Below, one piece after another: positions 1 to 64,000 of a stretch of 64,000 nucleotides of DNA. Both the position numbers and the translations under genes were made by a program. This DNA is from Sialis fuliginosa (lineage: Eukaryota > Arthropoda > Insecta > Megaloptera > Sialidae): the NCBI GenBank assembly GCA_961205875.1, contig OY540821.1:15438001-15502000 (forward strand), written 5' to 3'. The notes beneath the pieces are model-generated. The model had not been told where the DNA came from. It did not search any database and saw only the letters and a program-made list of their open reading frames with translations. Position 1 is the stretch's first letter; the number at the start of each line of letters is the position of its first letter.

Positions 1-87
1 TCCGCTTGTTTGTTTTCTATTACGATTTTTGTGTAGATTTAGTCGTTCTATTAATATATTTATACCATATATATAAAAATATATAAA

Positions 88-491
88 AAACTTGTTTGTT
101 TATAGGAGAATTATAAAAACTGACATCATCATTAAAGGTTTGTTAAAGCGACCTGAAAATATAAGTGATGTGTCACCCCTACAGATTTCCCTGTTAGTCG
201 ATATCAAAACGTGTGAATTAAATTTTAATTCTCTGCACATAACTTTCTGTATAGCTCAGATATTAATTAAAGTTACAATTTCACATTGATATGCCACAAA
301 GAAGATAAATCAAAGTTACCTTTGTAGCTTTTCTTTTAATTTTTCGAGAAATATTTTCCATTAGAGGCCTGTTTCACTTTTTCCCAAATTAGAGGTTAAA
401 AATGAAACACACTTTTTTCATTTTTAAAGTCCGTGTTGTATCGTAATGTTCAAATGATGTATGTATTCACTTTTACCCCAGTTGACCCTAC
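88..491 (+). repeat. Family E element, copy 1 (GTAGGGTC-ended)
   Basis: This block matches 13749-14159 on the opposite strand over most of its length, with only scattered differences and indels. Its right end reads TTTACCCCAGTTGACCCTAC; the other copy ends in the matching TTTACCCCACTCGACCCTAC, so the element has inverted termini beginning GTAGGGTC followed by GGGGTAAA. The left terminus is missing or diverged. No ORF is shared between the copies, so it is a non-autonomous DNA element or MITE. Superfamily not assigned. Confidence 0.75.
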
Positions 492-2002
492 TTAAAAATG
501 GTATGTCTATATTATATTAGTTAAATATCAATTGAAGAATGCTAATTCATATGACTGACAGGTATATGTTAAAATAAACTCGTCATTATTGTTTGACAAC
601 CGCTGACACCGATCGCACCATAATCCAGAAATCATCTATTTCAAGGCCACACAATTCTAGTGTCAATCATTTATCTCATGGTCTACTTAGATCAGAAGAA
701 TAGAGCTGTTCTTAGCAAATCTGTAGGTAATGACAGGTTCAAACTCGTTCCAGTGTGACTGACTCTAAACCAAAGAATAATTGCAGTCTAATAGAATCGA
801 GTGGGTTGCGATTCTGCCAGTGCATACTACGTTTAATAACGGTTTGAGATTATATGTTAATGTACCTTGTGCCAAAATATGTGTTCTTTTATTAAAGTTT
901 GCTTTGTGTTTTTCATAGAAAGTATAACAATGATATTGAACTTCTAATAAAATTTTGCTTTGTCGATCAGTATCAATCAATATATTTGGGTTTATGTGTC
1001 TATCACGTATTTTTATGGTATGGCGATGTATTTTGTGTTCTTTTATTTATGTTTTTGATAGAAATTTAAATAATAGTATTCATATTTTTGAAGATATTTA
1101 AATATGAAAATAGTTAAATACATATGTGTCCAATAGGAAGAATTTAATTTGATGGTTAAAGAATAATCCTGGCTTTAAATAGCAATAAACAATATTTTTC
1201 TAAAAGTCTGTCGACAGAAAGCTTATCATTGTTTTTGCAGTGCATTTTCACTTTTATTTAAAAAAATATGTATTACTTTCTTATTCTCTATTATAAAAGC
1301 AAAAATGTCAATGTAGTAAAAAAGTTGCAAACCTTATTTTTTGAAATAGTATTGGAAGTAATATATTAATATATAAATATGTTGATACATCATTTTCAGG
1401 TCACATGTTAAATATGAACTAATAATAAAAATTTTCTATAAAAAAAATAATTAGTCGATATAATTATTCAAAAAATATCAATCTTCCAATTTCCTAAATA
1501 TAGTTAAAATCCATTACACTTTAATTTCTAATTCATCAGCAAATTTCAACAAAATAATAACTATGACAATTTAATAACTAGAATCATGGGCTATGAGATA
1601 CTATATAAATATTAATTCTCATTATAACTCTACGTAGTGTCCATCTAAATCAAATCTTGGCGAGACATTAATTTTTAATTACTGAATATCAAAGATGTTA
1701 TAAAAATCGAGTTGCTAAAATATATTTCAAAAACGGGCACACCCACAATGGAGTTTCTAATTGGCAATGTGTCTGCTTTTATTGAAATAAACATTGTGCA
1801 TTTACATATATTATATATGACACAGTGGCGTACAATCTTAATTATTTAGGGTGACCCATGACACAAATTTATTAGCGTAATAATACGAAAATTAAGAAAT
1901 AAGTTAACTAAAAAAATATTGTATCAACCTGACGCGATATAAGCAATTTTGAAATTTTGATTCGCGTTTATATAATTTTCTTTTCGCTATATACTTGCAT
2001 TA
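492..2002. other. Intergenic AT-rich DNA, no gene seen
   Basis: No supported gene. The stretch at about 560-850 is less AT-rich and of higher complexity than its surroundings, with no match elsewhere in the window. A CAGTGGCGTAC string near 1823 resembles a hAT-type terminus but has no partner. The rest is low-complexity AT-rich sequence. Confidence 0.6.
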
Positions 2003-2377
2003 TACAGTGTATTCTAAGTTGATTAAGACATAGGAAATTTAACATGGGGGCATTTAGAAGTGTTGTAGTAACCTTTGGTCAAATTTAACGATGTGTGATT
2101 GGTGTATTTTGAAATGCCGCCACAAAATTTTATAAAATAGTAATTAGTATTTTGTTTTCAAATTTATATCTGCCAAAAATTATTATTATAATTTTATCTA
2201 GGATGCTTACTTTAATTAAGTTGAAAACAAAATACTGTTGATTAATTTAAAATTTATCAGCGGCATTTCAAAATGAACCAATCACACATGGTTAAATTTG
2301 ACCAAAGGTTACTACAACATTTCTAATTGCCCTTATGTTAAATTTCCTATGTCTTAATCAACTTGGAATACACTGTA
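2003..2377. mobile_element. Family B foldback MITE, copy 1 (Tc1/mariner-type ends)
   Basis: A 371 bp element (2005-2375) flanked by TA on both sides. The termini are CAGTGTATTCTAAGTTGATT and its near-perfect inverse, and the inverted similarity runs about 165 bp inward from each end, so nearly the whole element folds on itself. A TA duplication and a CAGT-start terminus are typical of Tc1/mariner elements. It has no transposase and would depend on one supplied in trans. A second copy, lacking its outer left end, lies at 44304-44627. Confidence 0.88.
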
Positions 2378-3249
2378 AGTGTAGAAAAATAAAATAGTAT
2401 AGGTACACATAGTTTTCATCATTTCAAAATTTAATTAATAACAAAATAAATTGTGCCACGAGTGTGCCTCATCGTGCGTAAGTAAAAAATTACAATGCGT
2501 GAGCGTGAGCAAAAATTACTCACACGTCCAGCCCTCATATGTAGACCTTACTCATGTATTGTATTATACAAATGTTTTATTTGATAAATCGTTGTAAGAA
2601 ATGTTTAATATAATTTATACGCCCATGATAAAGAGTTAGTTTTAATTTATACAATAAGTTTTTGTCAGTAGCTGTAAATATGTATCAGGCTTAATAAATA
2701 TGTTAATGATCTTTTACATTTCATCTGCCGTAGGTAAAATATTATGACAACTATAAATAAACCATAATTATTGTAATCAATAAAAAATGTAAAATGCGTG
2801 ACACTGACATAGCAGGATCCAAAACGACAAGAATATTGATTATTCTTGAAGAAATGTATCTTCATGTTTAATAACAGGGCTATGAAAATTACTGTTCTAT
2901 AATTTTAGAACCATTCAGAAGTAAAGATGACTGTAGTATATTTATACAGCTGATTTTATAATAGAACTGATTACAATAGCGCGGTTCACATTATGGAATG
3001 TCTACTGTAACTTCATTTTTTGTAGATTTCCAGTGCGGACAATGAAATGAATTTATTATTTATATTGAAAAAATTACATTACAGAAAAATCACAAACTGT
3101 TAATTTTTTTGTAGTCGTTTTAGAGTAAGAAATTTTTACACCTCTCAGCAGCAATAACATTATAGTTAAATAATTTAAATTATACATAATTTAAATAATT
3201 TCTGATAATGATATACGGTTATAGGGTCATTTAGTTTGCAAAATTAGGG
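2378..3249. other. Intergenic AT-rich DNA, no gene seen
   Basis: No supported gene. A GCGTGAGCGTGAG segment near 2494 has a weak counterpart near 41300. A 34 bp AT-only inverted repeat with one mismatch lies at about 3168-3201. Nothing else recognisable. Confidence 0.55.
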
Positions 3250-3600
3250 CGAAAATTAATTGGGTATAGAATGTAACAGCCAAGTGCGTGTTGGGCACGC
3301 ATATGATAGGGTTCCGTAGTCATTCTCACTACGATTTATTAGAAAGTTATTCCAAAAAGTTTCATAAACTATTTTTGCCATAGTGTTCGTTATATTTTTA
3401 TTGAAAACTACATTCTGAAATTTTCTCAGATTTTTTCTGCTAACCACATTGAAAAGCAAATATATCGTGACTGAAGGGTTAAAATCAAAAGGTCATATAA
3501 CATTTTTGTTGCATTTTACGAGATCTATCTAAAGACACCCCACTTAATGGGATAAGTGAAAAAAAATTGAATATACTTTCCAGTCCAAAAAAAAAAATTT
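3250..3600 (+). repeat. Degenerate dispersed repeat with GGGTTCCGTAG block, copy 1
   Basis: Contains GTGCGTGTTGGGCACGC followed by AGGGTTCCGTAG, a combination I associate with old lepidopteran dispersed repeats. Its second half (about 3400-3590) matches 18090-18330 in the same orientation, sharing ATTGAAAAGCAAA, a block around AAATCAAAAGGTCA, and CTATCTAAAGACA. No intact ORF. Probably a decayed transposon. Confidence 0.6.
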
Positions 3601-6600
3601 TCATGCATTTTTTTTTATTCCAAAGGGATCAATAAATATTCTGGGCCTAATTTTGTAAACGAAATGGCCTCCAGCAACTGCTCTAATAACGTAATTGATT
3701 TGTAGATAAAATTGTTTTATTTGTTGCTTGAAACTAGATTATTGTTTAGATTTACTAAACCCTGGTAGTGTATTCTAATATATTCGATCAATTAAAATAA
3801 AACTACGAAAAAAATGTTAATAATGACACTTTTTACAAACTATTTCTCAGTAAATAAAAATAGTACAAAACAGTATCAAATTATACCAAAAGAATATTTT
3901 CGTATTTCTTAAACGAATTGCCAGAAAGAATCTAAGAAAATTAGTTAAAACTTCTACCACGCGCACCCAGTCTTCCAAACTAATAACTCAAAATAACCAC
4001 ATACAAAAACCATCGACAACTTACATGGGAGACTGGATACATTTCTCACGCAAGTTTTGTTTGCTTCAAAACGTTTTCAGTAAAACCAATTAAATTCAAC
4101 TCGTTGTGAATCAAAAAAAGACAAGAAATTTCGTGAGTAAATGTGACTGACAAAGACGGAACATATACATTATTGAGTTAATAATAATTGTTGCCAGGGG
4201 CAAGTTAAGAGACACAAAAAATATTTATTATAAATAAATGATTATGTAGAGCAGATTTTAGCTTGGAAAGAATGTGGTTCAGAAAAAAAGTTGTGTAACT
4301 TCTTGAATGATATTACGAGTGTTTGTGTCTATTGAGTTGGTATGCATGTGTGTGTGTGTGTGTTACACTGTTAAGTCAGAATCATATTTTATTTAGACAT
4401 AATATATGATTCTCGTGTGAATACTCAATAAGTTTTAAAATGAAAAAAATTCAGCATATTAAAAAAATGTTAATGTCTATATTTACTTCTGTTATATTTT
4501 ATACTGACTGTAAAACTGTTTTTGTTGAATATAAGACATTTGTTTATGTATTTAAATTAATACATTTTTCAAATTATGTAATAAACAAACATATTAAAAA
4601 TGTTTAATTATATTTTTACACGTGAAATATAGAGAAAAAAATTATATTTTTGTACCAAAATTTTAACTAATTATTTACTTTATCTTATAATTTATTTCAT
4701 ACAAAAAAAATATATGTTTACTATTATTTTGAAAGATTTAAAAATATAAACACTGAAGACTGCAGAAAATATTTTTATCGGTGTACATCTATCTACAGTT
4801 TAGAACTGATACAATATAATTTAAATTATTTAATGTAAAAATGAATGAAACGCTACGTTAGAAAAACGTGTTTTTCTGGAAACATCCAACAGGTGTATAG
4901 ATCGTCAGATAACTGAGAGGAATTGATTAGCTTGTAAGGTATCGATCTATTGACAAGTCATTTTTTGTAACAAAAAACTGTATCAACAATATTCATTATA
5001 AATACCACATTTCTATACGCTAGCAATCAATGAATATAGAAGATCAAAATCGTTTTATTAAACTGAGTTATGCAGTATTTGATTCTGGATGAAAGTCTTT
5101 TCTTATACATATTTTTGTTAGTTTTTTTTTTAATACATACCTGACTTAATTAATTCATCACAATTACCTTTGTTATTTATATGTATATATTTCAGTTATA
5201 AAATAATATGATACATGCTTGCCCTAATTCAATTATCCTCAACGTTAATATATTGTAGGGTCTTAGGCTTGATAAAGTGAAAATCCCATAAAAACCGGTT
5301 CACTAGATTTTTCATCATGTAAAAAAACTATCAAAATTACTCAAAGTCAAAATATTTGTACAGGGAAAACCTACAGTGAACCTTGTGAGATGGTCATTGT
5401 CTTGGTGAAACATTTTTGGTACCCATCGTGCGCAAAGCTTTTTCATATATAAACAATTTTGACAGTATTCTAGTTAAGGTTGGGAAGCATAAAGATTTTT
5501 GTTTATTTCGCCATCTATATGTAAGACCAAAGACTTTTTAGTCCATGTATTATTAAGAATGTAGTTCTACAATTATAAAATTAGTTGTATTGTTTATGAA
5601 AATTATTTTACTAATTAAGTGTTTGGCATAAAAAAAATTAATACGATATTTCCGTTAACAGTTAACATAGAAAAGTGGAATTTACAAAAAGAATATAGTA
5701 TTATTCTTATTTTTTTGTAATTAAATTTTATAAAGTCCATTTAGAACTAGATTATAAATTAAATTAATTACACAGGAAAATAAAATTCATACTAATAAGG
5801 AAACGCGGTCTCATAAACTTCTACAAACCGCAGAAAAAATCTCAGTAGGTAAGTACATGAAAATGTGCACGCAAATATAATTATATTTAATTGATATTTA
5901 TAAAAGAATAAATTATTTTTGTGGTTACCAAAAACGAATAGTGAATTTGTTAAATCAATCGCTTTATTTATTTACTTTATATTTTTTTGTTTTCTTATAA
6001 AAAATAATTGAAATAAGACATTTTATTTGCGCTGTCTCCCAGATACAAAAGATTTAGACAGAAGAAATTATAAAGAACACAAAATAAGATAATACTTAAA
6101 ATAGGAAACTATTGTTTCTATGTAAGCTCATAATTTTTCGGTCAAAATTTTCAAAAAATAGAGTTGATTTTTAATGTAATAAAATAGTAAAACTTTCGAA
6201 GGGGGTTCCGTAAAGAGGTTTTTTATAATTAATTATTTTAAAATACATTAATTGAAACCAATGTGCTTGCTTTTTCGCATTTTGAGCCAATTAATTTTTA
6301 ATGTACTTATGTAAGGAGAGGTAGAAAATTTAAAAAAATATCTTAATGGACTCCCTATCGAAATTATGACTTATAAATATGACAATTATTATTATAAAAA
6401 TGTAAAATATGTTCTAAGGTCATGGTAATTAACTGTATTTTAGTATATAGAAGTACTAATGTTCTAAATTTCAAAGAAAACTAAACAAAATTCTATACCC
6501 CGTACAAAGTGTTGACAAGCAAGACAATTTTATTCAATTTACCGAATATTAAATTAATTTCATATTTATTTGCATATTTTAACTTTATTAATTTGGGTTT

Positions 6601-8020
6601 TGGAATGATGCAAATATTTATCTGAGATGCTAATTAAACGTTTCTCATTTTGCATTAATAATAATATAACACACAATTATATTTCTCTAATGAAAATCAA
6701 AGCGACATAATATTAAATTATCTGATTTGTTTAAAAACTTACACATAAATGATTTTAATATACGTATAATTCAGACTAAAACTTTCTGTTGCATTATACA
6801 TTTTAAACTTGTAATTATAATATCTAAGCATGTTTATGTGAGTTAGCAGTGAACACTGCATGCATTACCGTATTATTTCCATTGGCGTCTCGAGAAATTA
6901 ACTAATGGGGATTAAAAAAAATATAATGAAAATAAACATTTGTATAATTTTTCTTAAAGTTCATCTTCATGAACAGAAATAATTGGTTAAAGCATAAAAT
7001 AATGTACCCTCTTAAAGTTCCGTATGTACATCATACCTATTAATGACTAGCATTTGTTGTTGATATACTTAAGTATCACTAAATCCCTATTCCTAGGATT
7101 TTTTTAGATTTTTTTAAGGTAGTGGAGAGGACATATGTTTCGAGCCTTTGCTTGACCCGTTGTTATTCAAAAATATGGTCAAGTTCTTCAGATTAAGACC
7201 TACAGTTTGATGCTAAACATGCCTAGGTATATAAAAAAAGCCTAACTTTAGCTTTAGTGTACTTACTATCACTGAAAAAAATGTTCTGGGTGTCATAAAG
7301 TTATTTTAAAATTAAAATTTTCTAATTTATATAGTTTAATACGTATTTTGCTGTAACGGGCAGCAGAACAGCTCATAGAAAGTATAATATAGCCAAAAAC
7401 CAAATTTATAAACAGTGAATAAAATGATATTAATTTTTTTCTGGTTTTTTGGAAACTACTTAACCAATCAAGTATCTGACAAAAAAAATGTATAATTAAA
7501 AATTTATTAATATTACAAAAATCCCTTATACACCCTGTACTTTACCTACCACTGTAAAAGTATATACATTGTGTACAAATGCTGTAGACTGTAGAGTAAT
7601 GTAGAATGAAGTTATCTTACAATCTATGATAATTACTGAACGCCAATTTTGTAAACCGCAACTGTATACCGGTATAAAATGTTAATTATAACGTATTGTT
7701 ACATACTAGAAACAGTAGGGAATGGCTTAACAGTATTGTTTCATAACATCAACCTTGTAAACAAATCAATTACACTAGGGAATAAACAAAAGAGTAACGT
7801 ATAACCTAGAAAATATATAACCACCTACATATGTGACCTTGGTAATTGTCATATATACAAGAATTCAGGGAGGTATGGGAACACTTATTGTTTGATAAAA
7901 ATTATCTATTGTTAACAAAATTCAATTAGACGCATATTCATTAGTTATAATTTTTTTCTTTAATAAATCAGTTTGAACTCTCTAATTTCAACAGTTATTC
8001 AGTGGGTTACATAAAATATA
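3601..8020. other. Long AT-rich intergenic stretch, no gene seen
   Basis: About 4.4 kb without a supported gene. Contents: a TG dinucleotide run near 4348-4363; a short LINE/SINE-like tail at about 5277-5325 (GTGAAAATCCCATAAAAACC followed by GGTTCACTAG); a GGGGGTTCCGTAAAG block near 6200; and CACCCTGTA near 7531, a motif frequent at insect transposon ends. The remainder is homopolymer-rich AT sequence. Confidence 0.55.
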
Positions 8021-8065
8021 AATAATCACGATTAATTAATCGTCTGTTTTCAAACCATGATAGCG
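8021..8065 (+). repeat. Half copy of TTAA-type MITE (family J end)
   Basis: Shares TCACGATTA, then GTTTTCAAACCATGAT, with the arms of the complete foldback element at 14955-15135. Only one arm is present, with no TTAA flank and no second arm, so this is a solo end or truncated copy. Confidence 0.5.
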
Positions 8066-8211
8066 GATTTAATATATTTTAGATTTAACAAGCCACCAAG
8101 TGCATTATTTTAAAATTCAAAAAAGTGTTTTAATTTCCACTATTACTTTAAACTAATTGTAAGCACATTTTATAGACTTTAAAAAAGTATGCAGTTTTTT
8201 TATAAAGATTA

Positions 8212-8442
8212 ATATCCGGTATTGTGAAGGTACTAGCAAATTTGCTAGCCTAGCAAGCACTTTCAAATGGGGTATTAATTCTGTGATAGTATCTATGGAT
8301 TAGCTATAGAATTTAGAAAAGTGATACTTCAATGTACAAAATAATTTTCATAATATTGCCACTGTTTTAAATACCACGCGAGCGCGAAAATTGAAACTTG
8401 AAGAGAACTGTCAGATAGGCTAGAAACCTCATTTGAAAGTGC
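8212..8442 (-). mobile_element. Family A MITE, copy A1 (3' end truncated)
   Basis: Begins TATCCGGTATTGTGAAGG, followed by the palindromic arm AGCAAATTTGCTAGC that marks this family. The interior matches A2, A3 and A8 in inverse orientation, including the ATAATTTTCATAATATTGCC block. The far end stops after CATTTGAAAGTGCG without the outer inverted repeat. No coding capacity. The inside of the arm is itself palindromic, so the ends would form cruciforms. Confidence 0.82.
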
Positions 8443-8979
8443 GAATTTTCCGTAGATACATCTATTTCTAAATGCACTGAACTAGTTAGGTTAATTAATG
8501 TTCTATTCCAAATTAAAAAAAAATATATTTTTCTTTTTATGCATTTAAATTAATTATTAGGTAGGTAAATACACTTACGTGATGAATAACAAAAGAATAT
8601 TTCCTTAATTCATATAAAATTTTAATTTAATTAAAACTCTGCGTATTCGTTTACCCTTATTATAATTTAAAGTATAATTACCACAATTATTAAATCGTAA
8701 TTAGTTCAAAATATTTACTTGACAATTCCCGTATAAAGTTCATAACCATCTGCTAGTTTTTGTTTTACTGTAGCTCGAAAAATGTCAATTAACTCTACTA
8801 GCTTACATGATAACAAAGAGCTATCTTCATGTCCTTACCTACCTGACAATATATGCATATCATTATACCAATCCCCATGAATAAAAGCTGCAAGCACGTT
8901 TAATTTTCCAACGCATAATCATCACTTAATATTAACGGGTTAAACTTTGAATACCTACACAGAAAGAGGCACCATTAAT

Positions 8980-9175
8980 CAAATGTTAAAACTTTAACGC
9001 AAAACCGACGTTTTTACCATAATGAACAATGAGCGAGTATGTCTTTTGTTTCGCCCGGTCGCTACGTCTGTCCTTGTTCAACCTCACACCTCGCATCATA
9101 TTACAAGTGGCTAATGAACTTGGAGCGCGTAATTAACAGAGTATAATTAATTAGATAAATTAATGGTTACATTTT
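8980..9175. promoter_or_regulatory. Candidate non-coding regulatory island
   Basis: A higher-complexity stretch in AT-rich surroundings, with CpG-containing sequence (TTTCGCCCGGTCGCTACGTC) followed by several TAATTA cores between about 9130 and 9165. TAATTA is a homeodomain core but common in AT-rich DNA. No match elsewhere in the window, so it does not look like a repeat. Function is inference only. Confidence 0.2.
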
Positions 9176-9514
9176 ACTTAATATAAAACAGTTCTTCCCA
9201 TTCTTATGTCGTGAGATATTGGACAGGAGTGGAGTTTTAAGATATAATGGACCACTTATATTATTGTAAATATAATATATTCTAAAGAAGTTGCAGAGTC
9301 AATTATTATTAGTAAATTATAAACTAGCATCTATTATGAAAAAGTTTGTTCGGCATTCTGCATCATACTTTTCTTGCTCCAAATCGGAAACTGAAAAATC
9401 GGGTATCCGAAACTATTTCCAAAATAAATAGATTTTTACTCCTGAAACCGAAACTATACCCGAATTAATTATTCCGGATAGCCAAGAAACACAAATTATA
9501 AATTAAAAAATTAA

Positions 9515-9842
9515 AAAGTTAATTGTCCCATTTCAGACTAGTAGATCAAACCTGAGAACGACGGAAACCGAGTCTTTTTCCCATTCGATTAACAAGGGAA
9601 AATTGATTTTTTAAGAATAGCTCGTTGAAAAATGTATTTATTTTAATTTCTCACAGCAGAATATTATAGAGGATTAAATTTCCTACAAAAAAATCCTATA
9701 CAAGTGCTCAATTCATAGATCCAGTATATCTTAAAAAAAAACTATAAAATTTTTTAAATAAACATTTTAAAAGTTACTGGATTTATGAATTGAGCACTTA
9801 AGGTTTGATCTAAGAGTCTGAAATTTTGGGACAATTAACTTT
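9515..9842. repeat. Foldback element with one-sided insertion
   Basis: The outer arms AAAGTTAATTGTCCCA (left) and TGGGACAATTAACTTT (right) are inverted copies, followed inward by CAGACT and AGATCAAACCT on the left and their complements on the right. A further pair, AGTGCTCAATTCATAGATCC and its inverse, lies at about 9705 and 9780. About 150 bp between the two left-arm blocks (9553-9703) has no counterpart in the right arm, suggesting a later insertion or a right-arm deletion. Superfamily unknown; no ORF. Confidence 0.7.
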
Positions 9843-11150
9843 TGATCCAAAAACTAAAACATAGGCTAATGGGGCCGAAAATAAAAAAATAAAAAAACCA
9901 CTAGTATACAATATACACAAAGAAACAAATATCAGTTAGAATAATAATTGAACTGAATACGCCGCTGTAAATTATTCATTGAAGAAGTTTTCATTCAGTG
10001 CCATTGTTACAATATATCTAAAGACTTTTGTATTATAGACACAAGTATTGTCTCAACGTTGTCGTTCCTTACTCTCTTTCCTTTACATTATAACGAGGAA
10101 ATTTTCAAAACAAAAGCCGATCTACCTACTGCACATTAATGTACATATATTTACTCCGATTTATCTTAGAATAGTAGGCGAACAATTTATTTAAGTTTTA
10201 TCAAGGAAAACTGAAATGTAGAGATATTATCCAATAAAAATATAATGGGAATTTAGTTTGTAAAGATAACGCATTCATGGATTTTTTTTTAATAATACTG
10301 AATGTGAAAATTTTTACATAAAAAACCACAATCAAAATAGAATGTAACATTGCAGAGGCATGAGTTCGAAGGTCTACTGTATTTACATAAAAAATAGCCC
10401 TTAAAATGTATATTAATTTTAAAAAGTGTAATAAACGGGGCATTTTATGGAAGAATATATTATAACAAACAAAATCATAAATGTACGAAGGAAAAAATGA
10501 AAATCTTAGGTACATACGTATATGGTATTATTCTTCCTTAAAATAAAAAATGAGTTTAATAGGGTAGAGAGAGAAACGCAGTTTCGCGTCTCATTTTCTG
10601 TAATAAAAACATAAAAAAAGAAATATACTATATGTTATTTTCAATGACCTCGTTTTATAACTTTTTTTATAGTGGAAATTCTTTAAAACCTTTTCGTAAT
10701 TTGTCTATACAGATATGTATTGCATTTTATCTTCTCCGAAAACACGAAGAATCGTTCATGATATATGCTACGTTAATAGAATCATCGTTAACTGAAGCAT
10801 ATAGTTTATATTTTTAATGTTCGTTTGAACTTTGAATACTTAATTATACATAATTAATACAATTGAAATAGGAATTGGTATATACTTTCAACAAAAATAA
10901 ATTCTGCTCGAACCTATATAAAAGTTTTAAAATTGATATTCCTATGATAAAGTATAATTTTCTGCAAATCTGAATCGAGTTTTAATTAATATAAAAGAAA
11001 CTTTTAACGGTTCATTATAAAAACTTTTAAAGTTAGTTTTTTTTTTGTAATTACATTTTTTTTCGAATTATTATTTGTTTGGTAATTAAACAATGTACAA
11101 AACTTCAGTTAAATATTATGTGAATTAATTTATAACATTAATAAATTATA
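9843..11150. other. Intergenic AT-rich DNA, no gene seen
   Basis: No supported gene. A 104-codon minus-strand ORF at 10201-10515 is rich in F, I and L as expected from AT-rich chance translation and shows no domain. A GC-containing stem-like string (GAGAAACGCAGTTTCGCGTC) lies near 10570. Nothing else stands out. Confidence 0.55.
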
Positions 11151-11565
11151 TAAGGTACAGGCACTAGTTATAACCGCTATAAGAGCAAGGTTTACTGTTT
11201 TTGTGATTGACGGGCTTCTTTTTTGTAATTCTCATGAACTCATATTGCTAATAAAATAAGTAACTCTTTATTTAATCAATTTAATTACCAAAGTCCGCAA
11301 ATATCGTTTTTTTTTCAATTATAGCCTTTTATTTTGTTTGTTTTTTTCTCCAGTAATGGATAAAGTAAAACCATTAATGTGCAATAATTTAAATGTCCAC
11401 CATTGGTCGATTGTCATCAAATTACGCTGTAAGACAGTTAAATGTATATAGATTAATATTCAGAAATGGTAGTAATCGAATATCAATAAATATTTCTAAT
11501 TCAGTACATTTAATTAAAAAATAACCATTACTGGGGTCATATCCAAGACTGGTGCCAGTACCTTA
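11151..11565 (+). mobile_element. Family D element, full copy D1 (TA-flanked)
   Basis: A 411 bp element (11153-11563) between TA dinucleotides. Its ends are AGGTACAGGCACTAGTTAT and the inverse of AGGTACTGGCACCAGTCTTG. The interior carries conserved blocks shared with the partial copies: GCCGCTATAAGAGCAAG-like sequence near the left end, AATTACCAAAGTCCGC in the middle, and TTCAGAAATGGTAGTAATC towards the right. It is non-coding. The TA duplication suggests Tc1/mariner mobilisation, but the terminal motif is not one I recognise. Confidence 0.82.
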
Positions 11566-13557
11566 CATTATTATCAATTACCGTACTGATAATAAAGAAT
11601 ATATTCAGAAGCCAGAACACCTAAAGATAACATAGCATATAATAAAAAATTATGCATTTTTAGACATACACAAAATAAATATTTTTATCGTCAACGTGTT
11701 ACAAGGACGTTATTTTTATTTGCCCAAACCTAATTACATCTCTGTATAGGCTACCAATTTCCTTACCAGTCCCTGTAAACGCAGTATAAAATTATTATAA
11801 TTCAAGACACGTCTGTGCCACAGCTTTCTCAAAACTCAAAATTACTCATATCTTCATCTACTTTATAAGCAATCTACTATGGCTTTATCTCCCTCTTTCT
11901 CTCTTGTTCCATCTCACTCAAGCAATAAGCAATCTATTACGACTTCTCTCTCTTGCTCGTGTATTTTTATGTAAGAGGAATCACTCACACAGATAGGACG
12001 TGCATATTGCCTATCGTATATAATATAAGCTCCCATTTCTTCAGAGCTTCAACTGTTGTTGTTTTACAGGCCTAAGTAATTTTGTTTTCAGAATTTTTAT
12101 TTTGTAATTTTGTACAATATAAATTTTACATGTATATTCTGTTTCGTATGTGACAAATTATTATGATGCTGCCTTGGTATAATTTTTGTTCTAGCGTTGG
12201 CTCCTTAGTGTCCTCCCTAAAGAATATATTTTGCTATGTAGAGGACATCATTTTATATGTTCAGTAAAAATTTCAAGTGTCTAGCTATTTTGCTTTGGCT
12301 GGGACAATAAGATTAATAGAGTTTCTTCGGAACCCTAAAAAGATATAAAACAATAGATTGGTTAGAATTCATCATAGATATCCATAAACAAAAAAAAACT
12401 ATCGTCAGGTTTGTAAAAATACGTTGAATTCACATTCCTTGTAACTGATTACGGGACATATATATTACATGCCATATATATTCCTAATCGAATAAAAGAG
12501 GCCGTTATCGATTCACATAAAATTCTACCATTATACTGTTAGGGTTCGCGAACATTAAAAATAAATGTAGAATAAGACCGACGAGTCCAATAATACAATT
12601 GTTTTACATAGATATTTAAATTTATTAAATGAATATCTTCTTTTAGGAAGGTTTTTTTGTTTGAAAATTTGAAATATAACCCATTTAAACACAAAAGTTG
12701 TTATCTTTTTTGTCAGTGTTAAATGTATTTGTCAAAATGTAATATATTTTTAAATCAATGATTTTGGTTCGGATTCTAGTTCAGGTTCAAAACATGCAAA
12801 CAATTTGGATTCAGATTCTAAAAAAATTGTTCCACATCTTAAAATTAAAATTATCAATTATACGAGGTGAAGGGGAGGGTACGATTTATATTCGGGTTCA
12901 AATTCAGGTCTCTAGTTCAAATATTGAACTTGATTGTTAAAATACGAAACACAGTTAACAGTAAATAAATCTTACATTAGTAGTATTATCTTGTTTAATA
13001 TTACTTTAAAAAAACACATTTCTTAACAACTATGTTATATTCATCTGAACATACCATCATCAACAAAAATAAATAAAAACATTTATTTAGCGACCACCGC
13101 AGAAGCTCCGAGGATTTTAACACAATTGTCAATATTGGCCAAACGTATGTATTTGCTTTATAGTGAATTTTAAGAAAATCAATAAATCATACCAACTCTA
13201 CCAGATGGTATGCCACTAGTAGTTTATAGGTTCTTGAAATTTGTATAAACATTGTTTATTTTGATTTCAAGTACTCTGACACGTACCGGTTTGTTTAGTA
13301 CTGAAATGTACCGACAGATGTCGCTCTTCTTGCTTCACTCATTAATGCTGGATGACTGGTATTGTTTGTTTTTGACGAGCTTGTTGTCAGAAAATCAAGT
13401 ATATGACAATTCTTATTACGAATTAAGATGCATATAATATTGTAGAATTTTTGTTTTAAATTAGGTTTTTTTTATCAATGAAGTTTTTAAATATTTACGA
13501 ATGATATTAACAAAAAGTGATGAATTAAGATAACAATATATTTAAATAAAAAATAGA
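11566..13557. other. Intergenic DNA, no gene seen
   Basis: No supported gene. A pyrimidine-rich stretch with TCTCTCTC runs lies at about 11880-11970. A decayed TTCGGAACCCTAAAAAG block near 12327 resembles the lepidopteran GGGTTCCG repeat. At about 12757-12930, GGTTC-rich sequence (CGGATTCTAGTTCAGGTTC) looks like a decayed simple repeat. A 61-codon ORF at 13252-13437 has no recognisable domain. Confidence 0.55.
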
Positions 13558-13740
13558 TAAGGTTCTGGCACCAGTTATGGCCGCTATAAGAGCAAGATGT
13601 ACTATTTTTGTGATTGACGGGCTTCTTTTTGTAATTCTCATGAACTCGTGTTACTAATAAAACAAGTAACTTTTTATTTAATCAATTTAATTACCAAAGT
13701 CCGCAATTATAGTTTTTTTTTTAATTATAACTTTTTAAAA
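13558..13740 (+). mobile_element. Family D element, left half (D2)
   Basis: Starts at TA plus AGGTTCTGGCACCAG and matches D1 through GGCCGCTATAAGAGCAAG, CTCATGAACTCGTG and AATTACCAAAGTCCGC, then stops. The right half is absent; family E copy 2 begins within about 15 bp. The join suggests insertion of one element into or beside the other. Confidence 0.8.
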
Positions 13741-13748
13741 TATTTACG

Positions 13749-14159
13749 TCATTTGAACTGTACGATACAACATGGACTTTAAAAGCCTCTAATTTGGGAA
13801 AAAGTGAAACAGTCCTCTAATGGAAAATATTTCTCGAAAAATTAAAAGAAAATTTACAAAGGTAACTTTTATTTATCATCTTTGTGGCATATCAATGTGA
13901 AATTGTAACTTTAATTAATATCTGAGCTATACAGAAACTTATGTGCAAAGAATTATAATTTAATTCACACGTTTTGACATCGACTAACAGGGAAATCTGT
14001 TATTAGGCGATTCATATTTTCAGGTCGCTTTAACAAACCTTTAATGATGATGTCAGGTTTATATAATTCTTCTATAAACAAATTAGTTTTTTAGTTGCAA
14101 GCTTGTTTCACTTTTACCCCATTTTTTTGGTGTTTCATATTTACCCCACTCGACCCTAC
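13749..14159 (-). repeat. Family E element, copy 2
   Basis: Reverse-complement match of 88-491. It keeps the terminus missing from copy 1: the right edge reads TTTACCCCACTCGACCCTAC, and just inside is a second GTTTCACTTTTACCCC block. The left edge is truncated at CATTTGAACTG, where it abuts family D copy D2. Non-coding. Confidence 0.78.
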
Positions 14160-14191
14160 ATTTGTATGTGAATTTTTCTTAGTTTGATTAA

Positions 14192-14503
14192 TATCCGGTA
14201 TCATAAAGGACCTAACAAATTTGTTAGCTAGCAAGCACTATCAGCTGAGATATCAAACTTATATGACAGTTCTTTTGGAGTTTGTTGAAGACTTTGACAA
14301 GTTTCGCGCACGCGTTGTAGGTAAATACAAACGGTATTAAAACAGTGGTGATGTTATGAAAATTATTTTGTACGGTCAAAGATGCCAACTGTGTTACAAT
14401 TAGTTGAAGTGTCACTGCTCTAAATTCAATAACTAATCCATAGATACTAGTATACCCCATTTGAATGTAATTGTTAGCTAGCAAATTTTGTTATGTTAGG
14501 ACA
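14192..14503 (+). mobile_element. Family A MITE, copy A2
   Basis: Begins TATCCGGTATCATAAAGG with TTAA immediately outside and ends ...GTTAGGACA with TTAA following. It is nearly identical to A8 at 59020 along its whole shared length (including GTTTCGCGCACGCGTTGTAG), so the two belong to a recent subfamily. The right arm carries a small deletion in the inverted repeat. The 86-codon minus-strand ORF across it recurs in A8 only because the copies are alike and is not evidence of a gene. Confidence 0.88.
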
Positions 14504-14619
14504 TTAAGTTAACTATGCCATAAGTGCAAATATCTTTACCTACACAATTAAATGGACTAAAAAAAACCCGCCAAAACGTGTAATAAGTCTCTTTAACATG
14601 TGAATAAATCCCGTCCAGG

Positions 14620-14880
14620 TAAAACTACTGTTTATGCGTCCAGACAATCAAACACTCGCTTTGGGCGCCGCAGAATCTCGACCACAGATTGTTTTAGAAC
14701 TGGTGTTGTGGAGGGAATGCCGCTTGCTCTCGCGCCTCGCTGACACCGCGTGCGTCCCCCGTGTCCCCCCCCCCCCTACCCTCATACACCCCCAGCCACT
14801 GCCGCGCTGTCCCACACGGTACGGGCCGCGTTCAAACGTACACCACGTGTCAAGAATGCGGACCTCGGGTAAAAATTAAT
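14620..14880. promoter_or_regulatory. GC-rich, CpG-containing island of unknown role
   Basis: A sharp compositional outlier: about 240 bp rich in C and CpG in a very AT-rich window, containing CGCGCCTCGCTGACACCGCG, a 13-C run at 14765-14777, and GGGCCGCGTTC. An 81-codon plus-strand ORF (14634-14879) spans it, but it is R/P/L-rich as expected from the composition and has no recognisable domain. Alternatives are a CpG-rich promoter or first exon, an enhancer, or a piece of GC-rich mobile DNA. No TATA box or splice signal is convincing. Confidence 0.35.
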
Positions 14881-14954
14881 GCGGTGACAAAGTTGAGATG
14901 TGAATTTTTGTGTTTTTGAGTTGTAATTTCAAAAGGTTATGTTTTTTGTTGATT

Positions 14955-15135
14955 TTAATCACGATTAGTTAATCAGTTGTTTTAAAACCATTCTAAAAAA
15001 CAATCACATTAATGATAAATTTTAAAAGGTACAAAATGATCATGTTTAGTAAATTGTTCATTTACAAATCGAAATTAAGTTGAGAATTAACATTAATCAT
15101 GGTTTGAAAACGACTGATTAACTAATCGTCGTTAA
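14955..15135. mobile_element. Family J foldback MITE with TTAA flanks
   Basis: A 173 bp element (14959-15131) between two TTAA tetranucleotides. The left arm has ACGATTAGTTAATCAG, then TTTTAAAACCAT; the right arm is its inverse (ATGGTTTGAAAAC, CTGATTAACTAATCGT). A TTAA duplication is typical of piggyBac-type insertion, though Kolobok and others also use TTAA. No ORF. One arm recurs alone at 8021-8065. Confidence 0.68.
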
Positions 15136-16146
15136 TTTTGCTTTATACGATCCAGGGTTTGTTTTGTTTTGGTTAAAAAAAACATAAACATACTATTTCA
15201 TTTGGTATACCATGTATACACCAAATTTTGTATTTTCAAATTTGATATGATAAAATAATCTAATTATTTTTTTGTTCTTCGATACTTTCGAATTTTAGCA
15301 CGTTTATTAGGTCATATGCCACAAAATATACATAAATATTTTTTGTTAATTTATCATAAGATCAACCGTTTACGAGATACTGGAAATCATCAACTTTTAT
15401 TACTGTTTCACAATGGGTTCTCCATATTTTAATAAAAAACTAATTTTAAACAAAATCACATTTTTTGCTTGAAATATTTGTCTCTATTTGATAATAAAAA
15501 AAATATAATAAAAATCCACAAAAAGTGTATAATTATTCATTATATTATTTTCACTAATCACGAAAAAAATGAACGTGAATATAAATATTACGTAGTAAAA
15601 TTAAAAATAAGAAAACATCATAATTTCACTATATTCATTGTATTTTGTGAAGAGAGTTACTTTGGCATTTGACCATGTCATATATAACACCATCAAAAAT
15701 TATCTTTCCAACATACAAAGACAAAACCCATGTTCACGTCATGTCCACAATAAAAACAATAAACTGAGACCATTGTGACTGTGTGACACACGTTTTAACA
15801 TAGCCTCGCGGCTGCTACCGCGTACATAGCCGGTTGATTGCCGGGGGACAAAGCTTACCTGTCCAACAAGATCATACCAATTATATCTCGGAGACAAAAC
15901 AAAACACTAACAGGTCCGGCGTTAATACTCTTATTTTTGTTATTATTTTCTTTATTTTATTTTCATTGATCAACAATTGAACATTACTACAACTCAAACA
16001 ATAAATATCCAGACGTTCTAGTGTATTCAACTAAAATCCTTAAAACTGACCCTCATATTTGCGCTGATTAGTCCAGCAGCAACTTCCCTACACATGTACA
16101 TTGTACAAACGCTGGTATAGTCATATCAACTTACTCAATATTCAAA
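15136..16146. other. Intergenic DNA with a small GC-richer patch
   Basis: No supported gene. About 15180-15740 is AT-rich and may be an old repeat. A less AT-rich, CpG-containing patch at about 15775-15920 (CCTCGCGGCTGCTACCGCG, then GCCGGTTGATTGCCGGGGG) has no match elsewhere in the window and could be regulatory or part of an unrecognised exon. Confidence 0.45.
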
Positions 16147-16652
16147 TAAGGTACTAGCACCAGTCTTGGATCATTAAATGATCCAAGACTAGTGCTACTA
16201 GGGACCCATCAATTATTGATCATTTAGAAATATTTCTTGATATTTGATACTGCCATTACTGAATCATAATCTATAGACACTTAACTGTAAAATAACCTAA
16301 TTTAATGGCAATCAGTCAATGAGTGCTCAAATGGTGGACATTTAAACTAATTAATTATTATATTATCATAGCATCTGCTTTACATTGTTTCAAAATATAC
16401 GATTCTTAATTTTGTAACATTTGTGTCGTATTACTAATCATTTTGTAATCATTAGCAAGTATCCATCACTGGTTTTAATAAGTCAAAATAAAAGACTGTA
16501 ATTTCAAAAAACAAATTATATTTGCAGACTTTGGTAATTAAATTGATTTAATAAAGAGGTAATAGTTTTATTAGTAATATAAGTTCATGAGAGTTACAAA
16601 AAATAAGTCCATTAATACCAAAAAAGGGGCCAAGACTGGTACCAGTACCTTA
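16147..16652 (-). mobile_element. Family D element, copy D3, with palindromic end
   Basis: Runs from TA plus AGGTACTAGCACCAGTCTTG to GACTGGTACCAGTACCT plus TA, in reverse orientation to D1. The interior matches D1 (ACTTTGGTAATTAAATTGAT, GGTGGACATTTAAA) with an extra diverged segment in the middle. The left end is unusual: AGCACCAGTCTTGGATCATT (16156-16175) is followed at once by its own inverted copy (16176-16196, one mismatch), making a hairpin terminus of about 41 bp. Confidence 0.82.
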
Positions 16653-16971
16653 TAGGCCAATAAATAATAATAATAATAATAAACGAAAATTAGTCAATTC
16701 TTTAAAATACTACCATATTGGAAATCATTAAAATTGAGACAGTCATTTTTATACACAATTAAGCGAACAAAAGTTAGTAAAACCGGGCTCAATTACATGA
16801 TTCATCCTTGGTTAACTTTGATGATTAATCATTGATCCAACAAAAATTAATCTTGAAAATATGGTATGCATTTTATATAGGAAGTATGTTAAATTATCTT
16901 TATTTTTTACTTCCAGAAGATTTTCATGATACATGTATTCTTTCTTGAACTAATTATAAAATTTTCATTAT

Positions 16972-17242
16972 TGTCCGGTATTATAATATCACATTCAAGT
17001 GAGGTTTCTAACCTATCTGACAGTTCTCCTTTAGTGGTATGTGAACACCAACGGTATTAAAACAGTGGCGATATTATGAAAATTATTTTGTACGGTCAGA
17101 GTCGCCAACTGTGTTACAATACGTTGAAGAATCATTGCTCTAAATTTCATAGCTAATCCAAAGATACTATCACAGAATTTATACCCCATTTGAAAGTGCT
17201 TGCTAGCTAGCAAATTTGCTGGCTCCTTTATAATACCGAACA
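16972..17242 (+). mobile_element. Family A MITE, copy A3
   Basis: From TGTCCGGTATTATAATA to AATACCGAACA. The right arm is intact, with GTGCTTGCTAGCTAGCAAAT; the left arm has lost most of the palindromic block. The interior matches A6 and A9 best (ACCTATCTGACAGTTCTC, GTACGGTCAGAGTCGCCAAC), defining a subfamily distinct from A2/A8. No clear target duplication. Confidence 0.85.
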
Positions 17243-17379
17243 ATGAAAAACTAAATAAGTAAATATGCAAACACTTTTGGAAGATTAACATTATTGTTTA
17301 AGAAAAATCTTTAATTTAAATGGGTTAATATTAACCCTTGCACTAATATACTATATAATATTATTATTAGCAGGTTAGT

Positions 17380-17640
17380 TTACTAAAACAAGTGACTTAT
17401 ATCGCTATTGTGCGGCGCTTAGTGTAGATTTAGTAGGCCGTACCTGCCTATTTAGCCTGGAACAGTTTGAGATGTAAGAGATCATCAAGTTCTTTCTAAA
17501 CGCGCTCATCACAGCGTCAGTAACCGGTATAATATGCAAATCCGTCCATCGGAAATGAGACCCGCGAACAACTCAATGCGTAGCATATACACGAACACTG
17601 ATTTCATCATAACTATTTGGGTCACCTCACACGATACACT
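17380..17640. promoter_or_regulatory. Candidate regulatory island with octamer motif
   Basis: Higher-complexity, non-repeated sequence with scattered CpG. It contains a perfect ATGCAAAT octamer at about 17534-17541, the classical POU-domain site, and CCGGTATAATATG just before it. No ORF. Regulatory function is inference. Confidence 0.25.
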
Positions 17641-17916
17641 TTGTATAATCAGATTGACATGACAGTTAATAATTGTACATGATTTTAATAAAATATTAGA
17701 CTGCGTTCATTTACATTTGGGTCATTCAGAAACAAAAACTAATATTATGTGATCTAATCAAAAAAATAATTTATCGGCATAATTTTGGTATTCAAAAATA
17801 AAATCGACGAAAACTGGAATTAGACGTTTTGAGATCAGAATAATGTCCAACTTTTGTCTACTTAAATAGATACAAAACCTATTGCAAATTGATCAACACG
17901 ATCTTGTAGAGCTATA

Positions 17917-18653
17917 CAGGGCCGTAACTAGAGGCTCTGGAGCCCCGGGGCAGCAAGTGACCGAGGGGCCCTTACTATATACAAAAATCTTCATGCTACC
18001 TCAGTCTACAATTTTTGCTTGATAATAATTTTAATGACCTTTTTTTTGTTTTCCCCGATTTTTATGCTGATCCGTTATAATTTTCAGTAAAAGTACTAAT
18101 TAAAAGCTACATTCTTTAATTTTTTCAGATTTTTTGAATTGATAGTTTAGATAATAGAGGGGGGATACCCTGATAACGTTATTGAAAAGCAAATGTATCG
18201 TGAATGAATGGTTAAATCAAAAGGTCAAGGGATATTTTTTGTTTCATTTTAGGAGACCTATCTAAAGACATCCCACTCAATGGGGTAAGTGAAATTTTTT
18301 TTTGAATATACTTCTCAGTCGATGGGAAGGGGGTCAAAAAAAATATTTTTTTTTTAAATCTCATCATTTTTGTTTCTTGGTTATCAATCTACGTCCGTAT
18401 ACTAAACGATAAGGGTTCCTTGTTGTTCTACTGAACCCTAAAAAAAAGGTTTTTTGAAATATAATGCGTCTTAAATATTTACTTTAATTTAATAAAAGAT
18501 TTGATTTTACGACATTTTACTAAATTAAGTAAAATTGATATCACCTCGTTAAAACTCAATTTCTATCGTCTAGTCTCAGTTCAAGACAATCTCGTCTCTA
18601 TCTTAATAACATTTCGAAACCAAAACCGATAAAAATGTAACCCTACGCCCCTG
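17917..18653. mobile_element. hAT-like element or remnant, CAGGGCCGTAACTAGA end
   Basis: The left end CAGGGCCGTAACTAGA and right end CTACGCCCCTG (inverse CAGGGGCGTAG) resemble hAT termini. The first 60 bp, rich in GGCCCCGGGG, recurs at 45830. No 8 bp target duplication is visible (GAGCTATA against ATAAGTTC), so the two ends may not belong together. Internal sequence 18090-18330 matches the repeat at 3400-3590. No transposase ORF. Confidence 0.45.
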
Positions 18654-20188
18654 ATAAGTTCATACAATCAAACAAAATGAATGATATGATAGTTAAAAAT
18701 TGTCCATGAACTTCTTCAGATATCATAACTTTAATTGGCAAACATTATTAGAATGTTTCTCTCTACATTTATTTGTGTTAATAAAATAATTAGAAATTGC
18801 TAGAGCATTGAGTTTCTTGAACTAGCTGTTTAATTGTTAATTAGTTAGGGCCTTGTAATTAAAACTAATGTGCAATTATAACGCTATCTGTGCCACATCT
18901 ACTTTATATTTGAGTAAATACTTCAAAAGAATCTTAGTTTTGATGTACAACACTGAATACTAAATGTCAAACAGACAAACACTTCCTTTTAATATTTAAT
19001 TTCATTAAACTAAATATAGTTATAATGCAATTAGATAAATTCTCTTTAATTTAAAAAAACCACCAAGTCCGCTATACATGTGAAATATACATACACATAA
19101 TTTTTTAATTTATTTACTTGAACCATTAAACTGTAACTATCATATTAAAACAAATAAACGTTTAGAATAATTGAACATCGGATGAATTTTAAACTAATTT
19201 GATATCCCGCAGAGAATTTTTGATATTTTTAATATTATTTCAGTTATAATGATGAACATTAAATCCAACATGAAATATTAAACTAGAAAAATTTATATCC
19301 TACACTAACGAGCAATTAAATATAAATTAAAGAAATTATAATTTAGGTGAGAAATTATTTAAGAATAATATAGCACAGTTTTCTTAATTGTATAATAGCC
19401 CCTAATGAAATATAGCTAGAGGGATGTTAGAAAATTTAATTTATTAATGTAAATTTACATAGTAATTGAGATTAGTAATTAATTACTGAAGGAATTAATA
19501 GAATACTAATTTAATTGTTATCGTAGATTTTTTATTAACAGACAATTAAAACTGGATTTAGATAATTGAATGCACTAATTTGAATAGTATTCTTGATTTA
19601 AATTAATGTAGTATCATCTGCTAAGGCTTTTGCGGTGATATTTTAAAACAACAGTAGACGCATTAAGATAAATAACTATATTTTACTTGATTAAAACATT
19701 TTTTTTTAAATAAATAATATGTTAAGTAGAAATCCTATTTAATTTATTGTATACTTATATAGTATTTTTTTTAAGTTTTGTATTGTTAGTAATTTCAGCC
19801 TTATGTATATTAAAATGAACTAAAACTGCGAGCTTTATATTATAAATGCTACAGAATAAATTAGCAATCACTTAAACAATAGCTAGAATATATAAAATTA
19901 TTCAGAACCTTTATATTGTTAATGAGATGATATTAAAGGAATGACACTAATTTCTCTTTTTGTTCATCGCATAAATGTTATTACAGTTTTCCTTTTATCT
20001 TATCCAGAAGTACATTATTCGTATTATTTATACATATATACATTTTAAACAATACAGATAAAATTACGTGGTCAGTGCAAAAAACTAACTTTCTTTATAA
20101 ATAAAATATTTTATTTGTAACCTACATTTGTAATAATCTTTTTTTTAGTTATTTTTGGGCACTTTAAATGTAAAATACAATCTATATA
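18654..20188. other. Intergenic AT-rich DNA, no gene seen
   Basis: No supported gene, RNA or repeat. Very AT-rich with scattered TAATTA strings, uninformative at this composition. Confidence 0.6.
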
Positions 20189-20478
20189 TTAATACCTACG
20201 TAAACATCGAAAATTGTCGTACGTTTTTTTTTAATATTAATTATAAAAGGAGGTGAATGAAACTTATATCATTCAAAAGGTACTGTGCCATAGATGTGCA
20301 AAAAATCATGTATGATGTTGCCGTTAAGGCAGGTAAAATAAAGTTAACACACACACATGATTTCTTTCTCGTTGTTTGCTTATTTCCCCTCACATCATTC
20401 AACAGCATAGCAATACTCCTAGCGCCACCAAGCGGCAAAAAATAAATAGTTTTGGGTTTCTGTCAAATGTAGAGAATA
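20189..20478 (+). repeat. Family G dispersed repeat, copy 1
   Basis: Matches 40971-41250 in the same orientation throughout: TTAATAC, AACATCGAAAAT, GAATGAAACTTATATCATTC, CATCATTCAACAGCATA and CTCCTAGC followed by CCACCAAG. Each copy carries an ORF of about 62 codons, but in different frames after indels, so there is no conserved protein. No tRNA-like A/B boxes are clear. It joins directly to the LINE/SINE-like tail H1, so G and H may be parts of one element. Confidence 0.72.
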
Positions 20479-20665
20479 TCGTTCAAAATCATCCACCAGA
20501 TTGTAATGATTTTTATATGGGACAAACTACTACCAAGTTTCATTAAAATCTGTTAAATGGTTCATGAATTGTGCAAAAGGATTTAGGATACAGACAGACA
20601 TTAAATGAATTTTTTTGTATTTACCTAAAACAGAAAGATCAAGATGAATTTTTTAAAACAGATCT
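20479..20665 (+). repeat. LINE/SINE-like 3' tail (family H), copy 1
   Basis: Contains ACCAAGTTTCATTAAAATC, then a GTTCATGAATTGTG block, ACAGACAGACATT and ACAGAAAGATCAA, in the same order as at 31452-31665. Sequence of the form CCAAGTTTCATNAAAATCGG followed by CAGACAGACA is common at 3' ends of insect non-LTR retroelements. No ORF. Confidence 0.6.
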
Positions 20666-22857
20666 ATTGGATATATGATAAAGAAGCTTGTTTATTTTTT
20701 AATTGCAATACTTTGTAAAAAAATTAAAACGTCACATACAAAAATATTAAATTAAAAATTACAACTTCACAATGTTGTTGAGTTAGCAAATATTTTAGAA
20801 ATGATTCACAGTCATGTATGTATGTAATTTATCGTTTAAAAACTATTTAACGTTTACAAAAGAGGGGAGGAGTTGAAGCCTCTGTACATAAGACAAAACC
20901 AGAATACGTTTAGTACCAAATATCATATATCCAATAAAAAACTAAAGAACATGATATCATGGCCATATAAATAAATTAAAAATGAAATTAAATATACAAT
21001 ATAAATAATCAAACCATTTTAAAAACAGCAGGCATAGTATATGTATAATAAATAAAACTGTCTTTGTTATTTTGAACTCATTCCAATATACACGTCTTTG
21101 TTTTTTCACTGCAGTATTAACACATTTACTGCCACACTAGAATATAGCTTGTCTTATTGTAATTAGAATTTCATTTTTAAATATTTGCAATAAAATTTTT
21201 CGTATACAAATGGAGATGTTACTAATGAGACAATCATAGTAAGTATGCAAGTCCAAGCTGATCAAAATGAAATAATTTTATTTTTTATAAAATCTAAGAA
21301 CAAATAAGGGGACATCTTCGTTTATTGTTATGCTTTTGTGATTTACAATGAATAAAACAATTATTTAATTATTAATAATATATTGGTAGTAGACTTGTTA
21401 ACTTTAAAGGGATAGTATCTTTATTAACATACTTCACATACTCCCATCTCTCTCTTACAGAGTACATGTTCACATATTTAATATACCCATTCCAACCAAA
21501 GTGCAATATCTTTTACAAATTATGTGCATATCCTTATTGCAAATGTTATGATTCTTTTTCTTCCAACTTTACCAATCTTGCTATTCCATCTCATTCATAT
21601 CTAAAGAGATATTGTACAATGTACATACTACATGTGGCTAAATAAATTAGTTTTAAAATGTATGTATTTTAATTACACGAGTATAAATTTAAGGAATGAA
21701 TGTAATACATATATCAAAGTATTTTAGTGCCTCTCTGAACCAATAAATACCTACTGGAAACTATGGGTAATCTGTTTGGAATTAGAAGCTTACAATTATT
21801 TTATTCGCCAGAAAGTGTTTTGGAAAAAATATAACGTTACAAATAATTATGACAGATATTCTTAATATATACATACATATATAAATAAAGCTCAACGTCT
21901 CTCTCTGTCTGTCGGTTAGTGCGCTGTTTTTTTTTAATTCAGAGATATGTTCTCTTGTTAGGTTATAGGATATATTTTGTTACGTTAGGTAACATAAAGA
22001 TTAAGCAGTGACGATAATAGTAAATCAAGTCGGAAAAAAGTTAGTTGCCAGCGCGTTCTTTTGCAATACGCTGCCTAAACTGTTAAATATTGAACAAAAT
22101 AATGTAGTAAAGAATTGTGTAGAGTCAAAAGATCTAAAATAATATATAGATATAGTATTTTATTAATTAAAATTTTCAGTATCAATATTTGAAAATGGAC
22201 AAAGACAAAAAAGAGTTAATTATGGGTAACTAAATATTGATAAATGTTAATTTGGGCTACGTGACAGTATCATGCGTGACACTAGCGGGGATGTTAATAG
22301 TATATCAGTGACACTTGCGGTCCTTTAATTTTACTTCATACATTATCCAGGTTTTATAATGACTTGTGTTTTTAATTATCTTAAGTATCACGAGTGTCGA
22401 TGTCAACATAAAAATTAAATAACTATTAGGGCTGCACACAAGACTTTTATCGGCTTCGTTCGAGAAATATTGAAAAATTGAATATTTGAAAAATATTGAA
22501 AAAAAAATACGTAAATTATTTTGCATCTCCATAGATGGTAACACTTGTTGAAGTTGTTGAACGGTGTAACTTATTTATAAATAAATTATGCAAAAACGTG
22601 TAGTTTGTTTTGTATAATAATATGTCCTGGAGAACTCTTCTTGTTTTTAACATATTATCTTCAATATCTTAGCGGCCAAAATGCATATACAAATATTTTG
22701 TGTATATTGTACAAGTTTATATGTATGTAAGTTGTACGACAATGATAAATAGCTAAATTACCGATTGCATCGACGTGTTTTTATTAATTTATGAACTTAG
22801 AAATAAGACATATGCATAGTTATATTTTGCAAAATACAATATATACAATTATAAGTG
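20666..22857. other. Intergenic AT-rich DNA, no gene seen
   Basis: No supported gene. About 21430-21640 is pyrimidine-rich with TCTCTCTCTTACAG. CTCAACGTCTCTCTCTGTCT lies near 21891. A 79-codon minus-strand ORF (22305-22544) has no recognisable domain. Nothing else stands out. Confidence 0.55.
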
Positions 22858-23902
22858 AAATTTTTAATAAGGGAAGCATATTTTGTCTAAATGTTTCATA
22901 CCAGTAAAATGGGTTTATCGAATCCTCCCCATCCTATTAATAAAAAAAACGCTACGCCACTGGTTTTATCTACAATTACATAGTGTTTATTACTGATTAT
23001 ATAGTAAATTAATGATCTTACGTCTTATTTTCTTGTATTTCAGTCGATATTTGTATGACGAGTTGAAGTTCACACAGGAAATTTCACTAAAAAATTTTGA
23101 ATTTTTGATTTCGTTAAAAGTATGTTTATTGTATAGAAAATGACGTGAAAATTTGAACTGTTCAAACCGCAGGTCTGTATCTCAAACCGTTCTCGAGATA
23201 TAGCCTCTCAAAGTTTTAGTTTTTTCAAATTTTTGGAGAAAAAAGGTCATAACTTTTGAACGTGTGGTCGGAATTGATTTTAGTTGACGGATTTGGAATC
23301 AGCGTGTCAAAATCTATATAAAAACATGTATAATACTTTAAAATTCGAAAAAAAAAATTTCGTTAAAAATCGACATTTTTTTAAGGTATACCCCTTTGAA
23401 TTTTTTCGATTTTTCGCGAAAAAATTTTTCTCGAGTTTTAAGGTATTGTACATGTCATTATATAGATTTTGACATGCTGATACCAAATCCGTCCACTAAA
23501 ATCAATTCTGACAACGCAGTCAAAAGTTATGGCCTTTTTTCTCCAAAAATTTGAAAAAACTAAAACTTTGAGAGGCCATATCTCGAGAACGATTTGAGAT
23601 ACAGACCTGCGGTTTGAACAGTTCAACTTTTCACGTCTTTTTCTATACAATAAACATACTTTTAACGAAATCAAAAATTCAAAAATTTTTAGTGAAATTT
23701 CCTGCAGTGAACTTCAATTCGTCATAGAAATATCGACTAAAATACAAGAAAATAAGACGTAGAGGTATTATAGTTTTATAATTGAGCGTGTCAATTAATA
23801 TTAAATGCAATTTTTTATTTTTAAATATTATGTTTTGTATTAATTTGCCCATAAAGTAAGGGAAACACTGCTTCCCCTGCTTCCATGGACGCTTCACCAC
23901 TG
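22858..23902 (+). mobile_element. Family C palindromic hAT-type element, copy C1
   Basis: Matches C2 (52753-53868) from GTGAAATTTTTAATAAGGG to the right end GGACGCTTCACCACTG. A palindrome of about 745 bp fills the middle (about 23019-23763): each arm carries TCTCGAGA(T) with AGGTCTGTATCTCAAA and TTTTTCAAATTTTTGGAGAA. The outermost left 12 bp are lost, so no target duplication can be confirmed. The 50 bp centre (23365-23414) is the exact reverse complement of the C2 centre. Short mirrored ORFs in the arms are palindrome artefacts. No transposase. Confidence 0.85.
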
Positions 23903-24089
23903 ACAAATTTATAGGTAGGTACTTAATAATTATAAAAAGTAGTTTTTTAATGCAGATAATATATTTAGTTTTAAATACTTAATTTAATTTCATATGTACT
24001 AAGTACATATTTGATTCTCAAGTCTTATTCAAAATAAGATAATTAACACGAAAATTACAATCGAATAAAATCTGCAAATCTATTTTGCA

Positions 24090-24290
24090 AGTTCACAACT
24101 CCGCCGCAGTACGCGCATGCGCACTTAATGCAAATTAAGTGCTTGTTTCTGATCGTAATCAAATAATTTTTAAATTATTACCGAAACAGATAAGCGGATA
24201 TTTATTGCAATATACATTTCACCAACATCAGTTCTCGGAGTTTTGTTTTCGCGCTATTTTACAGAGTTGTAATAGAGTAACTTCAATGCA
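24090..24290. promoter_or_regulatory. Candidate promoter or enhancer: NRF-1-like palindrome
   Basis: Contains GCGCATGCGC at 24113-24122, the consensus for NRF-1 (fly Ewg), overlapping a perfect 22 bp hairpin at 24121-24142 (arms GCACTTAAT and ATTAAGTGC, spacer GCAA). AGATAAG (GATA type) follows at about 24188, and CGCGC lies near 24250. NRF-1 sites are usually promoter-proximal in animals, but no coding exon is recognisable nearby. A promoter role is inference. Confidence 0.35.
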
Positions 24291-24764
24291 ATTGGACTAG
24301 AACTCATTAAGATATCATAAATCCTATTTTTAGACGGTTTTAAAATAATACAATAAAATTAATTGTCGGTTGTTTTTTTGCGGAAAAAAACGACTTTTCG
24401 AAATTTTTATGTAAAGATTATCTTTCGTGACCATATGTGCAGGGTAGTATATTTTATAATAACATATCCATTCGTCGTTGACAGTTTTTGTTTCTCATTT
24501 ATTTTTCTTCTTCGTGTTAAATATTCAAAGTCAATGCTGAATTTTGAAAAGATATTTTTTAATTGATTTTATTTATTTGTATTTTTTATCATTTATTTTA
24601 TTTTTATTTCTATGTGACGCCAACCCACTTGAATCCATTCCACTCAATTGATAGCATAAAAGTAATACCTCATAAGTAATAACTCATTGAGACTATCAAA
24701 AATTACTTATTCACAAGTAATCCGAATAGCACCAAAATCAATAGGTCTGGAGTACTCACTAAGA
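24291..24764. other. Intergenic AT-rich DNA, no gene seen
   Basis: AT-rich sequence with a 67-codon plus-strand ORF (24363-24566) lacking any recognisable domain. The AAGTAATACCTCATAAGTAA stretch near 24661 is a short imperfect repeat. Nothing else supported. Confidence 0.5.
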
Positions 24765-24895
24765 CAAACATTTTCCCCAAAAAAAATTCAGGTCGGTACA
24801 TTTTTACATTAGTTATCGTGAACGAAAAAAAATTCTACATCCAGACACACAGACACACGGACACACGCACAGCCGCCATGCAGAAATTAACTTTT
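24765..24895 (+). repeat. Dispersed repeat tail with CAGACACACAGACAC
   Basis: Sequence AAAAAAAATTCTACATCCAG, then ACACACAGACACACGGACAC, resembles 49497-49530 (AAATAAAATTCTACAGACAG, then ATAGACACACGCAC) and, more weakly, 58680-58712. Such tails are common at 3' parts of insect retroelement fragments. No ORF. Confidence 0.45.
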
Positions 24896-25069
24896 CTTTA
24901 AGTTTTGAAGTACAGTACATTCAGAATCTGTCATTATCTCGGACACGATTTTTCGATGGTATTACAATACTTCCATTTATTTCAGAACATATATAACTAT
25001 AGAAGTAAAAATAAGTAGGTACAAGATAACAACTAATAGATAATTAAAAACAAATCTGTAAAAAAATAT

Positions 25070-25260
25070 TGCTACGCCGTCCCTGTGCTTGTAGACACTG
25101 TCCACTAGAGGTCACTATCAGAGCGGCAGATCTCTATCTGACCATCCCGCGTGTATAATTCATTAGTCGGTGTTTTAATTCGATATAAAAATACCCGCCA
25201 CTGTGTTCTGCACCTTGCATCTTCACAGAATTATACATTTATTTACCGGTCTCAACTAAA
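25070..25260. promoter_or_regulatory. Candidate insulator or promoter: CTCF-like site and TATA
   Basis: Contains CCACTAGAGGTCACT at 25102-25116, close to the animal CTCF consensus CCASYAGRKGGCRS. About 80 bp downstream is GATATAAAAATACCCGCC, a TATA-like box, followed by TTGCATCTTCACAG. The segment is less AT-rich than its flanks and matches nothing else in the window. No exon follows, so a promoter call is weak; the CTCF-like match is the better signal. Confidence 0.35.
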
Positions 25261-27810
25261 AAACAACAACATTACTGTATTGTTTACATATGTTTTAGTT
25301 ACTGGAGTCAATGTGAATTGTTTTAGTTAAAATGTAATTAATTAATTTAGATTTTTTACCAGATGTTAAACTTTTCCTTTTAACCCTTCAGTGGTGGCGC
25401 CAAATCTGCCAAATCCGTTTATATTTATATAATTTTAAGTGGTAATTTAAATTTTAGGGAATGATGTGGGCCATCTTAAGACATTTTAGAGTCCTTTGAA
25501 AAAAAATACAATTGGGTCCTAATTACATTAATTTTATTCCAAATGTAGCGATACTATTTATAATGTAAAGTTGATTTATATTATTTTTTAAGTTTTTGCT
25601 TCATAAAATAAAATAAAATATACCGTAGTACCTTACGGATAATAAGGCCCACCAAATTTAAGATTAGACTTTTTATTATTTATTACAATTTATGATCACA
25701 TATTTTGTTCTAGATTGGTATGTCTTTTTATTTACTAATAGTTCTATAAAAAATCATCTACAACGAAGAAATAACGTGATCTGGCGAGAGTTTAGCAGCT
25801 GCTATGGATGCAGCAAATTATTAATTGTTTATTTATTAGCTTTAATGCCAAATGTTGATTAAAACATAGTTCCCATACAAAATAACAGTATATTTATCTG
25901 AAAATGTTTAATTTAGTTAAGTGGCCTTATTATACCACCATAAGACCCAAAGTTACTTTTTTTAAGATGTCTTAAAAATGAAAAAATCATTTAAGAAAAG
26001 TTGGTTTTCATACTTCTTTATAGATTAATAATAAACCAAAGTTTACCATTAACATAGCCTTTTTCATATAAATAACTTATTACTCGAAATATAGCATAAT
26101 ATATAACCTTACTTGAGCTATGGCCGTGAGATATCCTGTCGTTATGATCATGTAACATGTTTTACATTAGGTTAAATAATTGCATATGATATGTAATCAT
26201 GTATTATAATGTGACACCCACATTTCTTCGAATATAGATTGATTACAATGCAGATTCTTAATGCTGTATGTATTTATTTATAACAACTGATTATATTATC
26301 CTGTATAAGCAATATCAAAAAGCAAGTATTAAATTGTCGTGGGATAGAATTAACTAAATATAGAGTTATGGTTTAACCTTTGTGGCGCCTAAAATTTATG
26401 TACATTTATATCATGCATATTATTTCCTTTATCCTCTTTGTATATATACATGTAAACCGTTCAGATGTCTAAAGAATTAAATCCATATAGAATATGTAAC
26501 TTATTTAATTTTTAGATTTATTCTTGAAAATTAAATCAACAATAACGAAAAGAAATCGGTGAAATAACGTAATTTTTTTGTAAAAAAAGTAGTGCTTATA
26601 TATTACAGTTAGCTTGTTGAGTGGGATTTTTTTGTTAGACAACATACCCTTTAAAATTTAATTTTTTTGAAAAAAATCGTGTCTGTTTTTTAGAGCAGAA
26701 ATTACGGATTTTCGTAGGTTGCACCCATTACAACTCTCGATCAACCTACTTTTAAATATCATTTCCCTATTACAAATTTGTTTTTGACCATTTAAACACA
26801 TATAATTAATAAAATAAATGTTTCCATCTATCTATCTGTGTCTAACTTTATTAAAATAAAAATGTCATGAAATTGAATTTATTTTTGTAACGAGGCAATG
26901 AAGGGAAAAATTGCCCTGTTTTTGGAACAAATTCGGAGTGCGATGAAATTTGGTACCCATACAGTACCCATAATAGTACGTCTGTGCACAAAAGTCCCCA
27001 TCCATAGGCCTTATGGAAAAAAATTTACAGCCGTTTGAAATTTAATTAAGTTTTTATTGAAATATTATTAAAATTTTCAAAAATATTTGTTTTACAACTA
27101 CTACATTTCAAAAAAAATTCCAACGTGTCTACATAAATTGCTGAAAAGTCGCCGTTAATCCGAAAACTAAGTGCGTTTAATCAAAAAACATGTTAAAATA
27201 TATACTGAAACTAAAATGTTGATTAAATTTAAAGAACAAAATAATTTGATTGTTTAATTTAATGGCAATAAATTAACGTGCATTTTAGAATAGTATTTGT
27301 GGTTTAAACTGTGCAAAAATGAAACAATTACTTAGAATAATAGCCCGGACCCGTTATAATTAAGTTTTCAACAACTCTTTACTGTGTTAGGTTGTTTTTT
27401 CTCCGTTCACCTGTGTTTCATCATAATGACAACCATTATTATAGTTCAATTTTCGTTCTTTGTAGTAGAATTATTTAACTGTAGGTACATTTTGTGGATT
27501 GTGATTTTTTTAATGTTTACAAATATAATGAAGAATTAATAATACCTAATATGAATGGATATTATATCTGTATTCCTGGGTGAAAAATTCGTCTCTTATT
27601 ATAAATTAATATCTTTATTAATATAACAGCTACCACTCACCTGTAGATAAGTGACAAATTAGGCTAAAGTTAGGTTTTTTGGGGATTTTAGGCCCCCCTT
27701 TTTCGTATTTTCTTTATTTACAAGCTCTTCACGTATAGTAATTGTTAAAAATGTGATGTTCTACTATCTCGAGGAAAAGGTCAATGATAGAAATTATCTT
27801 CAAAAAAAAT
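25261..27810. other. Intergenic DNA, no gene seen
   Basis: No supported gene. TGGCGCC occurs at about 25394 and 26383 in similar AACC(C)TT-TGGCGCC contexts about 1 kb apart. ATAAGGCCCAC (25650) and GTGGCCTTAT (25921) are an inverted pair about 270 bp apart, perhaps a decayed foldback element. GATGAAATTTGGTACCCATA near 26943 resembles a common insect dispersed repeat. The rest is AT-rich. Confidence 0.5.
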
Positions 27811-28134
27811 TGTCTTTTTTTACACGATTTTGAAACAACACAGTCCACAAAGAAGAAACATAAATATAATCATAATATAAACTTCTTGCGGCTTTCGCGG
27901 TAATCTTGGTATAGACGTTGGCTTCTGGGAGTAAACCGCGTCGATTTGGTCATGTTATCGGCCAACGTTTCGTCACACGTTGCAGTGGAAATCTTCAGGG
28001 CTCTTCTAAAAGCACCACTACAATGTGTGACGAAACGTCGGCCGATAACACGGCCAAATCGACGCAGCTTACAATCAGAAGCTAAGATCCTTTTTTACAC
28101 GGTTTTCGTTGGATCGTATCTACCGTGTAAAAAA
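27811..28134. repeat. Penelope-like inverted repeat (CGAAACGT/CTGAAGA)
   Basis: A strong inverted repeat: arms 27918-27988 and 28015-28086, 71 bp, differing at about 11 positions, around a 26 bp spacer. Each arm carries GACGAAACGT (plus strand in the right arm, minus in the left), TCGATTTGG and TTATCGGCC. The minus strand of the spacer reads CCTGAAGAT. CTGAAGA...CGAAACGTCGG is a motif I associate with Penelope-like elements of arthropods. TTTTTTACACG occurs on both sides (27812, 28091), and its inverse CCGTGTAAAAAA at 28122. A 64-codon ORF across the arms is incidental. Confidence 0.55.
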
Positions 28135-28980
28135 AGTTAGGTGTATATTATTTATTTTTCTTCAAGCTAAATAAATAAATTATAAAAATTCTTTTAGGTT
28201 ACAATATGATCACTGTATTTTTTTTTCTTATGAGAATACTTAATTATTTTAATTTTAAATGTACTATTGAGCAAATGCAGATGCCATGAATAGTCCAAAT
28301 AACAGAACATACAAAACTAAATCGGAGTGAGTGTTTACCAGAAAATTGCCAAGATGTCAGTTAGGTTGTTATGATCTAAGAAAATAAGAATTTTCAACAA
28401 TCTGTTATACCGAAACATCAACGTTACTAGACAGTACAAATTCTACGTCTATATTTAACTATGTACGACACACAGACTTATAAAAAAACTCCCCGACATT
28501 TTAATACCGTTCCCACCATTACAAAACATATAATTGTTACATTGTCACTCATAAAGAGAAACAGCAGAAGTCCGCCATAATTTCGTCTAAATTAAGTTGT
28601 ACGTCAAACTGTGATAATTATATATCAGCTGCCTTCCGTACAGTCGTTTGTAATTAGATTATTTTTCACTGTGTATTATTTTATTTTGTTGTTACTGCGG
28701 TCATGGAGGTTTAATAATTAAAAAAATATTGCACAATATGATACCTAGCTAATCAATGTCGATGATTGATTAACAATATAAATCATTTGATCTACCGACG
28801 CCGCAAATATTACATGGCTGATTCTCAAAAAAAGTAGAAAAATGATTTTGTTATATTGTGTTTTTTTTTTTTTTTAATAATGTACAATTTCTTTCGTAAA
28901 TATAATAAAACATAGGGTAATTTTCTGAAGGGTTATAGTGGTCCCCAATATTTTTGACTTTAAAGGGGGTTAAAACAAAA
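28135..28980. other. Intergenic AT-rich DNA, no gene seen
   Basis: No supported gene. TATCAGCTGCCTTCCGTACAG at about 28623 is a slightly less AT-rich patch. Otherwise nothing recognisable. Confidence 0.5.
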
Positions 28981-28984
28981 ATTC

Positions 28985-29445
28985 AAAAGTGAGGATATGA
29001 TAGCTTAGTGTATTAGTGAGGGAATGATCACTTTGTGAGGGAATGACGAGCGAAAATGTAAATTTGGATAATAATACTTTAAAACAATTTCAACAATACA
29101 CTTCAACACTCAGCCCTTTCGCCATATTTATTTTTTAATGTCAGTATTGCCACATTATAAAAACAATAACACTGCGTTCAGATAGATTTACAATTACGGT
29201 CTAATTTCACTGTTACAGAAATTGTGAGGGAATGATTCGTTTTTTAAGGACATACTTGTAAATTTATTTTCTGTTTGTGTTTTACTTACTGTTGTACATT
29301 TTTAAATAGAGAATATTGTTATAAATGAATAAATAATAAGTTATTAAACACATTCTAGAAAACTTTTCGAAACAAATTAGAAATGTATTTAAATTTGGTG
29401 GTTGGGACACAGTGAGGGAATGATTTTTGAGGTATAAATTTTAAT
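28985..29445 (+). repeat. Region with periodic GTGAGGGAATGA motif
   Basis: GTGAGGGAATGA occurs exactly at 29016, 29035, 29224 and 29412, with a degenerate GTGAGGATATGA at 28989. The last three are spaced 189 and 188 bp. Sequence between them is not obviously similar by eye, so this is either a very old 188 bp tandem array keeping one short block or a set of spaced binding sites. No ORF. Confidence 0.5.
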
Positions 29446-29659
29446 ATATTTTTACAATTTATAATAACTGAAATAAAATTAATACACAATTTGGTATACC
29501 TAGTGATGTAGTTTCATAAGAGAAGCTCCTTAACTTTAATTTTCGATCTCGTTTTATAGAAATCAGAAAGGACAACAATTTAGATTTTTTTTTAGAATCA
29601 GCCACATGTTTTTTATAACGCAACCGACTGTGTTTGTTTGTCACTGATTAGATAGATAC

Positions 29660-29855
29660 TCCATAACAATGAAAATCCCACTAAAATCGGTTCTGTAGTG
29701 ATTCACTAATTCCTTGTATGTATTTTATATAACTGCGCTACAAATTGATATCTACCTTAAACAAATCTTGAGCTTTATGATAATGAAAATCCCATCAAAA
29801 TCGGTTCAGTAGTTTTTGAGTTTACTCAAGGACAAAGAAACAGATATATGCCTGG
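29660..29855 (+). repeat. Two LINE/SINE-like tails (AAATCGGTTCAGTAG type)
   Basis: AATGAAAATCCCACTAAAAT, then CGGTTCTGTAGTG (from about 29670), and AATGAAAATCCCATCAAAAT, then CGGTTCAGTAGTTTTTGAG (from about 29782), are near-identical. The second is followed by GGACAAAGAAACAGATA. Related pieces lie near 5277 and 61060 and inverted near 45720. This family is widespread in insect genomes as the 3' part of non-LTR retroelements or SINEs. Confidence 0.65.
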
Positions 29856-30130
29856 TTTCTATAAAGAAGCATACATATCTCAGTTTGGTAGATATTATAA
29901 ATTTCAATAAAGGGCTGATTAGTCAAATTCAAAATTATCAAACACTTTGACGTGAACCAAAAATACCTATCGTTCATGAAACCGAAGAATAGTGAAAAAA
30001 TAGATATATAACAAAAAATTATTAGTATTAAATTGTACATAATTATATAATAAAACTGTAAAATGTCAGAATAATAATTAAAGAAAAAAGACAATTTGAT
30101 ACGTACTATGGGTAACTATACTGTAATTAA
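29856..30130. other. Short AT-rich spacer, no gene seen
   Basis: A 90-codon minus-strand ORF (29822-30094) crosses this spacer and the LINE-like tail. It is F/I/Y-rich without a domain, so I do not call it a gene. Confidence 0.5.
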
Positions 30131-30462
30131 TAATAGGGGAAAGGGGTCTCGACAGTCTTAGGGCATTTGATAGTCTTAAAGTTAATGATGTAAACTATAT
30201 TTAAAAAGTAAAAAAGTTGGAGTCTGTAGGATCCCGCCAAGCTGAGATATTAACTATTCAACTTATTTGTTAATTTATACATTTTATTTATTAATAAGAG
30301 GGGAAGGGGGTCTCGACGGTCTTAGGACAATTGATAGTCTTAAAGTTAATGATGTAAGCTATATTTAAAAAAAGTTGGAGTCTGTAGGATCGCGCCAAAC
30401 TGAGATATTAACTATTCAAATTTATTTGTTAATTTATCAATTTTAATTTGTTAATAATAGGG
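30131..30462 (+). repeat. Family F tandem repeat, two 160 bp units
   Basis: Two head-to-tail units (about 30131-30291 and 30292-30451), beginning TAATA(A)GRGGRAARGGG and sharing TCTCGAC(A/G)GTCTTAGG, ATAGTCTTAAAGTTAATGAT, AGTTGGAGTCTGTAGGATC and GAGATATTAACTATTCAA. A third unit seems to start at 30452. A single diverged inverse copy lies at 39700-39822. Non-coding; origin unknown. Confidence 0.85.
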
Positions 30463-31265
30463 TTGACATAACGATGGAAACCCTTAATCCTAGATTAATT
30501 TCAGTATTATCATGGAAGTTTACATGTATGTTGTTATATTATATATTATAATATAATTATATTATCCTAACGTCCTATATATACATAGGTCGCCTATAAT
30601 ATCTATAGGGTAGTAAATCAATAAAAATAGTTATTATTCATTGCATATGTTTCATATATTTTTTGTAACGTTAACAATAATAAAAATCATTGTAATTAAC
30701 TTCTCGCATATCAGGGTTAAAAAGTGAATTCCATAATTAAAAAAAATGTATTTTCCCATTATTTAAACTAATTTATTTGTTGTCTAATTAACAAAATTTG
30801 TAATCAAACTGTCACAAAAATTATAACAAAATAATTACAATTATTTCAATTAACCTTTGGTATTTTAACCACTGTATATTTATTTATATTTTTAAATTCT
30901 CCTTGAACATTTTCAGCGGAGATATTTTCTGATGGTTGATACATTAACATACAAACATCAATCTCTAAGCATATTTGGTTGTTCTACAATCTTGAGGAAA
31001 ATCTCTCACGCGAATTTTCAGAATAAACTCACATGCCACATAAATAATATTAAAGAGTCTAATGAATTTTTTATCATTTCAAATCATTAAATAACGTTGA
31101 CAAAGTCACCGTATAAGAAAATAGGAATAAGATATTGTTTCACGCTGAGACTTTATTATGAATTTAACACTTAGGGTATCACCAAACATTTTAAAATTAG
31201 TTTAGGTATTATAAATAATTTACGTGCAAGCGAAAGCAAAAAAAAATCTTTTTACAGATTATGTC
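30463..31265. other. Intergenic AT-rich DNA, no gene seen
   Basis: No supported gene. TATA/ATATAAT-rich sequence at about 30535-30610. CGTGCAAGCGAAAGC just upstream of the ribozyme motif may belong to the same retroelement remnant. Confidence 0.5.
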
Positions 31266-31271
31266 AGTATC

Positions 31272-31323
31272 TTTAGGACTCTGATGATGATAGCATTGCT
31301 ATTGAAACACGTGTAAGTCTAAA
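31272..31323 (+). ncRNA. Type I hammerhead ribozyme motif, copy 1
   Basis: All conserved parts are in order. Stem I 5' strand TTTAGGACT (31272-31280) pairs with AGTCTAAA (31316-31323) with one bulged G. The core CTGATGA is at 31281-31287. Stem II (ATAGC with GCTAT, loop ATT) follows after an extra T. GAAA is at 31304-31307. Stem III is the loopless palindrome ACACGTGT (31307-31314). A GTA triplet (31313-31315) places predicted cleavage after A31315. Hammerheads with very short stem III, thought to act as dimers, are known from Penelope-like elements and animal retrozymes. The extra T before stem II may reduce activity. Confidence 0.7.
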
Positions 31324-31451
31324 CTCTTACAATTTTTTACTATATTGTCGATGGATTTTGATCTGTCCAGAGCAGGGTTGGAAAAACCTATGTTCTATTA
31401 AAAATATTCCATAAAATTTTCACGTAACATGTGTCGTTATAAATAAATATT

Positions 31452-31665
31452 TTGGGATGTCACCCCTCCCCCTTACATGCGATTTTGATGATTTTTAACC
31501 GTCCTCAAGCCAAACCCAATCATCCAACCAAGTTTCATTAATATCGGTTCAGTGGTTCATGAATTATGCGTGTGACAAGGATTTAAGGGACAGAAAAGTG
31601 TTTGTCTTGACCTGAAACGGAAAGATCAATTTAAAACGATCATAAAGCTTCCCGTATCTTGGATA
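31452..31665 (+). repeat. LINE/SINE-like 3' tail (family H), copy 2
   Basis: Contains CCAACCAAGTTTCATTAATA, then TCGGTTCAGTGGTTCATGAA, ACAAGGATTTAAGGGACAGA and CTGAAACGGAAAGATCAA, in the same order as H1 at 20479-20665. It lies about 130 bp downstream of the ribozyme motif, but there is no evidence that they form one element. Confidence 0.6.
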
Positions 31666-32254
31666 TTGCGAGGAGTACCTACCTATTACTAACATAAAAG
31701 AACCTAAAAAATTACAGTTTCTTCGTTTTTATTAAATTAACTGATTTTGCATCGGAACCGGTGATCTCGATATTTAGTTACCTTTGTTCTAATACCGTGT
31801 TTGGAAAAGTAAATGTAACGTATAAATTTAAAACACGCGAAATCGTCGACATTTTGCATATTTAGTGTAATTGTGTTTTCACCATTCTATGTGACAACTT
31901 AATGTGATTTATTTTAATTTGTGTTTTATTAAATTTCCACGCTGGCAGATATTTTGTTTGAGTTTTCGGTAAAATGGACGTGGATCAACTGTTTTTAATT
32001 AAATCTCAGAAATTTTAGTTCTCTAATTAAATATTTAAATCGAAACCCCTGATGTTATTTATTTTTTATACCGTTTAATTTGGATTTGTATTAAATATCT
32101 GACAAATAGCTTTGACAATTATTAAAAGTAAGTAGACTTTTAAACGTATTTCATTAGTTTTACAAATAATATTATTCGTTGACATAAAAATAAAATAAAA
32201 AGCGTGTAGTCGCGATTCATAACTGACATATTTACCAAATATCACCAGTTTGAC
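31666..32254. other. Intergenic AT-rich DNA, no gene seen
   Basis: Short CpG-containing strings (CGCGAAATCGTCGAC near 31838). No ORF, RNA or repeat recognised. Confidence 0.5.
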
Positions 32255-32418
32255 ACCTATTGTCCGATTGTCATTAAATCACGCTGCAAGACAGTTAATA
32301 ATAATAATGTATATATGTAGATTAAAATTCAGAAATGGTAGTAATCAAATATCAACAAATATTTCTAATTCAGTACATTTAATTTAAAAATAGCCATTAC
32401 TGGGGTCATATCCAAGAC
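32255..32418 (+). mobile_element. Family D element, right half (D4)
   Basis: Matches the second half of D1: CGATTGTCATTAAAT, AAGACAGTTAA, TTCAGAAATGGTAGTAATC, ATTTCTAATTCAGTACATTT and ATTACTGGGGTCATATCC, ending at CCAAGACTTA without the GGTGCCAGTACCT terminus. An insert of ATAATAATAATG relative to D1 lies near 32300. Truncated on both sides. Confidence 0.78.
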
Positions 32419-34833
32419 TTACTTATGTATTTTATAAATGAGGAGGTGAATTTCAAAATTCGTTCATTCCATTTAAAAATTAGTGGATTATTATGGAATG
32501 AACAAGTTTTGGAACTAAATATTTCATTAAGATTCATAATATTTCAATACAATATTTTTTTTTCTTACCGCAGTGTATTAATATGCCTTTCCAGGAAAAT
32601 CATAAACTTATTTCCATAACATTTTTTACTCGTGAAAGTTGTAATGCAATAATAACTTTATAAAATTTTCAGTTGAGAAAATTCACACAAACATGCTGAA
32701 CGTAAGATTTTCCTGGTAATAAATTGAATAGAGAATAAGTATTATATAATATCAATTGAGTTGAATGAAGAGCAGTTATGTAATGAAGCTATTATAAACG
32801 AATCTAGTTACGTCATCTAGATGGATCTGTATGGAGATAAATATACAGATAAACCAGTGGTCGTCACTTAGAAATAATAATTCACTCAGGTGCTAAATTT
32901 CAGTTTTTGATCTATATTCAAGTCATATTGCATCCAATTTTAATTTTTTTTTAAATTTCTGGTAGACCGCATACAACAAAATACCTAAAATTTTGTAATT
33001 CGAATTTAACTGATTCTCTAAACTTAATTTTCACTATAGTATTTGCGAGTATTTTAATTTTATCATTATTATAAAGAGAAATTCGGATTTGACTAAAAGT
33101 AATTATCTCTTTATAAAGTATGCAAATTACATACATAATAAAAATGCAGCAAATGTGGAATATTCATTTTATTTTTCATTGCAGATAATAAATAGACATC
33201 TTATATACATTTCCTTAGGGAATTTAACAGAATTCAACAGAGAGAAATAAAAATAGTTTTTAATGAAAAATTGTTACAAAAAATATAAGAAATATATGTA
33301 TGTATATCTTGCGCTAAGCCTGTAAGGATGAGGAAAAACTTCAAATTAATATATGCATTGCTTTCTTATAAGTCAGAGTTTATTTTATAAACCAGTGTTT
33401 TCAAACTATGCATAAGGCAATAGTATTTTTACAAATAAGCTCATATTTATTTTATGTAAAAATATAATTGTTTTTTTAAATACGATTTTAATTTAAAATA
33501 TCTTGTCTATAAAAATAAACTACGATTTTAAATTGATTTTTTTTTTTTATAAAACGAAAAAAAAAACATTTTAAATACTGCTGGAAGCAGCAACAGCGGA
33601 GTAATTGGAATTATCCGTTTGAAATGCATGTCAATATAAAAGATAAGAATTGTTTTTTCCTGTCTGCAATTTACATTTTTATTTTATCCGTACGGTTCAT
33701 TTGATACCTTGATAGAAATTAAAACAGACGTTGTTCTCACATTTACGAGTTGCTGTTAAGCATCACCTTCATTAATTAATTATAATTATTTTTATTACAA
33801 AAATGTTACGCGGCTATTAAATTGTCGTTAATATGTGCATATATTTACTGAAAAATTTATATTCAGTGATATAAATTATTACATAAGTAAAAGTATTTTT
33901 GTAATGGGTATTTGAAAAAAGATATGTTCGAATAAAAATTCTTTACATGTGTATATTTTTTTTATAATATAAATAAATTTTACATAGTGGTTTTTGTAAA
34001 ATTTAAATCTAAAAAGCAAGGATTAATTAAATCAATTTTCTTATAAATATAAAATTCGGTAACTTGCCTTCAACTAATAATTTAATTTAACAATTTTTTT
34101 ACTGATTAAATTTATTAAAAATAAAACATTGGATAATTTTTATATTTGTATTCATCGAATTATATTTTCAATAATTGTTTGTATCTTTTATTTATACAAT
34201 ACATAATTTATATTATCTTGATAACGGTTTGTTATATAACTGACAAACTAAGATCCAGGTCCAAACTTTGTATGGTGAATTTATGAAATCCAAAGAAAGA
34301 ATATTTTTAAAACACAAGTGCAATTAAAAAACCTTATAAATTAACAAATTAGTATTTTCCCTAACGATGAGACAAAAAGCTAATTTACATGTATTTGTTG
34401 CATGTTCTATAGTTAGATCATCAAATCAAACAACCTGTTAAACAATATTCAAATTAAAACAAAATTCTCGACTGATAGAAACATAACGACTATAACTTCC
34501 TATAGTTTCCTGAAATAAATTATCCTGGATATTATCCAGAAAACTGCTCTAAGCATGGCGCTTGCATGGTAACAAGTCATACACATTGTAATAACAGCTG
34601 TGTAACTTGTATTTAGTTCTAATAGCTGATATTTACATGCTTGTATCACGAAAATATCGATTTGTATAAAACAAACATCTGATTTATGTTTGTAGTATGT
34701 ACTTTCTAGTTATTATATTTCTAGGGTTTTATATTCTAAACAAGGTGACAAATATATTGACCACCTTACAAATGCATTTATATAATACTTGAACCTGGAT
34801 ATTTAATACATAGTAGGTATTTTAATTTGCAGT
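32419..34833. other. Intergenic AT-rich DNA, no gene seen
   Basis: No supported gene in about 2.4 kb. ORFs of 64 (32425-32619) and 61 codons (32951-33136, minus) have no domains. CTGCTGGAAGCAGCAACAGC near 33579 is a short GC-richer spot. A 15 bp palindrome CTGGATATTATCCAG occurs near 34525. Confidence 0.55.
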
Positions 34834-34979
34834 TGTCAAGCACATTCAAATGATGTTTCAAATCTTTCTGACAGTTCTCTTGAAGTTTCATGAAGTGTTT
34901 GACAATTTTCATGCACGCGTGGTTAGTAAACACTGACAGTGGCGGTGTTATGAAAATTATTTTATAACAAGTTGAAGGT
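34834..34979 (+). mobile_element. Family A MITE, partial copy A4
   Basis: Contains TCAAGCACATTCAAATGATG, CTGACAGTTCTCTTGAAGTT, CACGCGTGGTTAGTAAACA and GGCGGTGTTATGAAAATTAT. The outer left TIR and the right third are missing; a Tc1/mariner-type fragment follows immediately. Confidence 0.72.
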
Positions 34980-34989
34980 TAGGTTGGTC

Positions 34990-35351
34990 TAAAATTCGTT
35001 ATAACAAGGTAAGAATGTAGCGATGTCTATTTTTTTCGTTGTAGGATTCTCGTCTACATACTTAATGATTTTTCATTTCTTTGCGACGGTTAAGGAACAC
35101 CTTTTTTGTTTTTTAACAAATGCAACTTTAAAACTAGCAACAGTGACAAACAGCAAAAAAACAATAATGATTGTCTTACGAAAAATTTAACGTGTCTGAA
35201 CCTGTCGAAAAATTCGTTATAAAGAGGTTGTTGACAAATGTATTCGTAATGTAAAGGTATATTTTGTATTAGCTCTTACGGGGATTTCGAAAAATTTGTT
35301 AAATCGAAGAAATCGTTATATTGAGGCTCGTTATATTAAGGTTACACTGTA
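34990..35351. mobile_element. Tc1/mariner-type fragment with CGTTATA repeats
   Basis: Ends GGTTACACTG plus TA (35345-35351), the inverse of a CAGTGTAACC Tc1/mariner-like terminus. Four copies of CGTTATA-N-AGG lie in the element (near 34997, 35214, 35313 and 35328), e.g. TTCGTTATAACAAGG and CTCGTTATATTAAGG. The left terminus is missing, so the element is truncated. No transposase ORF. A 24 bp perfect palindrome starts at the flanking A. Confidence 0.6.
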
Positions 35352-36135
35352 TTAAACATACTAGTATGTTTAATATATGGAAATACTAACAAATAAAATT
35401 TGAATTCATTCCTTCGTTGGAACAGATATTGTCCGTTTAATGAACTGTCTTTTTTAATGCATATCTCCCCTACTAAGCAATTTGGTTAGTTTACATTACA
35501 TTAGAGAGGCGAGTGTCCCGTTTTTTCCCCATCTCTGCAAACGTCAATGGAGAGTAAATTTGAAACGATTTATAAATCTGGATCATTTTTTAACAAATCC
35601 GAAATACGACTCTTTTAACTATTCATTTTTAATACTCCTTTCTAAGTCAAAAAAATATCACAGATATTTTATATATGCGACCCCTCATATCAGAAAGTAT
35701 ATTTTTTACCTTATACACGTAAGAATTGAAGACTGAGCTAAGCTAGCGAACAACACTGCAGTATTTTGTACGCCCACACTGGCCCAGTTTCCTATAAAAT
35801 ACACCCATATACCGTGTCAATAGCCCGTATCTCTATTTTTACATGGCCGATAAAGGGGTTGAACACGACAGTGGCGCGGAAGGGGCGGCGGGGATGTAAA
35901 CACGCTAAATGCGTACAACGATTCAGTTTGCCATCAATTTTTACACCGGCTGCTATAAACATCACCACATAAAATCATGTAATTTCCCTACAAAACTTAT
36001 CTGAGCGTTGTTCTATTTTAAACTCCACAATCTCTGACGAAACCACGGAGACACGTTTGTGATAAGCGTGAGCTCCGAGTTCACTCATGTGAAGAGTTAA
36101 AAGAGTAATATGGTGTGTGTGTATGCGTGTGTAAG
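35352..36135. other. Intergenic DNA with palindrome and GC-richer island
   Basis: 35351-35374 is a perfect 24 bp palindrome centred on ACTAGT. Two short ORFs (35482-35736 and 35766-35972) have no recognisable domain. About 35735-35960 is less AT-rich, with GTGGCGCGGAAGGGGCGGCG and TATAAAATACACCC; about 36000-36110 is also non-repetitive. These are candidate regulatory DNA only. Confidence 0.4.
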
Positions 36136-37683
36136 CAGGGATGTATTGATTTACAAAAAAAAACTGAACCGGTTTGAAATTTAATATTCGCGTAAAACAA
36201 TAAATATTGAGAACCGGTTCAGTCAATAAATTTGAACCGGTTTTACTGATATTTAAAATTTAGTTATTTTGAAATGTTTGCTTCATCATGAATTTTTCAA
36301 TTGATTTAAAAAATCGGTTCAGTTGAATAATTTTGATTTTGTATTACATTTTCACTAAATAATCTAGTTTGGGGTATTTGAAATGAACTGGTTTTAAAAT
36401 GAATACTCGTTTAAAATATTTGAAATTTAATATTCGCGTAAAACAATAAATATTGAGAACCGGTTCAATAAATAAATTTGAACCGGTTTTACAGATATAT
36501 AAAATTTAGTTATTTTGAAAAAATCGGTTCAGTTGAACAATTTTGATTTTGTATTACATTTTCACTAAATAATCTAGTTTGGGGTATTTGAAATGAACTG
36601 GTTTTAAAATGAATACCCGTTTAAAATATTTGAAATTTAATATTCGCGTAAAACAATAAATATTGAGAACCGGTTCAATAAATAAATTTGAACCGGTTTT
36701 ACAGATATTTAAAATTTAGTTATTTTGAAAAAATCGGTTCAGTTGAACAATTTTGATTTTGTATTACATTTTCACTAAATAATCTAGTTTGGGGTATTTG
36801 AAATGAACTGGTTTTAAAATGAATACTTGTTTAAATCAATCGATTAACGTTGAACCGGTTTTTGGAGATATTTCAAAAATAGTTATTTTCTTTTTCATGA
36901 ATCCTTCAACCAATATTTGATGATATTTTAAATTTATGCTAGCGTAAAACAATCAGTACAGTTCGACACTCAGACTAGGTATGACACTGGTTTTGGTCCG
37001 AAATTATAGATCTCGATTAGATCTACAAGGTAAAAGTACAAATACTAATTTTAGTGAGTGGAAAACTTTATATAATAAACAAAAATCAGAATGTCGACTG
37101 AAACACGCGCAAAAGCCAGTATGAAATATTAAAGCCATATAGCATTGGAACGATAAACTCAGTAGCTATCGTAAAATATATCACCCGCATCTCAATTATT
37201 AATTTTTCATCGAAAATTAACAAAATGGCAACGATTTTTGCAAAATAGTAACAAATGTAGGTTTTTGGGTAAAAAACAATACTTTAAATCATTTTTTTTT
37301 TAATAATTGAGGTATCGGCGATAGTCATTTATGTGCTGAATATGTCTCTAAAATTTCAGATCGATTGGAGAAATAGTTTTTGCGTCAGGTACAAAAATAT
37401 CGTTTTGAGAAAAATATTTGGGTATGATTTCTGTTGATAAATTCTGTCGAAAAAAAATAATTTAAAATGAATTTTTCTGATCCGAAGAAGTAGAATAGCC
37501 CTTTAACCCAACTGCCACAAAGGATGGAACGTAATCACGTCAATCTCTCGACTATGCATCACGTCTATTTTTTTTAAGTTTCGGTGTGGGTTTAGATTGA
37601 GATTTAGATCCTTGCTGAGAAGGATTAACTAAAAACTAAAGCAAGGTAGTTTAAAATGAACTGGTTCAATACAGCCACCCCTG
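36136..37683. mobile_element. hAT-like element carrying a tandem array
   Basis: Left end CAGGGATGTATTGA and right end, read inverted, CAGGGGTGGCTGTATTGA; both are followed inward by AACCGGTT- or AACCAGTT-type sequence. A TGTGTAAG upstream and TGTGTATG shortly after the right end could be an imperfect target duplication, but the flank is TG-rich, so this is weak. The interior holds the 210 bp tandem repeat and about 800 bp without a recognisable ORF. Confidence 0.45.
36175..36880 (+). repeat. Tandem repeat, 210 bp units rich in AACCGGTT
   Basis: Three units: 36175-36420 (246 bp, with a roughly 36 bp insertion), 36421-36630 and 36631-36840 (210 bp each, differing at only a few positions), then a diverged partial unit to about 36880. 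Each carries GAGAACCGGTTC, TTGAACCGGTTTTA, ATCGGTTCAGTTGAA and ATGAACTGGTTTTAAAATG. Exact AACCGGTT occurs at 36167, 36212, 36235, 36458, 36481, 36668, 36691 and 36853. AACCGGTT is the Grainyhead-family consensus. Near-identity of units 2 and 3 implies recent duplication. Confidence 0.9.
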
Positions 37684-38313
37684 CCCTTTGTGTGTATGGG
37701 CGTTTGTAACAGATATACAGTTTAGTGTGTTTTGTGAAATACACACAGTCGCACATGAAAGTGGAATTAAAGGTTTTTGTTTATTTTACGTTAACAATAC
37801 AAGAGCGTTGAGTTTTTTTACTTTAACGAGAAACTGAAAGTGAAAAACATGATGAAACTGAACCGTTGTAACGACATGAATTTGTTCGAAAAGATTAACA
37901 AGAAAATAACTTTTTTGTTGTTTGTTTAAAACTAGATAATTGAAATTCACATACATATATTTATATTTGTATGTTGTGTATGTATAAAAATATGTTTTAA
38001 TTATTTACTTTCATGGCCTTTTTAAAACAGCCAGATACAAAAATATCTCATATTTTATACTACTTATAACAAAAAAATATGTATTTACAATTTTTATATT
38101 TCTGTTTGACCGTTTCAGAAAATATTTTTTTATTTACATGTTATAAGAAAAAATAGATTTTTATACATGTGAACGAGATTTTAAAATAATTTTAATAAGC
38201 TTAATACATAGAGTTTTGGGTACCAGAAAAATGCGGAAAGAACACAAAATTGATTTTGCTATTTTTTAATAACAATTTCTGATTCTAGTTTTGCTTTTAT
38301 TTTTTGTAGTTAC
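37684..38313. other. Intergenic AT-rich DNA, no gene seen
   Basis: AT-rich with no supported ORF, RNA gene or repeat. Confidence 0.55.
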
Positions 38314-38528
38314 AAATATTTGCTAGTTTCAAACGAGGTATCAAACTTATATGACAGTTCTATTAGAGTTTTTAACAGATAGTTGCATGCATAGTAAGTA
38401 AAAACAAAAGTATGTAATGTATATTTACTAACGTATTGAGTAAAAACGGTAATCACCAACTTACTGCACATGCAACTATCTGTCAAAAATTCATAGTGTT
38501 TGCAAGCTAGCAAATTTTATTAGCTACG
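38314..38528 (+). mobile_element. Family A MITE, diverged copy A5 with internal hairpin
   Basis: Left: TTGCTAGTTTCAAACGAGGT, then ATCAAACTTATATGACAGTTC as in A2/A8. Right: GTGTTTGCAAGCTAGCAAAT. The middle is replaced by a different inverted repeat, ACAGATAGTTGCATG (about 38374) and CATGCAACTATCTGT (about 38470). The outer TCCGGTAT termini are gone. Confidence 0.65.
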
Positions 38529-39699
38529 CTACTGGACATTAGAAAAATAAAAGTAATAATCACAAGAAAAATTAAAATTTAATGAACATGGAACAAATAA
38601 AATAAATAAATACAAATTACCATTTTGGCGCCCTTTTTTCTATATTAGTAAATCCAAAACAATTAAAAAAATCATTATACAAAATTTTAATATAGTAAGC
38701 TTTAATAATCATCTACCTGAACATTTAAAATACTTTCGAAATAAAACATTCTAAAAAAAATTACACACTTCCAAATAACATTTATTTTTAAACGATATAA
38801 TTAATAAAGTTTAACTCGTTGAACTGAATGAAATAAAAAATAAATTATAAGACGGAAATGAAGTAAATACGTAACTGTATAATATTCGAACTAAATCACT
38901 GAATCGTGGTATGAAGCTATTGTGATTTGTTTTTCGTATTTTTAGATGATATATCCAACAATAAAATTCATTAATTTGTATTAATGGCGTGTCAATTCTA
39001 GAGTGACATAAAAATGTTTGTTTTATTTTAATTTTTGTATAGTTAACGCTTTAGTGAGCAAAATGTGGATTTCTCTACAACTCTTGACACTAATTGTTTC
39101 GATTACGTCAATTTTCATTCATTTTATCCACTGTCATTCACAATAATGCACATGTTTCATAAAAAACCTAATTATCTTACTTGACACACAGTATTTTGCA
39201 AAATTGAATTAAATATTTATTGTTACTGTAACGGTCAATGTACGTATAATCTTGACATTTGACATTTTTTACTTTTTATTTTTATTTTTATGTTTATCAG
39301 ATGCGTATATATATATGGGGTAATTTCAAATTTTAAGTATTGTTAAAAGAAATTTTATAGTTATTGTGAATTTCGCCTACCCTGATTACCTTAGGGCAAC
39401 TTCCCATTTCATCAAAAAATCTCCGTATTTTGGTTTTAGTTGGCTGTATAACTTATACGTATACACAAAACAAAATTTAATATCGATCTAGGTATATCTA
39501 TTTAATATTTAAAGATAAAAGTCTAGAGTGACTGACTCATCAACGCTTAGACCAAACCTCTGAATCTAGAAACGTGAAATTTGATCAAAATTTATTCTAT
39601 AAATTGTTTCAAAGAGTTTAACAAGTCTGGCGCCCTTGTTCAGATTTATTTTTCCACCCTCTCTCCCCCTAAAAAAATGTTAAAAAATAATCAAAAATG
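38529..39699. other. Intergenic DNA, no gene seen
   Basis: Mostly AT-rich. At about 39528-39580, GAGTGACTGACTCATCAACG, then CTTAGACCAAACC and AGAAACGTGAAATTTGATCA, resembles a dispersed repeat I associate with Lepidoptera. An AT dinucleotide run lies near 39307. No supported gene. Confidence 0.5.
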
Positions 39700-39822
39700 T
39701 CAATTAAAATTGATAAATTAACAAGAATAGTTAATATCTCAGCTTGGCGCGATCCTACAGACCCCAACTTTTTTTTAAATATAGCTTACATCATTAAGAC
39801 AATCAAATGCCCTAAGACCGTA
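39700..39822 (-). repeat. Family F repeat, inverse single copy
   Basis: Reverse complement of the 30131-30462 units: TAGTTAATATCTCAGCTTGG, CGCGATCCTACAGACCCCAA, then ATATAGCTTACATCATTAAG and GCCCTAAGACCGT. The 84-codon ORF (39697-39951) crossing it depends on this repeat and is not taken as a gene. Confidence 0.75.
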
Positions 39823-40019
39823 GAGTACAATTGCTTACGTTATAAAGGAGAATTTCAGGCACAATATTCTTCTATAAAAATAAACATACTGGTAAATCGC
39901 GATATTCTAATTTTCTACCATCATGGATGTAAACAATTTAATAAAAAATGATATTTTATAAATAACATAAATGTTAGCTAACTTAGCTACACAATTTTTT
40001 TCATAAATACTAAAAGAAA

Positions 40020-40327
40020 TAGAAAAAAAAATTAATTAAACTAACCATATAGGTATAAATAAAAAGCTACTGATGTATATTTTGTATCATTTAAAATATT
40101 AAAATATAAAAATCCCTTAGTTCTGTGTTCTTAATGTTAAAGGAATGAAAAATTATTGTGTTAACTTACATATAGAACAAAAAAAAATTAAATTAAACTA
40201 ACCATAGGTATAAATAAAAAGCTACTGATATATATTTTGTATCACTTAAAATATTAAAATATAAAAAAACCTTAGTTATGTGTTCTTAATGTTAAAGGAA
40301 TGAAAAATTATTGTGTTAACTTACATA
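40020..40327 (+). repeat. Tandem duplication of about 155 bp
   Basis: Unit 1 (40020-40171) and unit 2 (40172-40327) share TTAAACTAACCATA, GTATAAATAAAAAGCTACTG, TGTGTTCTTAATGTTAAAGG and TGTGTTAACTTACATATAGA. The units are nearly identical apart from small indels, so the duplication is recent. Non-coding. Confidence 0.88.
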
Positions 40328-40970
40328 TAGAACATCCTGTATAAATGTCGAAGTACAATCAAACAGTTTAGTGTTCGCTCGTAACCGGAACATAAAATCT
40401 GCATGAACGGAAAAGTATGTTTTCTTATACAATAAATGATATTTTCAAAACGACGAAAAAAGTTTTCTTCCTTTTGTCCGTACCTACATGTATGTGAAAA
40501 GTATTTTCCAGTGGTGTGAACACCGAGACTCTTCGTGGAAAAATACGTGATATCTGGTAAAAACGAATTCCGCCAAATCGAATTTATCAAAATTCGGTCA
40601 ATAAAGAAAACATCCCCCTCTCTCTCTTGCGTTACGGGAGGGGCATTCGGATGGTACGTAAGCGGAATATGAATTAGGTGAAGGTGGCGTTATGAACTAG
40701 GATGTTATTTTGTTCGTATATCTTATATAAGTCGGTCAATTGGTAATCAGACTAATATTTTTCGATTTTTTGAAAGTATCCTTTTGATTATTTGATAGTC
40801 CAGAATATTTTTAATGTATTGTATTGATGCATTTTTTATTTTCGTTGAAATCTTTAGCTTACGTGATCGTGAGTCAATGCAATTGTTGGGCGTGAATTAT
40901 ATTTCAATTATAAAAATAAAACATTTTAAAATAATTATTAATTTTTAATAATTATCTAATAATCCATAAA
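40328..40970. other. Intergenic DNA with a moderately GC-richer patch
   Basis: CATCCTGTATAA at 40332 resembles a common insect transposon edge. About 40600-40700 holds CTCTCTCTTGCGTTACGGGA and GGGGCATTCGGATGGTACG, unlike its surroundings. An 89-codon minus-strand ORF (40321-40590) starts in the tandem duplicate and has no recognisable domain. Confidence 0.4.
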
Positions 40971-41250
40971 TTAATACGTGAACATCGAAAATTTCCGTAC
41001 GTTTTTTTAGTATTTATTATAAATGGAAGTGAATGAAACTTATATCATTCGAAAGTTACTGTGCCATAGATGTACACATAAAAAAATCATGTTTGTGCTG
41101 TCAAGTAAAATAAAGTTAACATACACACATGATTTCCCCTCTCACTGTTTGTTTATTTCTCCTCACATCATTCAACAGCATAACAATACTCCTAGCACCA
41201 CCAAGTGGTAAAAATAAATAATTTTGGGTTCCTGTCAAACGTAGAGAATG
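40971..41250 (+). repeat. Family G dispersed repeat, copy 2
   Basis: Matches 20189-20478 throughout, ending TGTCAAACGTAGAGAATG. Unlike copy 1 it is not followed by the family H tail; the downstream sequence is unique. Reading frames differ between copies because of indels, which argues against coding function. Confidence 0.72.
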
Positions 41251-43015
41251 TGTATAAATTTCAATTCGCGTTCAATTTTTTGTAAAATAATTTAATTCGT
41301 GAGCGTGAGTGGTTGTAAACGAAACTCACACTAGTCTGTTTGGTTTCTGAACGACTCATATGTGTTTATTTCGTTTTATTTAATTTTTACTACCGTGGGG
41401 TGAAATAAATCCAGATATATTGCGAGTGGTGTTTTTTATGTCTATCTTCTTTTTTATTCTGTACATAAAAAATCTAATATCTTTACTCTTTTTTATTAAA
41501 TCTTAAGTCTTGTTGTTTTTAAACATTGCTATGCAGGGTCGTCTTAAAGTAGTAGTAAAATATAACAATAAGTATCTAATCCAGGAGCGTAATTATTATT
41601 TAGTGCCCTACCCACATAAAAAATATTTTGATGAATTTTTTTACTGAATTCAACACAATTTGATAGATATGACTTGGTCAATACAGGACTCCAAATATCC
41701 CCCCCCCCCCTAATTTTATATTTTATGACTTTTTGCAACTGACAACCCAAATTTATTATTACAATATTATTTATAATATTATACAATAAAAACATAAATG
41801 TAAAAATATGTACATTACCTAAACTTCATTCCCTTAAAGTAATATACGGAATAAAGTATTAAAATTATAAATTACCTTAGTACAAAACTTGAAACTTGAA
41901 TATTATTCATAAAAATTGTCTGCTTCTGTAAAACAAAAAACCTCCGCAGGTGCAGGCGTCGTTAAAAACCGAAATGAAAAAAAAAACAGCGGTAGAAATA
42001 TGAGCGTCATTTGACGCTGATATGTATATGCAGAGTTGGCAATACTTGTGTATGTTTATTTTTCATAGATTGGTACCACTGGCATGTACACAGAAATGCA
42101 TACAAATTTGCTTATTTATTTAGCTTACCAAATTGTAGACTGAAAATATGAATTTCTAGTTTCCATTTATTTATTTGAATTGAATTAGAGATGGACACAA
42201 ATCTAAAAAAATAATTCAAATTAAAATCAAAAATGCTTATTAAATACGACCCCCTCCCCCCCAAATTGTAAATTTAGATCAGCGAAATTTGTTTTTGCCT
42301 GCTCCGTTTTTAGAAATAGTATATTTTAAAAATACAAAAAGCTCATGTCCGATATTCATACTGTTAAAAAGATATATTTTTGTAGCCAATTTAATTTCTA
42401 AAAGTATGACCTTTTGTCCAGCTAGATAATTAAACGGAACCACTGTGCGTCTCTAGGGGAATGACACCCAAAGAGGAGATCGGTAGTGTCACTTTCCGTA
42501 TACCATTTAAAGAAGGTCAATCATTTTTATTTTTTTTGCGTATTAGATGGATGTCACATTCTGTAAGCTGTCAATACACAAATTTAAAAAAGGTACCTAT
42601 ATATAGGCTTCACTTTTTATGTTATTAGAGATGGATGTCACCCGGGTGATTTTTTATTTAATAAATTTTTTTACACTTTTGAACTCTCACCTCAAATTCT
42701 GATTTTGTCCGAAATTTCATAAATTTATTAATTTTATAAATTTCAATTTTGACGACTGGCCCGCGAGGTTGGTTTCGTAAAGCAAAAATTAAAGAAAATA
42801 ATTTTTGTTTTATTCAATCCACTATAATAACTATGGTAAATGTTTTGAAAACGACCGAAAATATATTTTTTAGGATATATCACCCAAATTAAACGATATT
42901 AAAAATACTACTCGTATTAAACGCTGATCTCCTTGAACGCATTACATCGTTAAACGAACTACACCTGTAAATTGAAAACTTCACAAAAGAGACCCAATAG
43001 AAAACAATTAAATTC
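41251..43015. other. Intergenic DNA, no gene seen
   Basis: A 12-C run lies at 41699-41710. AGAGATGG-ACAC strings at about 42187, 42546 and 42629 recur, the last followed by the palindrome TCACCCGGGTGA. An 83-codon minus-strand ORF (41544-41795) has no recognisable domain. Nothing supported as a gene. Confidence 0.5.
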
Positions 43016-43275
43016 AAGCAATAACACTAAAAATAATTCGACAGAACTAATAAACGTTGTTTTAAAACGCGAGCAAATACGCCCGGGAGTAAAAAAAATT
43101 GCCCGAGTTAAAAGATAAGAGAATATTTTGACAGCGCTGCATTTAAAAGCAAACCTAACCTAATTTCCTGGCAGATAGATCGGGCCGTTCATTCTTAATC
43201 TCGGAAAGAGCCATCTAACGTCATTTGCCCGTACTGCATGTTGAGATAAAACCCATCTGTTCATTTTAATGGCTC
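43016..43275. promoter_or_regulatory. Candidate regulatory island
   Basis: Higher-complexity sequence matching nothing else in the window: AAACGCGAGCAAATACGCCC, GGGAGT, TTGCCCGAGTTAAAAGATAA (GATA type), AAACCTAACCTAATTTCCTG and TAACGTCATTTGCCCGTACTG. No ORF and no TIR, so it is not obviously mobile. A candidate conserved non-coding element; function is inference. Confidence 0.25.
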
Positions 43276-44303
43276 AATGGTTGATTGTACGACAGTGGTT
43301 CTCAAAATATTTCAGTTTTGTTATTCTTTCACATACTGTACTTAGAAATGATAACAAAAATAAACCGCTGTTGACTTTATCTAAAATCGTGCATTAAACG
43401 TTCAATGTTTCTAAAAATAGTTTTATTTTCATGGTTTTGTATTTTTGTTTTAATTTTTTACATATTAAGATTAGTACAAGTATATTTATCAAATTAGTTT
43501 TCGTTATAATCTGGGTGTATTTCAAATGAAAATGATACATATAATTTTTTTGTTCGTAGGCTTTTATTCTAAATTATGCAGCCAGTATATATAAATACAT
43601 ATATTTTTAATCTTGACAGATTGATTGTTTGTTGGTTTAAACAGGGGTTCTATAAAGTTTGGTTTGAAATGCAATTTAACAGAGTGAAAATATTTTTAAA
43701 CCAAAATAAAATTAATTTTTGTTAAAATTCTACTTGTTATTAAAATAATACTACTATACAGTTCAGATGAAAGCGATATAAAAAAATGCTTACTTAAAAT
43801 TGTATCTATAATTAAAAAACAAAGAAACTAACAATTTTATTCAGACGCTATGTAGTTTTATTCACCTGAACTGGGACACCCTATATAACTTTTTCACTTA
43901 CCAACGTAATTGCACTGTGGATCATAATGTTTTATATCCACTGATATATAATGCTGTCCCTTTTTATTACGTCTCATTTGAAATTAGTACACCAGATTTA
44001 CATTTTGTGTAATGTGGGTGAAAGGTATTAATTTATACGATATTTTTAGTTGTTGCGACAAAATTCATTTGATATTTTAGCTCTAGATGGCTCATCCTAT
44101 CTACTTTATTAGGTGTAAAGGATAGGGTTTTATGGAACAGGAAGTGCTGCTTAAAAACAAAATATGTCATAAACAACATATTTTCATTTATGGAAATGTT
44201 TGTTTTAAACAGTTGTAATATTTATTTATTTGAATTATTTTCTATTTAGATTAAGAAATTGCATCGTTTATGATTTCCTATTTTATATTTTTTATATAAT
44301 TAT
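43276..44303. other. Intergenic AT-rich DNA, no gene seen
   Basis: CAGTGGTTCTCAAAATATTT near 43291 resembles a hAT (Charlie-like) terminus, but no partner end was found. GGGACACCCTATATAAC near 43871 resembles a common insect transposon edge. No gene. Confidence 0.5.
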
Positions 44304-44627
44304 AGAAGTGTTGTAGTTACCTTTGGTCAAATTTAACAATGTGTGATTGGCGCATTTTGAAATACCGCCACAAAATTTAATAAAATAGTAATTAGTATTT
44401 TGTTTTCAAATTTATATCTGCCAAAAAATATTATAAATTTATCTAGGATGTTTATTTTAAGTTGAAAACAAAATACTGTTGATTAATTTAAAATTTATCA
44501 GTTAGTTTCGAGGTGGCATTTCAAAATGCACCAATGACACATTGTTTTTGATCAAAGGTTACTACAACATTTCTAATTGTCCCTATGTTAAATTTCCTAT
44601 GTCTTAATCAACTTGGAATACACTGTA
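44304..44627. mobile_element. Family B foldback MITE, copy 2 (left end missing)
   Basis: Begins at AGAAGTGTTGTAGTTACC, about 50 bp inside the left terminus of copy 1, and runs to AACTTGGAATACACTG (44625) plus TA. The foldback arms GGTCAAATTTAACAATGTG and ACATTGTTTTTGATC remain. Truncated, so probably no longer mobile. Confidence 0.85.
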
Positions 44628-45325
44628 TATATCATTCCGTTTAGTTTAGATTCTTTGCTTAAAAATAAAAAATAAAACATTTTTTTCATTGAAATTGAAA
44701 GTTTAAAAGTAAATTTTTTTTCTGTAGAATAGAATACGAATCTACAAAATTTCCATATCCCCTTCTCAACTGTACTACACTGATTTTTTTTCCTAAAAAT
44801 GCCTTGTACTCAAGATATTTGTTTGTGCCAATTTAAAATACATCCTGTATATTTCCTAACAATATCAATTACATTTAATTTAAATTATAAGGTACTTCAT
44901 TATCTGCTTCCCGGATTATCGAAGGAAATTTATATTTCCTACGTACGCATTTCCGTAACAACCGCATTTAAATTATAAAACATTTATTTATCACATAACC
45001 GGACCATCCGGATAATCGAATCAATTTCACCCTCGCCATATCGCAACACTGACGGATGGTGGATAAGTAAATTTCATCAAACCGGAAGTGGTGCTGCAGT
45101 GAATTTAGTTATTTAGTATTCCGCATACGGCGCTGGCCACCGTCTGAATCATTTATATCCAAACTCTAGTGTGTCTGTATCTGAAAGACCAGGGGGGAGG
45201 GGTTAGCCCACTCTCTTGTATGATACATCTAAAGTTATCAAAAAGGAACTCGTGTGAAATGGAGATTTGATCTATTGTTGATCATAGAGACACACATAGG
45301 CGTCCCAATAGGGTGTGGTGTGGGG

Positions 45326-45371
<46 letters not shown>

Positions 45372-46765
45372 TTTGCACATCCATATCACATATAAATAAT
45401 AGCATTTGTTTGTCATCTAACGCATGACGTTGGCTGTAGAACTAAAAATTACAATTTTTTTATATTCATAGTTTTATTGAGATTTTTGTTGTTCATATGA
45501 TTTTTATTAATATTGAAGAAAAAGTATGTTAGACGTTATTAAAAATATATGCAAGTTTAACAGACTTGGAGGGCGGAAACTACCATAGTTTAATAATTAT
45601 TAAATAGTGCCAAGAAAATAAAAAAATTCTAAAATTTGGAACTGGTTCGTTTTTCGGTTTGAAAAGAATATTTAGGTACCTACAGTTCAAAATATTCGAT
45701 TTTATGAACACGTACGAAAAATTTGTAAATGCTACTGAACCGATTTTAGTGTAATTTTCATTGTTATACAGTGTCAAATTTGTCTGGTGCATATGTTGAT
45801 ATTTATCTATTTCAATCTTCGTAAATAATCAGGGCCGTAACTAGAGACTCGGTGGCCCCGGGGCAAGAAGTGACCGAAAGCCCCCTAGAATATGCAAAAC
45901 TAAAAAATGAAAACCTTTTTTTTTATCCTTACTTACTTGCAAATTTAATACTTATTACTAATTTTTTATTTGAATAACCTTTTTTTGGTCACCAATTTGA
46001 ATTTTATACTTCTTACTAATTTAAATGAATAATAAGTGTAAAGTTCAAGTTGACAAAGAAAAAAAAGGTAAATAATACACCTATTTAAGTATATACTTAT
46101 CTACAAAATCAACATATATAAATCTCATATATTAATCTTTTAGAAGATTCTTTCTATACATCTAAATAAGTTCCCTTGTTTCCTCTTAAATCAAGCGATT
46201 TCAAATTATTTACTACAAGATTTATGGTATAAAATATAGACATATGACCTATATATTGATGTATTTACTTATAGATAAGACTTAAAAAAAACGCCGACCA
46301 AGTAGAGGCAATATATAAAGTAGCAGCTTTATTCCATGTCAAAATTTCCGTAATCCTTTTTCACAACCCACTGGGATACAATACACGGCGTAAAAAATCA
46401 AGGAAAACACACATTGTCGATTAAGGATACAAGAACGTTGTCGCATGAAGGGGGGGGGGGGTACGGGTGAGAGACTGCGGAAACGCTAAGAGGGGGGATG
46501 GACGAACAGGATTGAATGTATTACTTGGTAAATGCTTTAGTTTAAAGTTGAGGATTTTATATCGGTTTTATTTAATACAGTTATTGTTAAATATAATAAA
46601 ATAGTTGTCTAATTCGAATGTAAGCTAATTACAGGTATTTCCTGCTTTACCAGTTTCCGATTTATGAATGAAATAACTGGTAAAATGGCGGGAAATTTCT
46701 GTATTTTGACGCATTGACTAGGTTTAAAATTAATATAAATTTAGGTGACGGGTAAGACGTTTTGA
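44628..46765. other. Intergenic DNA with simple repeats and hAT-like end
   Basis: Contents: short hairpin AGGAAATTTATATTTCCT near 44932; a higher-complexity patch at about 45000-45160 with inverted ACCATCCG and CGGATGGT; an AT microsatellite at about 45329-45366; an inverse LINE-like tail near 45720; CAGGGCCGTAACTAGAGAC from 45830, matching the end at 17917; and a 12-G run at 46450-46461. No supported gene. Confidence 0.5.
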
Positions 46766-47010
46766 TAAGGTAAAGGCGCCAGTTATGGCCGCTATAAGAG
46801 TAAGTTTTCGTTTTTTTATTTATTAATGGGTTCGGTTTTTGTAATTCTCATGAACTCATGTTACTAATAAAACAAGTAACTCTTTATTTAATCAATTTAA
46901 TTACCAAACTCCGTAAATATTGTTTGTTTTTTTTTAAATTAGTCTTTTATTTTGTTCATGTTTTTTCTCCAGTAATGGCAAAGGTAAAACTAGTAATTAA
47001 AAACAAATAA
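46766..47010 (+). mobile_element. Family D element, left half (D5)
   Basis: Starts TA plus AGGTAAAGGCGCCAGTTATG and matches D1 through GCCGCTATAAGAG, CTCATGAACTCATGTTACTA, AATTACCAAACTCCG and TTTCTCCAGTAATGG, then diverges near 47000. D2, D4 and D5 are all half copies, which suggests loss at a shared internal breakpoint. Confidence 0.8.
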
Positions 47011-48418
47011 ATTGACATACATGACGAGTAAAAAAAGTTAGTAAATTTGACATATGACGAAAATAAATATGTTAGGTACGTAGTATATTTTTTTGCTGAT
47101 AGTGTAATACAGTTTTTTAGATTTAACATTGAAACGTGTATTTTCATAAAACTGTTGACACGAATGAAAAGGTTATTAAAATACAGAAAAAAGGTTGTTC
47201 TATTTTTAACTATACCTCTTGTTTTTTTGTTTTTTTACCGCACTAATGGTTCGATATTTTATATAACACTGTGTATTTAATGAGTTTATAATTAATTTAT
47301 TTTTATCTTGAAAATGTATGCAATAACTTAAAATATGTATTGCAATCCAGGAATAGAAAATATTAATATTGGACTATGTTATGCAGTAATGTAGTATCAA
47401 CCCACCAAAGCTCATTTCAAGACAACAACATTTTTGATGCATGTGTAATTTATTTTTTATGGAAGAAAAATAATTTGGCGTTTGATTAATTAATTAAAAA
47501 ACATTGTAATTTTATAAAATTGAGAAAATCGATACATTTAGAGTCAAATATGGTATCTATACCAAGTATATATACGTTTTTAAACCAAAAGATAGTACTA
47601 ATGATAATTATTTTCAAATAGAAGTCATTATTTTGAGATTTCTTAATAAATGTGAAGACGTAATACACGAGTGTTCGGGAAAGGCAGCGTCCTACAGGAG
47701 AAACGCTGTGCAAGCTGTCATGTGCCCCAACCAAGCAGGCCTATCGATTTTACAATATCCTTTTCGTCCTTAGCTAACCCGTATAACAGCTGTGCTGTCA
47801 CAGACATTATTCGAAACTAGAGTGTTGCTTTAAACCTATATGGCGAGTTTATAAAAATTTAAGTCAAATTAAATAAAAAATAAATTGAAATTGAAAAATA
47901 CTAATACAAAATTGTAATAAAATGGTTTTTGACATAATATTTTTGTTTTGTAAAAATTGTTTTAATTTTTTGGTAAGAAGTACCTACCTATTTTATAAAA
48001 TATAATTTAAGGTTTACTACCAAACCAGAGGATAAAATTTCGATCGTTATATAGTAAATTAAAATTAAACGTTGAAATTACAGGAATGCATGAACTAACG
48101 AATTTGATGCAATACTAACAGGATAGTAAATATTTGCGTGCATCTAATAACATTGCAATCCCTATGTACTGCAGTGAACTTATGCAGCCTGTATGATTTA
48201 GAAATCAAATTTTTCGATTTCGGTGATATAAAATGCAGATAAAGCAACTTCCACAAAGAAACCAAAAAAGTTATTAAAACTTAATAAAAATCAGGGGTTA
48301 TTTTAGTGTGTAGTTGTTGCTTATTTCTGCAGTTCCAAAAATAAAAATTGCAATTGTAAAAGCTAATTTGTGCAGTTGAAAAATGCAAGTAGAAAGAAAA
48401 ATATAAAATAGTGTAATA
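47011..48418. other. Intergenic DNA with one higher-complexity patch
   Basis: ORFs of 77 (47047-47280) and 82 codons (47486-47734, minus) have no recognisable domain. About 47660-47830 is non-repetitive and less AT-rich (GGGAAAGGCAGCGTCCTACA, then ATAACAGCTGTGCTGTCACAG with an E-box CAGCTG) and may be regulatory. The rest is AT-rich. Confidence 0.45.
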
Positions 48419-48687
48419 TGCGGTATTATAAACGAGCTAGCGAAATTTCTTAGCCAGCAAACACTTTCAAATGAGGTTTTTAACCTATCTGACAGTTCTC
48501 CTTAAAACATTGACGATATTATGAAAATTATTTTGTACGATCAGAGTTGCCAACTGTGTTACAATAAGTTAAATTATCATTGCTCTAAATTCCATAGCTA
48601 ATCCATAAATACTATCACAGAATTAATACCCCATTTGAAAATGCTTGCTAGCTAGCAAATTTGCTAGCTCCTTTACAATACCGAACA
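48419..48687 (+). mobile_element. Family A MITE, copy A6
   Basis: From TGCGGTATTATAAACGAGCT to CTTTACAATACCGAACA. Both palindromic arms are recognisable (GCTAGCGAAATTTCTTAGC; GCTTGCTAGCTAGCAAATTT). The interior matches A3 and A9 (CTGACAGTTCTCCTTAAA, ACGATCAGAGTTGCCAACTG). The left outer G/C bases are mutated. Confidence 0.87.
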
Positions 48688-51600
48688 TAAGTATAGAGCA
48701 AAAAATGAAAATAACCCCTGATAAAAATAGATTAAAAAATAAAACAATAGGTTTATAATCAATGAAAATCTTATTTCCGTAACAATCTAGTTAGTTATGA
48801 AGTTAATGGCCACAAACATTTCGCGTAGCCACGCAGTCTATGCGGGAATCAAATTGGTGTATATTCCGTGGCATATAAAAGAAAGAAAGGGAACATCACC
48901 AACATCTACAAACACTAGCATCGCTCTCTTTCTCGCATACCAGATATTATTACTCGTGCCATTGCATTATGAAATTCAAAAGATGTTTGAAATTGTTTTA
49001 TGAGAACAACTTCGGGTGCTCATTTTTCCTAAAGTTTTTGGCATATTGAAATAATGCAATTTTTCGCAAATTGATAAAATATGTCCTTGAATTTTTTGGG
49101 TGCGGTATTATCTTGATTAGTTTTAAATTGTTCTGAAAGTATAGCAACTATCTCCTAGGTCCTTGATCCTTGAATTTGGATAGGTGAATTCTAAAAATCA
49201 ATTTTATCAAGATAAAACGTATGTGACTACCTTCACTTTTGTCGATTTTCAAAAATTGATATATAAATACTTAATTGGTTAAGTATACCTTCTATATATA
49301 CTTATATTTATCTTAAATCACAAATACTTAAATAAACCAGGGATGGCAAACAAATCGACCGTAGTTTTAAAAATAAAATTACTTCAATGTTCTATTATTT
49401 TTTTGAAATAAAAAAATCATCGAAATTTGCCATAAAACTCTTTTAAAATAGCGATTTTATTGGAAGTATAAAATCAAGTAAAGCGAACGTTTCACAAAAA
49501 AATAAAATTCTACAGACAGATAGACACACGCACTTTATTATGTTTTGAAGGTAAAATTGTAACCTATAAACGAAAGTATTTTTTCATAATGTTCAAAAAA
49601 AAAACCGTATCATAAATTTAGTTGTCCACCCCTTGAAATACATTATAGAACTAACTTAATGTTAACTTTTATAAAAACATCGATTGCATTTTGTTTGTGT
49701 TGTTAGTTATTTTGGTTTATGAACAGTTCAATTATTCTGAATTTTCTTATAAACTCGAGGGTTCTTATCAATTTTTCAGATGATAAATATTTAAAAAAAG
49801 TATTCCTGAGAATAAAAAATTTATCAGCATATATTTTTCACCGTGAAAATATTCAAATAGTTTATCCCAAAAAAGTATCCGGTATAGAAAAACGTCAGTT
49901 CGTATTCTATCAATGACATTGCTGTTAGATATAAATATTGAAATATCGATATCATATAAAAAAAATATACATATATACAAAAGCTATCTATTATATTGAT
50001 ATAGAACTTTGAAAGCTTATGTAGTTAATCTTTTTTATTTCAATTTTTATATATTCAGACTTTCATAAAAAATGTTTTAATACATGACATACTGATCCTA
50101 CGAATCTAGATATTTTAGTTACCGATATTGTATGTTATTTATTGTAACTACAAGGAAAATACGTTGAAAATTCACATATTTGTTAAAACGCTGTTTTATT
50201 TAGTATTTTTTTTTATTTATAATAAGTTTATCTTTTGAGATCTGTATGTCTCTTTCAGACAATTAAATCAATATGTAACTAGCTTCCTTAATTGTAATAT
50301 CGGCTTTGCCCGCGTTGTATATTTTTTTCATCAATACAAATAATTTTAATTTTAAGTTGGTGATTTACCCTCATGGTATTTTTCTCGCCAGATCGAATGA
50401 AACTAATTACAACCCTCCATACGTGACAGGGGGTGAAATATAAAAAAAAATTATTTTACTTTTTATTCATTCGTAAATGTAACGTAAATGTAAACGCTAT
50501 TAGGGGTTGAATGTCGAAATTTGTATTTTTACTGAATGCTGAAATACGTGTTTCATTATTTGTATTGTAGAGTATTTATTTTAAGTTTTAAGCTAATCAG
50601 ATCAAAAAAATATTTTTACCATACAAACTTTTACACCCCCTTTTACCCCTGTTGGCAGTTACTTAGCTTCAATTAAACATGTTATTATATTATTTAAAAT
50701 TGTTTCAAAAAATGATTGATTTCATAATTGCTTTTAAATTTTATTTCCACCTTGTGCAAAATACACATAAAATATTATCAACATTACTAATACATAACAA
50801 GACATATTCTACAGTGAATTTGATGTATCTTCTCTTAATTAAATTTGAACCCCATGTAAGAAAGTCGGACCCCCCCTTCCCGCTACCACCCTTAAATTGT
50901 AATTACATTAGGGAAACTTGAGGCTATTTCAATCATCATTAATGCATTCAAAGACAACATCGGTCATCCTTCAGGATCCTCTGGGAGTATCCTGGACTTC
51001 CTGATGTTGGAAGACCGTCCCAGTTTCCTGTTACATAATAATCTTGGGAGAACGTTTTTTATTTAATGTAAATGCATGCTTAAATAAAGGGAAGGGTTAG
51101 ATGTGTATATCAAAGTAATTACTTTATTATTATTAAGATATATGAAAGTCGTTATAGGCTTTAATGTCTTATTTTGGGAATTTTACTGTGATTTTGGGTA
51201 ATAGATTTTTGTTTGATTTTAATGATTTTATAGAAAGTGGTGTTAACTTTCTTGTAAATTATCGTATGTTACGTTCATGGGCACGAATTTTTATATAGAA
51301 CCTCGCAAATATGTTTCCCAAGAATTCCCCAGTTTTTAATTATTTATATATCTTCGTATCTATGTTTTATGATTTTTTTAATGATATAGGGTTTTTTAAA
51401 AATTCTCTTTCAAATATATAATAGATTAATATAATATTAAAGTACCAAAAATGTGATAGTTTGTTAAAAAAAGTGCTTAACATTAATATAAAATACAAAT
51501 ATGTGAATGAAGAATATAAGTAAAACCTAAAGACCTAATTATAAAAAAATCAATAATTGTAATAAAAAACAATAGCCTGCACTGCATGAACATAATGTAA

Positions 51601-52744
51601 TGAAATTACTCTGAAATTGGGGAATACACAGTTGCTAGATCAGATTAATTTATGTTTTCATTCTTGTCCATAAAAAATATGACAATGAAATGATAAGTAG
51701 AAAGAAAAAAAATCTGAAAAAATTTCGGGAAATATTTTTATTTTTCCCGGAGTTCGAAAATTTAAAAATCATCGAAACTTCCTGGGAGAATATACTAATG
51801 GTGGTCATTTTGTGAAGTGATAGGTAAAATAAGGCAAATGTCCAACAATCCATTTTAGTGCCAACCTTTTACAGAATGTTGTGAATAATATATTTTATCT
51901 TTGTAATGCACCTAATCTATACAAAATCGATTTCAATTTCAATTTATTTTTAATATGCAATTGTTTTATAATTAATTTTAAAAATATAGAACAATGCATT
52001 AACACAGAATTAATAAGGATTTAAATAGTTACAATTAATTAATTTCAAGTTTTGTGGTAATATCGAATTGCGTTTGAAATTTTGAAGTGTAATTAAATTA
52101 ATCAAAACATTTGAGAGCGTACACATTAATACTGGATTATAGGGGGTTAATTTAGAAATAGCACTACCAGTGTTTTAGTGTGGGAGTCATTTAATTTACG
52201 TGTGAAAATATTTTTATTGGCCTCTCCCGAAATTGCTGTATTTATTTTTTTACAAATGACTGCAATGCAAAAATTACTTGTGGTAGAATTGAAAGTAAAA
52301 TAAAGTGCATACAATAATAACATAGCTTACATTAACAAAGAAATGTAAATTACATGTCAATTACTAGTAGTACTTTCAAAACGATTAATGAATTATTACA
52401 TAATCTATATGGAAATAAAATGACATATTGTACATAATATTAGATTTTTTTTCTCAAAGGTAAATACAATATAGTTATTTTATACAATTCAAAATCAACG
52501 TAAATAACGTATTATTTGTACAGCATATAATTACCACACCCTTTATATCATTATTTATGTATTCATTGATTAATGTTGCTGAAACAAATGTCTCAATTTT
52601 TAACTTTCTCGTTATTTTTACCCAACAACAGAAATCCAAAAAAGGGACGATTTCAAAAAAGTATATTATTATTAATCGAAACCGATTACATACCTTCTAT
52701 TACCTATACTTTACTTCTTTATTATTGTTTCAATACCTACATGG
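48688..52744. other. Long AT-rich intergenic stretch, no gene seen
   Basis: About 4 kb. A GACAGATAGACACACGCAC tail lies near 49512 (compare 24765). About 48790-48990 is slightly less AT-rich with a 68-codon ORF of no known type. GACCCCCCCTTCCCGCTACC lies near 50869. About 50940-51055 is a small GC-richer patch with protein-like translations (see findings). The rest is AT-rich and unrecognised. Confidence 0.5.
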
Positions 52745-53876
52745 CTACATACCAGTGGCGAGGCGTGAAATTTTTAATAAGGGAAGCATATTTTGTCAAT
52801 CCCTTCCCTCCTATTAACAAAAAAAACTAGTTATGAAACAGTTTTAGTTCAAGCTTTTACTTTTTTAAATAAATTCTTATATTTATATAGTAACTAAATG
52901 ATTCTACATCTTATTTTCTTGTATTTGAGTCAATATTTGTATGATGAATTGAAGTTCAATGCAGGAAATTTCACTAAAAAATTTCGAATTTTTGATTTCG
53001 TTAAAAGTATGTTTATTGTATAGAAAATGACGTGAAAAATTGAACTGTTTAAACCGCAGGTCTGTATCTCAAATCGTTCTCGAGATATAGCCTCTCAAAG
53101 TTTTAGTTTTTTCAAATTTTTGGAGAAAAAAGGCCATAACTTTTGAACGTGTGGTCGGAATTGATTTTAGTTGACGGATTTGAAATCAGCGTGTCAAAAT
53201 CTATATAATGACATGTATAATACCTTAAAACTCGAGAAAAAAAATTTCGTGAAAAATCGAAAAAATTCAAAGGGGTATACCTTAAAAAAATGTCGATTTT
53301 TGACCAAAATTTTTTTGTCGAATTTTAAAGTATTATACATGTCATTATATAGATTTTGACACGCTGATTTCAAATCCGTCAACTAAAATCAATTCCGACC
53401 ACACGTTCAAAAGTTATGGCCTTTTTTCTCCAAAAATTTGAAAAAACTAAAACTTTGAGAGGCTATATCTCGAGAACGGTTTGAGATACAGACCTGCGGT
53501 TTGAAACAGTCAACTTTTCGCGTCATTTTCTATACAATAAACATACTTTTAACGAAATAAAAAATCCAAAATTTTTTAGTGAAATTTTCTTCAGTGAATT
53601 TCAACACGTCATAGAAATATCGACTAAAATTTTTTAGTTTTAAGGTATTATACATGTCATTATATAGATTTTGAAACACTGATTCGAAATCCGTCAACTA
53701 AAATCAATTCCGACCATCCGTTTAAAAGTTACGGCCATTTTTCTTCAAATTTAAAAAAAACTGAAACTTTTTAAACTATTTATTAACTAAAAACACAGAT
53801 TTGTATTAATTTACCCATAAAGTAAGGGAAGCACTGCTTCCCCTGCTTCCATGGACGCTTCGCTACTGCTACATAC
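52745..53876 (+). mobile_element. Family C palindromic hAT-type element, copy C2, complete
   Basis: The 1116 bp element (52753-53868) is flanked by a perfect 8 bp duplication CTACATAC. Termini are CAGTGGCGAGGCGT and, inverted, CAGTAGCGAAGCGT. An 8 bp duplication and CAGTGGCG ends are diagnostic of hAT. Inside is a palindrome of about 735 bp (52905-53640), followed by a partial third copy of an arm (about 53635-53765). The two 62-codon ORFs at 53171-53359 and 53194-53382 are mirror products of the palindrome. No transposase. Confidence 0.92.
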
Positions 53877-55164
53877 TATATTTGATTCTTCTTGATGTCT
53901 GTCTGGTTGTTATCTTTTCAGGCAAATTATTTTTCTTTGTGTTTATGTACTATTTTTGATTGTCTGTTCAGATTGCAACAAAATCGTAAATATATATGCA
54001 AATAACTTGTTCATTGTTCTAAATAGTTTAAAAATGTTATAAACAAATTGCATATTTAAAAAAAACAGATGTAGTATAAAATTAATTTAATTTGCACCTC
54101 ATTTGTTTCTGTGAAACTTCTTCCTTTTAAAGACAACGTACAACTTTTTAGTTGATATGTATAGTCGGGTTTTCATTTTATTTCTTAGGTATATATTTTT
54201 ATAATTAACCTTTTTTAATTATAATATCTTAATAGATACTACACAATTTTTGTTGCACAATGTAATTGTATAAAATATAAATTCTATACAAATAAGAGAT
54301 AAATTGCGGAAGATCATTCCGATAAAATTGTAAATAATAAATCGAGTTGTATCTACTGTAGATAAAGTTTACAATTATAAACATCGGTACAAATACAAAG
54401 ACATTAGACTGGAGGCACAAAAGGATTACATATTCATTATCTATGGATATTATACGAATAGTACTATTGTACATACACATATGTATATTATACGAGTATG
54501 TATAATGTATATGTATGTATAGTACACATGATATCCATTTTATTCGTAATATCATTACCCTCTTTCAAAGTCTTGTTAACGATAATAATTATAATTTTAA
54601 TAATACTGCATACATGTTCATTGTACATTCATATCATGTACATATATATATATTTTATTGCGTAGTTCAGTATACAGGATGTTTATAATTAAGTTATTAT
54701 TTATTTAAGTTTTTGTTTTTAGGTTTTGTTGATTTTTTCTTAACATATTGCAATTAAGAATTATTTTGATAAATTTCATCAAATTTTAAAATTGTTAATG
54801 TAATTTATCGTTTTTTTGAGGGGGGGTTGCAGAATTTGAGTTAGAAAATTATGTTTTTGTTAAAAAATATATTCAAAAATTTAAGTTGAGAATTTTTCAT
54901 AGAGAAAATAGCAACATATTATGATTTATAATTTACTGAATTACCGCGGTAAAAAGAAATGTATTTTTTCGCGACTACCGGTTTTCCAATCTCTAAATAT
55001 GATGGTCTGAACATACTTAAGATTATGCATTATGGAAATGGAAATTTGCATAATGCATTTATTGCTTACAAATTTTTTCATGAATAATAAAGTTATAGTT
55101 TAGTTTAAAAAAATATACTAGGTATTATTAGTTAAGTACCTAATTTGTTATTTTTTATAATCTT
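53877..55164. other. Intergenic AT-rich DNA, no gene seen
   Basis: A 108-codon minus-strand ORF (54229-54555) is I/Y/F-rich low-complexity translation of TATA-rich DNA with no domain. TTTTCCAATCTCTA near 54981 matches the terminus of the element at 57190 but has no partner. ACAGGATGTTTATAATTA near 54674 resembles a transposon edge. Confidence 0.5.
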
Positions 55165-55300
55165 TAAATGTGGTATCAAACTTATATGACAGTTCTCTGA
55201 CGTTTATTAATGATTTATCGCATGCGCGATAATTATTAAACAGTAGTGATATATTATGAACATAATATCATCTGTATTTTAATACCACTGTTTTAAATTT
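55165..55300 (+). mobile_element. Family A MITE, degraded copy A7
   Basis: GGTATCAAACTTATATGACA, then GTTCTCTGACGTTTATTAATGA, CGCATGCGCGATAATTATTA and AACAGTAGTGATATATTATG follow the order of A8. Termini and arms are absent. Recognisable only by the interior. Confidence 0.55.
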
Positions 55301-56509
55301 CAAAGAAATTCTAACTGAATTATCTGTGTCTATTCGAGAGAAAATTTCTCTACAATACTAGAATCAAACTATGAAAACGAAAGGATTTTTTCAATACAAT
55401 AAAATAAAATATAAACTAATATTTATGCACAATGTATATGAAACAATAATAACTAATATATATATATAATAATTTTCCCATTATTATAATTAAAAGAAAA
55501 AGTTAATTACAAAATTTTTTTCACAATACTTTAAATAAGAATAAAATCTCAAGACTTAAAAAATCAATTAATTTTAATTTCTTTGTATTCAGAAATATAA
55601 GTATTTTCATATCGATTCTTAGGCACTTTATATACACATGCAAACATATATATACAAACAAACATACACACACACATACATACACGTGTGCGTGCTCGCG
55701 CCTGGTATTATTATACCATGTTTAGAAACAAATTAAAGTGAATGAACATTGAGTAATTGTAATTATTGATTTGAACAATATTGTAACGTTAGACGCATTT
55801 GTGTGGGGTATTTATTTGACGTGTGAATTAGTTAGGTATTCATAACAGTAACAATGCTAATTAAAATAAAATCTATACAGTAATAGTGCAATAATAATCA
55901 ATTTGATTATTAGTTTGTACTGTCAATTAAATGTACATATTGTCATTTGATTAAAAAGATTCTTAAAATCTCACAATGGAAACAATGGAAATATTAATTA
56001 TAGATTTTTTAAATTCATTTTAATATTAACGAAATGACATTTAGCAATTAAAAAAAATGGTTTTTAAAATAAAATAACAATTTTTTTATAAATTCTAAGC
56101 ATGAAAAGTTTAATTTTTTGTACTCTGTAGGTCATGTATGTCTTTTTATTGATTTTATTATACGTAATTTTAAACATTTTGGAAATATAACCTCACTTTA
56201 AATTGTTTATATTTATCACGGATGTACCGTGAGTATTTCAAATCTCGAATATAGATATTTTAAAACATATTCACGATAAGTCCATTATAACAATCCATTT
56301 AAAAGCACAGTTTTAGATCATCTAAGAGCCACAATCTCCCCTATAAATCTATACACATAGTATTATGGTTTATATACCCGGCCATCCAGCACGCGTCAAA
56401 CCCAAGACAATACAACACATTAATGGAATAGAACAAAAATCTAATCTGAACAAAGAATCGTTACACTAATTAACACAATACAAGTGTGAATGTATGGACA
56501 TATCTAGGC
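55301..56509. other. Intergenic AT-rich DNA with simple repeats
   Basis: AC/AT-rich simple sequence (ACATACACACACACACATAC and neighbours) lies at about 55635-55690, followed by CGTGTGCGTGCTCGCGCC. ACAATACAAGTGTGAATGTA, then TGGACA (to 56500), recurs at 56863-56887 on the other side of the next element. No gene. Confidence 0.5.
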
Positions 56510-56817
56510 CAGTGATGTTCAACCTATATCATAGACATAGAGCATGGACCACGCATCTGACTCGAAACAGAGCCGTGTCAAAAGAAAGAGCTAGAAAATG
56601 GTTTGGGATATGCTTGTCCTTTTTTAATTTATTTCATTCTTATTAGAAAAAGAGATAGATATATCCCAAACGCCACCCCATCTCTCTCACTGTTTTGTCT
56701 ATGCAACCGACAACAATAATTATTATTAATTATACAGCTAGTAATATTATAAATGGGTAATTAATAACTTTGGGTAAATTAAGACAGCCTCAAGTTTTAA
56801 AAAGTTGAACATCACTG
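56510..56817. mobile_element. Small TIR element, Charlie-like hAT ends
   Basis: A 308 bp element with inverted termini CAGTGATGTTCAAC (left) and GTTGAACATCACTG (right), perfect over at least 14 bp. They resemble CAGTG-N-TTCTCAAC termini of Charlie-type hAT elements. It contains a further inverted pair, GGTTTGGGATATG and ATATATCCCAAACG (about 56600 and 56663). No matching 8 bp duplication flanks it. Non-coding. Confidence 0.68.
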
Positions 56818-57189
56818 GTTTTGAACACATATCTAGTGAGTAGAATCGTTTCAGCAATTAATACAATAAAAGTGTGAATGTATGGACAAATTGGGGAATC
56901 TAGACAGAACTCTTATCTGTGCAAGAACAAACCTATTGTTGGAGTATCCCAGGCTCAATGCGATTTAGGGAAAACAAACCCCAGGAAATTGGAAGTACGA
57001 AATCTGTTAAATATAATACAGTTGTGTCGATAAGTCAGTAGCGTGCGGTGTTTAAAAATGCATGCACATAGTAGGAAATAGTCATTGAAATTTGAAATTG
57101 GTTAAAATAAAACAAGTTTTTAATATGATTTTGTAATTGAAATATTTTGTAGAAAATAACAAACAATAGACAAAAACTATGGTTAAGAC
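56818..57189. other. Intergenic spacer, no gene seen
   Basis: Carries the second copy of the direct repeat AATACAATAAAAGTGTGAAT, then GTATGGACA, at 56860-56887. No ORF of note (61 codons at 57035-57220 minus, no domain). Confidence 0.45.
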
Positions 57190-57440
57190 TAGAGATTGGA
57201 AAAATAGTTGCTATTTTCAATGAAATAGTTACTATAATAGTTGATAAATAGTTTTTTTTTACGATTTAATAATAATTAGTGCAAACGAAGCAGTAAAAAG
57301 TGTCGCAAATAGTTTTAAAATAGTTGATTTTAAATTGTCTTCAATCAAACCAGTTTTATGAAAACGGTGGATATATGTAATAAAAATTACAATAAATGCA
57401 TTTTTACGCAATAGTTGAAAAATTATTTTTCCAATCTCTA
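57190..57440. mobile_element. TA-flanked TIR element with AATAGTT repeats
   Basis: A 247 bp element (57192-57438) between TA dinucleotides. Termini are GAGATTGGAAAAATA and its inverse (TATTTTTCCAATCTC with small differences). The motif AATAGTT recurs many times inside (e.g. AAATAGTTGC, GAAATAGTTAC, ATAATAGTTGAT, GCAATAGTTGAA), like subterminal transposase sites. No ORF. The ribozyme-related sequence begins within 10 bp of its right edge. Confidence 0.68.
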
Positions 57441-57446
57441 TTTTGA

Positions 57447-57530
57447 AGTCCTAAAGACACTAACTTAAATCTAAATAACTACGTGTCTTTAGAACTCCGA
57501 TGATGATAGCATTGCTATTGAAACACGTAC
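57447..57530 (+). ncRNA. Degenerate hammerhead ribozyme relative, copy 2
   Basis: Shares GATGATGATAGCATTGCTAT, then TGAAACACGT, with copy 1, but the core reads CCGATGA (57497-57503): the invariant T4 is C, so cleavage is unlikely. The 3' side is deleted after CACGT, removing the cleavage triplet. Upstream, AGTCCTAAAGACAC (57447-57460) pairs with GTGTCTTTAGAACT (57483-57496) at 13 of 14 positions, closing stem I through a 22-nt loop. That is the arrangement expected of an RNA whose 5' end was made by hammerhead cleavage. Presumed inactive. Confidence 0.55.
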
Positions 57531-57899
57531 AATTTTTATGGTTAGGTGATTTGTATTTGATAAATGATTTTTTAAAATATTTAAATATGTTATGGTATGA
57601 AGTTAAACTCCTCCCATAACATTTCCAAAAAACAGGTCAGTAATGTTGAAAACAACCCACAAATATTTATAAACTTACAAACATGAATAAATAGAACAAT
57701 ACACTCCTTGTATTAAAATTACTCAACAGATATAACTTTGTGACATTAACAAACCAGAGAATTCTCTCTCTTCACGTCTCTCTCTTACACACACATACAC
57801 ATTGTTTATTTCCTACATAATTACCCTGAATCAAATCACACGAATTCGCTTCCTTACATCAAACCGTATTATAACATAGTTTATATTCAAAATAAGCAA
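57531..57899. other. Intergenic spacer, no gene seen
   Basis: AT-rich, with CTCTCTCTTCACGTCTCTCT and ACACACACATACACATT near 57765-57802. No supported ORF. Confidence 0.5.
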
Positions 57900-58230
57900 A
57901 CAATATCACAGCTTGCCTCTACCCCTAGTATGCAAATTGTTTATTAAAGCGATTATGGAACGGTCGGCGTACGCCACTGTGACCTGTCCACGAGCGTAAC
58001 GTACCCCTGCCCCCTTCCCACCCCCACACAGTTGGCGGTCAGTACGGTAGAAACCTTGGCTAGCTAAAGGGTCAGAATTTATGTACTGATAATGAAGTAT
58101 TGTGTTTGTAGATGGCAGCACGTTCCTTCCCCGGAACCAAATCCAGGTTTAGACCTTTATATTCCCCCTCCTCCCAGTTGTCGTCTTGTGTCAATATTGT
58201 TACCCCCACGAAGTCTAAGCTAAAATCTCA
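57900..58230. promoter_or_regulatory. GC-richer island with POU-, fork-head- and CTCF-like motifs
   Basis: A compositional outlier in AT-rich surroundings. It contains ATGCAAAT (POU octamer) at about 57931 with TGTTTAT (fork-head type) next to it, then GGTCGGCGTACGCC, C-rich CCTGCCCCCTTCCCACCCCC, and TAGATGGCAGC at 58109-58119, which matches the core of the CTCF consensus. A TTTGTAG before ATGGCAGC also resembles a 3' splice site. The 71-codon minus-strand ORF (57906-58121) has no recognisable domain. Enhancer, insulator or non-coding exon are all possible. Confidence 0.35.
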
Positions 58231-59019
58231 AAGCAACTTTGTAGGATGTGGTTTCTTTTGAAAAATGCAGAAGGAATCCTTATACGTAGGTACCTACATA
58301 TGATGTAAGTGAGTAGATTTGTGAAGTTGCTTACTTTTATATGTATTAAAATCCATAATTTTGCCGCTTATTACTTCGGTATTATTTATCATTAGTTAGT
58401 ACTTTACTTCTCTTTACATTCATGTTTATACAGCAGTAGCGGACTAGGGGGCACATTTCACTGATCTTAAAAACTTTTTTCGAGGGAGAATTAACAGAAT
58501 ATATATTATATATAATAACATTCTAAACACATTTTATCTAAAACAGTTTTTTCTTGCATGCGCCGTTTCAAAAATAATTAAAAATTAAAAAAAAAGGTTT
58601 TCTTCACAAAAGAAAATTAATCTCAGTATAAAATTTTACCTTTCTTTGTATCTACTGTCGTTTTTGAGTTACAGCGTCTACAGACCAACAAACACACAGA
58701 CAGACATTCAGGGAAAGTTTAATAATAATAACAAAAAAGATTCTTCTCAATAAGAGCTTTCCAATAAACAAAAGAAAATTAAAATCAGATGCCTAGAAGC
58801 TGAGATATAGCTAATTTGAAAACAATATCATTGATAGCCGCCATTTTGTTCTGCTCGGATTTTCATGTAGCTCCCTATATGAAAATCTCCTTTTTTACCT
58901 TATCTATGACCACTGAAACTAGTATATCCCAATAAAAAAATGCATTTAAGCTTGATTTGTCACGTAAAAAACATTTTTGAATAGGTGTATGTTTCTATAT
59001 TATATTTTATATACACTAA
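58231..59019. other. Intergenic DNA, no gene seen
   Basis: GTAGGTACCTACAT near 58286 is a string frequent in lepidopteran DNA. CAGTAGCGGACTAGGGGGC near 58434 resembles a transposon end. CAACAAACACACAGACAGAC near 58687 is a retroelement-like tail. No supported gene. Confidence 0.5.
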
Positions 59020-59929
59020 TGTCCGGTATCATAAAGGACCTAACAAATTTGTTAGCTAGCAAGCACTTTCAACTGAGATATCAAACTTATATGACAGTTC
59101 TTTTGGAGTTTGTTGATGACTTTGACAAGTTTCGCGCACGCGTTGTAGGTAAATACAAACGGTATTAAAACAGTGGTGATGTTATGAAAATTATTTTGTA
59201 CGGTCAAAGATGCCAACTTTGTTACAATTAGTTGAAGTGTCACTGCTCTAAATTCCATAACTAATCCATAGATACTAGTACAGAATTAATACCCCATTTG
59301 AATGTAATTGCTAGCTAACAAATTTTGTTAGGTCCTTTATACAGGGGTCAAAACTGGTCAGTAAAATCAGTAAAAGTCAGTTTTTTGTAACCCAGTCAGT
59401 TAAAGTCAGTTTTTTGGGAAAATGGTCAGTTTTGTCAGTTTTTTGGGTTTGGCACTCAAAGTTTTCACATCGGAGCCCTATTTATCGTGAAAAAACTCAC
59501 TATTTGACTTCAAAACGACACAATTACCTTGAAAAATATATTCAAATTAAATAATGTTCTATTTTGTTTACTTATTATTTAACTTTTAGAAGATATTTTA
59601 TGACATAATTGTAACGTATGTATACGTGAACATATAAACAACATAATCTCACTCTAGCACTGGCTATGCCAAGTTCTGTAAAAAAATTAACAAAAATTAA
59701 CTGTAATATTTGTTACTTTTGTTATGAACATTATAAAAAGGTGGTAAGGGTTGTCTATGGGGATGGTGGAGGCCAATAATTATAAAAGTATTTTTTTAAT
59801 ACATAATACCTACATTTTTTAATTCGGTTCAGATAGTCAGTAAAAGTCAGTATTTTTGATTTCTGTGTCAGTAAAATCAGTATTTTTGAACACTGAACTT
59901 GTTTCGACCCCTGTTTATAATACCGGACA
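59020..59929 (+). mobile_element. Family A MITE, copy A8, interrupted by a nested element
   Basis: From TGTCCGGTATCATAAAGG to TTTATAATACCGGACA, with TAA immediately outside both ends (59017-59019 and 59930-59932). Removing the insert at 59342-59913 and one TTTATA copy leaves an intact MITE of about 332 bp, nearly identical to A2. TAA target duplications fit PIF/Harbinger (TWA), though A2 shows TTAA, so the superfamily stays open. This copy gives the best view of both termini. Confidence 0.9.
59342..59913. mobile_element. Nested 572 bp TIR element, CAGGGGTC ends
   Basis: Inverted termini CAGGGGTCAAAAC and (inverse) CAGGGGTCGAAAC. A 6 bp duplication TTTATA flanks it (59336-59341 and 59914-59919); the uninterrupted host site is known from other family A copies. 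Both ends are packed with TCAGTAAAA/GTCAGTTTTTT repeats, e.g. GTCAGTAAAATCAGTAAAAG, probably transposase-binding sites. CAGGGG ends suggest hAT, but a 6 bp duplication is not standard for hAT (8 bp), so the superfamily is unresolved. Non-coding. Confidence 0.88.
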
Positions 59930-61475
59930 TAAGACTGCTTAATTCAAAATTCACAAAATATACGATAACTATGAAGATCATTAGTCCGGCCCTGAACTTC
60001 CGTTTGAAACAGGACATCTTAAAGAGAACTCGTCTCTATATTTGTCATTTCTGTGTGAATATTGTACACTGCTGTAATATACAATCGGCATCTACTTGTC
60101 TTTTAAACATTCACAAGGAGATCTCTAACCAAGTAGCGACCCCTAGGACATATCCGGAATATCAAACATCCTTGTGTGTCCACGGGATACATGTTTACAC
60201 AAGGAATTGGGGGGGGGGGGGGGCTTGTTCAAACATAGATCACGAATTCTGTACAAGTCACGATAAGACATTATTTATGTTGCTTTCTTTAAAATGGACT
60301 TCCTAAATCAAATATGGTTTGATTGAATAGTGGACACAGTTTTGAATAATAGAGTAGGAAAGTTTCAATAGTTTTATTGTTCGAATGTTAGATTTATCAC
60401 GAATAAATTTATAAATCTTAAACAGACTCAACCCTTTGACACACGAGATGTATTTTTTTAAATAAAAAATATACGAAAAGGTAAATCTTGTCTCATATCG
60501 GTTTTTGTAACTGAAGTTTCCTCTGGATCTCATCTCGTGAAAAGTGAAATCAACACTTCATGAAATTTTTAGTTTAAGTGACTAGAAACCACAGTTTATC
60601 CGTTTTTCCAGTAGTAGGTACTTCATGATAACTCTTTAAAACCGATAATCTTGACGAGTGTCTGTCTCGACTAGACATAAAAATAAAGTTGATATATGCC
60701 CGGTATTATTATAAAAAATTATAACCTAAATTTTGTTTATTACAAACGTGTTTTAAATGAATATTAAGGCTCTCAATGAAAAATGTACATAATATACGTT
60801 GTAAAAACATAGTGTAGAAAATTAAAAACTCATTTAATTAAATATATTATGCTTGGTTCTGTTAATAATATGACAGTTAGTTAAAGGAGAATTTAGTTAA
60901 ACTTGATAATACTGGACGATAATCTCGTTAAAATTCGTTTCTTCGAAAAAAACAACTTCATCTCGATTTTGATTTCCTTTCTAGTACGACACTGATAATA
61001 GTTTCACTCTCGTATATTCATGCTAGTCTATTAATGGAGAAGTGTAGCCTAGATTGTGAAAATCTCATACAAATCGGTTCAGCAGTTCTCTAGTTTACTA
61101 GAAATTCTATCAGATTGGATTGCGGTGACTGAAAACTTGGCATATACTTAGAAAGCCTTTATTATATATGTATATATTGTACTAAAGATAATAATATTTA
61201 AATACATATCTTCCTTTCGTTTGGAATTCTCTGTAAGTCAGTTAGATATTTTGGCATGTGAACGGTTAATATTTGGATGGGTATTGTTTTATATTCTACG
61301 TTTAAAAGCGACCTTGGGTGTTAGAATATTGATTGGATTTTAAGTGTAAAAATAACTCGTTACCTACTCTGATGAAAAATGTAGTTGCTGTGGTATTGAT
61401 TTTTGCGTGAAAATAGGGAGGATGTGTTTAATTTTAAAGTTCTCGTGTTTCCGAATATGACGCATTTGTAACCAG
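59930..61475. other. Intergenic DNA; longest ORF considered spurious
   Basis: A 135-codon ORF (59899-60306) begins inside the nested transposon end and includes glycines read from a 15-G run (60209-60223). It has no recognisable domain, so it is not called a gene. About 59975-60200 is less AT-rich and non-repetitive. GAAAATCTCATACAAATC, then GGTTCAGCAGTTCTCTAG, at about 61057 is a LINE/SINE-like tail. Confidence 0.5.
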
Positions 61476-61479
61476 AGTG

Positions 61480-61860
61480 GTCCAATCTAAATTACGTTGA
61501 AGATGCGATATTTTTTTTATTTTTTACTCTGAATTTCTTCACGATTTGGGTTCAACATATGGGCAAATCCACAGAACGTGGCCGCATTAGCTTTAAATTA
61601 AAATACTCAAATGCTTCTTCAAAATGGAGCATTGAACGCACACTCTTCTATGTCGTCTCAAAATCTTCGTAACAAAGAGAAGAATAATTGGTCTCAATTT
61701 CAGGAGTGTGCTTCGGATGTTCCAAAAGTTACAGCAAATAAACCAAATAAAAAACGCTGAAATTGCCGTTCGCTGGATAAAACAATCGCGCATATGAAAT
61801 GTAAGAGGTGTGCGCCTTTGAAACTCCGGCAAAAGGTTCATTGTACCAAAAAACATGTCC
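61480..61860. other. Higher-complexity segment, possible decayed coding remnant
   Basis: Less AT-rich than its surroundings. Plus-strand translation from 61625 gives about 49 codons of polar sequence (N, S, Q, K rich) ending in a stop near 61770; another frame from 61559 is open for about 37 codons. A minus-strand ORF of 109 codons (61593-61922) covers the same DNA but is F/I/L-rich. None matches a family I recognise. It may be a decayed exon, a retroelement scrap or chance. Confidence 0.2.
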
Positions 61861-62850
61861 AGTAAAAATTTCAGATTCATTGGTTTGAATCTGAGAAAAT
61901 TGCGGTGGTATGAATTTTTCATTTTTTTAAAGTTTCATTCTGAAAACGTGAAAACAACCGATTTTTCAATGCAAATTGTGCTGTAGTTTTTATATGAATC
62001 AAGCAATCGACTTGTAACTCCATGTTTACATCCACAATAAAGTATACTTTGAGTTCGTGCACTTATGGGTGGGTAATATACATTCCCACACGCGCATATG
62101 AACTATACTCCATACTGCACGTTTTCTCTAAAGTTGATGGTTTCCAACTAAAAATTATTGTGTTAAATGTCTTCGAAAACAGAAATTAAGAAAAAAATAA
62201 AACCAACTTAAAAAAATTAAAAACACTGAAAAGTTGTAAAAATCAATTGATTTTTTTTAATGTTATTTTTATTGATATCGATTTTTTATTAATCTATTTT
62301 ATGAACATTGCAAGCTGTATTGTATTGCTTCGACGAAGAATGGAGTTAATTACATTGTATTGTATCGCTTCGAAGAAAATTAAATAAATAAATAAATCGA
62401 CAAAAAGTAGAGTTAATTTATATTGCATTGTATTGATTTTCCTTCTCAGGTCAATGATTAACATTGGCTTCTGAACACTCCATATGTGTACTTTATATTT
62501 TCTTCTCTTTCATCAAAGAAGACATTTTTTATTTTACGTTGTCCGGCAGATTCCTATTCTCGTCACGTTTAAAAGGTCACTCCGTAAGACACTGAGTTGT
62601 ATCTGGATAAAATACAAACGACCCTTTATAACGTACACCTACAAAACTTGTGTGAATATATAGTCTTGACCTATATGTCTAGATATAAAAACTCCCAAAT
62701 ACCTGACATGTTACTGAAAAGAAATTGCTTTATTATTTTTAGCTGTTTCAAAAACCGTACTATATATTATTAACTCAATTGTACACAGGGCCGTACGTGG
62801 GTATATTAATTGTAAAATAATTAATACAGTGTGTCCCAGCTTTGAAGAAG
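61861..62850. other. Intergenic DNA, no gene seen
   Basis: TGTATTG(T)ATCGCTTCGA(C/A)GAA repeats twice (about 62318 and 62362). ACACAGGGCCGTACGTGGG near 62786 resembles the hAT-like end at 17917. CAGTGTGTCCCAGC near 62827 resembles a transposon edge. No supported gene. Confidence 0.5.
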
Positions 62851-63087
62851 CAAACTTTTCAAACCTATCTGACAGTTCCCTTGAAGTATCATGAAGTGTA
62901 ACGGTATTAAAATGGTGATATTATGAAAATTATTTTGTACGGTCAGAGTCGCCAATTGAGTTATAATAAGTTGATGTATCACTGCACTAAATTATGTACC
63001 TAATCTATAGATACTATCACAGATTTAATACCCCGTTATAAAGTGCTTGCAAGCTAGCAAGTTTGTTAGCTCCTTTATAATAGGACA
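62851..63087 (+). mobile_element. Family A MITE, copy A9
   Basis: Interior as in A3 and A6 (AAACCTATCTGACAGTTCCC, GTACGGTCAGAGTCGCCAAT). The right arm AGTGCTTGCAAGCTAGCAAG, then TTTGTTAGCTCCTTTATAAT, and GGACA are present; the left arm and terminus are lost, with a possible transposon edge just upstream. Truncated. Confidence 0.8.
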
Positions 63088-64000
63088 ATAATTCAACTCG
63101 GTTTCGGAAAAGTCCATCTGTCATTGAATGTAAGTTAATTTGCGTACGATTTTTAAAATATTTTCTAAAGAAAACTTTAATAATAAAATGAAACCAATGA
63201 AAAATGCATTCCTGTAAAGTTTACATTGTCAAATGATTACCATAAATACCGTGTAAAACAAACACCCGGACGGGAGATAATAGAAGTATTTAATATGTGC
63301 ATATTTGGGTCCAATTTGTTAAAATCAACACTCGCTCGGATCGGTACGAAAACATTGGGGCAATGCCACCACATGCATATTCACGCAATAACAGTGGCGT
63401 CATGTATATGGAGTGCAACTATACAATTAATTATAAATTTCATTTAATCTAATAGCGCAAAATTGTTTGTTTTCAATGCTCAGATAAATTGGTTAACCAT
63501 TTAATTTTTATACAATATTACTAAAAAATATTAGTTCGAAATTTTTCTTAAGACGCACCTGATTATTTTTTCGTATATTTTTAATTTTTTGACAGTTTCA
63601 ATCTAAATCTAAAGTTATACAAACGTCAAAATGACATTTAAATATATTAAAATATCATCAATTCAACCCCCAACCCTTACAATAAATATTTTCTTTTTTT
63701 AATCTTGAAAGACAGCTTTCTTTTATTAAGATATCAGACAATTTCTTTTGAGTAATTCAAAATTTTATTTTATTTTTAATTTAAAATGGAGGCTCTAAAT
63801 TAATTTCCGACTAGAGTCAAAGAGCGTCACTGTACAAATTCAGTTTTAAGTTGAAATCAATAATTGTCATATATTTCGTTAACGAGGCGCCAATGAATGA
63901 TATCAGGTCCACTTATGGTTCGCTTGCTAAAAAAATTGCGCGGGCAAATGGTTACGTAACGTTAATTGAAAGATAATATTATTTGCAACATTGGTGCGTG
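63088..64000. other. Intergenic DNA with a candidate regulatory patch
   Basis: About 63225-63425 is non-repetitive and CpG-containing (AACACCCGGACGGGAGATAA, CTCGCTCGGATCGGTACG, ATAACAGTGGCGTCATG). A 73-codon ORF across it has no recognisable domain. The window ends in another CpG-containing patch (63885-64000). No gene supported; the patch could be regulatory. Confidence 0.35.

What the first reader, a model, noticed from the sequence alone, without database searches (positions are those of the whole stretch)
31272..31323. Hammerhead self-cleaving ribozyme motif with palindromic stem III
Core CTGATGA, stem II, GAAA, an ACACGTGT stem III and a GTA cleavage triplet occur in the right order, and the outer strands TTTAGGACT and AGTCTAAA pair as stem I with one bulge. 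This is far more constraint than chance in AT-rich DNA would give. Short loopless stem III is the hallmark of dimer-acting hammerheads known from Penelope-like elements and metazoan retrozymes. One extra T before stem II is atypical.
Basis: partly seen in the sequence, partly recalled or inferred. Interest (0 to 1): 0.85.

Follow-up and report, generated by a model that had tools for sequence, protein, structure and literature searches.

The report
Hammerhead ribozyme in miniature Penelope-type element
The motif is a worn copy of a tiny jumping element that is scattered in hundreds of copies through this insect genome, carries a hammerhead ribozyme sequence, and inserts with the unusual two-armed signature of Penelope retrotransposons, which suggests what moves such ribozyme elements.

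Summary
The hammerhead sequence at 31272-31323 is real. Its 35-nt core occurs 883 times genome-wide within 3 mismatches (reversed control 0). No Rfam hammerhead model scores it. Family A is about 139 bp: ribozyme, then a double hairpin with two alternative 3' ends, S (~103) and L (~139). By blastn, 29 of 46 A insertions read are two-armed and head-to-head; flank matches of 8 bp or more bound 18 of the 29, against 4.6% of mismatched flanks. Of 22 with both ends classed automatically, 20 pair one L with one S (P = 5e-5). By eye the same holds in 6 of 6 pairs read of a second, retrozyme-like family B (1891 copies) and 9 of 9 head-to-head insertions of full-length Penelope-like elements (PLEs). 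Opposite sides of 10 of 10 PLE arrays are identical over 340-390 bp. The window holds a 3'-truncated fossil of a non-autonomous PLE-type hammerhead element. Cleavage, RNA circles and the partner enzyme are inferred. The ribozyme kind is known; the one-L-one-S rule and the retrozyme-PLE link are the new part.

The parts
31263..31337 (+). Family A element, 3'-truncated fragment (unit positions 3-77 of 139); lacks both reverse-transcription start sites
   Evidence: 96% identity over 75 nt to the unit
31272..31280 (+). Stem I, 5' strand, with one bulged G
   Evidence: read directly; pairs with 31316-31323
31281..31287 (+). Catalytic core CTGATGA
   Evidence: descriptor hit
31288..31288 (+). One extra nucleotide (T) before stem II
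   Evidence: an extra nucleotide at this place also in family B and, by eye, in three PLE families
31289..31303 (+). Stem II and 3-nt loop
   Evidence: 6 pairs
31304..31306 (+). GAA of the core
31307..31314 (+). Palindromic loopless stem III ACACGTGT, which can pair fully only with a second copy
   Evidence: dimer fold
31315..31315 (+). Predicted cleavage-site nucleotide (H17 = A)
   Evidence: inferred from the hammerhead scheme; no cleavage test
31316..31323 (+). Stem I, 3' strand
57156..57190 (-). Inverted tail piece of a second, decayed family A insertion (unit 103-137)
   Evidence: 94% over 35 nt
57483..57568 (+). Second family A copy with a broken ribozyme: core reads CCGATGA and the cleavage-site stretch is missing
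   Evidence: 78% over the unit; read

Best explanation
The window motif is a 3'-truncated copy of a roughly 139-bp non-autonomous retroelement (family A) made of a minimal dimer-type hammerhead and a recognition/start region for the enzyme of a Penelope-like element. Shown by sequence: the family, its two 3' ends, flank duplications, head-to-head two-armed insertions, and the rule of one L and one S end per two-armed insertion in the sample read. Inferred: a PLE enzyme complex cuts both target strands and uses each as a primer, one cDNA starting at L and the other about 36 nt away at S; the two cDNAs run towards the RNA's 5' end and are joined there, leaving one insertion bounded by a target duplication. 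Inferred more weakly: the ribozyme acts when two copies pair through ACACGTGT, cutting multimeric transcripts so that RNA units can be closed into circles; laps around such circles would explain the tandem arms of full-length PLEs and the 176-bp tandem of family B. The window copy has lost its start region and should be immobile.
For: Copy number: 883 cores, control 0; 3' part 1025, control 0; L tail 538, control 0. Orientation of neighbours within 600 bp in the first 100 listed exact copies: A 13 head-to-head, 0 tail-to-tail, 0 tandem; B 8 head-to-head, 0 tail-to-tail, 3 tandem (one array); of 120 scored PLE hits, neighbours within 8 kb: 23 head-to-head, 6 tail-to-tail, 48 tandem. Flank matches of at least 8 bp: 24 of 46 A insertions against 4.0% of mismatched pairs. 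L/S pairing: A 20 of 22 classed automatically plus 6 of 7 more by eye; B 6 of 6 by eye, with flank matches of 9-12 bp by eye in 5 of 6; PLEs 9 of 9 by eye. The two PLE ends are 31 bp apart. Left and right sides of the same PLE array identical in 10 of 10, mean 2.4 differences between arrays (7 of 90 also zero), 0 of 20000 permutations. Literature: a PLE enzyme cuts and extends both strands and starts at two adjacent sites (PMC11167929, parts 1-2 of 4 and passages); a 31-bp tail, 8-10 bp duplications and mostly head-to-head inverted repeats (PMC3846280, passages).
Against: No Rfam hammerhead hit for A; B reaches only 17.7 bits against a gathering score of 34. No autonomous PLE with A's own start region was found among twelve PLE upstream regions (best E 0.016); those with a hammerhead-like motif differ from A downstream of it. 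22 of 46 A insertions show no flank match of 8 bp. A arms within a pair are not more alike than between pairs (4526 of 5000 shuffles as low), so one template for both arms is not supported for A. No arm end proves ribozyme cleavage: truncated arms ending near the site share CTTACA microhomology. In the anole PLE, ribozyme mutants still inserted in vitro, the ribozyme needed protein, no RNA reads ended at the cleavage site, and top and bottom strands did not differ in start site, which speaks against strand-coupled starts (PMC11167929). In PLE-1 the palindromic stem III seems to be only AATT (by eye). 6 neighbouring PLE pairs are tail-to-tail.
Confidence: 0.8

Rival explanations
1. A metazoan non-LTR retrozyme in the strict sense: tandem units whose ribozymes cut the transcript into monomers that circularise.
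For: Type I core, low GC, hundreds to thousands of copies; family B has a 4-unit, 176-bp direct tandem, inside the published 150-450 bp range. Retrozymes in insects are mentioned in PMC7229834 (parts 1-4 of 6 read).
Against: Family A has no direct tandem among the first 100 listed exact copies nor in the 46 insertions read; two-armed insertions carry the ribozyme in opposite orientation, which cannot excise a monomer by double cleavage. The insertion signature is that of PLEs.
Confidence: 0.35
2. Self-priming on a hairpin (proposed in PMC3846280, on an antisense template) makes the head-to-head palindromes, not two-strand priming.
For: Head-to-head palindromes and identical PLE array sides fit copying of one arm from the other; B arms share variants (14 of 720 permutations as low).
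Against: A hairpin copy should give both arms the same 3' end; observed one L and one S end in 20 of 22 A, 6 of 6 B and 9 of 9 PLE insertions. A arms can differ.
Confidence: 0.15
3. A DNA transposon (foldback or MITE) that happens to carry a hammerhead-like sequence.
For: Short, AT-rich, many copies, inverted repeats, flank duplications.
Against: 17 of 46 insertions are one-armed; outer ends differ (L/S); some arms are truncated at the inner, 5' side; flank matches vary from 8 to 17 bp among the 24 called.
Confidence: 0.03
4. Chance resemblance without ribozyme activity, kept only because the element hitch-hikes.
For: No covariance hit; an extra nucleotide in the core; activity never tested.
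Against: Family B and the PLE motifs keep the same core order and pairing stems with quite different stem sequences; 0 descriptor hits in 200 resamples.
Confidence: 0.1

Closest known systems
Minimal type I hammerheads of Penelope-like elements, active as dimers (Luense, Weinberg, Breaker 2017, RNA Biol. 14:1499; title seen in reference lists, paper not held)
   Same: Minimal hammerhead associated with PLEs, proposed to act as a dimer
   Different: Here in a 139-bp non-coding element and not in the repeat of a coding PLE; stem III is 8 nt; activity untested
Metazoan non-LTR retrozymes (PMC7229834, parts 1-4 of 6 read)
   Same: Small AT-rich unit with a type I hammerhead in many dispersed copies; family B also forms a direct tandem
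   Different: Family A insertions read are single or head-to-head, with PLE-type L/S ends and flank duplications; no circRNA data
Penelope/Poseidon elements (A. vaga, anole, D. virilis; PMC3846280 passages, PMC11167929 parts 1-2)
   Same: Optional 30-40 bp tail, short target duplications, head-to-head repeats, tandem copies; ribozyme near the start site (anole)
   Different: A is too short to encode a protein; tail use is tied to the arms (one L, one S)
Short nonautonomous Penelope elements of heliconiine butterflies (PMC6685494, two passages read)
   Same: Small PLE-class repeats in insects
   Different: No ribozyme or two-armed structure in the passages seen; the word hammerhead is absent from that main text
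Aedes aegypti repeat-type hammerheads with palindromic stem/loop III (PMC3088659, passages with the Fig. S8 legend)
   Same: Insect, repeat-type, palindromic stem III proposed to act as a dimer
   Different: 10-bp dimer stem III in the legend; element context not described in the passages seen

Membership tests
Hammerhead ribozyme, type I, minimal/dimeric | CUGANGA ... GAA(A) ... NUH in order with stems I, II, III | tested here: met
   stems I and II pair within one copy, stem III between two copies
Hammerhead ribozyme, type I, minimal/dimeric | Match to the Rfam type I model (RF00163) | tested here: not met
   A: none; B: 17.7 bits, gathering 34
Hammerhead ribozyme, type I, minimal/dimeric | At most one or two inserted nucleotides between CUGAnGA and its stems (PMC10085705, passage) | tested here: met
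   One T at 31288
Hammerhead ribozyme, type I, minimal/dimeric | Self-cleavage, as monomer or dimer | not testable with these tools
   Only a dimer fold was predicted
Penelope-like element (insertion signature) | Two alternative 3' ends 30-40 bp apart (optional tail) | tested here: met
   A S ~103 and L ~139; PLE-1 1912 and 1943
Penelope-like element (insertion signature) | Short target-site duplications | tested here: met
   Flank match of 8 bp or more in 24 of 46 against 4.0% in controls
Penelope-like element (insertion signature) | Head-to-head inverted repeats | tested here: met
Penelope-like element (insertion signature) | Own RT + GIY-YIG reading frame | tested here: not met
   The A unit is only 139 bp. 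RT matches exist elsewhere in the genome; the GIY-YIG profile matched L070 and the non-PLE L069 only
Metazoan non-LTR retrozyme | Type I hammerhead in a small AT-rich unit of 150-450 bp | tested here: inconclusive
   A unit 139 bp, just below the range; B tandem unit 176 bp
Metazoan non-LTR retrozyme | Direct tandem copies | tested here: not met
   A: none in the 100 listed; B: one array of 4 in the 100 listed
Metazoan non-LTR retrozyme | Circular RNA in vivo | not testable with these tools
   No RNA data here

The most novel reading that the evidence does not exclude
PLEs and their miniature ribozyme passengers insert by coupled two-strand target-primed reverse transcription on one RNA circle made with the help of the hammerhead. 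Two enzyme subunits start about 31-36 nt apart (L and S) on the same circle, each primed by one target strand, and run laps in the same direction. The two cDNA arms then join, giving a palindromic array with one L and one S end in a single event. This would give the PLE hammerhead a function, explain the pseudo-LTR tandems, and name PLEs as the engine that moves animal retrozymes.
Probability: 0.35. Interest if true: 0.9.

Novelty: new variant of a known kind. Interest (0 to 1): 0.72.

Why it matters
[quoted passage not shown] Here mini and retrozyme-like hammerhead families carry the same end rule as full-length PLEs of the same genome, and that rule (one long-tail and one short-tail end per two-armed insertion) constrains how the enzyme uses both target strands. 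It makes two open questions testable: what mobilises animal retrozymes, and what the PLE hammerhead is for.

Tried and rejected
Rfam at gathering and permissive thresholds: no hammerhead for A or for four PLE upstream regions; most permissive hits on the paired copies are miRNA-precursor models below their gathering scores, which I take to reflect the palindromes. Looked for insertion ends exactly at the predicted cleavage site as a trace of cleavage in vivo: none convincing; arms ending at unit 52-66 share CTTACA microhomology. Looked for the autonomous partner of A in twelve PLE upstream regions: best match E 0.016. GIY-YIG profile search: two matches, L069 (SLX1-like, a name from recall) and the PLE in L070. 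Target duplications of most PLE-1 insertions fetched cannot be measured because the targets are (TA)n runs. Arm divergence in A: inconclusive. Dimer energy gain: not unusual against shuffles. Foldback DNA transposon: rejected on end structure. Literature on the points called new: ten searches; in the titles and abstract openings listed and in the passages I read I saw neither the one-L-one-S rule nor PLE insertion ends shown on retrozymes. A. vaga PLEs are described with a tail optionally present on one of the inverted repeats (PMC3846280), so the asymmetry has a published hint. The library lacks most subscription papers.

Full report
What is there. A descriptor scan hits only this place in the window and gives 0 hits in 200 resamples. 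Rfam finds no hammerhead. A plain single-strand fold of the region does not give the hammerhead (z -1.61, 17 of 200 shuffles as good). The genome is a 392-Mb assembly in 20 contigs; 29 exon-sized matches to the insect OS-D family and TTAGG repeats mark it as an insect; the species is not known.

A family. The core within 3 mismatches occurs 421 + 462 times, reversed control 0 + 0. A downstream stretch (unit 68-102) occurs 503 + 522 times and the long tail 261 + 277 times, controls 0. A second family, B, with core CTGATGAGGACTTCTTGTGAAGTCGAAACACGTGTC, occurs 941 + 950 times, control 0. Copies of A share one unit of about 139 bp beginning just upstream of stem I. The window copy covers unit 3-77 only. 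A second, decayed pair lies at 57156-57568.

Insertion anatomy of A. I read 46 distinct insertions: 26 of the 30 loci (4 dropped as duplicates of a neighbour) and the 20. They come from the start of the listing (contigs C1 and C2) and were listed by an exact core, so at least one arm is intact by selection. By blastn 29 are two-armed and head-to-head, 17 one-armed. Flank matches of at least 8 bp: 24 of 46 against 4.0% of mismatched flank pairs; two-armed 18 of 29 against 4.6%, one-armed 6 of 17 against 3.7%. The match bounds the whole two-armed unit, which points to one event.

One long and one short end. The 3' ends of A fall mostly at about 103 (S) or 139 (L). Of 29 two-armed insertions, 22 have both ends in these classes: 20 L-S, 2 L-L, 0 S-S (binomial against independence P = 5e-5); 7 had an end outside the classes and were left out. 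Read by eye, the two L-L cases (L058, L068) look like alignment over-extension: their left arms stop at the S end and the flanks match. Seven further pairs, chosen because their 3' parts lie close, gave 6 L-S and one unclear (L134) by eye. Family B: 6 of 6 head-to-head loci read are L-S by eye, 5 of them with flank matches of 9-12 bp by eye.

Full-length PLEs in the same genome. A protein query from L070 (RVT_1 match; GIY-YIG match in the next frame) gives 120 scored hits of 489 candidates, many with open frames near 900 aa. Many lie in tandem with a period near 3.56 kb; neighbours within 8 kb are 48 tandem, 23 head-to-head and 6 tail-to-tail. In one array the two arms meet at a 3-bp overlap and both are cut short inside the frame. 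The outer sides of ten head-to-head insertions, some of them only a pair of copies, were fetched. In nine, both outer ends are visible, and all nine have one L and one S end (by eye); in the tenth (L092/L093) the right piece is not an end. The two ends are 31 bp apart. Left and right sides of the same insertion are identical over 340-390 bp in 10 of 10 comparisons, against a mean of 2.4 differences between insertions, where 7 of 90 comparisons are also zero (0 of 20000 permutations). Unit spacing is nearly constant within arrays and differs between them (37 spacings in 11 arrays, 0 of 20000; 39 in 12 with the uneven C6 array, 0 of 20000); I left out four arrays with a single spacing and the longer gaps. 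Gene conversion within arrays could also give this. A hammerhead-like motif lies upstream of the reading frame in 6 of 12 PLE upstream regions, from three PLE families, by eye with one extra nucleotide before stem II as in A and B.

A shared RNA fold. By lowest-energy folding A and B end in a double hairpin: an outer stem (A 9 pairs; B 7 pairs) around an inner hairpin, with the S end within 2-4 nt of the inner loop and the L end about 20 nt after the outer stem. Between A and B an A-U pair of the outer stem is G-C (ATGGTT/AACCAT and GTGGTT/AACCAC). Two families are too few for a covariation test, and the one PLE-1 fold made does not show this pattern.

How it works. Known from the anole PLE: the enzyme cuts and extends both target strands and starts at two adjacent internal sites that define the tail; there the two strands did not differ in start site (PMC11167929, parts 1-2 of 4 read). 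Adineta PLEs have a 31-bp tail optionally on one of the inverted repeats, duplications of 8-10 bp and mostly head-to-head inverted repeats, which the authors explained by self-priming (PMC3846280, passages). The L-S rule here argues against self-priming, where both arms would share one end, and for two primed starts. Identical PLE sides and B arms that share variants (14 of 720 permutations) suggest one template RNA for both arms; A does not support this (4526 of 5000). A ribozyme-made circle as the template would explain tandem arms, but that step is inference.

The ribozyme. Two window copies co-fold without constraint into the dimeric hammerhead (-26.3 against 2 x -8.2); the gain is not unusual against shuffles (108 of 500). 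Dimer action through an extended stem III is published for newt and viroid hammerheads (PMC6155905, passages), reported for PLE hammerheads (title of Luense 2017) and proposed for Aedes (PMC3088659, passages). Cleavage was not tested, and no insertion end proves it.

Verdict. Observation confirmed, interpretation supported. The ribozyme itself is a known kind. What raises interest is the tie between mini and retrozyme-like hammerhead families and PLE insertion, and the one-L-one-S rule. What is missing is RNA evidence and the partner PLE.

Noticed in passing
window 31390-31674: Start of another dispersed repeat, about 40 listed copies at 78-88% identity elsewhere in the genome; lies about 50 bp downstream of the A fragment.
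   Followed up: no
window 57191-57439: A foreign stretch with inverted ends (agagattgg ... ccaatctct) sits inside the decayed A pair.
   Followed up: no
window 36308-36835 and 40023-40334: Tandem repeats of 210 bp x 2.5 (98% match) and 155 bp x 2 (94% match).
   Followed up: no
genome-wide: The loose hammerhead pattern matches 12890 times on the reverse strand (control 913) but 4147 times on the forward strand (control 3218); perhaps a one-sided satellite.
   Followed up: no
C7, C9, C10, C11 and C5 contig starts: Several PLE hits lie within about 50-150 kb of a contig start; most PLE-1 insertions whose ends were fetched sit in (TA)n runs.
   Followed up: no
L124 (C1:39236100-39237000): Family B tandem of four 176-bp units has an upstream stretch absent from the six head-to-head B loci read, and only its last unit carries the usual 3' end.
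   Followed up: partly
L138 and L113: A pairs with filler or foreign DNA: between the arms in L138, inside one arm in L113.
   Followed up: no
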